DNA of 50,968 bases, taken from positions 1 to 50,968 of the forward strand of contig JABFRV010000065.1 in NCBI GenBank assembly GCA_013140975.1, given 5' to 3'. The translations under genes and the position numbers were made by a program. The notes beneath the pieces were generated by a model, which was not told where the DNA came from, searched no databases, and saw only the letters and a list, made by a program, of their open reading frames with translations. Origin of the DNA: Saprospiraceae bacterium. Lineage in GTDB: Bacteria > Bacteroidota > Bacteroidia > Chitinophagales > Saprospiraceae. Of this stretch, positions 1 to 50,968 are shown piece by piece (the stretch's first letter is position 1; each line of letters starts with the position of its first letter).

Positions 1-1
1 C

Positions 2-373
2 GCAGAAGCAATAGAGATTATTTTTGATGCGTCAGTCATATCACTCTATGATTTACTGCATGTCTTCTGGACAACGCACGACCCCACTACTCTAAATCAA
101 CAAGGCGCTGATAAAGGAACTCAATACCGATCAGCAATATTTTATACAAGTCTAGATCAAAAAGAAATTGCAGAAAAATCCAAAATTGAAATTGCAGAAA
201 AAATATGGGATGACCCAATCGTTACAGAAATTGTTGAAGCACAAACTTTTTATCCGGCTGAAGATTATCATCAAAATTATTACAACAAAAATTCTGATCA
301 AATGTATTGCCAAATTGTTATCAATCCAAAACTAAAAAAACTCAAAAGCATTCACACAAACTTACTACGATAA
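2..373 (+). CDS. msrA: Peptide-methionine (S)-S-oxide reductase MsrA, 3' part only
   Basis: Reduces the S epimer of methionine sulfoxide in proteins and free methionine, using thioredoxin. The window opens inside the gene, so the N-terminal GCFWC active site is outside. The visible 123 codons read without interruption in frame 2 and hold the conserved core of the family: a VFWTTHDPTT segment, QQGADKGTQYRSAIFY and QTFYPAEDYHQNYY, then a late Cys in the MYCQ segment that fits a resolving cysteine. The stop is TAA at 371-373. It lies 189 bases before msrB on the same strand, and the two enzymes handle the two epimers of the same damage, so joint function is expected. Identification is firm; only its start is unknown. 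Confidence 0.93.
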   Translation, partial: AEAIEIIFDASVISLYDLLHVFWTTHDPTTLNQQGADKGTQYRSAIFYTSLDQKEIAEKSKIEIAEKIWDDPIVTEIVEAQTFYPAEDYHQNYYNKNSDQMYCQIVINPKLKKLKSIHTNLLR

Positions 374-562
374 AAAATTTACTCACCATTATTCATCAAT
401 TTTTTAAAACCGATTTGCAAGAGATACACTTAGCACTTTTGGCCGCAACCACTTTATTACAATTTAGTGCTTCGTCATTGTTTCAAATAAGCTCATCAAA
501 TAATTATTTAAAGTGTAAACTTTTTCATGTTTACTTTATTATACTTAACAAATATTACTGAC

Positions 563-937
563 ATGAAGCTTAATGAATTAACCAAAGAAGAGAAGGAAGT
601 AATTATTTTTAAAGGAACGGAATATCCTTTTACAGGAAAATACGAAAAACATTATCAGCCGGGTGTTTATATATGCCGGCAATGCAACAATTCTCTTTAT
701 AATTCAGAATCAAAATTTAACTCCGGTTGCGGATGGCCAAGTTTCGATGATGAGATTCCAGGTGCAATTTCATATATTCAGGATGCTGATGGAAGACGAA
801 CTGAAATAGTCTGCTCGCAATGTAAAGGACATTTAGGCCACGTTTTTACAGGTGAGAAATTTACCCCAAAAAATGTGCGACATTGTGTAAATTCTATTTC
901 ATTGGATTTTATTCAAACAGGTACTAAAGGCTTATAA
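563..937 (+). CDS. msrB: Peptide-methionine (R)-S-oxide reductase MsrB
   Basis: Reduces the R epimer of methionine sulfoxide in proteins. From the ATG at 563 the protein has 124 residues, the usual length of a single-domain MsrB. Two CxxC pairs (C38/C41 and C84/C87) form the structural zinc site. C108 in [11 protein letters not shown] is the catalytic nucleophile, and C56 in GCGWPSF is placed to be the resolving cysteine. An in-frame ATG at 527 would add 12 hydrophobic residues that do not belong to the family, so 563 is preferred. No signal peptide is seen, which suggests a cytosolic enzyme. The last 25 bases overlap the 3' end of the convergent acyltransferase gene. Confidence 0.95.
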
Positions 938-1695
938 TTCTTCCAACTTTTTTGAAAGATATCCAATTGCTTCTGTGTTTGCACTTGTGCATTATTACAC
1001 AAATTCAAGGCATTCGCTGATTTTTCAGCCGGAAAAAAATGAAGCTTTGCATAAACTCTATACTGAGAAAACGTTTTACAAAATTGAATAAACAAATTAT
1101 GCTCTGTCCAAAAATCTCTTTCAGGATGCATAAATTCTAATGCAATTGCCTGCATCTTACTTCCGGCATTTACTGCTCCTTCGAAAGCTCCTTTTTTATA
1201 TTCACTAATTTTTGGTGTCGAAGAAGTTGTACCTTCAGGAAAAATTATGATAGAAACATTATTTTCCAATGCTTTCTGAATTGCATTCTTCGCATTTTCG
1301 CGACTCAATTTATCAGTTCTTTCGATATAAATAACTCCAGACAATGCAGCTCCGACATTAATCACTGGATAATTTTTTACTTCGGCTTTACTTACTACGT
1401 TGCCCTTAGGAATCAATGAAAGAGCAATGATTGGATCTATTAACGTTCTGTGATTTATTACATAAAGCGTTCCGTCAGTTGAATCCAATACACCAGTTAC
1501 ATGCAATTTAATTCCCAGAATGAACAAAATCAACTTGCAAGTCATAGTTCTTAGATAGAGCCTCAAGTTCGCCTTAAGTAATTTTAAAGATCGAAGTAAA
1601 ATCCCAATGGCAATTATAGTAATTAATAATATTACTACTAAACTAAACCTCGTAACAGCAAGGAGATTTCCAGGATGAAATATTCCATATCTCAT
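913..1695 (-). CDS. PlsC-type lysophospholipid acyltransferase
   Basis: Likely 1-acyl-sn-glycerol-3-phosphate acyltransferase or a related glycerolipid acyltransferase, transferring an acyl chain to a lysolipid at the inner membrane. The 260 residues contain the HX4D motif (H82, D87 in NHRTLIDP), block II (VIYIERTD, about 121-128) and block III (FPEGTTSS, 152-159). An N-terminal hydrophobic segment at about 15-35 would anchor it. Its start codon shares one base with the stop of the upstream thioredoxin-fold gene (TAATG), so the two are almost certainly co-transcribed and translationally coupled. The exact acceptor lipid cannot be read from the sequence; an ornithine-lipid or other O-acyltransferase role is possible. 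Confidence 0.85.
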
Positions 1696-3821
1696 TATTT
1701 CATCAATGGCAGGGCGTCTTTGATAGTTTGAACCGGAATCTTACATACCTTGTTTCGACAAACATATATAAATGTATTTCCCTCTTGCAGTTTATCTTTT
1801 AGAAGCTCTAAACTTCCTTCTGTCTCTCCACCTAATAATATTGCTTGCGGAGTATAGTACTTTAATAGTTGGTTTCTTAAATCAGCTGCCTCTTTCCCTA
1901 CGATAGCGACCTCATAAGGCGGCTTAACCATACTGCCAAAAACTCTGATCCAATTACTATAATATTCAGAATTATTTGCTGCGAAATGAGTCAATATATT
2001 GCTCACCATTTTTTTACTTCGATCTATATAACTCTGGCTATAATAATACAAGCCTAATCTATACAATACATCAGCTTGAACTGAATTTGCACTTGGCGTA
2101 ACCTGATCTTCAAAATCAATACTTCTGGCAATCAATTGCTTATCCTTTACAGAATTAAAATAAAAAAATGTATTGTCTTTATCACTAAAATGATGAATAG
2201 TATAATTCACAAGATTCCCTGCGACTTTCAGATATTCTTCATCAAATGTTATTTCGTATAGCCGAACAAAAGCGTCCGCAGTAAATGCATAATCTTCTAA
2301 AAATCCATTTACAGAAGCTTTATCAGACTTATACGTTCTAAATATTGAAGAATCAGGTTGAATCAATTTTGATTTTATGAAAGTACCCGTTTTTATTGCC
2401 TGATCTTTGTAATCTGAATTTCCTGTGGCAGCAAAGGCATCCGATAATGCACGAAGCATCATAGCATTCCAGGAGGTCAACATCTTGTCGTCAGTAGATG
2501 GCTTTCGTCTTAGCTGCTTATATTCCAGCACTTTTTGAGATGCGGATTGAAGCAGTTTATTATACTCTTCTAAAGGAATATTGAATTTTTTGGAGTACTG
2601 ATCTGAAGTAATGATTTTATGTAATACATTTTTTCCTTTTTCCCAATTACCAGAAGAAGAAATATTATATGTGTTTACAAAGACAGTTCTTTCATTCTCA
2701 TTTTTCAATGCTGCATTTACATCCAATTCAGAAACGACATAATATTTTCCTTCTTCTCCATCAGTTTCTGCATCTAATGAAGAGTAAAAGTAATTTTCAT
2801 TATTATAAAAATACTTCATTACAAAAGAAATTGTTTTCTCGACTACCTTCTTATATTCTTCGTTTTTATATTGCTGATAGGCCATTGAATACAGACTGAT
2901 TAATTGCGCATTATCATACAACATTTTTTCAAAGTGAGGAACTTTCCAATCAGCATCCGTTGAATATCTTGAAAAACCGCCTTCCAAATGATCATGAATA
3001 CCTGAATTTATCCATGCCTGTAAAGTCTTATTTAAATATGCATTTTGCTTGGCTTCTGAAGATGGAAAATTAACAGCATTCTCTAAAATCAATCTGTGAA
3101 GAGAAGGTAAAGGAAACTTAATATCTCCTTTTTTTCCTCCCTTTTCTAAATCTAAAGATGCAAACACTTTTTTCAGAGGCTCAGCATATCGACTCATATT
3201 TATTGCTGTATCAACACCTGATGAAAACCTTGAATAATCCACTGCTAAATTATTATGGATATTATTAGCCATTTTCTCAAGCTCATTAGGATCTTCATTA
3301 TATAATTCAATAAATTCATTCAATAATTTCAACCAATCATTTTTTGACAAATACGTCCCAACCCAAAACGGTCGCCCATCTGACATCGCCAACACATTTA
3401 AAGGCCATCCACACATTCCATTTTGATTGGCAATCTGGCATGCACTCATATAAACCTGATCTACATCAGGCCGCTCTTCTCTATCAACTTTAACGGAAGT
3501 AAAATATTGATTCATAAACCGACTCACCGCTGTATCACTAAATGATTCTCTTTCCATTACATGGCACCAATGGCAAGATGAATAACCAATACTAATGATC
3601 ATTAATTTTCTTTTCTCCTTTGCTATCTTCATAGTCTCATCATTCCAGGGATACCAATCTACCGGATTGTGTGCGTGTTGAAGTAAGTAAGGTGAAGTTT
3701 CATTTACAAGATGATTTACTTTTCCATCATGAGAACTTTTACCGCTCTTACAAGAAATCAAAAGCAGACAAAACAAAAGAAAAGAATATGTTAAATAATA
3801 CCTTGGCTTAATAATGTACAT
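1695..3821 (-). CDS. YyaL/SSP411-family protein with thioredoxin fold, predicted lipoprotein
   Basis: Belongs to the DUF255/COG1331 family (B. subtilis YyaL, human SSP411/SPATA20): a thioredoxin-like domain followed by an alpha/alpha barrel resembling glycosidases. Its biochemical role is not established. Typical family sequence starts at about residue 36 ([21 protein letters not shown]). A CxxC pair is present at C83/C86 (SSCHWCHVM), and [12 protein letters not shown] marks the barrel part. Total length, 708 residues, is usual. Unusually, the N terminus is hydrophobic and ends in LISC with C24, a lipobox, so the protein is predicted to be exported and lipid-anchored, whereas many relatives look cytosolic. 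It is the first gene of a two-gene unit with the acyltransferase. Confidence 0.88.
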
Positions 3822-3827
3822 AAAACT

Positions 3828-3859
3828 TTGTGAATTTTAATAAATTTTTTATAACTTTG
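3828..3859 (+). promoter_or_regulatory. Putative Bacteroidota-type promoter for the YkuK-family gene
   Basis: A perfect TAnnTTTG minus-7 element (TAACTTTG, 3852-3859) is preceded at 21 bases by a TTG minus-33 element (3828-3830, within CTTTG). Predicted transcription would start near 3866, giving a leader of about 65 bases before the ATG at 3932. The site lies in the 110-base divergent region between the YyaL-like gene and this gene. Confidence 0.45.
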
Positions 3860-3931
3860 GCTTTCAAACTCCGATCTAAGGTCCTGATTTTCAGAAAGCT
3901 TTTATTCTAGAAATTAAAGCGCAAATATAGT

Positions 3932-4402
3932 ATGAAATGGAGAACTTTTAGTGGACAAGCAATAGAATCTAACCTCATTCAAAAGGTAGAGGAAACCATA
4001 ATCAGAGAAACCTCTATGGGTTACAAGTTGAAACTTTGTATTGGAACAGATTCTCGTGTTTGCGGTAATATTATCGAATATGCAACAGTTATCGTTTTTG
4101 TCCGTGAAGGTCGCGGTGGGTTCATGTATGTTAGTGCGTCGAATGAAGAAAACAAATTAAGCCTGAACCAAAGAATGATTACTGAAGTCGCCAAATCTAT
4201 CGAAGTTGCATACTCTCTTTGTGATTTATTGGAGAAGTATAACATTTCCTTGGAAGTACATGCAGATATTAATTCTGACCCTAATTTCAAATCCAATAGC
4301 GCTCTTAAAGAAGCAATGGGATATATTCTATCCATGGGATTTGTATTCAAAGCCAAACCAGATGCTTTTGCATCAAGTTATTGTGCAGACAAAGCCATTT
4401 AA
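3932..4402 (+). CDS. YkuK-family (DUF458) RNase H-like protein
   Basis: Resembles the YkuK/DUF458 family, which has an RNase H-like fold; the physiological substrate is unknown. The 156 residues include the hallmark acidic segments CIGTDSRV (about 37-44) and the later HADINSDPN, both candidate metal-binding sites, plus LNQRMITEV and a C-terminal KPDAFASSYCADKA. There is no signal peptide or membrane segment, so it is presumably cytosolic. Relatives are found in Firmicutes and Bacteroidota and are often linked to sporulation or stress, but nothing here supports a particular role. It is monocistronic between divergent and convergent neighbours. Confidence 0.82.
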   Translation: MKWRTFSGQAIESNLIQKVEETIIRETSMGYKLKLCIGTDSRVCGNIIEYATVIVFVREGRGGFMYVSASNEENKLSLNQRMITEVAKSIEVAYSLCDLLEKYNISLEVHADINSDPNFKSNSALKEAMGYILSMGFVFKAKPDAFASSYCADKAI

Positions 4403-4501
4403 GGAAATTAAAGTTCGTATAATTTTCAACAAAATAATTCCTGAAGGAACATGTTCGTTTAATGGGCAATAAATAATTTGAAGTTCCAAAAATAAAATTC
4501 A

Positions 4502-4538
4502 TAAAAAATGCCTTTGCAATTATTATTACAAAGGCATA
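4502..4538 (-). terminator. Rho-independent terminator of the 4559-5758 gene
   Basis: A perfect 9-bp stem (ATGCCTTTG at 4508-4516 with CAAAGGCAT at 4529-4537) and a 12-base loop. Read on the minus strand it is followed by TTTTTT. It lies about 20 bases past the stop codon of the T9SS-exported protein. Confidence 0.8.
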
Positions 4539-4558
4539 TAAAATATTTTGCTATTAAA

Positions 4559-5758
4559 TTATTTCTTTACAAACTTATACATTTTCCCTGCTTCATTTTC
4601 TTTGTTCAATTTCAGAAAATATACACCGGTACCAAGTTTTTCAACATCCAACATATGCAATTGATTAGAACCTTTAACATTGACTGTGGAAGTTTGAATT
4701 GATTTTCCACTAATATCTAAAATTTCTATAGTATACGCTGTTAGTGCTTTTGCATCAGGAAACCCAATGTTTACTGTTTCATCTGCAGGGTTAGGAAAAA
4801 CCTCCGCATTTTGAAAACTATTCTTTGAGGCATTTACAATGGCAATGATTTTAGAATATACGAATGTATTATTCTTTTCAACCATTTTTAATCTATAATA
4901 ATTGATAGAATTATCAATTTGTGAATCCATGTATTGAATACTATGCTCTTGATGTTCACTTGCAACTATAGGAGAATTGAAGTTTTGTACATTATAAAAA
5001 GCAGTAGAGTTACTATTTCTTTTTTCAAGTTCATAATGAGAGAATTCATTATCTGCAATTCCCTTCCATTGAATATAGTTTACTCCATTCTTGTTATATC
5101 CATCGAAACGAATCAGGTTTAAGGGCAATACTAAACCACAAACAACTAAAATTCCATCATTCAATGGACCTCCGGAAGATGATTTTATTACATCACCGGA
5201 ACAGGATGGATTTTTCCATGCACCTGTAGTGCCATCACCTGTGACAGTAACCCAGGGTCTGAATAAAGTTGGAGCTCCACATGTATAATTCGCTACAAAA
5301 CAAAAAGGTGACAAACCTGGAAAAGTAGCATTCGGTGTTCCCAATCCATTATCTCCATAATTGTTTCTAGGATTTTTATCACCATCATCAACATAATATC
5401 CTACTCCAGGTAAATTTAATTGCCTTGCCCTTAATGAATCTATCCATGTCCACACTCGTGAACCGTGTTGACTTGTTTGCTCGCCAGTTAATCCCTGTGA
5501 AATTTGAACACCGAGAGGAATATCTTTCCAGGCAACAAAAATTCCATGTGCCCAATTTGTCTGCCTTTCAAAAAATCCGTTTAATGTTAGACAAAAACCA
5601 TATTCTATATCTCCCAGGCCGGGATCAGCATATGTTCCAGCACCGCTGGTAACATGATAATAATTCATTCGAACTGTACCAGAAGCACACTGTGCTTTCA
5701 TACCATTATTATGAATAAGAACAAATGCAAAAACGAGGAGTAGTAATTTATTTTTCAT
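4559..5758 (-). CDS. Secreted protein of unknown function with T9SS type A sorting domain
   Basis: A 399-residue exported protein. Residues 1-23 form a signal peptide ending in MKAQ. Residues 24-210 are a Cys- and Gly-rich region that I do not recognise (repeated short runs such as ADPGLGDIEYG). About 212-305 is the Ig/FN3-like linker common before T9SS signals in Bacteroidota, with ELEKRNS and YYRLKMVEKN landmarks. The C-terminal 80 residues are a type A sorting domain, with FPNPADETVNIGF, EILDISGK, LGTGVYFLKL and the basic end YKFVKK. It is therefore expected at the cell surface or in the medium. A strong terminator follows it. Confidence 0.85.
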   Translation of the reverse strand: MKNKLLLLVFAFVLIHNNGMKAQCASGTVRMNYYHVTSGAGTYADPGLGDIEYGFCLTLNGFFERQTNWAHGIFVAWKDIPLGVQISQGLTGEQTSQHGSRVWTWIDSLRARQLNLPGVGYYVDDGDKNPRNNYGDNGLGTPNATFPGLSPFCFVANYTCGAPTLFRPWVTVTGDGTTGAWKNPSCSGDVIKSSSGGPLNDGILVVCGLVLPLNLIRFDGYNKNGVNYIQWKGIADNEFSHYELEKRNSNSTAFYNVQNFNSPIVASEHQEHSIQYMDSQIDNSINYYRLKMVEKNNTFVYSKIIAIVNASKNSFQNAEVFPNPADETVNIGFPDAKALTAYTIEILDISGKSIQTSTVNVKGSNQLHMLDVEKLGTGVYFLKLNKENEAGKMYKFVKK

Positions 5759-5874
5759 AATTAATTGATAATTAATACTTTAAATAATCATATTTTGGTT
5801 AATACAAACCCTTATACTGCTTTAAGTCAAAAAACATGCCAAATAAATATAATATGTATTACACACGACCTTGG

Positions 5875-5905
5875 CAAAAATAATCAACTTTATAACAAAA
5901 CACAA
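5875..5905 (-). promoter_or_regulatory. Putative promoter for the 4559-5758 gene
   Basis: On the minus strand there is a TTG (5905-5903), a 20-base spacer and TATTTTTG (5882-5875), matching the Bacteroidota minus-33/minus-7 pattern. The predicted leader is about 110 bases. Confidence 0.4.
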
Positions 5906-6054
5906 GCCTAATGTTCTGATTGTCAATATATTATAATTTTAACTCATATGATATTAGTCGTGATTATTATAATTATCTTAATTCAACCTGAATAACGATT
6001 TAAATACTTTCGTTTAAGAATAGAAAAAGTCTGAATCTTTATGAATTCATAACT

Positions 6055-6062
6055 TACTTTTG
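6055..6062 (+). promoter_or_regulatory. TAnnTTTG element directly before the asparaginase-domain gene
   Basis: TACTTTTG ends six bases before the ATG at 6068. If used, transcription would begin at or next to the start codon and give a leaderless mRNA. No clear TTG is seen at the expected minus-33 distance, so support rests on the minus-7 element alone. Confidence 0.35.
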
Positions 6063-6067
6063 CAATA

Positions 6068-6565
6068 ATGGAAGATCAGATTCAAATATTTATTACTGGC
6101 GGAACCTTTGATAAAGAATACAATTTTGTAAATGGTCAACTATATTTTAAAGACACCCACCTTCCGGAAATGATGGAACGCGGAAGATGTTCTCTTGATA
6201 TTGACATTAAGACACTTATGATGGTAGACAGCCTTGAAATGACTCAAGAGGATCGGGAAATAATTATCCATAATTGTCAAAAGTGTAAGGCTAAAAATAT
6301 TCTGGTAACTCATGGAACAGATACAATGACGATTACCGCAGAAGCTTTGGCTAAGGAAAATTTAATTGATAAAACGATTGTTCTTACGGGTGCTATGATT
6401 CCTTACGCATTTGGCAATTCTTCAGATGGCTTTTTTAATTTGGGTTCTGCACTCGCATTTGTTCAAATTTTAGATCCAGGTGTTTATATCGTTATGAACG
6501 GACGTTATTTTGATTGGAATAAAGTGAAAAAAAATATCCGTTCGGGATATTTCGAATCCATGTAA
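6068..6565 (+). CDS. Stand-alone asparaginase N-terminal domain protein
   Basis: Matches the N-terminal half of bacterial L-asparaginases: TGGTFDK (T13 is the equivalent of the nucleophilic Thr), THGTDTM at 81-87 (second catalytic Thr-Asp pair) and LTGAMIPYAFGNSSDGFFN. Full asparaginases have about 330 residues; this protein has 165 and ends after the first domain, with no remnant of the second domain downstream. Short proteins of this kind occur as intact genes in bacteria, so this is more likely a distinct family than a truncation. Whether it hydrolyses asparagine is unknown, because in the full enzyme the second domain helps complete the active site between subunits. The start at 6068 follows a promoter-like element immediately upstream. 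Confidence 0.8.
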   Translation: MEDQIQIFITGGTFDKEYNFVNGQLYFKDTHLPEMMERGRCSLDIDIKTLMMVDSLEMTQEDREIIIHNCQKCKAKNILVTHGTDTMTITAEALAKENLIDKTIVLTGAMIPYAFGNSSDGFFNLGSALAFVQILDPGVYIVMNGRYFDWNKVKKNIRSGYFESM

Positions 6566-6652
6566 ATAAGCCTCTATAGCTTACAATAACAAGCTAACAG
6601 TTATATTCTCAATTCTATTCCCAAAAAGGAAATAACCAGATATTTTTAATAA

Positions 6653-8392
6653 TTAGGTTTTTGGTAATACTTTAACCGGATAAGAATCACTTGAAGAAAC
6701 TGATGATTTTGGCAGCCTCTTTTTACCCTTTGTTTTAGATGCAAGTTCAATTGCCTTTGATGCATTAATGACACCTCCACTTGTACTAATATCTGAAAGT
6801 TTTACTTGAGAATCTGACTTTGGTAAATCTACCATATCATTAGAGGTCACAACAGACTTAATAATTATTTTTTTTACTTGCTTAGCGGTTAATGAAGGAT
6901 AATAGGATCTTAATAAGGCAGCAACTCCTGCAGCAATTGGACTTGCCATTGAAGTTCCCTGAAGATTCTTATACTCATTATTTGGGACTGTAGAATAGAT
7001 CAAAACTCCCGGAGAAAAAACATCAACATTTTTTTTACCATAATTGGAAAAGGCTGCGATGCTTTTGTTTTTTTCAAAAGGAGTACTTGCTCCTACCTCT
7101 AACCAATTTTTAGCCTTATTAGAAGAAAGAAATTTCTTCTTGTGATACTTTTTATTGGGAAAATTATTTTGCTTATCATTATTATCACCTGAATTTCCTG
7201 CTGCATGAACTAACAACACGTCTTTTGAAGCTGCATATTTAACAGCTTCGTCTACTATTGATTTTTCCGGAGAAAAACCTTTTCCAAAACTCATATTTAT
7301 AATACTTGCACCATTATCAACTGCATAACGAATAGCATTTGCAACATCCTTATCTCTTTCGTCTCCATCTGGAACACAACGAACAGACATTATTCGTACG
7401 TTATCTGCTATTCCATCTATTCCCTTTCCGTTACTTCTAATTGCCGCGATTAAACCCGCTACGTGTGTTCCATGCGATGCATCTGGTCCTTCTACGTCAG
7501 AATTGCCATAATTCCTGTCATTTAAATCTTCATATTTATCTCCGACAATCTCACCTCGTTGATTTAAATCAGGATTAAATGCAAAATTCATTTCATTTCC
7601 ATATTGTTTCTTAGCTTCATCATATTCATCATAAATTGCTTTTTTCAAATCCTGAATGGTCTGTAGTTCAGGATTTGCTTCTAAAAGCTCCTTGGCCACA
7701 TTAATTCCGGCAGAAAGGCTTTTGGAATCTCCTTCATCTATCAATTCAACATTCTGCATTGTCAAAGGCTTGTCGCCTAGCTTAACAGACAACATTTCAA
7801 TTCCATCCTTTACAAATTTTTCTGAAAATTGTATTGCATCCAGATTGGCCTGTGCAGCTTCTCTTCTGACTTCGACCTGTTCTTTACATTCCAAAAATAA
7901 CTCGTATTCTTTCTTTTGGGCTTTTGTCAACTTCTCTGGATCTGCTGAAGAATACTTATACTTTAACTTTGAATAAAGTCGAGTAACTTCGTAACTATCT
8001 GATGAAATGTTCCCATTCTTTCCTCCAATAAAATTCCATCCATGTATATCATCTATATATCCATTGTGATCATCGTCTTTTCCATTGCCTTTAATTTCAT
8101 CTGCATTCACCCACATCACTGAAGCTAGATCTTCGTGTTCAGCATCTACACCAGAATCCAAAACTGCAACGACAATTGTTTTACTTTTTTTATCCTTCAA
8201 TTTTGCGTAAGCATTATCAAGACTGATTCCGTTATATCCATCTTTATAGCTGTCAAGCTGATACCAGTTTTGTGGAATTTGGTTTCCTTGAGAATGTAAC
8301 GTAAAAGAATTTGCTAGTATTAAAAATTGTAAGCAAAGTATTCCTAAAATGATATTCCGTGTAATGTGTTGCATATTCCTGATTGATTTCAC
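6653..8392 (-). CDS. Exported subtilisin-like serine protease (family S8)
   Basis: A 579-residue S8 peptidase with the complete triad: D79 in VAVLDSGVD, H307 in SHGTHVAG and S481 in GTSMASP. The oxyanion Asn is N400 in AAGNSG. The first 35 residues form a signal sequence. About 228 residues lie between the catalytic Asp and His, against roughly 35-50 in ordinary subtilisins. This insertion is Lys/Glu-rich and probably helical (about 140-270), preceded by an acidic Asp/Asn-rich stretch (GNGKDDDHNGYIDD) that could bind calcium. No T9SS C-terminal domain is seen; the protein ends in a Ser/Lys-rich tail, so it is probably periplasmic. The in-frame ATG at residue 7 is an alternative start. Confidence 0.92.
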   Translation of the reverse strand: MKSIRNMQHITRNIILGILCLQFLILANSFTLHSQGNQIPQNWYQLDSYKDGYNGISLDNAYAKLKDKKSKTIVVAVLDSGVDAEHEDLASVMWVNADEIKGNGKDDDHNGYIDDIHGWNFIGGKNGNISSDSYEVTRLYSKLKYKYSSADPEKLTKAQKKEYELFLECKEQVEVRREAAQANLDAIQFSEKFVKDGIEMLSVKLGDKPLTMQNVELIDEGDSKSLSAGINVAKELLEANPELQTIQDLKKAIYDEYDEAKKQYGNEMNFAFNPDLNQRGEIVGDKYEDLNDRNYGNSDVEGPDASHGTHVAGLIAAIRSNGKGIDGIADNVRIMSVRCVPDGDERDKDVANAIRYAVDNGASIINMSFGKGFSPEKSIVDEAVKYAASKDVLLVHAAGNSGDNNDKQNNFPNKKYHKKKFLSSNKAKNWLEVGASTPFEKNKSIAAFSNYGKKNVDVFSPGVLIYSTVPNNEYKNLQGTSMASPIAAGVAALLRSYYPSLTAKQVKKIIIKSVVTSNDMVDLPKSDSQVKLSDISTSGGVINASKAIELASKTKGKKRLPKSSVSSSDSYPVKVLPKT

Positions 8393-8519
8393 CTGAAAAA
8401 GGAACGTAAAATTACATCAGGAATGCATTATTCAACTCTAAATTATTTCTTAAATTTAAATTTATATTAAAAATAATCATAATATGTTCGAAATTTTAGT
8501 TCATATTACATAAAAATCA

Positions 8520-8527
8520 TATATTTG
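8520..8527 (+). promoter_or_regulatory. Candidate minus-7 promoter element for the PorG-like gene
   Basis: TATATTTG fits TAnnTTTG. A weak minus-33 match (TTAG, 8496-8499) sits about 20 bases upstream. The leader to the ATG at 8577 would be about 44 bases. Confidence 0.4.
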
Positions 8528-8576
8528 CTAATTATAATGTACAACTAATTGAATATTAAGCATTTAAATGTAAAAT

Positions 8577-9416
8577 ATGAACTACAAAATCCTCCTATTC
8601 AGTGCCCTTTTATTTCCCTTAGTAGCTGATTCTCAAAGCATTAGTCTTGGTGCATCTATTCTAGGCTCTAATTATAGTGGTGATATAACTGCTGATAATA
8701 TGGCGATTCTCAAACAAACCAGCCCCGGATGTGGAGTTCATTTAAGTTACGAAATGGATCACTTGTTTACTTTTCGAGCAAATTATGAATTTCTAAAAGT
8801 TTTTGCGGATGATAAACTGGGAATTCAGGATTGGCAGTTGAAAAGAAATTTAAACTTTAGCAGTAGAATTCACAGCATCGATATTTCTGGTTACTTAAAT
8901 CTAAAAAATCTATTGACGGAGCGTTATAAAAGATTGAACATTAATTTATTAGCAGGCTACACTCTTTTTAATTACAATCCAATTGCAAATTATCAAGGGA
9001 CCCAAATTGAATTAAGATCACTCGGAACAGAAGGCCAGGGAATGAAAGGTTATGCCTCTAAATATTCTAATTGGGCAAATGCTATAAATTTTGGCACTAA
9101 CATTGAATTCTTAATAACTGAAAAATTTTCTATCGAGACGCAGCTTCTTTTTAGAAAGACGAACACAGACTATCTTGATGACATTTCCTCTAACTATGTC
9201 AACTATGAGACACTATATCAGCAAAATGGGGTTATGGCTGCTGAATTAGGAAATAAAATTCATGCTGCAACAGGTAGCCAAAGAGGAAACCCTTTAGATC
9301 AGGATTGGTTTCAAAGCTTAAGTCTGGGTGTTAAGTATAGAATTTACTCCAAACAAAAATTACATTTAACGAGATTAAAAAAAGGATCCGTACATTGCCC
9401 AAAATTTAAGTTTTAA
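8577..9416 (+). CDS. PorG/DUF6089-like outer-membrane beta-barrel protein
   Basis: A 279-residue exported protein with a signal peptide (residues 1-19, ending in ADSQ) and alternating hydrophobic/aromatic strands typical of an eight-stranded outer-membrane barrel. It carries landmarks of the DUF6089 family, which includes the T9SS protein PorG: LGSNYSGDI near the N terminus, RNLNFSSRIHSIDISGY in the middle, and YNPIANYQG followed by LRSLGTEGQG. In Porphyromonas PorG is an outer-membrane component needed for T9SS function. This protein may be that component or a paralogue, because Bacteroidota genomes carry several DUF6089 proteins. It stops 7 bases before recQ on the same strand, suggesting co-transcription. 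Confidence 0.75.
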   Translation: MNYKILLFSALLFPLVADSQSISLGASILGSNYSGDITADNMAILKQTSPGCGVHLSYEMDHLFTFRANYEFLKVFADDKLGIQDWQLKRNLNFSSRIHSIDISGYLNLKNLLTERYKRLNINLLAGYTLFNYNPIANYQGTQIELRSLGTEGQGMKGYASKYSNWANAINFGTNIEFLITEKFSIETQLLFRKTNTDYLDDISSNYVNYETLYQQNGVMAAELGNKIHAATGSQRGNPLDQDWFQSLSLGVKYRIYSKQKLHLTRLKKGSVHCPKFKF

Positions 9417-9423
9417 AAATTTT

Positions 9424-11334
9424 ATGCACAGTCATCCTCAAGAAATTTTGCAACGTTTTTGGGGATTTGAAAACTTCAGGTCTCCTCAACTTGAAATAAT
9501 TTCCAGCATTCTTGATAAAAAAGACACCATCGCCATTTTACCTACAGGCGCTGGAAAATCACTCTGTTATCAGGTACCCGCTTTATGTTTACCAAATTGT
9601 ACAATCGTAATTACTCCCCTGATTGCTTTAATGCAAAATCAGGTTGAAAATCTAAGAAAAAGAAACATTTTCACAGATTACATACATTCAGGATTAAAAA
9701 ACTATGAACTTGACAGGATCATTGACAATGCCAGAGCCAGCAATCTAAAAATCTTATATGTTTCACCAGAAAGATTTTCTCAGGAAAAATTTCTTTCTCA
9801 ACTTCAATCATTAAAGATTGATTTCATTGCTGTTGATGAAGCACATTGTATATCTCAATGGGGACATGATTTTCGTCCCTCCTATCTTGAAATAAAAAAT
9901 TTTAGAAAAAACTCTTCGATAACATTTCTCGCAGTTACAGCAACAGCGACTGAAGAAGTTAAAGCTGAAATAATTGAATATCTTGAACTAAAAAATGCTC
10001 AAACCTTTTCTCTATCATCGGCTCGATCCAATCTTAGCTTATCTGTCAGAAAAGAAGAAAATAAAATTGACCAGATTCGCAATGTTCTTTTCAAATTTAA
10101 AAACGCAGGTCTCATTTATTCAAGAAATAGAAGAGTAACTTCAGAATATGCTGATCAACTTAGAACATATGGCTTAAAGGTAGAGGCGTACCATGCAGGA
10201 ATGCTTCCTGATTCGAGATCTAAAGTTCAAAAGAATTGGATGGAGAATAAAGTGCAATATATCTCTTGTACTACAGCCTTCGGTATGGGAATTGACAAAC
10301 CGGATGTAGACATTGTCATCCACACGGAACTTCCTGTTAGTTTAGAGGAATATTACCAGGAAGTTGGAAGAGCCGGAAGAGGTGGACAAAAATCGTATGG
10401 TCTTTTACTATACAATGAAAGAGATATCAAGCGACTGCAAAAAATATTTGAAAACTCATTTCCGGGAATTGATTATGTCCAGTACATCTATAAATGTTTG
10501 TGTCACTTTTTGGGTGTAGCCGAATCTTCAATTATGGAATCCAGCGTGGATTTTGATATTGATAAATTTTGTTTTCAGTATAAGTTAAATCGTGAAATTT
10601 GTATTGCAGCTATTCAATTATTAGCGCAATCAGGTTGGCTGATAAGTAATTCTGCATTTAACATACCTTCTAAAGTTATTATTACAGCAAATGAAGAAGC
10701 TCTTCAAAATTTATATACAAGAGACCCTCAAAGTAAAAATGTAATAATTGCTATGTTGCGACAATATGAAGGAATCCTATCTGTTCCTACAACAATTTCA
10801 GAAAAGGACATTGCATTTCAGTGCCAACTTCAGGAAGAACAAGTTGTTAAAATTCTACTTAAACTACATCATGAAGAAATTATCAATTACATTCCGAAAC
10901 GAGAGAAGCCACAAATTCTAATACTTAATAATCGTGTAAGGAGCAATCACATTACACTGGACGAAAAATGGATTCAACAAAGAAAAAAAATTCTTCAACA
11001 CAAGATTGAATCAATGATTCAATATGTTAACACAAATGAATGCAGACAAAAATTTATATTACAATATTTCGGCGAAAAATCAACCCATCATTGCAATATC
11101 TGTGACAACTGCCTTGCTGCTAAAAAATTAAAATTACCACACACTACAAAAGAAAAATGGACAATTGAAATTCTTGAGTTATGTTACAACAATCCCGGAA
11201 TATACCTTAGGAGCCTTTATCAGTATTTCCCATCCAACAAGCAACATTGGGTTGATGAAATCATCCAAGAACTTCTGGGAGAAGAAAAATTATTTCGAAA
11301 ATTTGATAAAATTTTCAACACAAAGCCGGAATAA
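9424..11334 (+). CDS. recQ: RecQ-family ATP-dependent DNA helicase
   Basis: A 3'-5' superfamily 2 helicase that unwinds recombination and repair intermediates. The 636 residues contain Walker A (LPTGAGKSLCYQ, K45), the DEAH box (138-141) followed by CISQWGHDFRPSY, motif III-like AVTATAT and motif VI QEVGRAGRGG. A four-Cys zinc cluster lies near 540-565 (CRQKF, then CNICDNC), followed by a winged-helix-like RQC region. No HRDC domain is present, so this is a short RecQ of the kind Bacteroidota carry alongside a longer copy. It follows the PorG-like gene by 7 bases with no evident promoter of its own. Confidence 0.93.
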   Translation: MHSHPQEILQRFWGFENFRSPQLEIISSILDKKDTIAILPTGAGKSLCYQVPALCLPNCTIVITPLIALMQNQVENLRKRNIFTDYIHSGLKNYELDRIIDNARASNLKILYVSPERFSQEKFLSQLQSLKIDFIAVDEAHCISQWGHDFRPSYLEIKNFRKNSSITFLAVTATATEEVKAEIIEYLELKNAQTFSLSSARSNLSLSVRKEENKIDQIRNVLFKFKNAGLIYSRNRRVTSEYADQLRTYGLKVEAYHAGMLPDSRSKVQKNWMENKVQYISCTTAFGMGIDKPDVDIVIHTELPVSLEEYYQEVGRAGRGGQKSYGLLLYNERDIKRLQKIFENSFPGIDYVQYIYKCLCHFLGVAESSIMESSVDFDIDKFCFQYKLNREICIAAIQLLAQSGWLISNSAFNIPSKVIITANEEALQNLYTRDPQSKNVIIAMLRQYEGILSVPTTISEKDIAFQCQLQEEQVVKILLKLHHEEIINYIPKREKPQILILNNRVRSNHITLDEKWIQQRKKILQHKIESMIQYVNTNECRQKFILQYFGEKSTHHCNICDNCLAAKKLKLPHTTKEKWTIEILELCYNNPGIYLRSLYQYFPSNKQHWVDEIIQELLGEEKLFRKFDKIFNTKPE

Positions 11335-11424
11335 CTTCTAAACAGTAAAGAATGGTCACAAATCGATTCTAACCTGAATAAAATTTATCTAAGAGCTTAT
11401 TAAACTATCAAATACGATAATTCT

Positions 11425-13815
11425 TTAAATCTTCACCAACGTAATACTTTTACTTTGGTATTGGTCAAAAATTCTAAGCACATAAAAACCCTGATTCCAA
11501 TCTTCTCCTAAAGAAATCAAACCTTCTTTTTCATTTAGGTTTTTTTCTTGAATTATCCTTCCGTACTGGTCAGATACTTGAATTTTTAATGTGTAACTTT
11601 GATTTTCGTTAGTCTTATATGCAACATGAGTCTGATGTGAAAATGAATTTGGAAAAGCTTTTATAGCTATCTCATTGTTGTTAGAATTTATATAACTAAT
11701 TATCGCATCTACCAACAAGAATCCATCAAATGCTCCATCGACTAAATGACCTGGATTATCATCGGCAATATCAACAATTAATCTCATTGAATCTGTCAAA
11801 GGTAATAAGTCTTTTACTTTAATAAATTCACTAAAAATCCAATTGGGACTATTGTTAGTGATTTCCTTTACGAAAACTATTGTACTGCCATTGGATAGGC
11901 GAATGTTCATTCTATCATTTGGCGCTCCCTGTCCACTTGCATTTACAAACCAGTGATAAAAACTTAATATTGGTTCTTTATAATTTGAAAGTTTCATAAC
12001 CGGAGATGTTAGTGTTGTTGCACCGTTATCCACATCATCTAATGAAGGATCACCTCCCGTATTTCCTGTAACATAACATTCATTTCCGAAGTCAGTTACT
12101 ATATCAAACTCGGGTTGAAATTGCTCTGATCTATACAAACTTCCAATAGGCTCCCCTTTCGCCCATTTACCTGCACTTGCAGTTGATGAAACTGTCCATC
12201 CCTGATCAAAAATAAAATCATCTTGATATCCTTTCCTAACTAATATTTCAATATTTCCTGACTGTTTATCTGATTGGAATATTACTTTTTTATGTCTGTA
12301 CCCCCATTTTCCAACTACCACTTCATATGGAATAGAATCCTGGAAAATAAAAAGCGAAGCTACTCCATCAGCCATAGTATTAGCAGACTTATCAGTATTT
12401 GTATTCGTGATTCTAACATGAGCATTATTCATTACTAAACCAGTTATACTATCTTTAACTATTACTTTAGCCGTAATAGTTGGTCTTCGAGAAATTAGTT
12501 GCACATCCTTTATTGTAACTTCACCATTTAACAAACTAACCTTAACAGTTTTTGGAAAATAATCAGGATGAGAAAACTCCACTTCATATTCTCCGGCAGT
12601 TGCATATCCGGTTTTATAAATTCCTTGTATGTTTGAAAAATCATAATTTTTTCTTAGCGCTTTAACAACAATACGAGCATCTAAGATTGGAAATCCAGTT
12701 ATTGTATCAGTTACAAGGCCTTCTAAATAACAGGCTCTTACATACGTTGGCTTAATGACATAAAGTCCGTCCGGAATATTAGAAGCAATAATTAAACCAC
12801 TGGGTAAATAAGGGCTTACACCCCAACAACCATTAAAACCTGTTCCCTGACCAAGATATGTGTCAATTGAACCCACTTCAATTAAATTATCGGGACGATG
12901 GGCATCTACGATCTTAACACCGTCTGTATAATATGAAGTAATCAAGTATCCATTTAGGTATCTGGTATTGTGTGGAATAACTCCGGTATTTTCAGTATCC
13001 TTAGGTTTGTATTTATCCAACAACGTTATTTTCTTTAGATCTGAAATATCATACGATGCAACGAAAGCATCTTCTCTTTCATCAGTTGTAAATATGTATT
13101 TAGAATCATTGGATAACCAGGAGTTGTGATTAAAGTTGTTAGGCGTATTAAAACTTGCAATTTCAACGACATTTTTATAATCTCTGGCATCATACATAGT
13201 AAGCTTGCCATCATTAATTTCAGAAGAATATACAGTATCTCTTCTGACATAATTATCATGACAATATCTCTTTAATGTTGAGCCTATAAATTTAGGATTT
13301 TTTGGATCCGGCTTAAGGTCAAAAAACAAGGTACCAGACCATGGCGTACATCCATTTAAACTAAGAATTCCTTTCTCATCAATAAATAAGGTATGGCATT
13401 TTCCTAGAATTTCAGTTTTACCTCCAGCAGTTACTGAAGGTTTCCAAAAACTTCCTTTAATTGTATCTGGAGCCTTTGACATGTCTATTATTGCCAATCC
13501 ATCATCAGCGTTGACATCTGTTACAGCATAAACAAATTTTCCATAAGAAAAAACTTCACGCCAGATAGTCTGACCACCTGGCAATCTAAATCTTTCGATT
13601 GGTTTAGTTGGGTCTTCAAGACTGTATATTATTGTAGCTGCTTTACTTCCAAGAACTGCATATTCGATCTTCTTAATCGGATCGTAATAATGCCAAATTC
13701 CAGATCCTCCTGTAGCTTCAGGAACTTTTGCTACTATTGTCATATTCAAATCCCCATCTTGTGCGGAAACTGTTGTGTAAAACAATACCAATACTAAACC
13801 AATAAATTTATTCAT
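11425..13815 (-). CDS. Secreted choice-of-anchor-B (LVIVD-repeat) protein with T9SS sorting domain
   Basis: A 796-residue surface protein. Signal peptide residues 1-18 (ending in VSAQ) are followed by a choice-of-anchor-B beta-propeller region (about 35-360; landmarks GIWHYYDP, WREVFSYG, DDGLAIIDMS, HNSWLSNDSKY). Two carboxypeptidase regulatory-like beta-sandwich domains follow (about 362-530, GLVTDTITGFPILDARI and related). Next comes a jelly-roll region with SFYHWFVNASGQGAPNDR, and the last 85 residues are a T9SS type A signal (IKAFPNSFSHQTHVAYKT to SITLVKI). The family is named for carrying alternative surface anchors in different lineages; here the anchor is the T9SS signal. The biological role is unknown. 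Confidence 0.88.
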   Translation of the reverse strand: MNKFIGLVLVLFYTTVSAQDGDLNMTIVAKVPEATGGSGIWHYYDPIKKIEYAVLGSKAATIIYSLEDPTKPIERFRLPGGQTIWREVFSYGKFVYAVTDVNADDGLAIIDMSKAPDTIKGSFWKPSVTAGGKTEILGKCHTLFIDEKGILSLNGCTPWSGTLFFDLKPDPKNPKFIGSTLKRYCHDNYVRRDTVYSSEINDGKLTMYDARDYKNVVEIASFNTPNNFNHNSWLSNDSKYIFTTDEREDAFVASYDISDLKKITLLDKYKPKDTENTGVIPHNTRYLNGYLITSYYTDGVKIVDAHRPDNLIEVGSIDTYLGQGTGFNGCWGVSPYLPSGLIIASNIPDGLYVIKPTYVRACYLEGLVTDTITGFPILDARIVVKALRKNYDFSNIQGIYKTGYATAGEYEVEFSHPDYFPKTVKVSLLNGEVTIKDVQLISRRPTITAKVIVKDSITGLVMNNAHVRITNTNTDKSANTMADGVASLFIFQDSIPYEVVVGKWGYRHKKVIFQSDKQSGNIEILVRKGYQDDFIFDQGWTVSSTASAGKWAKGEPIGSLYRSEQFQPEFDIVTDFGNECYVTGNTGGDPSLDDVDNGATTLTSPVMKLSNYKEPILSFYHWFVNASGQGAPNDRMNIRLSNGSTIVFVKEITNNSPNWIFSEFIKVKDLLPLTDSMRLIVDIADDNPGHLVDGAFDGFLLVDAIISYINSNNNEIAIKAFPNSFSHQTHVAYKTNENQSYTLKIQVSDQYGRIIQEKNLNEKEGLISLGEDWNQGFYVLRIFDQYQSKSITLVKI

Positions 13816-13935
13816 CTTTTATTTTTAATAATTGTTCGCAAATGTAACGAATCAGTCACGAAAGTGTTCGTAATTGCATAATTGTTTTATTCACATCTTC
13901 GCTTAAATTTCATAAGCTAAGTGTTGGGGAATTAT

Positions 13936-13943
13936 CATCTTTG
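13936..13943 (+). promoter_or_regulatory. Near-consensus minus-7 element before the enoyl-CoA hydratase gene
   Basis: CATCTTTG followed by CGCCC differs from TAnnTTTG at one base. It lies 17 bases before the ATG at 13961. No convincing minus-33 element is seen. Confidence 0.25.
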
Positions 13944-13960
13944 CGCCCGAAATTTATAAT

Positions 13961-14728
13961 ATGGAAGTTCTAAAGAAAATTGAAAATAATATCTTTTTTA
14001 TCACAATTAACAGAGAATCTGCACTTAACGCATTAAATAAAAATATATTTGATAACCTTGAAAGTCTAATTGATGAGATCTCTAAGCTTGGTCAAAGCAT
14101 CAAAGGAGTAATTATTACGGGTTCAGGCTCCAAAGCTTTTGTAGCGGGTGCAGACATTACTGAGTTTTTAAGTTTAAGTTCGGACCAAGCGCAACATTTG
14201 TCAAGAAGAGGGCAAATAATATTTGATAATCTTGAAAATCTTGAAGTTCCAGTTATTGCTGCAGTTAATGGTTTTGCACTTGGAGGCGGATGTGAATTAG
14301 CTATGGCCTGTCATATTAGAATCGCGGGTGAAAATGCTAAGTTTGGACAACCTGAAGTGAATCTCGGCTTGATTCCTGGATATGGAGGCACTCAAAGACT
14401 AACACGTTATGTAGGCAAATCTAAGTCCATTGAATTAATTCTTACAGGAGATATGATTACAGCTCAACAAGCACTTGAATTAGGATTGGTCAACTCAGTC
14501 TGTGAAGCCGGAAAAGAAGTTGAAACTGCAATCACACTTATTGAAAAAATTGCAAAGAAAGGTCCTAATGCTGTAGCACAATCTTTAAAAGCAATTCATG
14601 CATATTACAAACAACAAGATGGAATGCAATATGAGGCAGAACTTTTTGGAAAGACAATGGTAACTGATGAAGCTAAAGAAGGAGTAACTGCATTCCTGGA
14701 AAAAAGGAAAGCAAACTTTTATAGGTAA
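13961..14728 (+). CDS. Enoyl-CoA hydratase/isomerase (crotonase family)
   Basis: A 255-residue crotonase-fold enzyme, most likely hydrating trans-2-enoyl-CoA in fatty-acid or amino-acid degradation. The oxyanion-hole segment VAGADITEF is at 61-69. Two catalytic glutamates are present: E112 in GGGCELAMA and E132 in QPEVNLGLIPG, with the same spacing of 20 as Glu144/Glu164 of rat enoyl-CoA hydratase. This makes hydratase activity more likely than a pure isomerase or hydrolase. It is a single gene between divergent and convergent neighbours, so genomic context does not define the pathway. Confidence 0.92.
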   Translation: MEVLKKIENNIFFITINRESALNALNKNIFDNLESLIDEISKLGQSIKGVIITGSGSKAFVAGADITEFLSLSSDQAQHLSRRGQIIFDNLENLEVPVIAAVNGFALGGGCELAMACHIRIAGENAKFGQPEVNLGLIPGYGGTQRLTRYVGKSKSIELILTGDMITAQQALELGLVNSVCEAGKEVETAITLIEKIAKKGPNAVAQSLKAIHAYYKQQDGMQYEAELFGKTMVTDEAKEGVTAFLEKRKANFYR

Positions 14729-14798
14729 TTAGCAATTCAAGTATTGAATCCTTAAAAGTTTAATTATAGCCTCAACAAAATTCAGATTACGATTTTCT

Positions 14799-17249
14799 TT
14801 AACTTCCACACATAACGCATCCATCTTCCATTGTACATGTCCAACCTTCTGGCATTTCTGCAGGAGCGGCTTGTAACATTTCACTGGCGATGGATGCTGA
14901 TTGTGCTTGGTTGACGGTGGTCGTTGGGATGACCTCAATTAATTCTTCTGTTGTTACATGATCGACAAACTTTCTTTGATGCTTATCACCTAATGTAAAC
15001 TTTATTGGATCTACAGCTGCTTTAGTACGCAGATAATACATTCCTGTTTTCAATCCTGATTGCCAGGAGTAAAAATGCATGGAAGACAATTTTCCAAATG
15101 TTGCATTTTCCATAAAAAGATTAAGACTTTGAGATTGACAGATAAATGCACCGCGATCTGCACTCATATCGATCAATGCTTTCTGAGACAATTCCCATGC
15201 AGTCTTATACAATTCTTTTAGTTCCGTTGGAATATCAGGAATGTTTTGTATCGAACCATTATGAGCCATAAGATTCTCTTTCATCTCTTTATTCCACATA
15301 CCAAGTTTTATCAAGTCATCAAGTAAATGCTTATTGATAACCATGTATTCCCCGGACAATGTTCTTCTGGTATAGAAATTGGATGTATATGGTTCAAAAC
15401 ATTCGTTGTTTCCTAATATCTGAGATGTAGAAGCAGTTGGCATTGGAGCCAATAATAAACTATTTCTAATTCCATGCTGAATAACTTCTTTCTTTAATGC
15501 ATCCCAATCATATCTTCCTTTGGTTGGAGTTACATTCCACATATCAAATTGCATAATACCTTCACTCATAGGCGATCCTTTAAACGTTTCATAAGGACCT
15601 AATTCCTTTGCAATTTCACAGGATGCTTTTACAGCAGCATAATATATTGTTTCAAATATTTCTTTATTCAATTGTCTTGCTTCAGCAGAGTCAAACGGCA
15701 TTCTCAATAATATAAATGCATCTGCCAATCCCTGCACTCCTATTCCAATAGGTCTGTGTCTGAAGTTTGAATTTTTAGCTTCTTGAATCGGATAATAATT
15801 TACGTCAATTATTCGATTGAGGTTCTTTGTAATAACCGCAGTTACTTCTTCTAGTTTTTTGAAATCAAAAACGCCGTTAATGACGTATTTAGGAAGTGAT
15901 ATTGAAGCTAAGTTGCATACTGCAACTTCATCAGGCGAAGTATACTCTAAAATTTCTGTACATAAATTGGATGAGCGAATCGTTCCAAGGTTTTTCTGAT
16001 TCGATTTCTGATTGGCCGCATCTTTGTACAAAATGTAAGGTGTACCTGTTTCTATCTGAGATTCTAATATTGCAAACCAAAGTTCTTGTGCTTTAATCTT
16101 TTTTCTAGCCTTGCCTTCCTGCTCGTAACGAGTGTATAGTTTAACAAATTCTTCTCCATAACAATCACAAAGCCCAGGCGCTTCATTAGGACAGAATAAA
16201 GACCATTCTGCATCGTCTTTAACTCTTTCCATAAATAAATCCGAAATCCACATTGCGTAGAATAAATCGCGAGCCCGCATTTCTTCTTTTCCGTGATTCT
16301 TTTTTAGTTCCAGAAAATCTTCAATATCAGCATGCCAAGGTTCAAGATAGATTGCAAATGCTCCTTTTCTTTTTCCGCCTCCCTGATCAACATAACGTGC
16401 TGTATCATTAAAAACTCTCATCATTGGAACAATACCATTACTTGTTCCTCCTGTTCCTTTAATGTAAGAACCTTTTGCACGAACATTGTGAATACTTAAT
16501 CCGATACCTCCTGCTGATTGAGATATTTTTGCACAGCGACTTAATGTTTCAAAAATTCCAGGAATTGAATCTTCAGTCATACTTAATAAAAAGCATGAAG
16601 AAAGTTGCGGCTTAGGTGTGCCTGCATTAAATAGTGTTGGAGTAGCATGTATGAACCATCGTTCGGACATGAGATTATACGTCTCAATAGCTGCATTAAT
16701 GTTCTGTCCATGTATACCAATTGCAGTTCGCATTAGAAGATGCTGTGGTCTTTCAACCACTTTCTTATCCATTCGAAGCAAATATGACCGTTCCAGAGTT
16801 TTGAATCCAAAATAATCAAAACTATAGTCGCGATCGTAAATTATTGCTGAGTCAAGTTGATCGGAATTTTGACGGATGACCTCTATGGTTTCATCAGCAA
16901 TTAGACCCGCCTTTTGTTGGGTAAGGGGATCAATATAATAGTAGAGCGCTTCCATTGTTTCGGAAAACGACTTATTGGTATTTTTATGTAGATTAGAAAC
17001 CGCGATTCTTGCAGCAAGTATTGCATAGTCCGGATGCACGGCTGCCAAAGATGCTGCAGTTTCTGCAGCTAAGTTGTCAAGGTCAGATGTTGTTACATTA
17101 TTGTAAAGTCCTTGAATTACTTTCTGAGATATGTGTATGGAATCAACAAAATTTGAATCAAGACCGTAACACAACTTTTTAATTCGTGCTGTAATCTTAT
17201 CAAAACTTACACTTTCATTCTTACCATTACGTTTAACAACTTGCATCAT
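14799..17249 (-). CDS. nrdA: Ribonucleoside-diphosphate reductase, class Ia, large subunit
   Basis: Catalytic subunit that reduces ribonucleoside diphosphates to deoxynucleotides. The 816 residues begin with an ATP-cone ([16 protein letters not shown]), the site for overall activity control by ATP/dATP. Catalytic cysteines are visible: C219 (SSCFLLSM) and C445 (VAVCNLASI) as the redox pair, and C430 in SSNLCTEI as the thiyl-radical residue. The C terminus carries the mobile CxxC shuttle (C811/C814, GCVMCGS) that is re-reduced by thioredoxin or glutaredoxin. It is the second gene of an nrdB-nrdA unit with 51 bases between. Starting at the second Met would shorten it by one residue. Confidence 0.97.
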
Positions 17250-17300
17250 TTTTACTTTGAGTTAGAAGGTTAAAAAATTAAATAATACTACAAACAGAGT

Positions 17301-18278
17301 TTAAAACTCTTCTGACAGAGTGAATATTTTCCCCTGAGCAGGTTGGTTTACGCCTGCTTTTTGGTATTCACCCACCTTCTTTTCAAAGAAATTGGTTTTA
17401 CCTTGTATACTAATAAGATCCATCCAGTCAAATGGATTGTCTTTATTATATATTTTATTATTTCCAAGAGCAACGAGTAATCTATCCGCTATGAATTCAA
17501 TGTATTGACACATCAATTCAGCATTCATTCCAATTAATGCTACTGGAATCGCATCGGTAACAAACTCCTTTTCAATTTCTACAGCTTCCCTGATTAATTG
17601 CTCTACTTTGTCTTTTGGTAATTTATTTACAATATGCTGATTATATAAGAGACAGGCGAAATCACAATGCATTCCCTCGTCTCTTGAAATGAGTTCATTT
17701 GAAAAACTTAATCCGGGCATCAATCCTCTTTTCTTCAGCCAGAAAATGGAACAGAATGATCCACTGAAAAATATTCCTTCTACTGCTGCAAAAGCCAGTA
17801 ACTGTTCAACAAAACTTCCCTGAGAGATCCAACGAAGAGCCCAATCTGCTTTTTTTCTAACACAAGGAAGATTGTCAATAGCGTTAAATAAGAAATCTTT
17901 CTCCTTATTGTCTTTGATATAAGTATCAATTAATAAGGAATACGTCTCAGAATGAATATTTTCCATCATAATCTGAAATCCATAAAAGAACTTCGCTTCT
18001 GTGTATTGAACTGAGCGTAGCATGTTTTCTGCCAGGTTTTCATTCACAATTCCATCACTGGCAGCAAAAAAAGCAAGTACGTGTTTAATGAAATGCCTCT
18101 CGTTGTCGTTTAGTTTTTCAGACCAATCTACAAGGTCTGGTACAAGGTCGATTTCCTCAGCTGTCCAGAAATTAGCTTCGGAAGTTTTATAAATCTCCCA
18201 TATATCATTGTGTTGTATTGGAAAAAGTACGAATCTGTTTGGGTTTTCGACAAGAATAGGTTCCAGAATTTGGTTCAT
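17301..18278 (-). CDS. nrdB: Ribonucleoside-diphosphate reductase, class Ia, small subunit
   Basis: Provides the diiron-tyrosyl radical for NrdA. In 325 residues the ligand pattern of mouse R2 is present in order: D75 (AASDGIV), E106 and H109 (MENIHSE), the Glu of AAVEGIFFS and the Glu/His of RDEGMHCDF. The radical Tyr is Y113. The sequence is strikingly like eukaryotic R2 ([40 protein letters not shown]), as known for the NrdB subgroup found in Bacteroidota. It is transcribed ahead of nrdA. The C-terminal tail, which docks to NrdA, ends in FTLSEEF. Confidence 0.97.
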
Positions 18279-18326
18279 TTCAAGAATAATTATGCAGTAA
18301 ATGGTTTGGTTTTCGCGAAGAGGTCA

Positions 18327-18334
18327 CAAATTTA
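18327..18334 (-). promoter_or_regulatory. Candidate minus-7 element for nrdB-nrdA
   Basis: Minus-strand TAAATTTG fits TAnnTTTG and would give a leader of about 40 bases before the nrdB start at 18278. No TTG is found at the usual minus-33 distance. Confidence 0.35.
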
Positions 18335-18784
18335 TAACATCTTCAATATTATATATAAATAAATTTAATATATTTTTTATTACAATATGTAAAATACTTA
18401 TTATCAACAACAAGCTAATAAACTTAGCATTTTTAACGAATAAAAAACATATTATAACTTATTATAATATCTATTATCAAAGGTAAGTTTCCTGTCAAGA
18501 AAATGCTTAAAAATTTACTAACATATTGTGGAAAACTTTAATAAGTACAAGAACATGAATCAGTTATGAAGAGTGCCAAAAGTTTTATACACATTACATT
18601 TAGCTATAATGCATTTGTTACAAGGATTGACTGACTTAAATATAAAATAAAGAATTAATGCTTTCTCAAAATCTTATTAACTCATCGCTTCTCAGGCGTT
18701 CCAAAAAATACTCATAAACGCTTAGCTCTCAGGCTAAGAATCTTACTAATCTTCTGGATTCAAAGTTCTCAATCTAAGAAAAAT

Positions 18785-18925
18785 GAAGCACGAGTACATC
18801 AAATTCGATTTGGCTGCCATTCATATAGAATCTTATCTATTGTTTATCAAGGCTTTACGCTTTTGACCTCAGCTCATTTTGCTTCTATACAATTATTATT
18901 GATTGAATTCATGAAATCGAAATAA
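18785..18925 (+). pseudogene. Possible remnant of a small toxin-like (HigB/Gp49-like) gene
   Basis: An uninterrupted reading frame ends at TAA 18923-18925 and has no usable ATG; it remains open upstream to about 18661. Its C-terminal 46 codons include VHQIRFGCHSYRILSIVYQG, which is loosely like the IRF...YRILYFV core of HigB/Gp49-type toxins. What follows (GFTLLTSAHF) does not keep the usual KKT motif. No antitoxin partner is seen. This is a weak resemblance noted by eye and may be chance. Confidence 0.2.
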
Positions 18926-19039
18926 CCTGAGTTCAAGAAAAAATCAGAACTAAAAGGAATAGGTTCTTATTATCCAAAATCAAAAATATTCGATTGAATA
19001 AAGCCTGATATTATTTCACCTGCTCTGATACTTTTTGAA

Positions 19040-19711
19040 TCACTTTACTATAAGACGTAATGCTTCTTTGCGACTGAGTGGTGCCAAAGTATTTTTATTA
19101 ACAAAATTCATTACAGCCTTTGAATTGGTTTTAGAATATTGCCTAAGAGCCCACCCTATTGCTTTCTGGATAAAAAATTCTTTGCTTCCCGCTCTACGAA
19201 GGATTAATTCTTTTAGAATTTCAAAATCCGTTTTCTCTTTATACATGAGTTGCAGAATTATGGCTGTCCTTTGTATCCAAAAATTATCAGACTCGATCCA
19301 TTCTCTTTGTTTTTTAGATCTTAATTGGGGCTTTTCAATTAAGAGCTTACCTAACAAATTAGCAGCAAGACAATCGACAGTATCCCACCAGGATTGATCT
19401 GTCACCAATGATTCAAAATATAGAATCAAATTCTCCATATCTTTTTTCAGATACTTCTTTCCAAAATCAAGTGCGACGTATTTCCATTCTCTCTCATCTT
19501 CAGCCCAACATAAACTTATAAATTCTTTAATTTGTGATGCCTCTGTCACCAATTTTGGAACAAAGAATTCCGTTTGAATTTCTTTTCTTTTGGGTGAATG
19601 AATTCCAAAATACAAAAATTGATTTCGCATATATGCAGACATTCCGGCAGCATGCTTATCATTACGATATGATTGCAACTTTTTCTTCAGCAATGCAAAT
19701 TCTTCTTTCAT
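19040..19711 (-). CDS. AlkD-type DNA alkylation repair glycosylase
   Basis: A HEAT-repeat DNA glycosylase that excises N3- and N7-alkylated purines. The 223 residues carry the key residues of Bacillus cereus AlkD at identical numbering: W109 and D113 in SWWDTVD, R148 in WIQRTA and W187 in AIGWALRQY. This supports activity on positively charged alkylated bases without base flipping. There is no signal peptide. The gene appears monocistronic, 187 bases downstream of the corA-like start-distal end and separated from nrdB by the long intergenic region. Function is well supported by the conserved residues. Confidence 0.92.
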   Translation of the reverse strand: MKEEFALLKKKLQSYRNDKHAAGMSAYMRNQFLYFGIHSPKRKEIQTEFFVPKLVTEASQIKEFISLCWAEDEREWKYVALDFGKKYLKKDMENLILYFESLVTDQSWWDTVDCLAANLLGKLLIEKPQLRSKKQREWIESDNFWIQRTAIILQLMYKEKTDFEILKELILRRAGSKEFFIQKAIGWALRQYSKTNSKAVMNFVNKNTLAPLSRKEALRLIVK

Positions 19712-19898
19712 AAATTAAAGTGTTCTGCAAAGTAAATAAAACACAAAAATAGATTTCTAAAAATTGAACAATAAATATTGCGCCAACAATAGACTTTCAA
19801 ATGCTTTTTCTACACACTGCGTAATTTCTGATTCTAACACTTATGAAAAGTTATTTCATATTACGTCTCAATACATAGCTTTTTTCAATCACAATCAA

Positions 19899-20852
19899 TT
19901 ACCAGATTTCCTTCCTCTTAAAGAACCAGGCTAGCCCAAGACTAATTCCAATTGAAATTACTAGAATCAGGAAGAAAGATATATTGGATTCATGAAGGGC
20001 AAAAGGCAACTTTACATTCATTCCAAAAAAACTCGCTACCAATGTTGGCACCATTAATATTACAGTAACAACAGTTAATCGATTAATAAACTTATTAAGA
20101 TTATTAGAAATTATTGCAGCGTATGCCTCCATCGTTCCATTTAAGATATTGGTGTACAATTGCGCAACCTCTCGAGCCTGATTATTATCGATTATTATAT
20201 CTTCATACCATTCAGTCTGGTCTTCATTGTCTTTAATTCCCAGAAAATCAGTACGACGCATTTTGATCTTAAGCAATTCATTCCCGTTAAGTGAATTAAC
20301 AAAATACACGAGGCTTTTTTCTATCCTCAACAAACTTTTTAATTCTTCTGATCTACTTGAGTTGTATAATTCTTGCTCGATAAGGGATCTTCTGATATTC
20401 AGCTTTTTCAATAATTCCAAAAAATATAACACATTCTGCTCCATAATCTGCAAAATAAATTGCCTCTCATTAGATGGGTCAAAATTCTTAACTTTATATT
20501 CTTGAAATTTTTCAATTACAGGGTTTTCGATAGGACTAACCGTAATTATCTTATTCTGACAAAGTATAATTCCTAATGGAATTGTAATATAGATAGCATC
20601 ATTTTCTTTAACACTTTCATTAACTACAGGAGTATGTAATATTATACTTCGGGCTTCATCAAATCTCTCGTATCGGGCTCTTTCTTCTAAGTCAAGGGGA
20701 TCCGTAAAAAAATCAGGTTCAAGCCCTAATATTCCGGCAAAACCTTCTAGCTCCCCTTCCTTAAATGGAGGATAGAGGTTGATCCAGGAAGCTTGATCCA
20801 ATTGTTGAATCTCCTGAACAGATCCATTGTCTCGTACATAGTAACGGATCAT
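19899..20852 (-). CDS. corA: CorA-family magnesium/divalent metal transporter
   Basis: A 317-residue inner-membrane channel of the CorA family, mediating Mg2+ (or Co2+/Ni2+) uptake as a pentamer. It has a large cytosolic N-terminal domain, a long helical stalk at about 160-255 rich in Glu/Lys/Leu, and two C-terminal transmembrane helices. The signature GMN is at 277-279 in the segment SFFGMNVKLPF between the helices, in place of the commoner YGMNFE context. The C terminus is basic (FKRKEIW), as expected for the cytosolic end. Substrate choice cannot be read from sequence. Confidence 0.93.
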   Translation of the reverse strand: MIRYYVRDNGSVQEIQQLDQASWINLYPPFKEGELEGFAGILGLEPDFFTDPLDLEERARYERFDEARSIILHTPVVNESVKENDAIYITIPLGIILCQNKIITVSPIENPVIEKFQEYKVKNFDPSNERQFILQIMEQNVLYFLELLKKLNIRRSLIEQELYNSSRSEELKSLLRIEKSLVYFVNSLNGNELLKIKMRRTDFLGIKDNEDQTEWYEDIIIDNNQAREVAQLYTNILNGTMEAYAAIISNNLNKFINRLTVVTVILMVPTLVASFFGMNVKLPFALHESNISFFLILVISIGISLGLAWFFKRKEIW

Positions 20853-20947
20853 CGCTTTGATTTTCTATATCATAAAACATCTCGCACAAAATTAATCAAA
20901 AACAGAGCCAAACTCATCCAATTTTCAAGATAAATGAAATCAATTAT

Positions 20948-20976
20948 AAAAGGCCCCACGGAACGTGAGGCCCTTT
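20948..20976 (-). terminator. Rho-independent terminator of the 2786-residue giant gene
   Basis: A GC-rich hairpin (GGCCCCACG/CGTGAGGCC with one mismatch, loop GAA) is followed on the minus strand by TTTTAT. It lies about 30 bases past the stop codon at 21005. Confidence 0.8.
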
Positions 20977-21004
20977 ACTTGATACTTAGTCGAAAAAGCC
21001 TATA

Positions 21005-24000
21005 TTAATCTATAAGCACTATCTTGCCGGTTGCTGATTGGTCTTTAGAATCCAATTGGTAATAATAAATTCCTGAACCTGATAATTCTGACTTAGCTAG
21101 TCTAAAAGAATTTAATCCTTTATTTCCCTGAATTGGCAGAATCCTAAGCACTCTACCTGCTGCATCATATATAGTTACCTGAACAGCTTCTGATTCAGGT
21201 AATCTGAAACTTAAATCTGTATAAAGTTGAAACGGATTCGGCTGTGGCGGAAGCAATTCGAAAATCCCAGTACTTTGAATTCCTGATTCAGATCGAACGA
21301 CCAATTCAATTCCTGAAGCATTTAATGAAGCGTCGTAACATTCAGCCGATGTTATATCTGAACTAATGACTATATTATTACTTAAGTTTCCTTCAGCTAA
21401 AACATCAAATTCTATTATAAATAAAATTTCTTCTTTACTACATTCTATTATCTCCTCAGAATTCCAACTGCAAGTTATCTTTCCATTTTGTGCAGTGTGA
21501 GTTCCAACATTTTCAGAAGAGATATTGATCAATTCTGAATGAACACCAGAATATTGAAGAATTCGAGGATTAAAGTTCAACGTAAATTGCATTCCAAGAA
21601 GACTATTCATGTCCTTTCCTTTAAATTCAATTCTTGTTTTTTGACCTGCAACCAATTGTTGTTCTTCAACGATGAATTTTGTTTTAGAGACTGATCTTGA
21701 CTTAACATGATTCAAATTCGCTACAGCATTGCCATTAACATCTCCCATTTTAATAGATACAAAATCCACAACTTCATCGTGATCCTTCATCTTAACAATA
21801 TAGTCGGTATTAAAAGACCATGGATTCTTTGGATCTTCAAATTGAGTACTTACAGGAATAAATTTCCAGCTTTCAACTTTTGTAAAAGTTGGTATAATTC
21901 CAAGAATCAATTTTCTAATTTCGGCAATGTCTGCTGTTGAAAGGGATTTTGAATTATTAACATCCGCAGCTATAAGCTTATAAGGACTTAGAATCTCTTC
22001 TTTGCCAAGTATGTGCTTTTGAATCTTCACTATATCTGCCGTAGAAACACCATTTAAGTGATTGTCGTTTCTTGATGTACGAATTAAGTAATCTGTAAAT
22101 TCAACGAGATTCTTGAATTGATAATTACCATCAAGCATCGTGTTTGCACTTTGTACAAACTGGCCATTTTGGTAAAGGTCTACCGATGTTTGAGCTGTAA
22201 AATTTCCTTCTTCTGTTTTTATTTCTCCTGTAACTTTTATTGAGGACCCAACATTAGGACAAATATTTTGATTGTCCTGAACCACTATAAGTGTAGTACA
22301 ATAATCTCTATTTCCTTCCTCATCTTCTACCCATACCTGTGTCTGGATATATATTTCATCATTGGCTTTTATCTTAACAAAGTCATCACAACAAATCCTC
22401 ATAGAAGTTTTTGATCGCACACTATCAAAATAGAACTTAAGTTTATCTTTAGGAGTACAGTTATCAAAACTTGCAAAATCTAAATCTTTTGCCCAAACAT
22501 CCACACAACCTGATGAAGGCATCGGCACAGTAATCAACCCTACCAGACAATATGGTGTTGGAGCCTTACAATCCTTAATCTCGAATAAAGTCGAACACAC
22601 ACCAACATTTTCGCAACCATCGTATACATACCAGGTAATGTTATGAATTCCAATTGGATAGTTACCGCTTGCATTAAATGGATTGTTGATACTATCAGCA
22701 GCAGGATTATTTCTGATTGCAGGTTTTTCACCTGCATTAAATTCTCTTTTGCTTAATGAACCAACTGTGTAATTGACAGAACCATCATTATAAAGGTCAA
22801 TCTTATATTCAAATTTTAACCAATCACTTTGCGTACATGAATCAGTAGCAGTTGCAGTCAGATTAATATGTCCGTAACAAATATTATGGAACTGATTTAA
22901 GCTTGCAGGCTCGCATACCCCTACCTTACAACTAACGATTGGTTTTTCTATGTCATGAACCTTTATTACCTGTGAAAATTCCCATCTACCATGTTTTTCA
23001 TCAATGTTAGGATCATATTGACACCAATCTATTACGGTCCAGGTTCTAATGATAGTATAACAAGCATCATGTTCAGCTACAAAATATTGATCTTTATATT
23101 CTATTGCAATCAAAGCGCAATGATCATCAGCGCCATTTCTAACAATAGGCCTGCCAGTTACGTCCGGATTGGTGTTCGCGCCACAATTTTTAATTATTGT
23201 TCCTCTAGATTCGCAATCAGGCCAAATAATATCATCAAGAGCATCACAATGATTTCTAGAATTAATCCAGAACGGATCACAATCAACTACCCAAATGTTT
23301 TGCGTTGCAGAAACAACCTGCCCACCTGGTCCTTGTGTTGAAAATGTTCTGACAATTCTTCCTGAACCACAGGTTCTTTGATCATCTACTGTGATTGTAA
23401 AATTTGCTCCGCAACCCGATAATATATATCCGTCAAACCCCCATAATAATTCATATTTATTATCAGGATGTATCGGATTATATAAAGAATAATAATATTT
23501 ACAAGCAAGATCTGAAGCCGGATCTATTGGTATTTTTTGTCCCGGATATTTTGTTTTAGAATCTGCATTACAAAATGCGCTACAAACTATATCATTCGTC
23601 TTAATTTTCTTTCTCCATGCAAGATCGTAAACTATTTGTCCGAAAATCGAATCTTTAGTATCACTTAATCTTTCTGTATCAAACCACCAATCGCAGCTTA
23701 CTACAACATCTGCAGGAGCAACAATTGTTGGAGTTGATTTATTCTGCACAATCACTTCAATCATGCAATCCGAAAAGCGCCCTTCCAAATCACCACCAGC
23801 ATTCATACGACTTGGATGAACAGAACCTTTACCCGGGTCTACATCAAATACACGAAATACAACCATGACTGCATTCCCTACATCATTACAACAGAACTTT
23901 ACATAATCGTCAAAATAAGTTTGCGATCCAGCAATTGCTGGGTTATCATCACCATTAATTCCAGAGCATACCCCTGAATTATTATTCGATCCATGAATTG

Positions 24001-27000
24001 TTCCCTGTAATTCATCCATTCTAATTGCCTTAAATTGCACATGTGCAGCACAATTATCTGTTGAACCATCATCAAATGATTCTACTTTGATTACTGCTTG
24101 ATTTTCAAAAGGAGAACCACTAGCAGAAATACTTGTCACTGTTTTTGTTTGGCAAATTGCAGTTGGAGGTGTCTTATCGACAACTCGTACATAAACTTTC
24201 TTCGCTGAAATATTACCGCAACAGTCTTCAGCCAATATCTCTACAATGTGATTACCAATACTTAAATCAGAAACAATGTATCCATGTAATTCATCTCCCA
24301 ATACTGTACCCGTTACAGCATTGAGTGTATAATGTAATTCTTGCGAACACTGATCTTTCAACCAAACATCCTTAACATCCCAAATTGCATTACAATTATG
24401 TGATGAAGCAACTAATTCTATAGAGTCAGGATACGTTATTTCAGGTCCTTCATCATCTTTAACTTCAATTATTTGTTGATGTGTTCTTAATTCAGAAGTA
24501 CACCAATCTAACATTGTCCAGGTTCTGATAATTTTAAAACAACCTACAGGTCCTGCATTACAGCCTTTTTTAGAAGTATTAATAAGAACATCTGAGAAGG
24601 TAAGCCCAATATTTTCACATCCATTTACTTCTGGCTTACCAGTTCCTTCCCACATAATTATTCTATTGGATCCCCAACAAGCAGATGAATCAGGATGAGA
24701 AGGATAATAAATAGATTCAGTATGTGGATGACCTTGATAAGGCCCCGAAGTAAACATATTCCAGCCAAGATTCCTTGGAATTCTAATACCACTTGCAATG
24801 AATTCATCGTGATCTAACAAATAGTCATCAACGCAATCAGGTGCATTTTTTAGATGCTTCGTAATTTCAAATGCTGGATCATATCTTCCATCACATGTCA
24901 ATGCATGAACACCATCAGGTGTTATATAATCATTATAATCAGGTGGTGTATTCACCAATTCAAGATCTATATAGTTGATTGTGATATTTTGAACACAGAA
25001 CGAAGTATTGCCTGAATTATCTACAGCAGTCCATGTTCTTCTTATCCAGGCAGCAGTGCCAAGATCACAATTACCTTTCGTAACAACATCTTTATATGTT
25101 AAAGTAAAAGTTCCACAATTTTCAATGACTGAAGGTTGACCGGCATGAATTGGATCAGAAGACTGATCACATGTAAGTGTTCTGTCAGGAGCACACTTTA
25201 CAAACACCGGAGGCAATTTATCTTCAACACTTGCTTTACCCCAACAGCTATTTCCTGAAATAGTATCAATTATTGTAACCTTATAAATTTTTCCTATATC
25301 AAGGCCATTTAATTGAATACCCTTTTTACCTAGATCCCGATCAATATAGGGCCCTCCATTCCATAACTGAATTAACACTTTATATTCTTCAAAACATCTG
25401 TAAGGACCACCCACTAAAAATGCATCAGCAGAAATTGTTGCTTGACATTTCTCATCAAGACTTACTTGAATATTGTCTGCACATGCAAGTGATCCAACCG
25501 GATTCGTGAATGAATTAACTCTTACATTAATACAGCATGTTGAAGTATTACCACTATTATCTGTCGCCGTATAACAAACGGTATGAATTCCTTGTGAAAT
25601 GAATTTTCCAGGTCTGTAATTCGTGTCTTGAGGTTCTACATTAACATTTATACAATTATCAGTTGCTGTCGGCAAATAATTAAATCTTGTTTCACATGAA
25701 GAAGGCTGAAGATTTACAACCTGATTTTGACAAAACAAAACCGGACGTGTCGTATCTAAAACAGTTACTGTTGCTATACAAGTTGATAAATTAGTACATG
25801 AATCCCTAACAGTTAAAGTAACCATATTTGTTCCAACATTGGAACAATTAAATGTTGAAGGGAATATATTTATTGGCCTTCCAATACTTCCATTATTTAC
25901 ATCCGACATTGTTAGAATACCATTACCCAAATTATTCAGATACACAGTAGCCGGTTTACATATCGCTTTGGCTTCAGGAAATGCACTAATCATAAATGTC
26001 GTTGAGGCCCCACTGCAGGAAACTCCACCAACAGTTAAAATTGGTGTCACACTTATTGTATTGGAAATGATTGCATTACTTGTATTCATTACCATAAACA
26101 TTGGAATACTGTCATTACCGGAGATAGGTATTCCAATATTTGACCCTGTTCGAGTCCATGTAAATGTAGTCCCTGGAATAATTCCAGCGAAAGTTAATCG
26201 TGGCACTTTCGTTCCATGACAATACGTTGTATCACGCAACATTGTAATATTCGGATTCGGCAATACCCGTATCAGGAAAGTATCTCTAGGTCCTACACAA
26301 CTATCTCCTACACTTACAAAAGTTGAATAAACAAATATAGAATCCGTGCGTATCGATGAACCTGGATTATTACTTGTAAATGAAGAAATATTTCCGGTTC
26401 CGGATAAAGGAATATTCGTAGCTGCATTGCCGGGACCTCCTAAACTTGTTTTCGTCCAGCGAATTACAGTTCCTACTGAACATGTCGTTGTGAAATTTAT
26501 TCCCGCTGGAGTTGAGCCTGTACAATATACTGTATCCCTAGTTGCAGTTACTACAGGCGTAGGAACTGATTTTACAATCAAGCTTATACCAACTCCTTTG
26601 CAGCTGTCAGTTGAATATTTAGTTTTATAATATGGAGTAACAATAATTGTGTCTGTTAATATCAAACATGAAGGAGGAGGATTCACAATGTTTAAACTTG
26701 GTAAATTTCCACTTCCACTAGATGCTAATCCCGGCAAAGTAGTGCCGCCCGGACCAGATTTTTTAACCCAATGAAATACCAAAGAGTCAACACAATCATC
26801 ATCAAAGGCAGGTGGCAACCAGGATTGACCATGACAGAAACTACTATCTCTTATGTCATCCATTTCTACAACAGGTATGGATCTTAATAAAAATGTATCA
26901 GGGATGCCAAGGCAACTATCAACTGCATTCACTTTATGAATTGGTGTGACAATGATTGTATCAACCAAAACGACACAAGTAGAATTCGTGTACGTAAATG

Positions 27001-29365
27001 ATGGCAAGTTGCCAAAACCACTTGCATTAAGATTCGTAGCTTGTCCTGCCGGCGAACTTAATTTTAACCATTTAAATGTTGCGCCAGAAATGTTCCTGCT
27101 AGAGAATGTAATTGCATTGGATACTACTCCACTACACTGAATGTTATCCGCAACCGCATTTATTATTGGTGTTTCACAATCAAATATCTTTGCTATAAAA
27201 CCATCATTGGTTCCACCACCAAAAGCTGATTGATGGGAACCCACAGAGGTTATACTAGCGTCTGTTGGAGTTTCAGTAGTTCCAACTATATATAAGGTTG
27301 CATTAGGAAAAATGCAAATTCCATAACTTACATCAGAACCAGAACCTCCATAATACGATCCATAATTCTGAGCACCGTCAGGATTAAATTTTGCAAAATA
27401 AGCGTCTTGTGTTCCACTATAAGTATTGTCATATGCATTTGATGTAGCAATTCCTGCATTGGAACTTGTTCTTCCTGATACAAAAATTGTATCTAAGGCA
27501 TCAATATCACAACTAAATAAAACATCTTCTCCTGATCCACCATAATATGTACCCCATTGTCTACTTCCAGTAAAATCAAAATTTGCAATAAAGCCATCAT
27601 AAGTTCCACCAGCATAAGCATCCTGATGCGAACCCGTTGTTGCAATTGATGTACCTGTATTCGTTGAGCTCGCTCCAACTACAATTATATCACCATTTAT
27701 ATCCTGACATATATCAAATCCACTTTCATCACCAGTGCCACCATAGTATGAACCAAATTGTCTTACACCATCCATATCTAGCACTGCAAAATATGCATCT
27801 GTATTACCACCACCATAGATTGGTTGATGTGAAACTGCGGTTGCAATCTCAGTTCCGGGGAAAGTGGCTGTTTGTCCTGTAAATAAAACCCAATTCAAAA
27901 CATTTACACTAACTCCATATGCAGCTTCATTATCACTCCCTCCATAATACGTGCCCCAATTTCTTACTCCTGCCGGATTAAATTGCGCAACGAAAGCATC
28001 AAATAATGCTCCTCCATAAGATGGTTGATGTGAACCGGGAGAAGCGATAGCCGTACCTGCGAAAGTATTTGTTTCTCCTACGATTACCGGTTGATTATTG
28101 GTACCAACAGCAACTGCAAATCCATAATCTTGTCCTGTATCGCCATAGTATGTTCCCCAGGTTCTAACACCTGCACTATTAAATCTTATTAAATAGGCAT
28201 CAACATCTCCACCAAATGTTGATTGCTGAGTTCCAACAGTTGAAATTGCTCCAAGATCACTCGAAGAAGTTTCTCCTACTACATAAATATCTGTTCCATC
28301 ATTGGCAATTCCCCAGGCATAATCATATTCGGATCCACCATAATAAGTTGCCCATATTCTTGTACCTGCCGGATTAAATTTTGCAACAAAACCGTCTTGA
28401 GTTCCACCTCCGAATGTTTGTTGATGAGATCCTGTAGTTGCAATTACTGTTCCTGTAGTCGTTGCGGTAATACCACATACATACAAATCTCCATTTGCAT
28501 CTTTTGAACATGCAGTAATCTGATCATCATTGTTTCCACCATAATAAGTTCCCCAGGATCTAACCAAAGGATCAATCATCAATTCTTTCGTCGGATCAAT
28601 TCCTTCAATAGCAAGACTGAGCTTATTACCATTAAGCACCCATTGTGCTTTTAACATTTTACTATTCTGATATACAAGTGGCCTGCCTTCTTCCACAACT
28701 CCTGCAGCTGTAATCATTGCAAGATTTCCTGCCGGGTCGACAATCGCACTTGCTCCATTGATTTCCCAAGCAAGTTGTTTGTAGTTACCACCTGGTGCAA
28801 CCTTGTAATCCACTTTTAATTTTTCATTAGAAGTGTAGAAATGCGCATCTATTTTATTGTAAATATTATAAATCCAGGCTCCTTTGTATTCTCCCACTTT
28901 TGTTGCATTTTTAGAACCTCCTGCAAGATAATACTGGGTATTGTTAGACATCATTTCATCTTTACCAAAACGAATATCCTCATTTGGATTTACCCAATTT
29001 ACATCAATTCGATGAATCATATATTCATCCGGCACTTTAGTTTCAGCACCAAAAAATATTTTTGACTTGGATGAACGAAGGTTCTTCCAGGTTTTTACTT
29101 CAGAAATTTGATAAGAAATTCCAGTTCTCTTTAAATGGAAAACCAAATTTCCATCAGTACCACTAAATAAAACATCCGGTCTAAGTTTTCGATTTTGATC
29201 TACAACCTGACCTTTATTTTCAATAAAACATAAATTTCCTTGCTCGGAAATGCGAAGCTTCGAAGGATCAACACCTCTTGGCGCTCCATTCACAAAACCT
29301 ATCGCAGTTGATGCAACCATTAGTAAGCCAATTAGACTTACCAGGAGAGTAAAATAAGATTTCAT
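21005..29365 (-). CDS. Giant surface protein A: SBBP propeller, PKD/HYR-like repeats, dockerin, cohesin, T9SS signal
   Basis: A 2786-residue secreted protein. Layout: signal peptide 1-28; DUF7948-like domain (about 45-265, opening with FIENKGQVVD); seven SBBP repeats of about 60 residues (about 270-735, each with an YYGG or YYGD core), enough for one seven-bladed propeller. Four PKD-like repeats of about 100 residues follow (735-1135, RDxxYC and IxVTP landmarks), then an HYR-like domain (about 1205-1290). Next is a Cys-rich module shared with giant protein B (from about 1295, with repeated RTWTxxDWC). A dockerin-like pair is at about 2435-2490 (STADIVKIQKHILG and ADVNNSKSLSTADI), a cohesin-like domain at about 2565-2690, and a T9SS type A signal forms the last 80 residues. 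It is probably a surface adhesin or structural protein; the ligand is unknown. A terminator follows. Confidence 0.9.
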   Translation of the reverse strand: MKSYFTLLVSLIGLLMVASTAIGFVNGAPRGVDPSKLRISEQGNLCFIENKGQVVDQNRKLRPDVLFSGTDGNLVFHLKRTGISYQISEVKTWKNLRSSKSKIFFGAETKVPDEYMIHRIDVNWVNPNEDIRFGKDEMMSNNTQYYLAGGSKNATKVGEYKGAWIYNIYNKIDAHFYTSNEKLKVDYKVAPGGNYKQLAWEINGASAIVDPAGNLAMITAAGVVEEGRPLVYQNSKMLKAQWVLNGNKLSLAIEGIDPTKELMIDPLVRSWGTYYGGNNDDQITACSKDANGDLYVCGITATTTGTVIATTGSHQQTFGGGTQDGFVAKFNPAGTRIWATYYGGSEYDYAWGIANDGTDIYVVGETSSSDLGAISTVGTQQSTFGGDVDAYLIRFNSAGVRTWGTYYGDTGQDYGFAVAVGTNNQPVIVGETNTFAGTAIASPGSHQPSYGGALFDAFVAQFNPAGVRNWGTYYGGSDNEAAYGVSVNVLNWVLFTGQTATFPGTEIATAVSHQPIYGGGNTDAYFAVLDMDGVRQFGSYYGGTGDESGFDICQDINGDIIVVGASSTNTGTSIATTGSHQDAYAGGTYDGFIANFDFTGSRQWGTYYGGSGEDVLFSCDIDALDTIFVSGRTSSNAGIATSNAYDNTYSGTQDAYFAKFNPDGAQNYGSYYGGSGSDVSYGICIFPNATLYIVGTTETPTDASITSVGSHQSAFGGGTNDGFIAKIFDCETPIINAVADNIQCSGVVSNAITFSSRNISGATFKWLKLSSPAGQATNLNASGFGNLPSFTYTNSTCVVLVDTIIVTPIHKVNAVDSCLGIPDTFLLRSIPVVEMDDIRDSSFCHGQSWLPPAFDDDCVDSLVFHWVKKSGPGGTTLPGLASSGSGNLPSLNIVNPPPSCLILTDTIIVTPYYKTKYSTDSCKGVGISLIVKSVPTPVVTATRDTVYCTGSTPAGINFTTTCSVGTVIRWTKTSLGGPGNAATNIPLSGTGNISSFTSNNPGSSIRTDSIFVYSTFVSVGDSCVGPRDTFLIRVLPNPNITMLRDTTYCHGTKVPRLTFAGIIPGTTFTWTRTGSNIGIPISGNDSIPMFMVMNTSNAIISNTISVTPILTVGGVSCSGASTTFMISAFPEAKAICKPATVYLNNLGNGILTMSDVNNGSIGRPINIFPSTFNCSNVGTNMVTLTVRDSCTNLSTCIATVTVLDTTRPVLFCQNQVVNLQPSSCETRFNYLPTATDNCINVNVEPQDTNYRPGKFISQGIHTVCYTATDNSGNTSTCCINVRVNSFTNPVGSLACADNIQVSLDEKCQATISADAFLVGGPYRCFEEYKVLIQLWNGGPYIDRDLGKKGIQLNGLDIGKIYKVTIIDTISGNSCWGKASVEDKLPPVFVKCAPDRTLTCDQSSDPIHAGQPSVIENCGTFTLTYKDVVTKGNCDLGTAAWIRRTWTAVDNSGNTSFCVQNITINYIDLELVNTPPDYNDYITPDGVHALTCDGRYDPAFEITKHLKNAPDCVDDYLLDHDEFIASGIRIPRNLGWNMFTSGPYQGHPHTESIYYPSHPDSSACWGSNRIIMWEGTGKPEVNGCENIGLTFSDVLINTSKKGCNAGPVGCFKIIRTWTMLDWCTSELRTHQQIIEVKDDEGPEITYPDSIELVASSHNCNAIWDVKDVWLKDQCSQELHYTLNAVTGTVLGDELHGYIVSDLSIGNHIVEILAEDCCGNISAKKVYVRVVDKTPPTAICQTKTVTSISASGSPFENQAVIKVESFDDGSTDNCAAHVQFKAIRMDELQGTIHGSNNNSGVCSGINGDDNPAIAGSQTYFDDYVKFCCNDVGNAVMVVFRVFDVDPGKGSVHPSRMNAGGDLEGRFSDCMIEVIVQNKSTPTIVAPADVVVSCDWWFDTERLSDTKDSIFGQIVYDLAWRKKIKTNDIVCSAFCNADSKTKYPGQKIPIDPASDLACKYYYSLYNPIHPDNKYELLWGFDGYILSGCGANFTITVDDQRTCGSGRIVRTFSTQGPGGQVVSATQNIWVVDCDPFWINSRNHCDALDDIIWPDCESRGTIIKNCGANTNPDVTGRPIVRNGADDHCALIAIEYKDQYFVAEHDACYTIIRTWTVIDWCQYDPNIDEKHGRWEFSQVIKVHDIEKPIVSCKVGVCEPASLNQFHNICYGHINLTATATDSCTQSDWLKFEYKIDLYNDGSVNYTVGSLSKREFNAGEKPAIRNNPAADSINNPFNASGNYPIGIHNITWYVYDGCENVGVCSTLFEIKDCKAPTPYCLVGLITVPMPSSGCVDVWAKDLDFASFDNCTPKDKLKFYFDSVRSKTSMRICCDDFVKIKANDEIYIQTQVWVEDEEGNRDYCTTLIVVQDNQNICPNVGSSIKVTGEIKTEEGNFTAQTSVDLYQNGQFVQSANTMLDGNYQFKNLVEFTDYLIRTSRNDNHLNGVSTADIVKIQKHILGKEEILSPYKLIAADVNNSKSLSTADIAEIRKLILGIIPTFTKVESWKFIPVSTQFEDPKNPWSFNTDYIVKMKDHDEVVDFVSIKMGDVNGNAVANLNHVKSRSVSKTKFIVEEQQLVAGQKTRIEFKGKDMNSLLGMQFTLNFNPRILQYSGVHSELINISSENVGTHTAQNGKITCSWNSEEIIECSKEEILFIIEFDVLAEGNLSNNIVISSDITSAECYDASLNASGIELVVRSESGIQSTGIFELLPPQPNPFQLYTDLSFRLPESEAVQVTIYDAAGRVLRILPIQGNKGLNSFRLAKSELSGSGIYYYQLDSKDQSATGKIVLID

Positions 29366-29896
29366 ATGCTCAGTCTTTTCAGTATTTAGTTATGCTTCTG
29401 AGCTTTGAGTAAAAATGGTTATTAACTTCCTTACATATAAACATTATTATATGGAATGAAATTTGAGTTTATTGAGCAATAAGTTTTGGAATTATAAAAG
29501 GTGGTTAATCTTCTAAAAGATTTGAGTGAAGGTTAATTCTGAAATTAAGATTCAATCTTAAGTTCAATATCAACCACAATATTCGCAAAATCTGAAGTTA
29601 TATCAAACAGATTTCAGAGATATTTATTATTAACAGGTTTAATGCTTCACAGATCAAAGCAATACATATTTAACCCCCTTTCAAACACTATTATGACTCG
29701 AAGATAAAAAATCTCTAACGCTTTAAAGCTCAGATGATTTAAAGCTCTAGAGCTCTGATGCATTGAAGCTCTGATGATTTAAAGCTCTAATGTTTCAATA
29801 TATTTTGTCGGTTTGAACGAATACGAATTTAAGTTTCATTTTCTAAAATGAAGTCTGAATATTCATCAACAGGATGGTGTCAGGATTCCCGAAAAA
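29366..29896. other. Intergenic region upstream of giant gene A (531 bases)
   Basis: AT-rich, with no coding potential that I can support. It should contain the promoter of giant gene A, but no TAnnTTTG element stands out near its start. It contains the 16-base tandem repeat at 29722-29788, listed separately. Confidence 0.5.
29722..29788. repeat. Short degenerate tandem repeat, unit GATGATTTAAAGCTCT
   Basis: Two exact 16-base units (29733-29748 and 29773-29788), one with two differences (29757-29772, GATGCATTGAAGCTCT), an 8-base partial unit between them and a partial unit at 29722-29732. The AGCTCT/AGAGCT parts are also self-complementary, so the array can fold. Confidence 0.75.
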
Positions 29897-30451
29897 TCAA
29901 TTCATTGCCAAAGGAAACTTAACTAATGTCGAGACTTTTTTTTCCTTTATTTTACCGACACTCCACTTAAAACTGCTCTTCTGAAATACTACTCGAACAG
30001 CATTCAATAGTTCGGCTTCTGATGCAAAATTATTTTCATGAAAAATAGTACCGCCATCTTCGTCAACTATTAATGAAATATCCAATTTTCTTCCTTTGTA
30101 TTTCTCCTTAATTTCTGCTGACAATTGTATTTCAGATCTAATCTTTTCACCTAATTGATCTGCAGTACAATTGTATCTTTCTTTTTCCTTACTACTCTCA
30201 CAGCCAATCAAATAAGGCATCTCTTCAGCATCTTCGTAATAGTCAAACTCTGTAAGAACAATCTTAATTTCTTCCATATAGGTGACGGGATCAAAAATCT
30301 CCATAGTATCTATTGACCTGTATGGAATGGGTTTATATTCTTTCATTCTTTTTCCGGCGACATTACATTTACAGAAAAAAATAACCATTGCAAATAGGGT
30401 TACATATCCAAAATACTGTATTCTCGAAGCAGGATTTAATGTAAGCATCAT
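29897..30451 (-). CDS. Small envelope protein with TonB C-terminal-like domain
   Basis: A 184-residue protein with a hydrophobic N-terminal segment (about 14-27) ending in FFCKCN, either a signal anchor or a lipobox at C27 or C29. Residues about 75-184 follow the pattern of Bacteroidota TonB C-terminal domains: EMPYLIGCES, a Cys-containing helix (NCTADQL), SLIVDEDGGTI, LLNAVRVVFQ, and a final KVSTLVKFPLAM. There is no Pro-rich spacer as in energy transducers, so it is more likely a TonB-like lipoprotein than a true ExbBD partner. It lies between the two giant surface-protein genes on the same strand, about 300 bases after one and 530 bases before the other, so it probably has its own promoter. 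Confidence 0.6.
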   Translation of the reverse strand: MMLTLNPASRIQYFGYVTLFAMVIFFCKCNVAGKRMKEYKPIPYRSIDTMEIFDPVTYMEEIKIVLTEFDYYEDAEEMPYLIGCESSKEKERYNCTADQLGEKIRSEIQLSAEIKEKYKGRKLDISLIVDEDGGTIFHENNFASEAELLNAVRVVFQKSSFKWSVGKIKEKKVSTLVKFPLAMN

Positions 30452-30626
30452 AACTCTTGAATTTATTTGTGACTAAAAAAGTATAGGTGATTGAAAAATT
30501 CATACTACACAAATTCTTATCGATAACAATTCAGCTCATTGGCCATATTAGTTCTTCAGATATAAAAGTATAATATTATTTGCTAATAATTTATAAATAA
30601 TATAATTGACTTAATTCAAATAAAAA

Positions 30627-30660
30627 AAGCCCTGTTGCAACCATCGTCACAACAAGGCTT
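30627..30660 (-). terminator. Rho-independent terminator of giant gene B
   Basis: An 11-bp stem with one mismatch (AAGCCCTGTTG with CAACAAGGCTT, loop of 12) is followed on the minus strand by seven Ts. It lies about 100 bases past the stop codon at 30759, after another hairpin. Confidence 0.75.
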
Positions 30661-30695
30661 AAAACTATAAAATTCTAGATAATTAGCGAGCTAAG

Positions 30696-30735
30696 AGTCG
30701 TGAGAAACTTCAACAAGAAGTTTAATCTCACGACT
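30696..30735 (-). other. Long hairpin in the 3' untranslated region of giant gene B
   Basis: AGTCGTGAGA at 30696-30705 pairs perfectly with 30726-30735, and inside it AACTTC pairs with GAAGTT (loop 30712-30716). The stem is about 16-17 bp with a two-base bulge. No T tract follows, so it is not a classical terminator; a 3'-end-stabilising role is possible. Confidence 0.6.
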
Positions 30736-30758
30736 TATAGCAATTCGTTTTTAACTTA

Positions 30759-33700
30759 TTACTCTGTAATTACCATTTTCTTAGTAGCACTGAATTGTTC
30801 AGCATCTAATTGATAATAGAACATGCCTGATCCGGAAATGTCATTTCTGTTTAATTCAACAGTATTCAGACCTTTCTGACCCTGTAATGGCATAACTCTT
30901 ACCACTTTACCTGTAACATCATAAATCGTTAATGTTGCAGCAGATGCTTCTGGCAATCTGTAATTAATTGTAGTTACCTTTTCAAATGGATTTGGATTAT
31001 TCTGATACAATTCAAAAACAGATGAGCTAGCAACTCCTTTATCAGAACGAACATTCAATACAACATTTGATTCATTCATTTGCGCATCGTATGCTTCAGC
31101 ACTTGTAATATCGGAAGTAATTTCAAGACTATTAGACAGCTTTACAGCTTTTGTTGATTTGAAAACAAGTGTAAATAATACTTTATTGGAAGCAATTGAT
31201 GTTGCACTTCTTGCATCCCAACTTGTAGTCACCTTACCATTGCGTACTTGAGTTGTTCCGAAATTATCCTCATCAATTGACAATGCATTTCCTTCAACTT
31301 TTACAAAGCTTAACGCACTTGCATCAAAGTTTAAAGTAAATTGGTATCCATTGATGTTTAAGAAATTCTCAGCTTTAAATTCTATTCTCACATCCTGACC
31401 TGCTTCAACAGATTGTTCAGCGATTTCAAATTTTAAAGCAGAATTCGTTCTCGTCTTTGTTGGTTGGTTCAATCCAGCAACAGATGAATTATTTACATCA
31501 CCCATTTTTACTGCAATAAAGTTTTGCTTTTGGTTCACACCATTTACAATCACTTTCTTTTCAGTTTCATAATTCCAAGGCTGTGTTTTATCCGCAAATA
31601 CAACTTCTTCCGGAATAAATGTCCAGCTTGCTACATTGTTGAAATTATTTGCTGATCCTAAAATAAGTTTTCGGATTATCGCAATATCAGCAGATGTAAC
31701 AGATTTAGAATTATTTACATCAGCAGCAATGATTTTATAAGGAGAATTCAATAATTCTTTACTCAATACATGCTTTTGAATAGAAACGATATCTGCAGTT
31801 GAAACACCATTTAATGGATTATCATCTCTTGTTGATTTTAACATATGCTCTACAGATAATTCAAGATCTTTAAAACTATATGTACCATCTGCTAGAGTCA
31901 ATCTGCTATCCATAATATGACCTGACTTATATAAGTCAACAGTAGCGCTAGCAGATTTTCTTCCATCTTCAGTTCTTAATTCACCAGTTACTGAGCCAAG
32001 ATTACCGGTATTCGGACATATGTTTTGATTGTCTTGAACTATCACAGTAGTAACACAATAGTCTCTGTTTCCTTCTTCATCTTCAACCCACATCTGAACA
32101 CTGATTCTTAATTCATCATTCACTTTTGCCTTTAAGAAATCATCACAACAAACTCTAATTGAAGTTTTCGCGCGATCTCCATCAAAGTAGAATTTCAATC
32201 TATTCTTAGGAGTACAATTGTCAAATGAAGCAAAATCTAAATCTTTAGCCCAGATATCAACGCATCCTGAAGTTGGCATTGGAACTGTTATGATTCCTGT
32301 TAAGCAATATGGAGTTGGTGCCTTACAATCTTTTATTTCAAATAATGAAGAACATTGTCCGATATTTCCACATCCATCTTCAACATACCATGTAATTTTA
32401 TGTACACCTATCGGATAAACTCCACTTGCATCAAATGGATTATTCTGATCATCTGCATTTGGATTATTTCTAACCAACGGTTTGTCACCTGCTGCAAACG
32501 CTCTTCTTGTTAATGGTCCTACTGAAAAATCAATTGTTCCATCGTTAAATGCATCTATTTTGTAATCATAATTTAACCAATCTGCTTGCGTACAAGAATC
32601 TGTAGCAGTTGCAGTAAGACTAATATGTCCTACACAAGCTCCTGTCTGACCGCTTAGGACTGCAGGCTCACAAGCTCCAACATTACAAGTTACGATTGGC
32701 TTTTTAGTATCACGCACTTTAATTACTTGCGTAAACTCCCATCTTCCATGAGTAGCACTAATGTTAGGATCATATTGACACCAGTCAATTACTACCCATT
32801 TACGAAGGATTTTAAAACAAGCATCTTGTTCAATAGTAAATATTTCATCAAAATTCTGAATTGCAATTAATGTACATGCATCATCAGCACCATTAATTAT
32901 TTTAGGTCTACCTGTTACATCAGGACTTGTATTTGAACCACAACCTTCAACCAAAGTTCCTCTACCATCACAATCAGGCCAGATAATATCATCCTGACTA
33001 TCACAGTATTCACTTGAAATATATAAAGGATCACAATCAACAACCCAAATTGTCTGTACTGTAGAAATTAAGGTATTATTAGGACCTCTAACACTAAATA
33101 CTCTTTCAATTTTTCCTTGACCACATTCACGTTTGTCATCAATTGTAATAATTGGAGTTGCACCGCAAGTTGATAAAATATATCCATCAAATCCCCATGC
33201 TAACTCATACTTTGTATCCGGATGAGCAGGTTGGAAAAGACTATTATAATGACTACATGCTAAATTACCAACTGCAGACCTTGATCCCGGATAATTTGTA
33301 ATAGGATTAGGAGAACACCATAGATCGCAAACGATATCTGTAGTTTTAATCTTTGCTCTTTGTGAAAGATCATTAACGACTCTACCGAAAGTTGCATCAT
33401 TAGGATCTGTTAACTTTGATAAGTCAAACCAGAACATACAGCTAACAACAACATCTGCCGGAGGAACGATTGAAGGAGCAGCCTTATCTTGAACTTCTAC
33501 TTCAACCATACAATCATTGAATCTTCCAAATAAATCACCGCCTTGGTTCATTCGCTCTGGAGCAATTGGACCGACACCTGGATCAGCATCTAATACGCGG
33601 AATACCACCATAAGTGTTTTTCCAGCATCAGCACAACAAAAACTTACATGATCATCAAAATAAGTTTGTGAACCTGTGATATTCTTGTCATCATCACCAT

Positions 33701-35849
33701 TTACTTTATTACATACAGTAGATTCCTTGGTGCTACCATTATTGGTACCTGCCAATTCATCCATTCTAATAACTTTAAAATATAGATGTGGGGCACAATT
33801 ATCATGTGAACCATCATCAAATGTAGTGGCAAATACTTTTGCATAATTACTTCCCGGAGTTTGGTTTCCAGTAATAGTTACAGTGGTTTTTTGATCGCAT
33901 ACGGCAACCGGAGGAGTTCTGTCTTCGACATTGAGATAAATGAGTTTTTCTGTAACATTGCCGCAACAATCTTCGGCTACAATGTATGCGTTTTGGATAC
34001 CAAGAGGAAGATTTACCACGACATAACCTGAATTTTCATTTCCAAGAACTGTTCCATTCTCTACACGTACTGTGTAATGTACTTCTTCTGAACAATTATC
34101 TTTTACCCAGGCTGGTGGAACTTCCCATCTTCCTTCACATTTCCAAATATCTGTATTTACATCTACATGATCCGGATAAAGAACCTCAGGTCCTTTGGTA
34201 TCCATTACCTTAATTATTTGATTGTGCTCTCTTACTTCACCTGTACACCAATCTAACATTGTCCAGGTTCTAAGTAGTTTATAACAACCAACGTTACCAG
34301 CGTCACAACTATTTTTCGAAAGATCAATTCTAATATCTTTAAATGTAATAGCTATGTTTCCGCAACCTTTAGCTCTAGGAGCGCCAGTTCCTTCCCACAT
34401 AACAATTGAATTATCTGCCCAACACGATAATTGTGCAGGGTAATAAATATTATCAGGGCTAGGGTGACCTTCATATGGACCTGAAGCTATACAGTTCCAT
34501 CCCAATAATCTTGGCTCTCTTCTTCCTGTATTGAACAATACTTCCTGATCTACTAAATATTCATCTACACATTCCGGATATGGACGAAGATGAGAAGCCA
34601 AATCAAAATTCGCATCTCTTTTCGCATCACACGATAACATATATGTATTTCCAGGAAGGTTCAATCCTGTATAATCCAAAGGTGGTTTTATATCGGATAA
34701 CTTACCTGTTAAAACAAAGATCGTTTGAACACAAGTACTTTTATTTCCTTGTGCATCAACTGCAGTCCATGTTCTAGTTATGATTCTATCAATTCCTTCT
34801 TCACATGATCCATTTCTTGCTACATCTTTAAATGTTAAATCATAAACACCGCAACCTTCAATAACATTTGGATATCCAATATCTCCCGGAGTTGTACCAT
34901 CGGTACATTCAACTCTCAAGTCTCTAACACACTCAATAATTGGGCCTAACTTATCCTCAACTGTTGCAGTTCCCCAGCAACTATTTCCGGTATATGGATC
35001 TATTACAGAAATTTTTAATTTTTTTCCAATTTGCGCATATCCAATTTGCGGATATGGGTTATTAGGATCTAAATCAATTACTGCATTTGTATTCCAATCT
35101 CTTACAACAACTTGAAAATCTCCAAGACATCCGGGAGTATACGTTCCGGATAATACCATTTCCGGTGTAACTGTTGCCCAACAGTCCTGATCCAATGAGA
35201 TCTGGATATTATTATTACAGGATATTGCACCATTATTAGCATCAACATTGATTCCAAATTCACCATAAGTAAAACCAAAACCTGCGCCTGCATTTCCACT
35301 AATGTTTAAAGTAATCGTTGTCAACATACAATTAATACCAGTGGTATAGAAACCATAGTATCTTGCTCCGTTAGGAGCAGTAACAGGAATTGCACCGCTG
35401 GTAGTTCCATCATTAGCAGTTGCTGTAATTGTAAATGTGCTAAATAAATTTGGCTCGGCATAAAAATAAAATGCCCGAGTATTAGCAGGCAAAATAAAAG
35501 TATTCCCACCAATAAAAAATCCTGAAAAGTAAACATCGCCTCGATATCCATGACTCCAATTATTAAAAGAAGTTGGCACATCAAGGTGGTGAGCAGGTTG
35601 ATTAAATCCAAGGCTAACAGGACAGTCATAACTGGCCGGTACGCTTGAAACAAAATTACCAAGACCTGTCGGCCTGGTATCATCTACAAATTTAAACATC
35701 GTATAACCACCCAATGTCGGTGGTGGTGCTGCAGATCCGGGAGCTCCGTTAAATACAATACCTGCGTAGGTACTAATTAGAGTCAGAAAGAAGATTAACG
35801 CACTCCAAGAAATCTTCTTGCTCACTAAGGGTAAGCTTAGTCTTTTCAT
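30759..35849 (-). CDS. Giant surface protein B: Ig/HYR-like module, dockerin, cohesin, T9SS signal
   Basis: About 1696 residues, paralogous to giant protein A along its last 1490 residues. The start at 35849 gives a normal signal peptide (MKRLSLPL, hydrophobic core about 14-30, ending FNGAP as in protein A). Two upstream in-frame ATGs exist: 35858, and 35915, which has a GGAGGGG sequence before it but would place an unlikely charged 22-residue extension in front. The head domain (to about residue 205) is unique, Gly/Phe-rich, and not recognised. The shared module follows, with three RTWT/RKWV-type segments and many Cys pairs. Then come a dockerin-like pair (STADIVSIQKHVL; ADVNNSKSVTSADI), a cohesin-like domain (GYQFTLNFDASALSF) and a T9SS type A signal (YQNNPNPFEKVTTINYRLP to KKMVITE). 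It is expected on the cell surface. Confidence 0.88.
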   Translation of the reverse strand: MKRLSLPLVSKKISWSALIFFLTLISTYAGIVFNGAPGSAAPPPTLGGYTMFKFVDDTRPTGLGNFVSSVPASYDCPVSLGFNQPAHHLDVPTSFNNWSHGYRGDVYFSGFFIGGNTFILPANTRAFYFYAEPNLFSTFTITATANDGTTSGAIPVTAPNGARYYGFYTTGINCMLTTITLNISGNAGAGFGFTYGEFGINVDANNGAISCNNNIQISLDQDCWATVTPEMVLSGTYTPGCLGDFQVVVRDWNTNAVIDLDPNNPYPQIGYAQIGKKLKISVIDPYTGNSCWGTATVEDKLGPIIECVRDLRVECTDGTTPGDIGYPNVIEGCGVYDLTFKDVARNGSCEEGIDRIITRTWTAVDAQGNKSTCVQTIFVLTGKLSDIKPPLDYTGLNLPGNTYMLSCDAKRDANFDLASHLRPYPECVDEYLVDQEVLFNTGRREPRLLGWNCIASGPYEGHPSPDNIYYPAQLSCWADNSIVMWEGTGAPRAKGCGNIAITFKDIRIDLSKNSCDAGNVGCYKLLRTWTMLDWCTGEVREHNQIIKVMDTKGPEVLYPDHVDVNTDIWKCEGRWEVPPAWVKDNCSEEVHYTVRVENGTVLGNENSGYVVVNLPLGIQNAYIVAEDCCGNVTEKLIYLNVEDRTPPVAVCDQKTTVTITGNQTPGSNYAKVFATTFDDGSHDNCAPHLYFKVIRMDELAGTNNGSTKESTVCNKVNGDDDKNITGSQTYFDDHVSFCCADAGKTLMVVFRVLDADPGVGPIAPERMNQGGDLFGRFNDCMVEVEVQDKAAPSIVPPADVVVSCMFWFDLSKLTDPNDATFGRVVNDLSQRAKIKTTDIVCDLWCSPNPITNYPGSRSAVGNLACSHYNSLFQPAHPDTKYELAWGFDGYILSTCGATPIITIDDKRECGQGKIERVFSVRGPNNTLISTVQTIWVVDCDPLYISSEYCDSQDDIIWPDCDGRGTLVEGCGSNTSPDVTGRPKIINGADDACTLIAIQNFDEIFTIEQDACFKILRKWVVIDWCQYDPNISATHGRWEFTQVIKVRDTKKPIVTCNVGACEPAVLSGQTGACVGHISLTATATDSCTQADWLNYDYKIDAFNDGTIDFSVGPLTRRAFAAGDKPLVRNNPNADDQNNPFDASGVYPIGVHKITWYVEDGCGNIGQCSSLFEIKDCKAPTPYCLTGIITVPMPTSGCVDIWAKDLDFASFDNCTPKNRLKFYFDGDRAKTSIRVCCDDFLKAKVNDELRISVQMWVEDEEGNRDYCVTTVIVQDNQNICPNTGNLGSVTGELRTEDGRKSASATVDLYKSGHIMDSRLTLADGTYSFKDLELSVEHMLKSTRDDNPLNGVSTADIVSIQKHVLSKELLNSPYKIIAADVNNSKSVTSADIAIIRKLILGSANNFNNVASWTFIPEEVVFADKTQPWNYETEKKVIVNGVNQKQNFIAVKMGDVNNSSVAGLNQPTKTRTNSALKFEIAEQSVEAGQDVRIEFKAENFLNINGYQFTLNFDASALSFVKVEGNALSIDEDNFGTTQVRNGKVTTSWDARSATSIASNKVLFTLVFKSTKAVKLSNSLEITSDITSAEAYDAQMNESNVVLNVRSDKGVASSSVFELYQNNPNPFEKVTTINYRLPEASAATLTIYDVTGKVVRVMPLQGQKGLNTVELNRNDISGSGMFYYQLDAEQFSATKKMVITE

Positions 35850-36527
35850 ACAATTCATTTTAGGTTTATAAAAAAATAACATCACAAAATTTTTTGCTTC
35901 GCTTAAAAACAACATTTCCCCTCCGATTCTTCGATCAGATCAAAGAACCGGTGAGAAATGAGTTTTGTGAGTTTGAGTTAAACTGGAAATTGTATGAAGA
36001 TCATCTCGATATGACATTACATCATATCTAACTTTGGTTAACATGTCCAAATCATGAAAGTGGTTAGCTCAAATGATTTGACAGTAACAAGGACAATAAA
36101 ATGATTATTATAAAGTCGAAGAATAACGACCTAATGAAATACATTAATCAGTTCTTGTTACGCCACAATGATCCGATGAATTATTGAAGCTGACAAGAAC
36201 TTTAATAAATATTTATTACAGTAATATCTAAAATGAAAACATTCAGGGGAGAATACATGCACATCCCTGAATAATGTATAATGTGTTAATAGGATTATTT
36301 AGTCAACTTTCATATCCTATTGAATAAAAACTAGTAACCTCAATTATTTTGTAACAAGAACTGACTTACTATACTCCAATACAATGTAACAATTGTGCCA
36401 TATTCTCATTTCTGTCAAACAAATTATTATATACAAAATTTTATTTTCATAAGTTTATGCTCGGTAATTCTATACAAAATAAAAAATATTATAATATGTT
36501 TGATTATTATTGCATCGTTAATCAAAC
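35850..36527. other. Divergent intergenic region between giant gene B and the MATE gene (678 bases)
   Basis: AT-rich. It contains a 14-base inverted repeat pair bounding 36148-36364, two smaller hairpins inside it, and a palindrome over the MATE promoter, all listed separately. No protein-coding frame is convincing. Confidence 0.6.
36148..36364. repeat. 217-base segment bounded by perfect 14-base inverted repeats
   Basis: TCAGTTCTTGTTAC at 36148-36161 is the exact reverse complement of 36351-36364. Inside are two perfect 8-bp hairpins (36241-36248 with 36265-36272; 36288-36295 with 36314-36321) and a partial internal copy of the end (GACAAGAACT near 36192). Size and structure resemble a MITE, but no target-site duplication is visible at the edges. 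Confidence 0.45.
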
Positions 36528-36529
36528 AT
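36495..36529 (+). promoter_or_regulatory. Minus-7 element and operator-like palindrome at the MATE gene start
   Basis: TATGTTTG (36495-36502) fits TAnnTTTG. ATGTTTGATTA at 36496-36506 and TAATCAAACAT at 36519-36529 form a perfect 11-base inverted repeat with a 12-base spacer. It covers the minus-7 element, the predicted transcription start and the first two bases of the ATG at 36528. A repressor bound here would block transcription. Confidence 0.55.
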
Positions 36530-37874
36530 GACCTTTACCCAAAATCAAAAAGAATTACTTGTCCTAGCCTGGCCAATAATAATGGGACAGCTATCTCAGA
36601 TGACCATCAATATAACTGATGCAATAATGGTAGGAAGACTAGGTCATGTTGAGCTTGCATCTTCTTCCCTTATGCTTAGCATCATTAGCATTCCCTCTTT
36701 TTCAATCGTCGGAATCAGTTATCTTATTGCCAGCCTTACAGCAACACGCAGAGGACAAGGCAAAGCGAATCAGTGTGCTTCAATTCTTTACAATTGCGGC
36801 ACAACGACAGTCTTAATTGCATTGTTCATTTCCATAATTCTTACCATATTATTTCCTCTTATATATAAATTAGGTCAGCAGGACATTGTTATAAACCTTG
36901 GAAAGGAGTTCTTTCTTTGGATTACCTGGTCAATAGTTCCCATGGTCATTTTTTTATCAATCAAACAATTTTATGATGGACTAGAATTGACCAGAATTCC
37001 AATGCTATTATCAACTTCTTCAATATTCATAAATATTATACTCAATTATATTTTAATCTATGGATGCAGCAATATAAAACCCATGGGATTAGAAGGGAGT
37101 GGACTTGCAAGTTTTATCACTCGAACATTAATATGTATACTTTTAATTACACATTTACTCTCGAATAAATTATTACTTCAATACGGAATCAAAAATTTTA
37201 AAATTAGCTGGATCGAAATTAAAGCGTTTCTAAAATTAGCGCTGCCTACCTCATGGCAATATACCAGCGAAGTTGCAGCATTCTCTGTACTGGCAATCAT
37301 ATCCGGTTGGTATGGCTCTGAGCAACAAGCTTCACATCAAATTGCCATAACTATTGCTGCATTTACCTATGTAATATTCGTTGGGTTCTCCAGTGCAAGC
37401 GCTATTAAAATTGGAGAAGCTTATGGTAAAAATAATTTTCAGGAGATTCAAAATATAAGCAAAGACGCAATAAAGATTTCATTCGTTATGGCAACAACTA
37501 CATTGACAATTCTTTTTATAACCAAATACTATATTGCTACTTTATTCAATTCAAATTCTGAAGTCATTTATATCACTAGTAATTTATTAATTTTTGCTGC
37601 AATTTTTCAATACTCAGATTCTTTACAAGCATTAAGTGTAGGAATGTTAAGAGGAATTCAAGATATTCGGATTCCCACTTTATATACCACTATTTCTTAC
37701 TGGATTATCGGTTTACCAGCCGGATATTTTTTAGCCGAATATTTTCAATGGAAGGTTTATGGAATTTGGACAGGATTTATTCTTTGCTTGACAATTTCAG
37801 CTGTTTTATTACTTTATCGATTTTATAAAATTACAAGAATTAAGGAGAAAAACCTAACTACATTTTTGTATTAA
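36528..37874 (+). CDS. MATE-family multidrug/cation efflux transporter
   Basis: A 448-residue inner-membrane antiporter that expels cationic drugs or metabolites in exchange for Na+ or H+. It has about 12 hydrophobic segments arranged in two similar halves. The N-terminal WPIIMGQLSQMTINITDAIMVGRLG is the classic first-helix signature of NorM-like MATE proteins, and the second half repeats it as LALPTSWQYTSEVAAFSVLAI. A third landmark is SSASAIKIGEAYGKN. It stands alone, divergent from giant gene B. A palindrome overlapping its promoter and start codon suggests control by a dimeric repressor. The drug specificity cannot be inferred. Confidence 0.93.
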   Translation: MTFTQNQKELLVLAWPIIMGQLSQMTINITDAIMVGRLGHVELASSSLMLSIISIPSFSIVGISYLIASLTATRRGQGKANQCASILYNCGTTTVLIALFISIILTILFPLIYKLGQQDIVINLGKEFFLWITWSIVPMVIFLSIKQFYDGLELTRIPMLLSTSSIFINIILNYILIYGCSNIKPMGLEGSGLASFITRTLICILLITHLLSNKLLLQYGIKNFKISWIEIKAFLKLALPTSWQYTSEVAAFSVLAIISGWYGSEQQASHQIAITIAAFTYVIFVGFSSASAIKIGEAYGKNNFQEIQNISKDAIKISFVMATTTLTILFITKYYIATLFNSNSEVIYITSNLLIFAAIFQYSDSLQALSVGMLRGIQDIRIPTLYTTISYWIIGLPAGYFLAEYFQWKVYGIWTGFILCLTISAVLLLYRFYKITRIKEKNLTTFLY

Positions 37875-38195
37875 TCTCCGGATTTCAAAATATCCATTTA
37901 TTCAGGTACTGATAAAACCCCTTTGGCAGGTTTGTTCTAATTGATTATAATATAAATATTCAGCTTGACCTTTCTACAAAATCATACTGTTTATTACCTT
38001 AAGTCTTTTCTATAATCTTCACTTTATCATCTTAATCGATTTCTTACATTTTTAAAAAACTGATCATTTCTTAATTACCCTATTTAAAATAAGTGATATT
38101 TTTACCAAATTCTCAAAAAACCTGCATCTTACTCAATACTTGATAAAGCTCTCCTATAATCTAAAGAATTTTACTGCATAATTAAAATTAATACA
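37875..38195. other. Intergenic region between the MATE and Asp-box protein genes (321 bases)
   Basis: AT-rich; I see no gene, repeat or convincing terminator. A weak AAACC/GGTTT pairing near 37915-37935 lacks a T tract. Confidence 0.5.
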
Positions 38196-40715
38196 ATGCG
38201 TAAATTTTATCAAATTTTGATTTTTTTTATTAGCTCAACTATTCTCTTTGGGCAAGCTAATAAAAAGATTACAGGACCGGAAAAACAAAAAAACTTTCTG
38301 AAGCAAATCTGGGGTAAAGAATCCATTTTACCGGATGAGCATAGAAGAATATCTGCATCCTTAGAATCGCTCACAAAAACATATAATAATACACGGGAAG
38401 ATATACTCTGGCAAACATTCGGACCTTCACCTGCAACATATAATAAGAAAGTTTTTTTTCCGAATGCTAAAACTCAAAATGCTTCCGGCAGAATCAGAGA
38501 TATTGCAGTGGATGTTCAAAAAATAGATGAATTTGATACCGGGATCAGAGTTCTTTCAGCGACTGGTGGAATCTTTGGCGTTTCAGAAATTTCAATTGGC
38601 GGTGGGCTATCTTTAGTACACAGCTTTAATTTATCTAAATCACTGCCAGCTATTTTTACTTCTGCATTTGCATTTCACCCATATAAAAAAGGACTTATCT
38701 TAGTTGGTTCCGGCGAACCCTTTATTACTTGCGGACAAGGATTATTCAGATCAGTTGATAATGGAGAGACCTGGAATCAAGTTGAAATGGACCTTCATTT
38801 TAGATATCCTTGTTTAATACATAAAATATTCTTCGATCCAGTTGTACCAAATGTAGTTCATGCTACTACTTCTAATGGGTATATGAAATCAGAAGATGAA
38901 GGCCTAAGCTGGAATAAATATTCTGACAATATTGATATGACAGGATTGGTACAAGATAAAAATTCATGGTCAACTTTATACTGTGCTGGAGGAAACGGAC
39001 AGCTTTATGTAAGCTACGATAATGGAGATAACTGGAACACTGTTGCCTCAAATCTACCATTAAATGAGTCTTATCATTCTGCACTAGCAATAGATCCGGT
39101 TTATTCAAATAGACTTTATGTATTTATGTCTAATAAAGACAATAGAACATTAGGACTTTTTAAATCTATTGACAAAGGAAATTCATTTACTACATGCACA
39201 TTTAATGGTGGACCTATGGTTGACATGCACTGGAGTCAAGGATATTACAATAATGTTGTAGAAGTTTCACCTATTGACAATGAAGTTGTTTTTGCAGGCG
39301 CAGGAAATTATCTGAGATCAAGTAATACGACTGACTATCAGGCAGTTGATCCTCATCATGCAGATCAACATGCAATAGTATTTGACAGCAAAGGAACAAT
39401 GTACTTAGGCAATGATGGGGGTTTATTCACTTCCACTGATAACGGTATTACATACTCAGGAAAGTACAATATATTTCCGACGATGCAATTTTATCATGCC
39501 GGGGTAAGTAGAGGAAATCCAAATTATATGTCCGGAGGCACTCAGGACAACGGGACAGTATATCGCAATAATGAAGGTTGGTATACATTACTAAATGGCG
39601 ACGGAACATCAGGATGTGCGCATCATGATATTCCTAATAAAATGTATGGATCTGATAATTCCGGACAATTGAGATATAGCAATGATGGTGGCAGAAACTG
39701 GGCAACAGATATTGATATATGTTGGGGCAAATACATGTTTGTTGAAAGCGAAAAATCAAATGTTGTTTCCGGTCCGAACTCATTACTTGCATATTGTGAA
39801 AGAGATGTTTTTAGACAGATTGGTTCAACCTGGTCAAAAATTACACCAACATCAATGGCAGGTACAATACAATATATAACTGTTTCTAATAAATCTTCAA
39901 CTGCAAGCAGAGCCAATATCTATCTATCAATTGAACATGCCGATCCTAATTTCAGAATTGCTGTTCGGAGAAGAGATGGAGATTCCTGGTCAACGAGAGG
40001 AAATACAAACGGATTACCAAACGATACATATTATAGAATTTTTCCGCATCCTTATAAATTTGATGTAGCGTATTTAATATGCCTTTCAACACCCGCAAGT
40101 GGCTTTGGAAATAAGGTTTTTAAAACTGATAATGCAGGTTTGAGTTGGACAAACATCACTGGAAATATGCCTAATGTTCCTTTAACTTGTTTAGCTGCGC
40201 ATCCACAAAATGATAATATTCTTATGGTCGGTACTGCAGGTTTCGGATTTCTTGAATCCATCGATGGAGGCACAAGCTGGAATACCTCTAATGAAGGAAC
40301 TGCAGTTTCTACAATTGTCTCAGGCATAGATGTAATTGATAGCACTTCACGTAATGGAAGTGTTCATCTCATTGCTTATACATTAGGGAATAGCTTTATA
40401 AAGCGTCATTGGCCCAATGTATTTGTCAACAATATTGATCAATACGAAGAAAAAGCAGCTAACAGAATGGAAATTATAAATACTGCTCAAAGCGGCAATT
40501 ATCAAATCCATTTTACACATGATAAAAAAGAAACCATAACAATTAATGCAATTTCTTCAAATGGACAAATTATAAAGACACAAAAATCAATCATTTACCC
40601 CGGAAATTCTGACATAGAATTAGATCTTTCATCAGCGTCATATGGCCTTTACGTTGTACAAACTATTTACTCCGATAATTCAACAGTTACAAGAAAATTA
40701 ATTCACAATCAATAA
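38196..40715 (+). CDS. Secreted Asp-box/BNR (sortilin-like) propeller protein with T9SS sorting domain
   Basis: An 839-residue exported protein. Residues 1-20 form a signal peptide ending in LFGQ. Eight Asp-box motifs (SxDxGxxW/F/Y) occur at about residues 186, 232, 273, 324, 413, 495, 644 and 688, for example SVDNGETW, SEDEGLSW and SIDGGTSW, indicating one or two beta-propellers of the VPS10/sialidase type. Conserved flanking text such as GGLFTSTDNG and FYHAGVSRGNPNYMSGGTQDNG is typical of secreted Bacteroidota glycosidase-like proteins. The last 80 residues form a degenerate T9SS type A domain (NAISSNGQI, YGLYVVQT, RKLIHNQ). No sialidase Arg triad or catalytic residues could be assigned, so enzymatic activity is not claimed. 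Confidence 0.83.
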   Translation: MRKFYQILIFFISSTILFGQANKKITGPEKQKNFLKQIWGKESILPDEHRRISASLESLTKTYNNTREDILWQTFGPSPATYNKKVFFPNAKTQNASGRIRDIAVDVQKIDEFDTGIRVLSATGGIFGVSEISIGGGLSLVHSFNLSKSLPAIFTSAFAFHPYKKGLILVGSGEPFITCGQGLFRSVDNGETWNQVEMDLHFRYPCLIHKIFFDPVVPNVVHATTSNGYMKSEDEGLSWNKYSDNIDMTGLVQDKNSWSTLYCAGGNGQLYVSYDNGDNWNTVASNLPLNESYHSALAIDPVYSNRLYVFMSNKDNRTLGLFKSIDKGNSFTTCTFNGGPMVDMHWSQGYYNNVVEVSPIDNEVVFAGAGNYLRSSNTTDYQAVDPHHADQHAIVFDSKGTMYLGNDGGLFTSTDNGITYSGKYNIFPTMQFYHAGVSRGNPNYMSGGTQDNGTVYRNNEGWYTLLNGDGTSGCAHHDIPNKMYGSDNSGQLRYSNDGGRNWATDIDICWGKYMFVESEKSNVVSGPNSLLAYCERDVFRQIGSTWSKITPTSMAGTIQYITVSNKSSTASRANIYLSIEHADPNFRIAVRRRDGDSWSTRGNTNGLPNDTYYRIFPHPYKFDVAYLICLSTPASGFGNKVFKTDNAGLSWTNITGNMPNVPLTCLAAHPQNDNILMVGTAGFGFLESIDGGTSWNTSNEGTAVSTIVSGIDVIDSTSRNGSVHLIAYTLGNSFIKRHWPNVFVNNIDQYEEKAANRMEIINTAQSGNYQIHFTHDKKETITINAISSNGQIIKTQKSIIYPGNSDIELDLSSASYGLYVVQTIYSDNSTVTRKLIHNQ

Positions 40716-40796
40716 AAAATAAGATAAGTCATACACAATAATTTGTGGAAATTCTTAATTTTGCTTAATCAATAAAAACGTAATAAAGTAATATTT

Positions 40797-41501
40797 ATGA
40801 AAATCTTTGCTTCCATTATAGTTTCACTCGCATTCTCGCCATTTATAAATCCTATTGAACTTGATTGCTCCAAAATGTTGTTTTTTAATGAAGGTGCATC
40901 CATTACTTTGAATACTTATGACAAGGATAGGAAGCAAAACGGAACAATAAAATATCGTTATTCTAAAGTAAAATCTACAGCGCAAGGTGCATCCACTACT
41001 GTAAATACAGAAATTCTTGATAAAAAGGGGAAAGTACAATCAACGAATGAATTTGAAATGGAATGCAAGTCTGGTTCTTTGTTTTTTGATTTTAAATCTC
41101 TCATGCCTGAGCAGAACCAAAAACCCTTAAACGATATGGAAATGATGATAGAAGGTAATCAAGTCGAGTACCCTTCTTCAATTTCAATTGGGCAAAACCT
41201 GAAAGACGCGCAACTTAAAATTTCATACAAGGCTAAATCGAATGGAAATCCAATTCCTATGATGAGCACTGCAATCAGCATTACTAATCGCAAGGTTGAA
41301 GCAAAAGAATCTATTAGCACCGCAGCCGGAACTTTCGAATGCTATAAAATTTCTGAAGATTTCGAATTTAAAACCTTATTCAAAATCAAAGGAAAAACAG
41401 TCAGTTGGTTTAACTATGAAGTGGGCATGGTTAAGTCTGAATCCTATAAGGAAAATGGTAAATTCACAGGATCCACTGAATTAGTCGAACTAAAAAAGTA
41501 A
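40797..41501 (+). CDS. Exported TapB/DUF3108-like protein
   Basis: A 234-residue protein with a short hydrophobic N terminus (residues 1-16) and no later membrane segment, so probably periplasmic. It resembles the TapB/DUF3108-type beta-sandwich proteins of Bacteroidota: a long run of beta strands, the segment STAAGTFECYKISEDF followed by WFNYEVGMVKSESY, and a final KFTGSTELVEL. Function in this family is not established. It follows the Asp-box protein by 81 bases on the same strand and may be co-transcribed with it. Confidence 0.65.
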   Translation: MKIFASIIVSLAFSPFINPIELDCSKMLFFNEGASITLNTYDKDRKQNGTIKYRYSKVKSTAQGASTTVNTEILDKKGKVQSTNEFEMECKSGSLFFDFKSLMPEQNQKPLNDMEMMIEGNQVEYPSSISIGQNLKDAQLKISYKAKSNGNPIPMMSTAISITNRKVEAKESISTAAGTFECYKISEDFEFKTLFKIKGKTVSWFNYEVGMVKSESYKENGKFTGSTELVELKK

Positions 41502-41554
41502 ATTACAATTATTCAGTTTTATTAAATTTTCTCTTAAAAATCTACCAGTAAAAA

Positions 41555-43555
41555 CTAAGGAATAATAAACTTATAGATATACTTTTTTCCTTCCGCATAA
41601 TATTGTACAAAATGCAAACCTGAATGTAATCCTGGTAGAGAGATCATAGAATCATTAAAATCTTGATTCAATTCTAATTCCTGACCAGCTACATTAAATA
41701 GTCTAATATTTGTGATTTCTGAATTCAAATTATTATTTATTATTAAAGCATTCATTTCCGAATTGTAATTTATTCGTAAATCTTCTGTAATCTCTTCTTC
41801 TATAGCAGAAATCAAATCATACTTACCATGAATAGTTCTAACACTATATGCAGGCATTGACAAATTCATATTTCCATTCACAAAATTCTTCGTGGATCGC
41901 ACAAAATAATTATTCTCTGATGAAAGATAATCATTCATTGGAATTGTCTTGCCCTTTTCCGGAACTTGAACTATTATGTCAGTATTAGCGGAAGCCGTAT
42001 TTACAAGAACCAGTGTAAGATTTCCATCTTTGTTATTGTAATAAGAAGAGCATAGAACTCTTGCATTATTCTGCGTAACAACATTATTTCGTCTTGAATT
42101 CGGTTTTATAAATTTATAATAATGTTTAATCGCATTATACTTTGGAGAAGATAATCCCGAAGTTTGATTCGTAATTCCAAAGTTACTTACTGTCCCATCA
42201 GAATTGCTATCTACAAATGTCCAATGAATCCATGCACTTTCCATGCCAGTAGTAAGTGCCTGATGAATTTTTAGAGCCAGACTCCATCCTCCATTATTAG
42301 GATAAGCATTTTTAGGAAACAACCAATCTCGATGTTCACCTGAAGTTTCTGTCATCCAGGATTTTTTTCTCAAACTTGAAAAACCTTTAACGTTAGCAGG
42401 AATTCCGGGAGCAGGACTTGTTGTCCAACCATTCACCCACCAATCCCATAATCTAGGATTTGAACCGGCAGAACTAACACCATCATTCGCATAACCATGA
42501 ATACAAAGAAAGTCAAGTGCATTCAGAGCCTCTGGATCTTTAACAATATTACTTAGGTATTGTAAGTTTTTGTGAACGGGTCCACCATACTCCCACATAC
42601 CATATGCATCACCTCCTAAAAGGTCTTCAGGTCCCATTATAAGAATATCTTTTAATTCTACATGCTTGCTGAATTCAGCTTTGATTGCTTTTATTGCAGT
42701 AATATATTGAGATGATAATGGATAAGTCAAACTGTTATAGAATTGCTCAAAATTTAATTCATTTTGAATACTAATTGCGTAAAATTTAAAATTAAAATTT
42801 CGTTGATAACCTAAAATATATGCTGCGCTGCTTCTGGCAAATTGTGTTACAGCATCTGTATTACCTGAACCTCCCAGAGATGCATCATTGAATTCATTAT
42901 ACTTTGTTCCACTTACATCCAACCTACCGCCAGCAAAATTTCCTCCCCAGATAAATGGCCACCTTGTACCAACTACAGGACCAGGCCACCAATTTTCAGG
43001 ATATGTATTACCTGAAGAAACTTTTACCCAAGGTAGTGGCGACCAGATTGAACCAATAATTTTAACATCACCTAACTTGGCTTTATTTTTAATCATCTCA
43101 GATATTGCTCCATCAACCGGATAATTAAAATAATTTAAGTTGCTTTCAATATTAGGTCCCATAACTGCGATCGGTGCATTTCTTCCTCCAAATGTTCTGG
43201 AATAATCTCGCGGACCAGTATAGGTACGAACCCTATTATTTTCAGGGCCATTAGGGTTTGCCGGGTCTTCATAATTAAAAACACTCTTCGTCTGTGATCC
43301 CATAAACCACGGAGAATAATAACTTAGATCTGAATATGGAGACTTTAATCTAGGAGTTAGATCAACTCTGTAAATCGAACATTCCAAATCATGAATATAT
43401 AGATTCTGCCACCAGGCCTGCGTCGTCATTTCTCCTCCTTGAAATGCTCCAAAACCATCGATATCCTGATACCAGGTGTTGAAATCAACATTTATCTGTT
43501 CTTGTGCTTGTATATCATTCCATAAAATGATTACAATTAAAAGTATCTTTTTCAT
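41555..43555 (-). CDS. Secreted GH30-like glycoside hydrolase with T9SS sorting domain
   Basis: A 666-residue exported enzyme of the O-glycosyl hydrolase group around GH30 (COG5520). Signal peptide 1-18 is followed by a (beta/alpha)8-barrel opening with QDIDGFGAFQG. The acid/base Glu is E266 in SIQNELN and the nucleophile is E403 in MTETSGE. Other landmarks are SIWSPLPWVKVS, FLCIHGYA and MESAWIHWTF. A beta-sandwich (about 480-580) ends the GH30 unit with MPAYSVRTIHG, and the last 80 residues carry a short T9SS-like signal (ALIINNNLNSEI to KYIYKFIIP). Substrate could be a glucuronoxylan, beta-glucan or similar polysaccharide. It lies 44 bases after the M28 peptidase gene, probably in one transcript. 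Confidence 0.85.
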   Translation of the reverse strand: MKKILLIVIILWNDIQAQEQINVDFNTWYQDIDGFGAFQGGEMTTQAWWQNLYIHDLECSIYRVDLTPRLKSPYSDLSYYSPWFMGSQTKSVFNYEDPANPNGPENNRVRTYTGPRDYSRTFGGRNAPIAVMGPNIESNLNYFNYPVDGAISEMIKNKAKLGDVKIIGSIWSPLPWVKVSSGNTYPENWWPGPVVGTRWPFIWGGNFAGGRLDVSGTKYNEFNDASLGGSGNTDAVTQFARSSAAYILGYQRNFNFKFYAISIQNELNFEQFYNSLTYPLSSQYITAIKAIKAEFSKHVELKDILIMGPEDLLGGDAYGMWEYGGPVHKNLQYLSNIVKDPEALNALDFLCIHGYANDGVSSAGSNPRLWDWWVNGWTTSPAPGIPANVKGFSSLRKKSWMTETSGEHRDWLFPKNAYPNNGGWSLALKIHQALTTGMESAWIHWTFVDSNSDGTVSNFGITNQTSGLSSPKYNAIKHYYKFIKPNSRRNNVVTQNNARVLCSSYYNNKDGNLTLVLVNTASANTDIIVQVPEKGKTIPMNDYLSSENNYFVRSTKNFVNGNMNLSMPAYSVRTIHGKYDLISAIEEEITEDLRINYNSEMNALIINNNLNSEITNIRLFNVAGQELELNQDFNDSMISLPGLHSGLHFVQYYAEGKKYIYKFIIP

Positions 43556-43599
43556 ATATCTTATGATCTGTTGACAAAGCTTTTTGCTGCTTTGGTTAC

Positions 43600-45336
43600 T
43601 TAATAATTTAAAATTTGCATTTTCAGCGTTTTCATAACTTTCCCATTGATAACCAAAGAATAATAATATTGCTCTGAAAAAGCCTTGTACGGCAATTCGA
43701 GAATATATTCATTCATTCCTTCAATCAATTTCAATTGAATTCGTTCGACAATTTTTCCATTGTCATCAAGAATATTTAAGTACGCAGTATTAATTTTTGA
43801 AATATCGTTTACAAGAATAGGAATCATAGTGAAATCGTCGAAGGGATTCGGTCTATTCTGAATTAATTCAACAACATCCAAATTTTTAATTGGGTTTGTT
43901 GTTTTATTTGTCACACGAACAAGCACATCATTGCTAATCATACTCATCCATCCATATTCTCCCTCCGCTAATACACTTACATAATATTGAAAAGTTGAAA
44001 ATCCGGTAACTTCTAAATGCGTATCTGTGCTTTTTATAATCGTATCATAATAAACCGATGTAATTTTTCTAATGCAATATAAATAAGTCTTTGCTATATT
44101 ATCTGGGTTCTGCACATCGATAATAATTTTTCCACCTGCCGAAGAAGCAACAATTTGTGGAATTGCGTTTACATTGGTTGCAGCATTGCAAGCTGTTACA
44201 GCATTTACAAAAGTATTATTTGCAAGATAGTTAAAATTAACATAGAGACTATCTAAAACACCATCACCGTCAAGATCTTTTCCTAATACATCGCGCGTAC
44301 TGTGTTGTCTATCCTCATATCCGGCTTGAGCCGGGTTTCCATCTCCATGTTCGTATGAAGATGTGTAACGCAATGCAGTATATCCGTTTTCTCTAAATGG
44401 AATATGATCCGAACCCCTACCCGTTCGGTCTTCATTAATCATAACATCTAATTTTACAGAAGAGTTAATATTCTTATTATTTTCAAATAAAACTTTTGAT
44501 AATCTTGCCAAGTTCTTATGCATACTATTCGTAGTGCCTGAAGAAAAAATTCTCAGATGGGTGCTGTCAAATTGAAAAGGCCCGGGACATGAAGGAGGAG
44601 AGGAAGTTTTTCCACATTCAATTCCACCAACAATATCATTGTTAAATACGGCTTTAATTTTTATTCCATTATTTTTGCAATATACAGCAAATGATCTTGA
44701 CCCTCCTAATCCTTGTTCTTCACCGGTTGTCCAAATAATAAGTAAAGAACGATTGAGTTCTATCAAACTCAACAATCTGCTTAATTCCATCATCATTGCC
44801 GATCCGCTTCCATTGTCTTCAGCACCCTCTGCCATACACAGAATATCACATCTATCTTCACATCGACTGTCAAGATGCGCTTCTAGAATCACGATTTCAT
44901 TTTTATTCGGCCCAATTCCGGGAACAAAGCCCATGATTTCAGTATGTCGCGTTTTGTTACACATTGGATAATCAAATGAAAATTCTGTCTGCTCTATCAC
45001 TGAATTAGATCTTGAATTCCAAAAGCTTAAATATTGAGAAATCATTTTCCTCGCTCCACGTATTCCCTTATCGGGTTCAGTAATTGTATCATTAATGGTA
45101 TTCCTGTTGTTATAAGCAATAATTTTTTGAAGGTAGACAGATAGTGAATCCGGACTTAACTGGCTTTGTAACCATGTTGGCAATGAAGCATCAGGAATTA
45201 CCCTTCTCTTTTCTAAAGAAGACACTTCATAATCTCCTTTGAGAAGTTTTTCAAAGGCAGAATTGGAAAATGAAAAATTGGTTTGTGCAAATGAGAGAAT
45301 CGGCAATACTAAGATTAACAAACAAATTCTGGTCAT
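43600..45336 (-). CDS. Secreted M28-family zinc aminopeptidase with T9SS sorting domain
   Basis: A 578-residue exported metallopeptidase. Signal peptide 1-18 (ending FAQT). The di-zinc site of family M28 is complete: H154 and D156 in AHLDSR, bridging D174 in AEDNGSG, catalytic and ligand glutamates E206/E207 in TGEEQGLGGS, D234 in NNDIVG and H345 in RQHSTRD. Cys pairs around 159-167 may form disulfides. An FN3-like stretch follows (about 385-480), and the C terminus is a T9SS type A domain (VELIQNRPNPFDDFTMIP to KTLKMQIL). It probably acts at the cell surface or in the medium on peptides and is the first gene of a unit with the GH30-like enzyme. Confidence 0.9.
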   Translation of the reverse strand: MTRICLLILVLPILSFAQTNFSFSNSAFEKLLKGDYEVSSLEKRRVIPDASLPTWLQSQLSPDSLSVYLQKIIAYNNRNTINDTITEPDKGIRGARKMISQYLSFWNSRSNSVIEQTEFSFDYPMCNKTRHTEIMGFVPGIGPNKNEIVILEAHLDSRCEDRCDILCMAEGAEDNGSGSAMMMELSRLLSLIELNRSLLIIWTTGEEQGLGGSRSFAVYCKNNGIKIKAVFNNDIVGGIECGKTSSPPSCPGPFQFDSTHLRIFSSGTTNSMHKNLARLSKVLFENNKNINSSVKLDVMINEDRTGRGSDHIPFRENGYTALRYTSSYEHGDGNPAQAGYEDRQHSTRDVLGKDLDGDGVLDSLYVNFNYLANNTFVNAVTACNAATNVNAIPQIVASSAGGKIIIDVQNPDNIAKTYLYCIRKITSVYYDTIIKSTDTHLEVTGFSTFQYYVSVLAEGEYGWMSMISNDVLVRVTNKTTNPIKNLDVVELIQNRPNPFDDFTMIPILVNDISKINTAYLNILDDNGKIVERIQLKLIEGMNEYILELPYKAFSEQYYYSLVINGKVMKTLKMQILNY

Positions 45337-46170
45337 ATGATTTATTATTTTGGTAAAAATAATGTTTTTCCATTACAGCTATATGGATTAAATTTTTTAA
45401 ATTTAATTTAAAACCTATTAAGGCTTCATGTAATTGTATTCTTGTATTGTACATTTAACTTGGCGATAGTTGTATTTAAGGAATTATCCTATATTTATAA
45501 TTCTAGGCAATCCGTAGAATAACTGAATAAATAATTTCGAATTAATTTTTGCAAAGCATCTGAGTAGGCCGCTTCTGAGTCAGTAAGGTTTCCGGCTTTA
45601 TGAGATATAGCAATATTAAATCCTGAAGTTAACAGAGTATGAAGTTTAATAATCGCCGTAAAGTTATCATTGACAAATTAGAAATCTGTATTCGTTGCTA
45701 ATTTTCAATTTACATATATCCTTTTTCCCTATGCTGCATTCATTCGTTTTTCTGATAGAATGTTAAGGTCTGAAGTTGCAACACATTATTAAATCATTTC
45801 AATACTATTTATAGAAGTTTGGATTCATATTTATGCTCATTACATACAATATAGGATGAACACGAATTCCTTGACTTTTAGATTTCCGACATATATTCTT
45901 GTCCTCTCCATTTGTACTAAATTGCAATGATTTCTAAAATAAGAATTTGATCTATATTGTATTTAAAAGAATTGCATTAAATGCATAATGACTTAATTTG
46001 CACATTGCCGAAGTTATTTAAAATTTGTGTCACTACTTATGAACTTCATGAATAATTAATTTGGTTATTTAATATATTTAACTATATTGTGCCTCGGCAA
46101 ACCAATTAACTACATTTATTCTTAATATATAATTGATATTCACCAATTAATGTATAATAAATAATCTCAT
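45337..46170. other. Long intergenic region before the IPTL-CTERM/exosortase locus (834 bases)
   Basis: The longest non-coding stretch in the window and AT-rich throughout. One reading frame without a start codon (45495-45677, minus) looks protein-like and is listed separately. I see no RNA gene, long repeat or clear promoter, although the promoters for both flanking divergent genes must lie here. Confidence 0.5.
45495..45677 (-). pseudogene. Possible decayed gene fragment
   Basis: Sixty-one minus-strand codons without ATG, GTG or TTG at the start, closed by TAA. The residues look like a normal amphipathic helical protein (IIKLHTLLTSGFNIAISHKA, then SEAAYSDALQKLIRNY). The frame is preceded by a stop, and neighbouring frames give no convincing continuation. 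I do not recognise the family. It may be a remnant of a lost gene or chance. Confidence 0.25.
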
Positions 46171-47454
46171 ATGAATCAAGCAAAACTTTCTTTTAATCAA
46201 ATCAGAACTCCTTATTTAGGTTTTCTAAGTACATTTCTATTCATCATTATCAATTTAGGAACAATACAGGTAATGAATGCGCAAACAGGTTGTATTAACG
46301 GAACGCCTCGTTGGTGTAATGGATCAAATATTAATAATACAAGCTCCAGAAATGGAAATGGAGTTTTAGGCCCCACTATCAATATTTGCCGTACGGGATT
46401 GGATTTTGTTACCAGCTCGCAAAGATTAGGACAAAGATTTTCTCCCATTGGAATACCACAGCCTGCAATTTTCACAGTATCCGGAATTCCGGCAGGGGCT
46501 ATTATTGAAACAGCTTATTTATATTCCGGCACAAGTGGAAACGGAATCGCAGTAACTGCAAATATTACAAATCCTTCTGCTTCTACAACAGGTTTCCCAA
46601 TGGCTGTTATTGGATCCGGATCAGATAAATGCTGGGGGTATGCAGGAAGCTTTAGTTACCGCGCAACCGTCACCTCAATAATTTCAGGAAATGGGAATTA
46701 CACTATTTCAGGTTTACCTGTAGGTGGTACTAACGATACTGATGGCGCAACATTATTAATCATATATAGTGTAGCCTCTGCTACTTTTACAGGCTGTATT
46801 TCTATTGATGACGGCTCAATTGTTTCAATTGGAACAAACAGTTCTGATCAAGTTACTTTTACAGCTTGTGGTACAACAGCACTGCCAGGTGCAAGAGCAT
46901 TCGGAATGTTTGCTGATCTTCAATTTAATAATAGCACCTTAACTTTTAATGGAAATGTTGCACCTTATGCTTTCAATTGGTGGAATTATATTGAAGTTCC
47001 TACAACCGTTACAAATACTCAAACTATTGCTAATTTCACAGCAAGCTACCCTGGTGATTGTGTAAACTGGGTTGCTGCAGGTATTTATACAAGATGTGAA
47101 CTAGTGGTTACAACACCGACCTTAGGCCAATGGGGAATCATACTTTTCGTTCTATTGCTTATGGGGTTCTCAAGTGTGTATGTATATCAGAGACAATTAA
47201 TTGCTCAAACTTCTCAAGGAAATGCATTAGGCTCATTCTCATTTGATTATTCATCTATCTTTTCAAATTTAAAATTCAACACTAAGCAATTCTTTGGAAT
47301 ATATGCTTTGGCTTTAGCGCTTATTTCAGCTTTGTTTATGGTTGCAATTAAAATATTTGATTATAGCCTTATGGAATATGATGTGATTGGTAGTCTGTTG
47401 TGCGGATTTATTGGAGCAGTGTTTATTCATTATTTCAGAAACAATAACAAATAA
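46171..47454 (+). CDS. IPTL-CTERM surface protein with extended membrane tail
   Basis: A 427-residue exported protein, probably the substrate of the adjacent exosortase. Signal peptide about 1-38 (ending NAQ). Residues 40-312 are a Cys- and Gly-rich beta-sandwich-like body (AYLYSGTSGNG, GSDKCWGYAG, RAFGMFADLQF, FNWWNYIEVPT). The sorting signal TPTLGQWG at 315-322 is followed by a hydrophobic helix (323-338) and a basic YQRQ (339-342), as in IPTLxxWG-CTERM domains. In most such proteins the chain ends there. Here 85 residues continue, with two more predicted membrane segments (about 375-394 and 404-421) and a basic end FRNNNK. The gene precedes the exosortase by 46 bases, and I found no T9SS signal. 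Confidence 0.85.
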   Translation: MNQAKLSFNQIRTPYLGFLSTFLFIIINLGTIQVMNAQTGCINGTPRWCNGSNINNTSSRNGNGVLGPTINICRTGLDFVTSSQRLGQRFSPIGIPQPAIFTVSGIPAGAIIETAYLYSGTSGNGIAVTANITNPSASTTGFPMAVIGSGSDKCWGYAGSFSYRATVTSIISGNGNYTISGLPVGGTNDTDGATLLIIYSVASATFTGCISIDDGSIVSIGTNSSDQVTFTACGTTALPGARAFGMFADLQFNNSTLTFNGNVAPYAFNWWNYIEVPTTVTNTQTIANFTASYPGDCVNWVAAGIYTRCELVVTTPTLGQWGIILFVLLLMGFSSVYVYQRQLIAQTSQGNALGSFSFDYSSIFSNLKFNTKQFFGIYALALALISALFMVAIKIFDYSLMEYDVIGSLLCGFIGAVFIHYFRNNNK

Positions 47455-47500
47455 CAGTGAGTTATAATTTATTGTGCATTGTGTATTGTTTTAACTAACA

Positions 47501-47992
47501 TTGGCACTGCACAATAAATTATATCGATACTGGTTGGTATTTTCAATATCAATCATTGGCTATCTCTTATTTTCAATAAGCGATACTTACACGAATTACA
47601 TTGAAAAGCCAGTAAGTAATCTTTACGGCAAAGTATGCAGCCTTATGCTTCCTCTAATAGGCTACAAAGCAGAATCCAAAGAACTCAATCTAATTGGTGA
47701 CGGATTCGAAATGAGTATTGCCACAGGATGTGATGCAATCATGCCTTTGGTTTTTTTGTCTTTAATAATAATTCTCAGTCCATACGGTTCACTGAAGTAT
47801 AAATTGAAGGGAATTTCCTTAGGATTTCTCTTTATTGTCTTGTCCAATATCATTAGATTATGCAGCCTCTTTATCTTAGGACATCATTCCCAATTCTGGT
47901 TTGATTTTTTTCACGTTCAGTTCTGGCAAGCATACTTCATCTTGCTGACTTTAATGTTTTTTATATTCTGGTTAAAAAATATTAAATCTTGA
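47501..47992 (+). CDS. xrtH: Exosortase, XrtH-like (IPTL-CTERM type)
   Basis: A 163-residue multi-pass inner-membrane cysteine transpeptidase-like enzyme expected to cleave the IPTL-CTERM signal of the upstream protein. The exosortase/archaeosortase triad is visible: C77 in ATGCDAIMP, R119 in NIIRLCSLFILG and H138 in FDFFHVQFWQ. The FxxxHxxxWQA arrangement and short length fit the XrtH type. The first helix is at about 10-27, and four more hydrophobic segments follow. The only possible start in this frame is TTG at 47501, since a stop lies a few codons upstream and no ATG precedes the first helix. The stop overlaps the next gene by 4 bases. Confidence 0.85.
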   Translation: MALHNKLYRYWLVFSISIIGYLLFSISDTYTNYIEKPVSNLYGKVCSLMLPLIGYKAESKELNLIGDGFEMSIATGCDAIMPLVFLSLIIILSPYGSLKYKLKGISLGFLFIVLSNIIRLCSLFILGHHSQFWFDFFHVQFWQAYFILLTLMFFIFWLKNIKS

Positions 47993-48681
47993 ATCTTTCT
48001 TTTCATCTCAAAGACATACTCAAGTTTACGGCATATTTTTTTGCAAGCTACCTATTATTCTACATTATTTTTCATCAACATAAAATAGAAAAATCATCCC
48101 TTAATTTATTTCACAAGGCGATTAATAGCCTGCTTAAAAACGTATTCGATGATACTTATTTTCTGGCTGAGCCAATGATTAATACTTCTACTCAATTGCA
48201 ATATCAGGGCGTATTAATTAAGGTGGATAATACAGAGAATTACCCTTTGTATGACACTCGGATTAATCTGATCAATGAAAAGATACTTTCACAACAGGTT
48301 ATTGAAACAAAAAAAACCGGAGTCAATACTATAGCGCTTCAAATGCACAGCTATAAATTTTCATTTTGGAGTTTCGTTTTATTACCCTTTACTCTGTTAA
48401 TATCATTGCTATTTGCTCATGCAATGGTTTTTAATTATTCTAAAAGGTCTATGATAATATCAATGGCATTTCTTATTGCCATGATATTTATCCAATTTGT
48501 TATGGTCTTAATCAGCATGAGAAGTCAAGCCGGTAATTTAGAACCCTTTGAATTCTCGATTTCCATTCAGAATAGCTTTAGGAAATTATCTACTCTTTTT
48601 CATATTGAGTTTACTTATGTCTCTGTAATGGCTATTTATCTGTTTTTACATTGGAAAATGATATTCCTAAAAACAGAATAA
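47989..48681 (+). CDS. Multi-pass membrane protein associated with the exosortase
   Basis: A 230-residue protein starting at TTG 47989 within a TTGA overlap with the exosortase stop, so it is translationally coupled. It has one N-terminal membrane segment (about 11-28), an extracytoplasmic portion of about 95 residues, and three C-terminal membrane segments (about 127-147, 154-174, 206-223). I recognise no catalytic motif. A membrane protein of this size adjacent to XrtH is, as far as I recall, seen in other bacteria as an XrtH-associated protein, but I cannot verify membership. A role in substrate presentation or processing is inferred from position only. Confidence 0.7.
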   Translation: MNLSFHLKDILKFTAYFFASYLLFYIIFHQHKIEKSSLNLFHKAINSLLKNVFDDTYFLAEPMINTSTQLQYQGVLIKVDNTENYPLYDTRINLINEKILSQQVIETKKTGVNTIALQMHSYKFSFWSFVLLPFTLLISLLFAHAMVFNYSKRSMIISMAFLIAMIFIQFVMVLISMRSQAGNLEPFEFSISIQNSFRKLSTLFHIEFTYVSVMAIYLFLHWKMIFLKTE

Positions 48682-48830
48682 GTCAGATTCCAGGAAGACT
48701 ACTTAACATAAATTTATTTAAGACCCTTACAGTCCAAGATGAATGAATATCACACAAAATAATTCTAATTCTTCGATTTATTCCAAGTGAAACTTTGGTA
48801 TTTTCCGATTCGAAATACGAAGATTTATTA

Positions 48831-50894
48831 TTAATAGTCTAATAATATTTTTATTTCTGATTCTACTTTCTCAGCACTTAAGACCATCTCTTTTTCCAAC
48901 ACACTATTCAATGGTATTGCAGGCATATTCACTGAACCAACAGTTTTTACTGGTGCATCAAGATATTCAAAACAATGTTCTGATATTCTCCCTGCAAGTG
49001 TTTGTGCAAAACTATTTTCAATCGTCTCTTCTGTTACAACCAAACATCGATGATGTGATTTTACAAGAGAATAAATTGCCTCAGTATCTAGAGGAACTAA
49101 TGTTCTTAAATCGAGAATACTGACTCTGCCTTCGAATTTTTTTGCAGCATTAAGTGCCCAATGCACACCCATCCCGTAAGTAATAATCGCTAATGAATTC
49201 CCTTCCTTTCGTATTCTTTCATCAGATTCAAGAACAAGACGTGATTTACCCAAAGGAATTATATAATCTTCATCGGGCATAATACCTTTAGCCATTTCTG
49301 TACCAGGCACTTTAGACCAATACAATCCTTTATGTTCAAATATTACCACCGGATTAGGATCATAAAATGAAGCTTTCATTAATCCTTTAAGATCCGCACC
49401 ATTGGAAGGATATACAACTTTAATTCCTTTAATATTACAGACTACAGATTCCACACTGGAAGAATGATAAGGTCCACCACTTCCATATGCACCGATTGGA
49501 ACACGCAGAATCATGCTTACCGGATATTTTCCATTGCTTAAATAACAGGATCTGGCAACTTCTGTAAATAGTTGATTCAATCCCGGCCAGATATAATCTG
49601 CAAACTGAACTTCAACAATTGGTTTTAAACCGACAGCAGACATCCCTACTGTGGAGCCTACAATAAATGCTTCCTGAATTGGAGTATTAAATACACGAGC
49701 ATCTCCAAATTTTTGAGCAAGTGTAGCAGCTTCACGGAATACTCCACCTAGTCTTTTTCCAACATCTTGTCCATATAATAAACACTCAGGATGTTTTCGC
49801 ATTAATTCTTCAACTGCAAAAAGTGCACAATCTACCATTACTTTTTCTTCTCCGGAGGCTGGAGATCTTTCTCCTTTCTCTTCCAAAATTTCGGTTGGTG
49901 CAAACGCATGCGTATAAAGATCCGATGGCTCAGGATCCGGTGAATTTTTTGATTTCTCAAAGTCCTTGGCAACATTTTCTTTTGCCAGATTTTCCAATTC
50001 CTCTAATTCACGATTACGGAATCCATTTTCTATGCATAAGGCGTATAATTTTGGATAAGGATCTTGTAATGATTGCTTTTCTAGATCATCACGATACCAT
50101 TCTTTTCGCACTCCACTCGTATGGTGATTTAAAAGAGGAACTTTTGCATGCAATAAAAATGGGCGCCTCTCTACTCTTATTTTTTCAAAAATGAGAGCTA
50201 CCGTATTATAGGAATCTTTAAAATCTGTTCCATCTATTGAATAATGTTCTATCCCCGGAAAGCCTTTGATATAATCAATTGCATTTCCTTTTCTTATCTC
50301 ACTGCTGTGTGCTGAAATATCCCATTCATTATCCTGCACCAAAAATAAAATTGGTAACTGCTTTAAAGAAGCCATATGAAAAGCTTCTGCAACTTCGCCT
50401 TCTGTAATTGATGCATCACCTAAAGAGCAGACAACCAAAGCATCTGTCTGCGTTGAAATTCCGGTTAGTTCTTTATATTGTAATCCCATAGCAATTCCCG
50501 TCGTTGGAATTGCTTGCATGCCTGTTGCAGAAGATTGATGTGGGATCTTAGGCATATTGTCTCTTTTGAGACTGGGATGAGAATAATACGATCTACCACC
50601 TGAAAATGGATCATCTTTCTTAGCCATTAATTGCAACATAAGCTCGAAAGGTTTCATCCCAATCGATAATAACATAGCATCATCACGATAATAAGCAGAG
50701 AGGTAATCCTGTGGGAGTAATTGCATCCCAATTGCTATCTGAATTGCCTCATGACCTCTTGAAGTTGCATGGACATATTTTGAGACGAACTTAAAGTTTT
50801 CCTCATACAGCTCAGTCATAGCCTTGGCAGTGCAAAGCAAAGAAAATGCTTTCCCAAGGGCGTCTTTTTTTATATTCTTTTGATTTGTAGGCAT
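48831..50894 (-). CDS. Fused E1 alpha-beta subunit of a branched-chain or other 2-oxoacid dehydrogenase
   Basis: A 687-residue thiamine-diphosphate enzyme that decarboxylates 2-oxoacids and passes the acyl group to the lipoyl E2. Residues about 10-320 are the E1 alpha half, with the ThDP motif from GDASITEGE (159-167) to QDN (187-189). About 345-687 are the E1 beta half (YGQDVGKRLGGVFREA, NTPIQEAFIVG, QFADYIWPGLNQL, VVTEETIENSFA). The fusion is usual in Bacteroidota, where it is annotated as branched-chain or pyruvate E1. The linker at about 315-345 is Pro/Glu-rich. The classic GDG of the ThDP motif reads GDA here. No E2 or E3 gene is in the window. Confidence 0.9.
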   Translation of the reverse strand: MPTNQKNIKKDALGKAFSLLCTAKAMTELYEENFKFVSKYVHATSRGHEAIQIAIGMQLLPQDYLSAYYRDDAMLLSIGMKPFELMLQLMAKKDDPFSGGRSYYSHPSLKRDNMPKIPHQSSATGMQAIPTTGIAMGLQYKELTGISTQTDALVVCSLGDASITEGEVAEAFHMASLKQLPILFLVQDNEWDISAHSSEIRKGNAIDYIKGFPGIEHYSIDGTDFKDSYNTVALIFEKIRVERRPFLLHAKVPLLNHHTSGVRKEWYRDDLEKQSLQDPYPKLYALCIENGFRNRELEELENLAKENVAKDFEKSKNSPDPEPSDLYTHAFAPTEILEEKGERSPASGEEKVMVDCALFAVEELMRKHPECLLYGQDVGKRLGGVFREAATLAQKFGDARVFNTPIQEAFIVGSTVGMSAVGLKPIVEVQFADYIWPGLNQLFTEVARSCYLSNGKYPVSMILRVPIGAYGSGGPYHSSSVESVVCNIKGIKVVYPSNGADLKGLMKASFYDPNPVVIFEHKGLYWSKVPGTEMAKGIMPDEDYIIPLGKSRLVLESDERIRKEGNSLAIITYGMGVHWALNAAKKFEGRVSILDLRTLVPLDTEAIYSLVKSHHRCLVVTEETIENSFAQTLAGRISEHCFEYLDAPVKTVGSVNMPAIPLNSVLEKEMVLSAEKVESEIKILLDY

Positions 50895-50968
50895 TTAGAT
50901 TTCTACGAAGGCTCAAATTTCATAAAAAATAAGGAAACTCGATAGGAATTAAATGAGCTATATAATAT

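Follow-up and report, generated by a model that had tools for sequence, protein, structure and literature searches.

Organization of the locus

The window analysed here, a stretch of 50,968 nucleotides, is contig 182 of a 3.97-Mb Saprospiraceae assembly. An earlier note on this DNA had proposed three consecutive plus-strand genes, and three ORFs were indeed found, at 46171-47454, 47501-47992 and 47989-48681. Their features are listed below.

46171..47454, plus strand: midcut substrate, 427 aa (ORF call; TIGR04174 and NF033207 matches within residues 311-336)
47113..47136, plus strand: IPTL-type motif TPTLGQWG, residues 315-322, where recognition and cutting are presumed to occur; a transmembrane helix comes next
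47209..47451, plus strand: fused tail module with two hydrophobic helices and the loop DYSLMEYDVIG; homologous to separate small proteins of relatives
47501..47992, plus strand: XrtH-type exosortase, 163 aa, TTG start (family profiles; AlphaFold model with pLDDT 94.0)
47729-47731, 47855-47857 and 47912-47914, plus strand: codons of the exosortase triad C77, R119 and H138
47989..48681, plus strand: third gene, encoding an XrtH-associated membrane protein of 230 aa, TTG start, without the catalytic triad (pseudo-exosortase)
47989..47992, plus strand: overlap of the third-gene start with the exosortase stop, 4 nt, TTGA

We consider it probable that the window holds one complete XrtH exosortase unit, in which four modules are distributed over three genes.

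The second gene encodes an XrtH-like exosortase

The product of the second gene scored above the cut-offs of two exosortase models, TIGR04178 (43.5 bits, cut-off 23) and PF09721 (38.7 bits, cut-off 25.7). XrtH was its best-scoring exosortase type, but with 71.8 bits the protein fell under the 86-bit cut-off of TIGR04177, and the enzyme is therefore termed XrtH-like. Thus, of the two profiles on which the earlier assignment was to be checked, TIGR04178 was passed and TIGR04177 was not, while the proposal of an XrtH-like exosortase with C77, R119 and H138 held, the three residues being at the expected positions. They are invariant in the 61 XrtHs of our alignment (A7) and, by homology, are predicted to be catalytic. 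Neither sequence nor fold comparison linked the window exosortase to a solved structure, a Foldseek search of the PDB giving no match at E 0.001 or better. The locus thus resembles the XrtH/IPTL-CTERM system (TIGR04177, TIGR04174) in having an exosortase with Cys, Arg and His and, in the adjacent gene, an IPTLxxWG-type motif before a transmembrane helix; it differs in that the exosortase is under the XrtH cut-off and the motif is internal.

The third gene accompanies XrtH across genomes

When 18 aligned XrtHs were used to scan named genomes, 61 loci (L049-L109) were obtained. These and further loci from genomes of the family gave 84 distinct XrtH-like ORFs, after XrtHs alike in their last 120 residues had been counted once (keeping the longest locus) and two duplicate loci (L026, L046) and a 62-aa fragment (L109) had been left out. 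Loci L130-L157, from a search of 395 genomes of the phylum, are outside the third-gene and tail counts. A third gene was present on the same strand, at most 3 kb downstream, in 81 of the 84, the misses being L045, L100 and L114. L045 (26 bits) is not an XrtH; without it the third gene is found in 81 of 83, and the loci without a detected tail (see below) number 34. This co-occurrence, together with the 4-nt overlap with the exosortase stop in the window, upholds the proposal that the coupled third gene belongs to the system.

The linkage is also tight. Measured from the first start codon, 71 of the 77 distinct XrtH/third-gene pairs overlap or are at most 35 nt apart, and all eight named Planctomycetota loci have the third gene. 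The distance matrices of XrtH and third gene correlate with r 0.735, species kinship included, with a maximum of 0.105 in 1000 shuffles. Some arrangements are looser: other genes stand between XrtH and third gene in L089, one third gene has no exosortase in its 10.4-kb locus (L126), and one family genome (G011) has no third gene beside its XrtH and a weak third-gene profile match elsewhere (9.6e-4).

The third gene is distantly related to the NCBIfam family "exosortase H-associated membrane protein" (NF041730). Like the members of that family it adjoins XrtH, and 8 of 61 third-gene homologues matched the model at E 0.1 or better (best 2.9e-8); the window protein itself had no match up to E 10. 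The earlier view of the role of this gene as little described needs qualification: the category is a known one, whereas its kinship with exosortases, which we add here, is undescribed in the literature searched.

The third gene is probably a catalytically dead exosortase relative

We built a third-gene profile from 27 sequences with exosortases excluded, an earlier iterated profile having pulled in exosortases and been discarded. Profile-profile comparison of third genes with XrtHs (hhalign, 77 sequences each) gave 97.8% with E 1.1e-12, against 2.9% and 2.7% for reversed alignments and 0.4% for the substrate family; an earlier alignment had given 97.3%. The aligned proteins are only about 15% identical, with a core in which P-x-x-FL-x-AL-x-x-ASP-x-x-WKRKL...G of the third gene lies over GCD...FP-x-x-WK-x-KLKGLL-x-G of XrtH. 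When 61 third genes were scanned against 18,950 NCBIfam models (E 0.1 or better), exosortase models were the most frequent matches: XrtH in 17 (best 1.2e-5), XrtY in 11, XrtX in 6, heimosortase in 5 and XrtF in 2. An earlier set of 30 third genes had matched XrtH 4 times, XrtF and heimosortase twice each, and XrtX and XrtY once each. The window's own third gene matched no exosortase model in the NCBIfam scan. In AlphaFold models (pLDDT 94.0 for XrtH and 91.1 for the third gene) the two proteins share the same order of elements, namely two helices, beta strands and helices, and the beta domain is enlarged in the third-gene model. The latter likewise found no PDB match at E 0.001 or better with Foldseek, so there is no fold name to borrow for either protein.

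The GCD motif is absent from all 77 third genes, whose highest column frequencies are 0.13 for Cys and 0.14 for His, against 100% in XrtH. For want of the catalytic triad we term the third protein a pseudo-exosortase. As judged from these alignments, it is homologous to exosortases and is probably a dead partner subunit.

The window third gene matches PF03739 (LptF_LptG) with E 1e-4 and 21.9 bits, under the gathering cut-off of 27.9, which raises the alternative of an unrelated transporter-like protein, for example half of LptF/LptG, that would move a lipid acceptor, its likeness to XrtH being shared membrane-protein composition. We regard this as very unlikely. Only 1 of 30 third genes matched LptF_LptG, exosortase models head the NCBIfam matches, and the third-gene profile itself draws exosortases: among its 21 matches in the 395 genomes, 15 were third genes (5 of this genome and 10 beside an XrtH match), 4 overlapped exosortase matches in the same frame and 2 were neither. 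An LptF/LptG origin was rejected on the single match among 30 members and the window score of 21.9 against 27.9.

Kinship of the third gene with exosortases was not found described in the literature searched, which takes in few subscription journals. Among the papers listed on exosortases and pseudoenzymes, mostly from open-access journals, none concerned an inactive exosortase by title or the start of the abstract.

The substrate carries an internal IPTL motif

The first protein begins with a signal peptide (recognized by eye, about residues 1-38), followed by an exported domain, the IPTL motif, a transmembrane helix, a linker and a two-helix tail. The motif TPTLGQWG occupies residues 315-322 of 427, which is 113 residues before the C terminus, and two further hydrophobic segments come after the helix that trails it. 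The protein scored 16.9 bits against TIGR04174 as a whole protein and 21.5 bits in a six-frame search (cut-off 20.5), and 15.4 bits against PF18203 (cut-off 20.8). It had been described earlier as an IPTL-CTERM protein; the IPTL motif is there, but not in C-terminal position. Because the motif is internal and followed by hydrophobic segments, the layout is the one that NCBIfam names "midcut-by-XrtH" rather than a C-terminal signal.

The likeness to that model (NF033207), as far as its name and length define it, lies in a mid-protein IPTL motif followed by hydrophobic segments. The window substrate, however, scored only 14.6 bits over profile positions 33-58 of 175, under the cut-off of 45. All 14 IPTL proteins scanned (this one, 5 others of the genome and 8 of relatives) were also under 45, and their matches reach only profile position 74 of 175, leaving the tail uncovered. 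A further difference is that the tail, outside the matched profile, is a separate gene in relatives.

Across loci, the distance of the IPTL motif from the end of the protein falls into two separate groups, a midcut class with 104-116 residues and a C-terminal class with 27-44 residues (37 and 29 ORFs, counted before duplicate loci were removed). Phaeodactylibacter luteus, a named strain, also has a midcut cassette (locus L086). The closest relative of the window substrate, with 67% identity, is the 416-aa substrate at locus L084 of isolate SJ486, a genus mate (genome G044); identity to the substrates of L094 and L107 is 30%.

The tail is fused to the substrate or encoded separately

A profile was made from the part of the substrate that follows the IPTL helix and searched against all ORFs of at least 40 residues. 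In the window it matched 47242-47451 with E 1.5e-21, this copy itself being in the profile. It also matched small separate ORFs beside substrates with the IPTL motif 27-44 residues from the end. Among the 84 XrtH-like loci the tail was fused in 23, separate in 26, both in none and not detected in 35. The separate ORFs, taken from the first start codon, have 63-88 residues in 23 of 26 cases and 102-133 in the other three. Of the 26 loci with a separate tail, 18 have a C-terminal-type substrate, and of the 23 with a fused tail none has one (Fisher 1.4e-7, the loci not being independent). Profiles of fused and separate tails matched each other with 99.6% and E 9e-25, against 11.7% for a reversed control, and showed no similarity to XrtH or to the third gene (0.3%). 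By homology, then, the extra C-terminal module of the window substrate corresponds, in fused form, to a small membrane protein with a gene of its own in relatives. Ten separate tails compared with NCBIfam and Pfam gave weak unrelated matches only (best E 0.005 and 0.009), all under cut-offs.

A quick tree of 83 XrtHs requires at least 8 changes between the fused and separate states among the 49 tail-bearing loci. The clearest case of such switching involves contig C12 of this genome, where the tail is separate and its start overlaps the substrate stop (TAATG). The C12 exosortase is sister to that of SJ486 locus L094 (support 94, not starred), where substrate and tail form one 306-residue protein. 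The same exported domain can go with either state: DUF4082 occurs in the C12 substrate, with a separate tail, and in one substrate of contig C40, with a fused tail.

The phyletic distribution of the tail is narrow. In 120 genomes of the family, TIGR04177 found 27; the tail is present in 25 of these 27 and in 0 of the 93 without XrtH. Those without a tail are G011, where XrtH has no adjacent third gene either, and G021, whose match is not an XrtH. In some family genomes the tail is on another contig. In the 395 genomes of the phylum, strong tail matches were confined to three family genomes, with three further weak matches (7.7e-5 to 7.3e-4), and seven genomes of other families have XrtH with the third gene. 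The tail was not detected in any of the 10 rows of the Bacteroidales-type clade, nor in 6 of 8 planctomycete loci, the other two being L091 and L101. The tail is thus a feature of the Saprospiraceae lineage and some planctomycetes and not of all XrtHs; with no tail detected in 35 of 84 loci, some XrtHs evidently manage without one.

The tail might be nothing but a passive extra anchor that drifts between fused and separate forms without function; XrtH would then not cut here, or would cut merely to free the protein from the stump. The many loci in which no tail was found (35 of 84) and its weak conservation (34% mean column identity over 17 rows) are compatible with this, yet we think it improbable, given the strict phyletic link to XrtH described above, the repeated changes of state, a loop D-[ILVFM]-[PILVM]-[GC] kept in 48 of the 49 tails, 29 of which have proline in it, and the match in number within this genome, which has seven tails for seven substrates, four fused and three separate (its own copies being part of the profile).

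Several exosortases and substrates coexist with the T9SS

Family profiles identified five exosortases in the genome, each followed by a third-gene homologue; one 35-residue fragment of a third gene was found in addition to these five. Six IPTL proteins were over or near the TIGR04174 cut-off, and a seventh (contig C26, 273 aa) was found by its motif. A TIGR04174 match on contig C177 (12.8 bits) was rejected as an IPTL protein, its frame having no IPTL motif. The earlier note had suggested a sorting route for a single protein, to be judged by the IPTL proteins elsewhere in the genome. There are six besides the adjacent one; given seven substrates and five pairs of exosortase and third gene, a one-protein route finds no support.

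A stricter form of this idea, in which each XrtH of the genome processes only its neighbour, is in our view unlikely, although some units do appear to be inherited whole. The exosortase, third gene and substrate of the window are each closest to those of L084 (58%, 42% and 67% identity), with next-best identities of 41%, 39% and 30%, and the C12 and C26 pairs are closest to L094 and L107, respectively. The adjacent pairing of exosortase and substrate is kept in SJ486 at L084, and the paralogous pairs stay matched between the two genus mates (window-L084, C12-L094, C26-L107). Against exclusive pairing, the contigs of the C80 and C123 substrates (8.8 and 6.9 kb) lack an exosortase, so that any processing of these two must happen in trans, and elsewhere a single XrtH has 4 or 5 substrates at its locus (L075, L072).

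The genome also encodes a type IX secretion system (T9SS), with one SprA match that spans the full-length model (2001 bits) and at least 150 type A sorting domains; 150 of 321 candidates were scored and all 150 matched, 5 of them in the window. Within the window, TIGR04183 was found in 4 of 6 proteins scanned, being absent from 38196-40715 and 43600-45336, and the fifth type A domain protein is 21005-29365. The figure of at least seven type A proteins in the window given previously was not reproduced, five having been found among the proteins scanned and candidates scored. The broader claim of two C-terminal-type sorting routes in one cell agrees with the presence of exosortases, SprA and at least 150 type A domains: T9SS and exosortases in one genome mean that two sorting routes coexist, the exosortase route having at least seven candidate substrates.

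Discussion

Gene content, homologies, fusion or separation of the tail, linkage and co-occurrence were observed; the cutting site, the acceptor, complex formation and the roles of the tail and third gene are proposed on that basis. The explanation that we favour as a whole, and hold to be probable, is an XrtH unit with cutting at the IPTL motif, a tail-bearing stump and a dead exosortase partner. The first protein would be exported by its signal peptide and halted in the inner membrane by the helix that follows the IPTL motif. XrtH would then cut at the motif, a position suggested by exosortase and archaeosortase precedent, and the new C terminus would probably be handed to an acceptor, which by analogy with archaeosortase A may be a lipid. 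Cutting would free the exported domain from a three-helix membrane stump containing the tail. The third protein most likely forms a complex with XrtH and may hold the substrate, the tail or the acceptor. Exosortase cysteines are thought to act outside the cytoplasm, and the topology that we propose, with the IPTL helix followed by two tail helices, would place the conserved D-x-x-[GC] loop of the tail there as well.

By analogy with two precedents, archaeosortase A (ArtA) and XrtF, XrtH is expected to cut the first protein at its IPTL region and to need the third protein as a partner. Archaeosortase A is described in a review as a transpeptidase (PMC9263693), and a model presented as speculative by its authors has it join the newly formed C terminus to a lipid (PMC7157517). 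In the same report, ArtA of Haloferax volcanii cuts HVO_0405 at a central tripartite site; this protein arose naturally by fusion of two genes that were once separate. The window substrate resembles HVO_0405 in this layout; the archaeal protein has a PGF signal and another fusion partner, and is one reported case. In Flavobacterium johnsoniae, also a T9SS organism, deletion of xrtF or of its neighbour, the exosortase F-associated protein, gave the same tabulated biofilm phenotypes (PMC10936215), so that an exosortase and its adjacent partner were both needed for normal biofilm; a further paper cites this result and deals with a cyanobacterial exosortase on which motility and biofilm depend (PMC12188702). 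Differences are that XrtF substrates are unknown and that the XrtF-associated model was among the matches listed for none of the 61 third genes.

A more far-reaching version may be offered tentatively, although we think it rather less likely than the favoured explanation. XrtH would be an obligatory pair of live and dead exosortases plus a two-helix subunit whose task is to present the substrate or the acceptor. Midcut substrates would be polyproteins split by XrtH, so that the subunit is delivered one-to-one with its cargo, and lineages would switch repeatedly between the fused and separate forms.

The system is thus of a known kind, and two of its components are given an identity: one is probably a dead exosortase that partners XrtH, the other a small membrane module, either fused or separate. 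As far as our searches reach, the exosortase kinship of the third gene and the identity of the tail module are new; among the papers listed for XrtH, midcut-by-XrtH, IPTL-CTERM and exosortases in Saprospiraceae there was nothing relevant, in a literature made up largely of journals outside subscription.

In the databases scanned, the accessory proteins of XrtH have hardly any description beyond a name. Should XrtH usually pair with a dead exosortase, such enzymes are likely to be hetero-oligomers, and the way they are expressed, modelled and assayed should change. The tail in turn suggests a purpose for the midcut substrate, and the fused form would be a natural reporter that undergoes a large size shift on cutting, as HVO_0405 is reported to do for archaeosortase A (PMC7157517). 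Two annotation gaps also become apparent, the XrtH partner of Bacteroidota and the separate tail.

Loci with other arrangements

A homologue of the third gene, which encodes the XrtH-associated membrane protein, was present in isolate SJ486 (G044, contig 39; L126, 6923-7609) with 39% identity to the window copy, and no exosortase was found in its 10.4 kb locus. On contig C40 of the window's own genome, a 35-residue 3' fragment of the third gene (L016, 11965-12069), perhaps a relic of cassette duplication, is flanked by two midcut substrates, in which the IPTL motif is internal and followed by a fused two-helix tail. At L017 (8940-14424), L105 and L107, the exosortase lies about 4 kb downstream of the substrate and a separate tail gene; the gap at L017 encodes a 1110-residue protein, judged FG-GAP/VCBS-like by eye, and a 211-residue protein.

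Large proteins

The window encodes two very large secreted proteins with T9SS type A tails, the C-terminal parts of which look alike by eye:
21005-29365, 2786 aa
30759-35915, 1718 aa
In the Saprospiraceae genome G115, a tail match (contig 13, 34741-34929) falls within an open frame of 2183 residues, which may encode a giant midcut substrate.

Substrate and exosortase numbers

The layout of L072, from a Bacteroidota MAG, contrasts with that of the window: a single XrtH is surrounded by five C-terminal-type substrates, with the IPTL motif near the protein end, and no tail was found in the locus. In the Saprospiraceae genome G071, five contigs each carry one fused tail, yet there is a single XrtH match, and midcut substrates may thus be served in trans.
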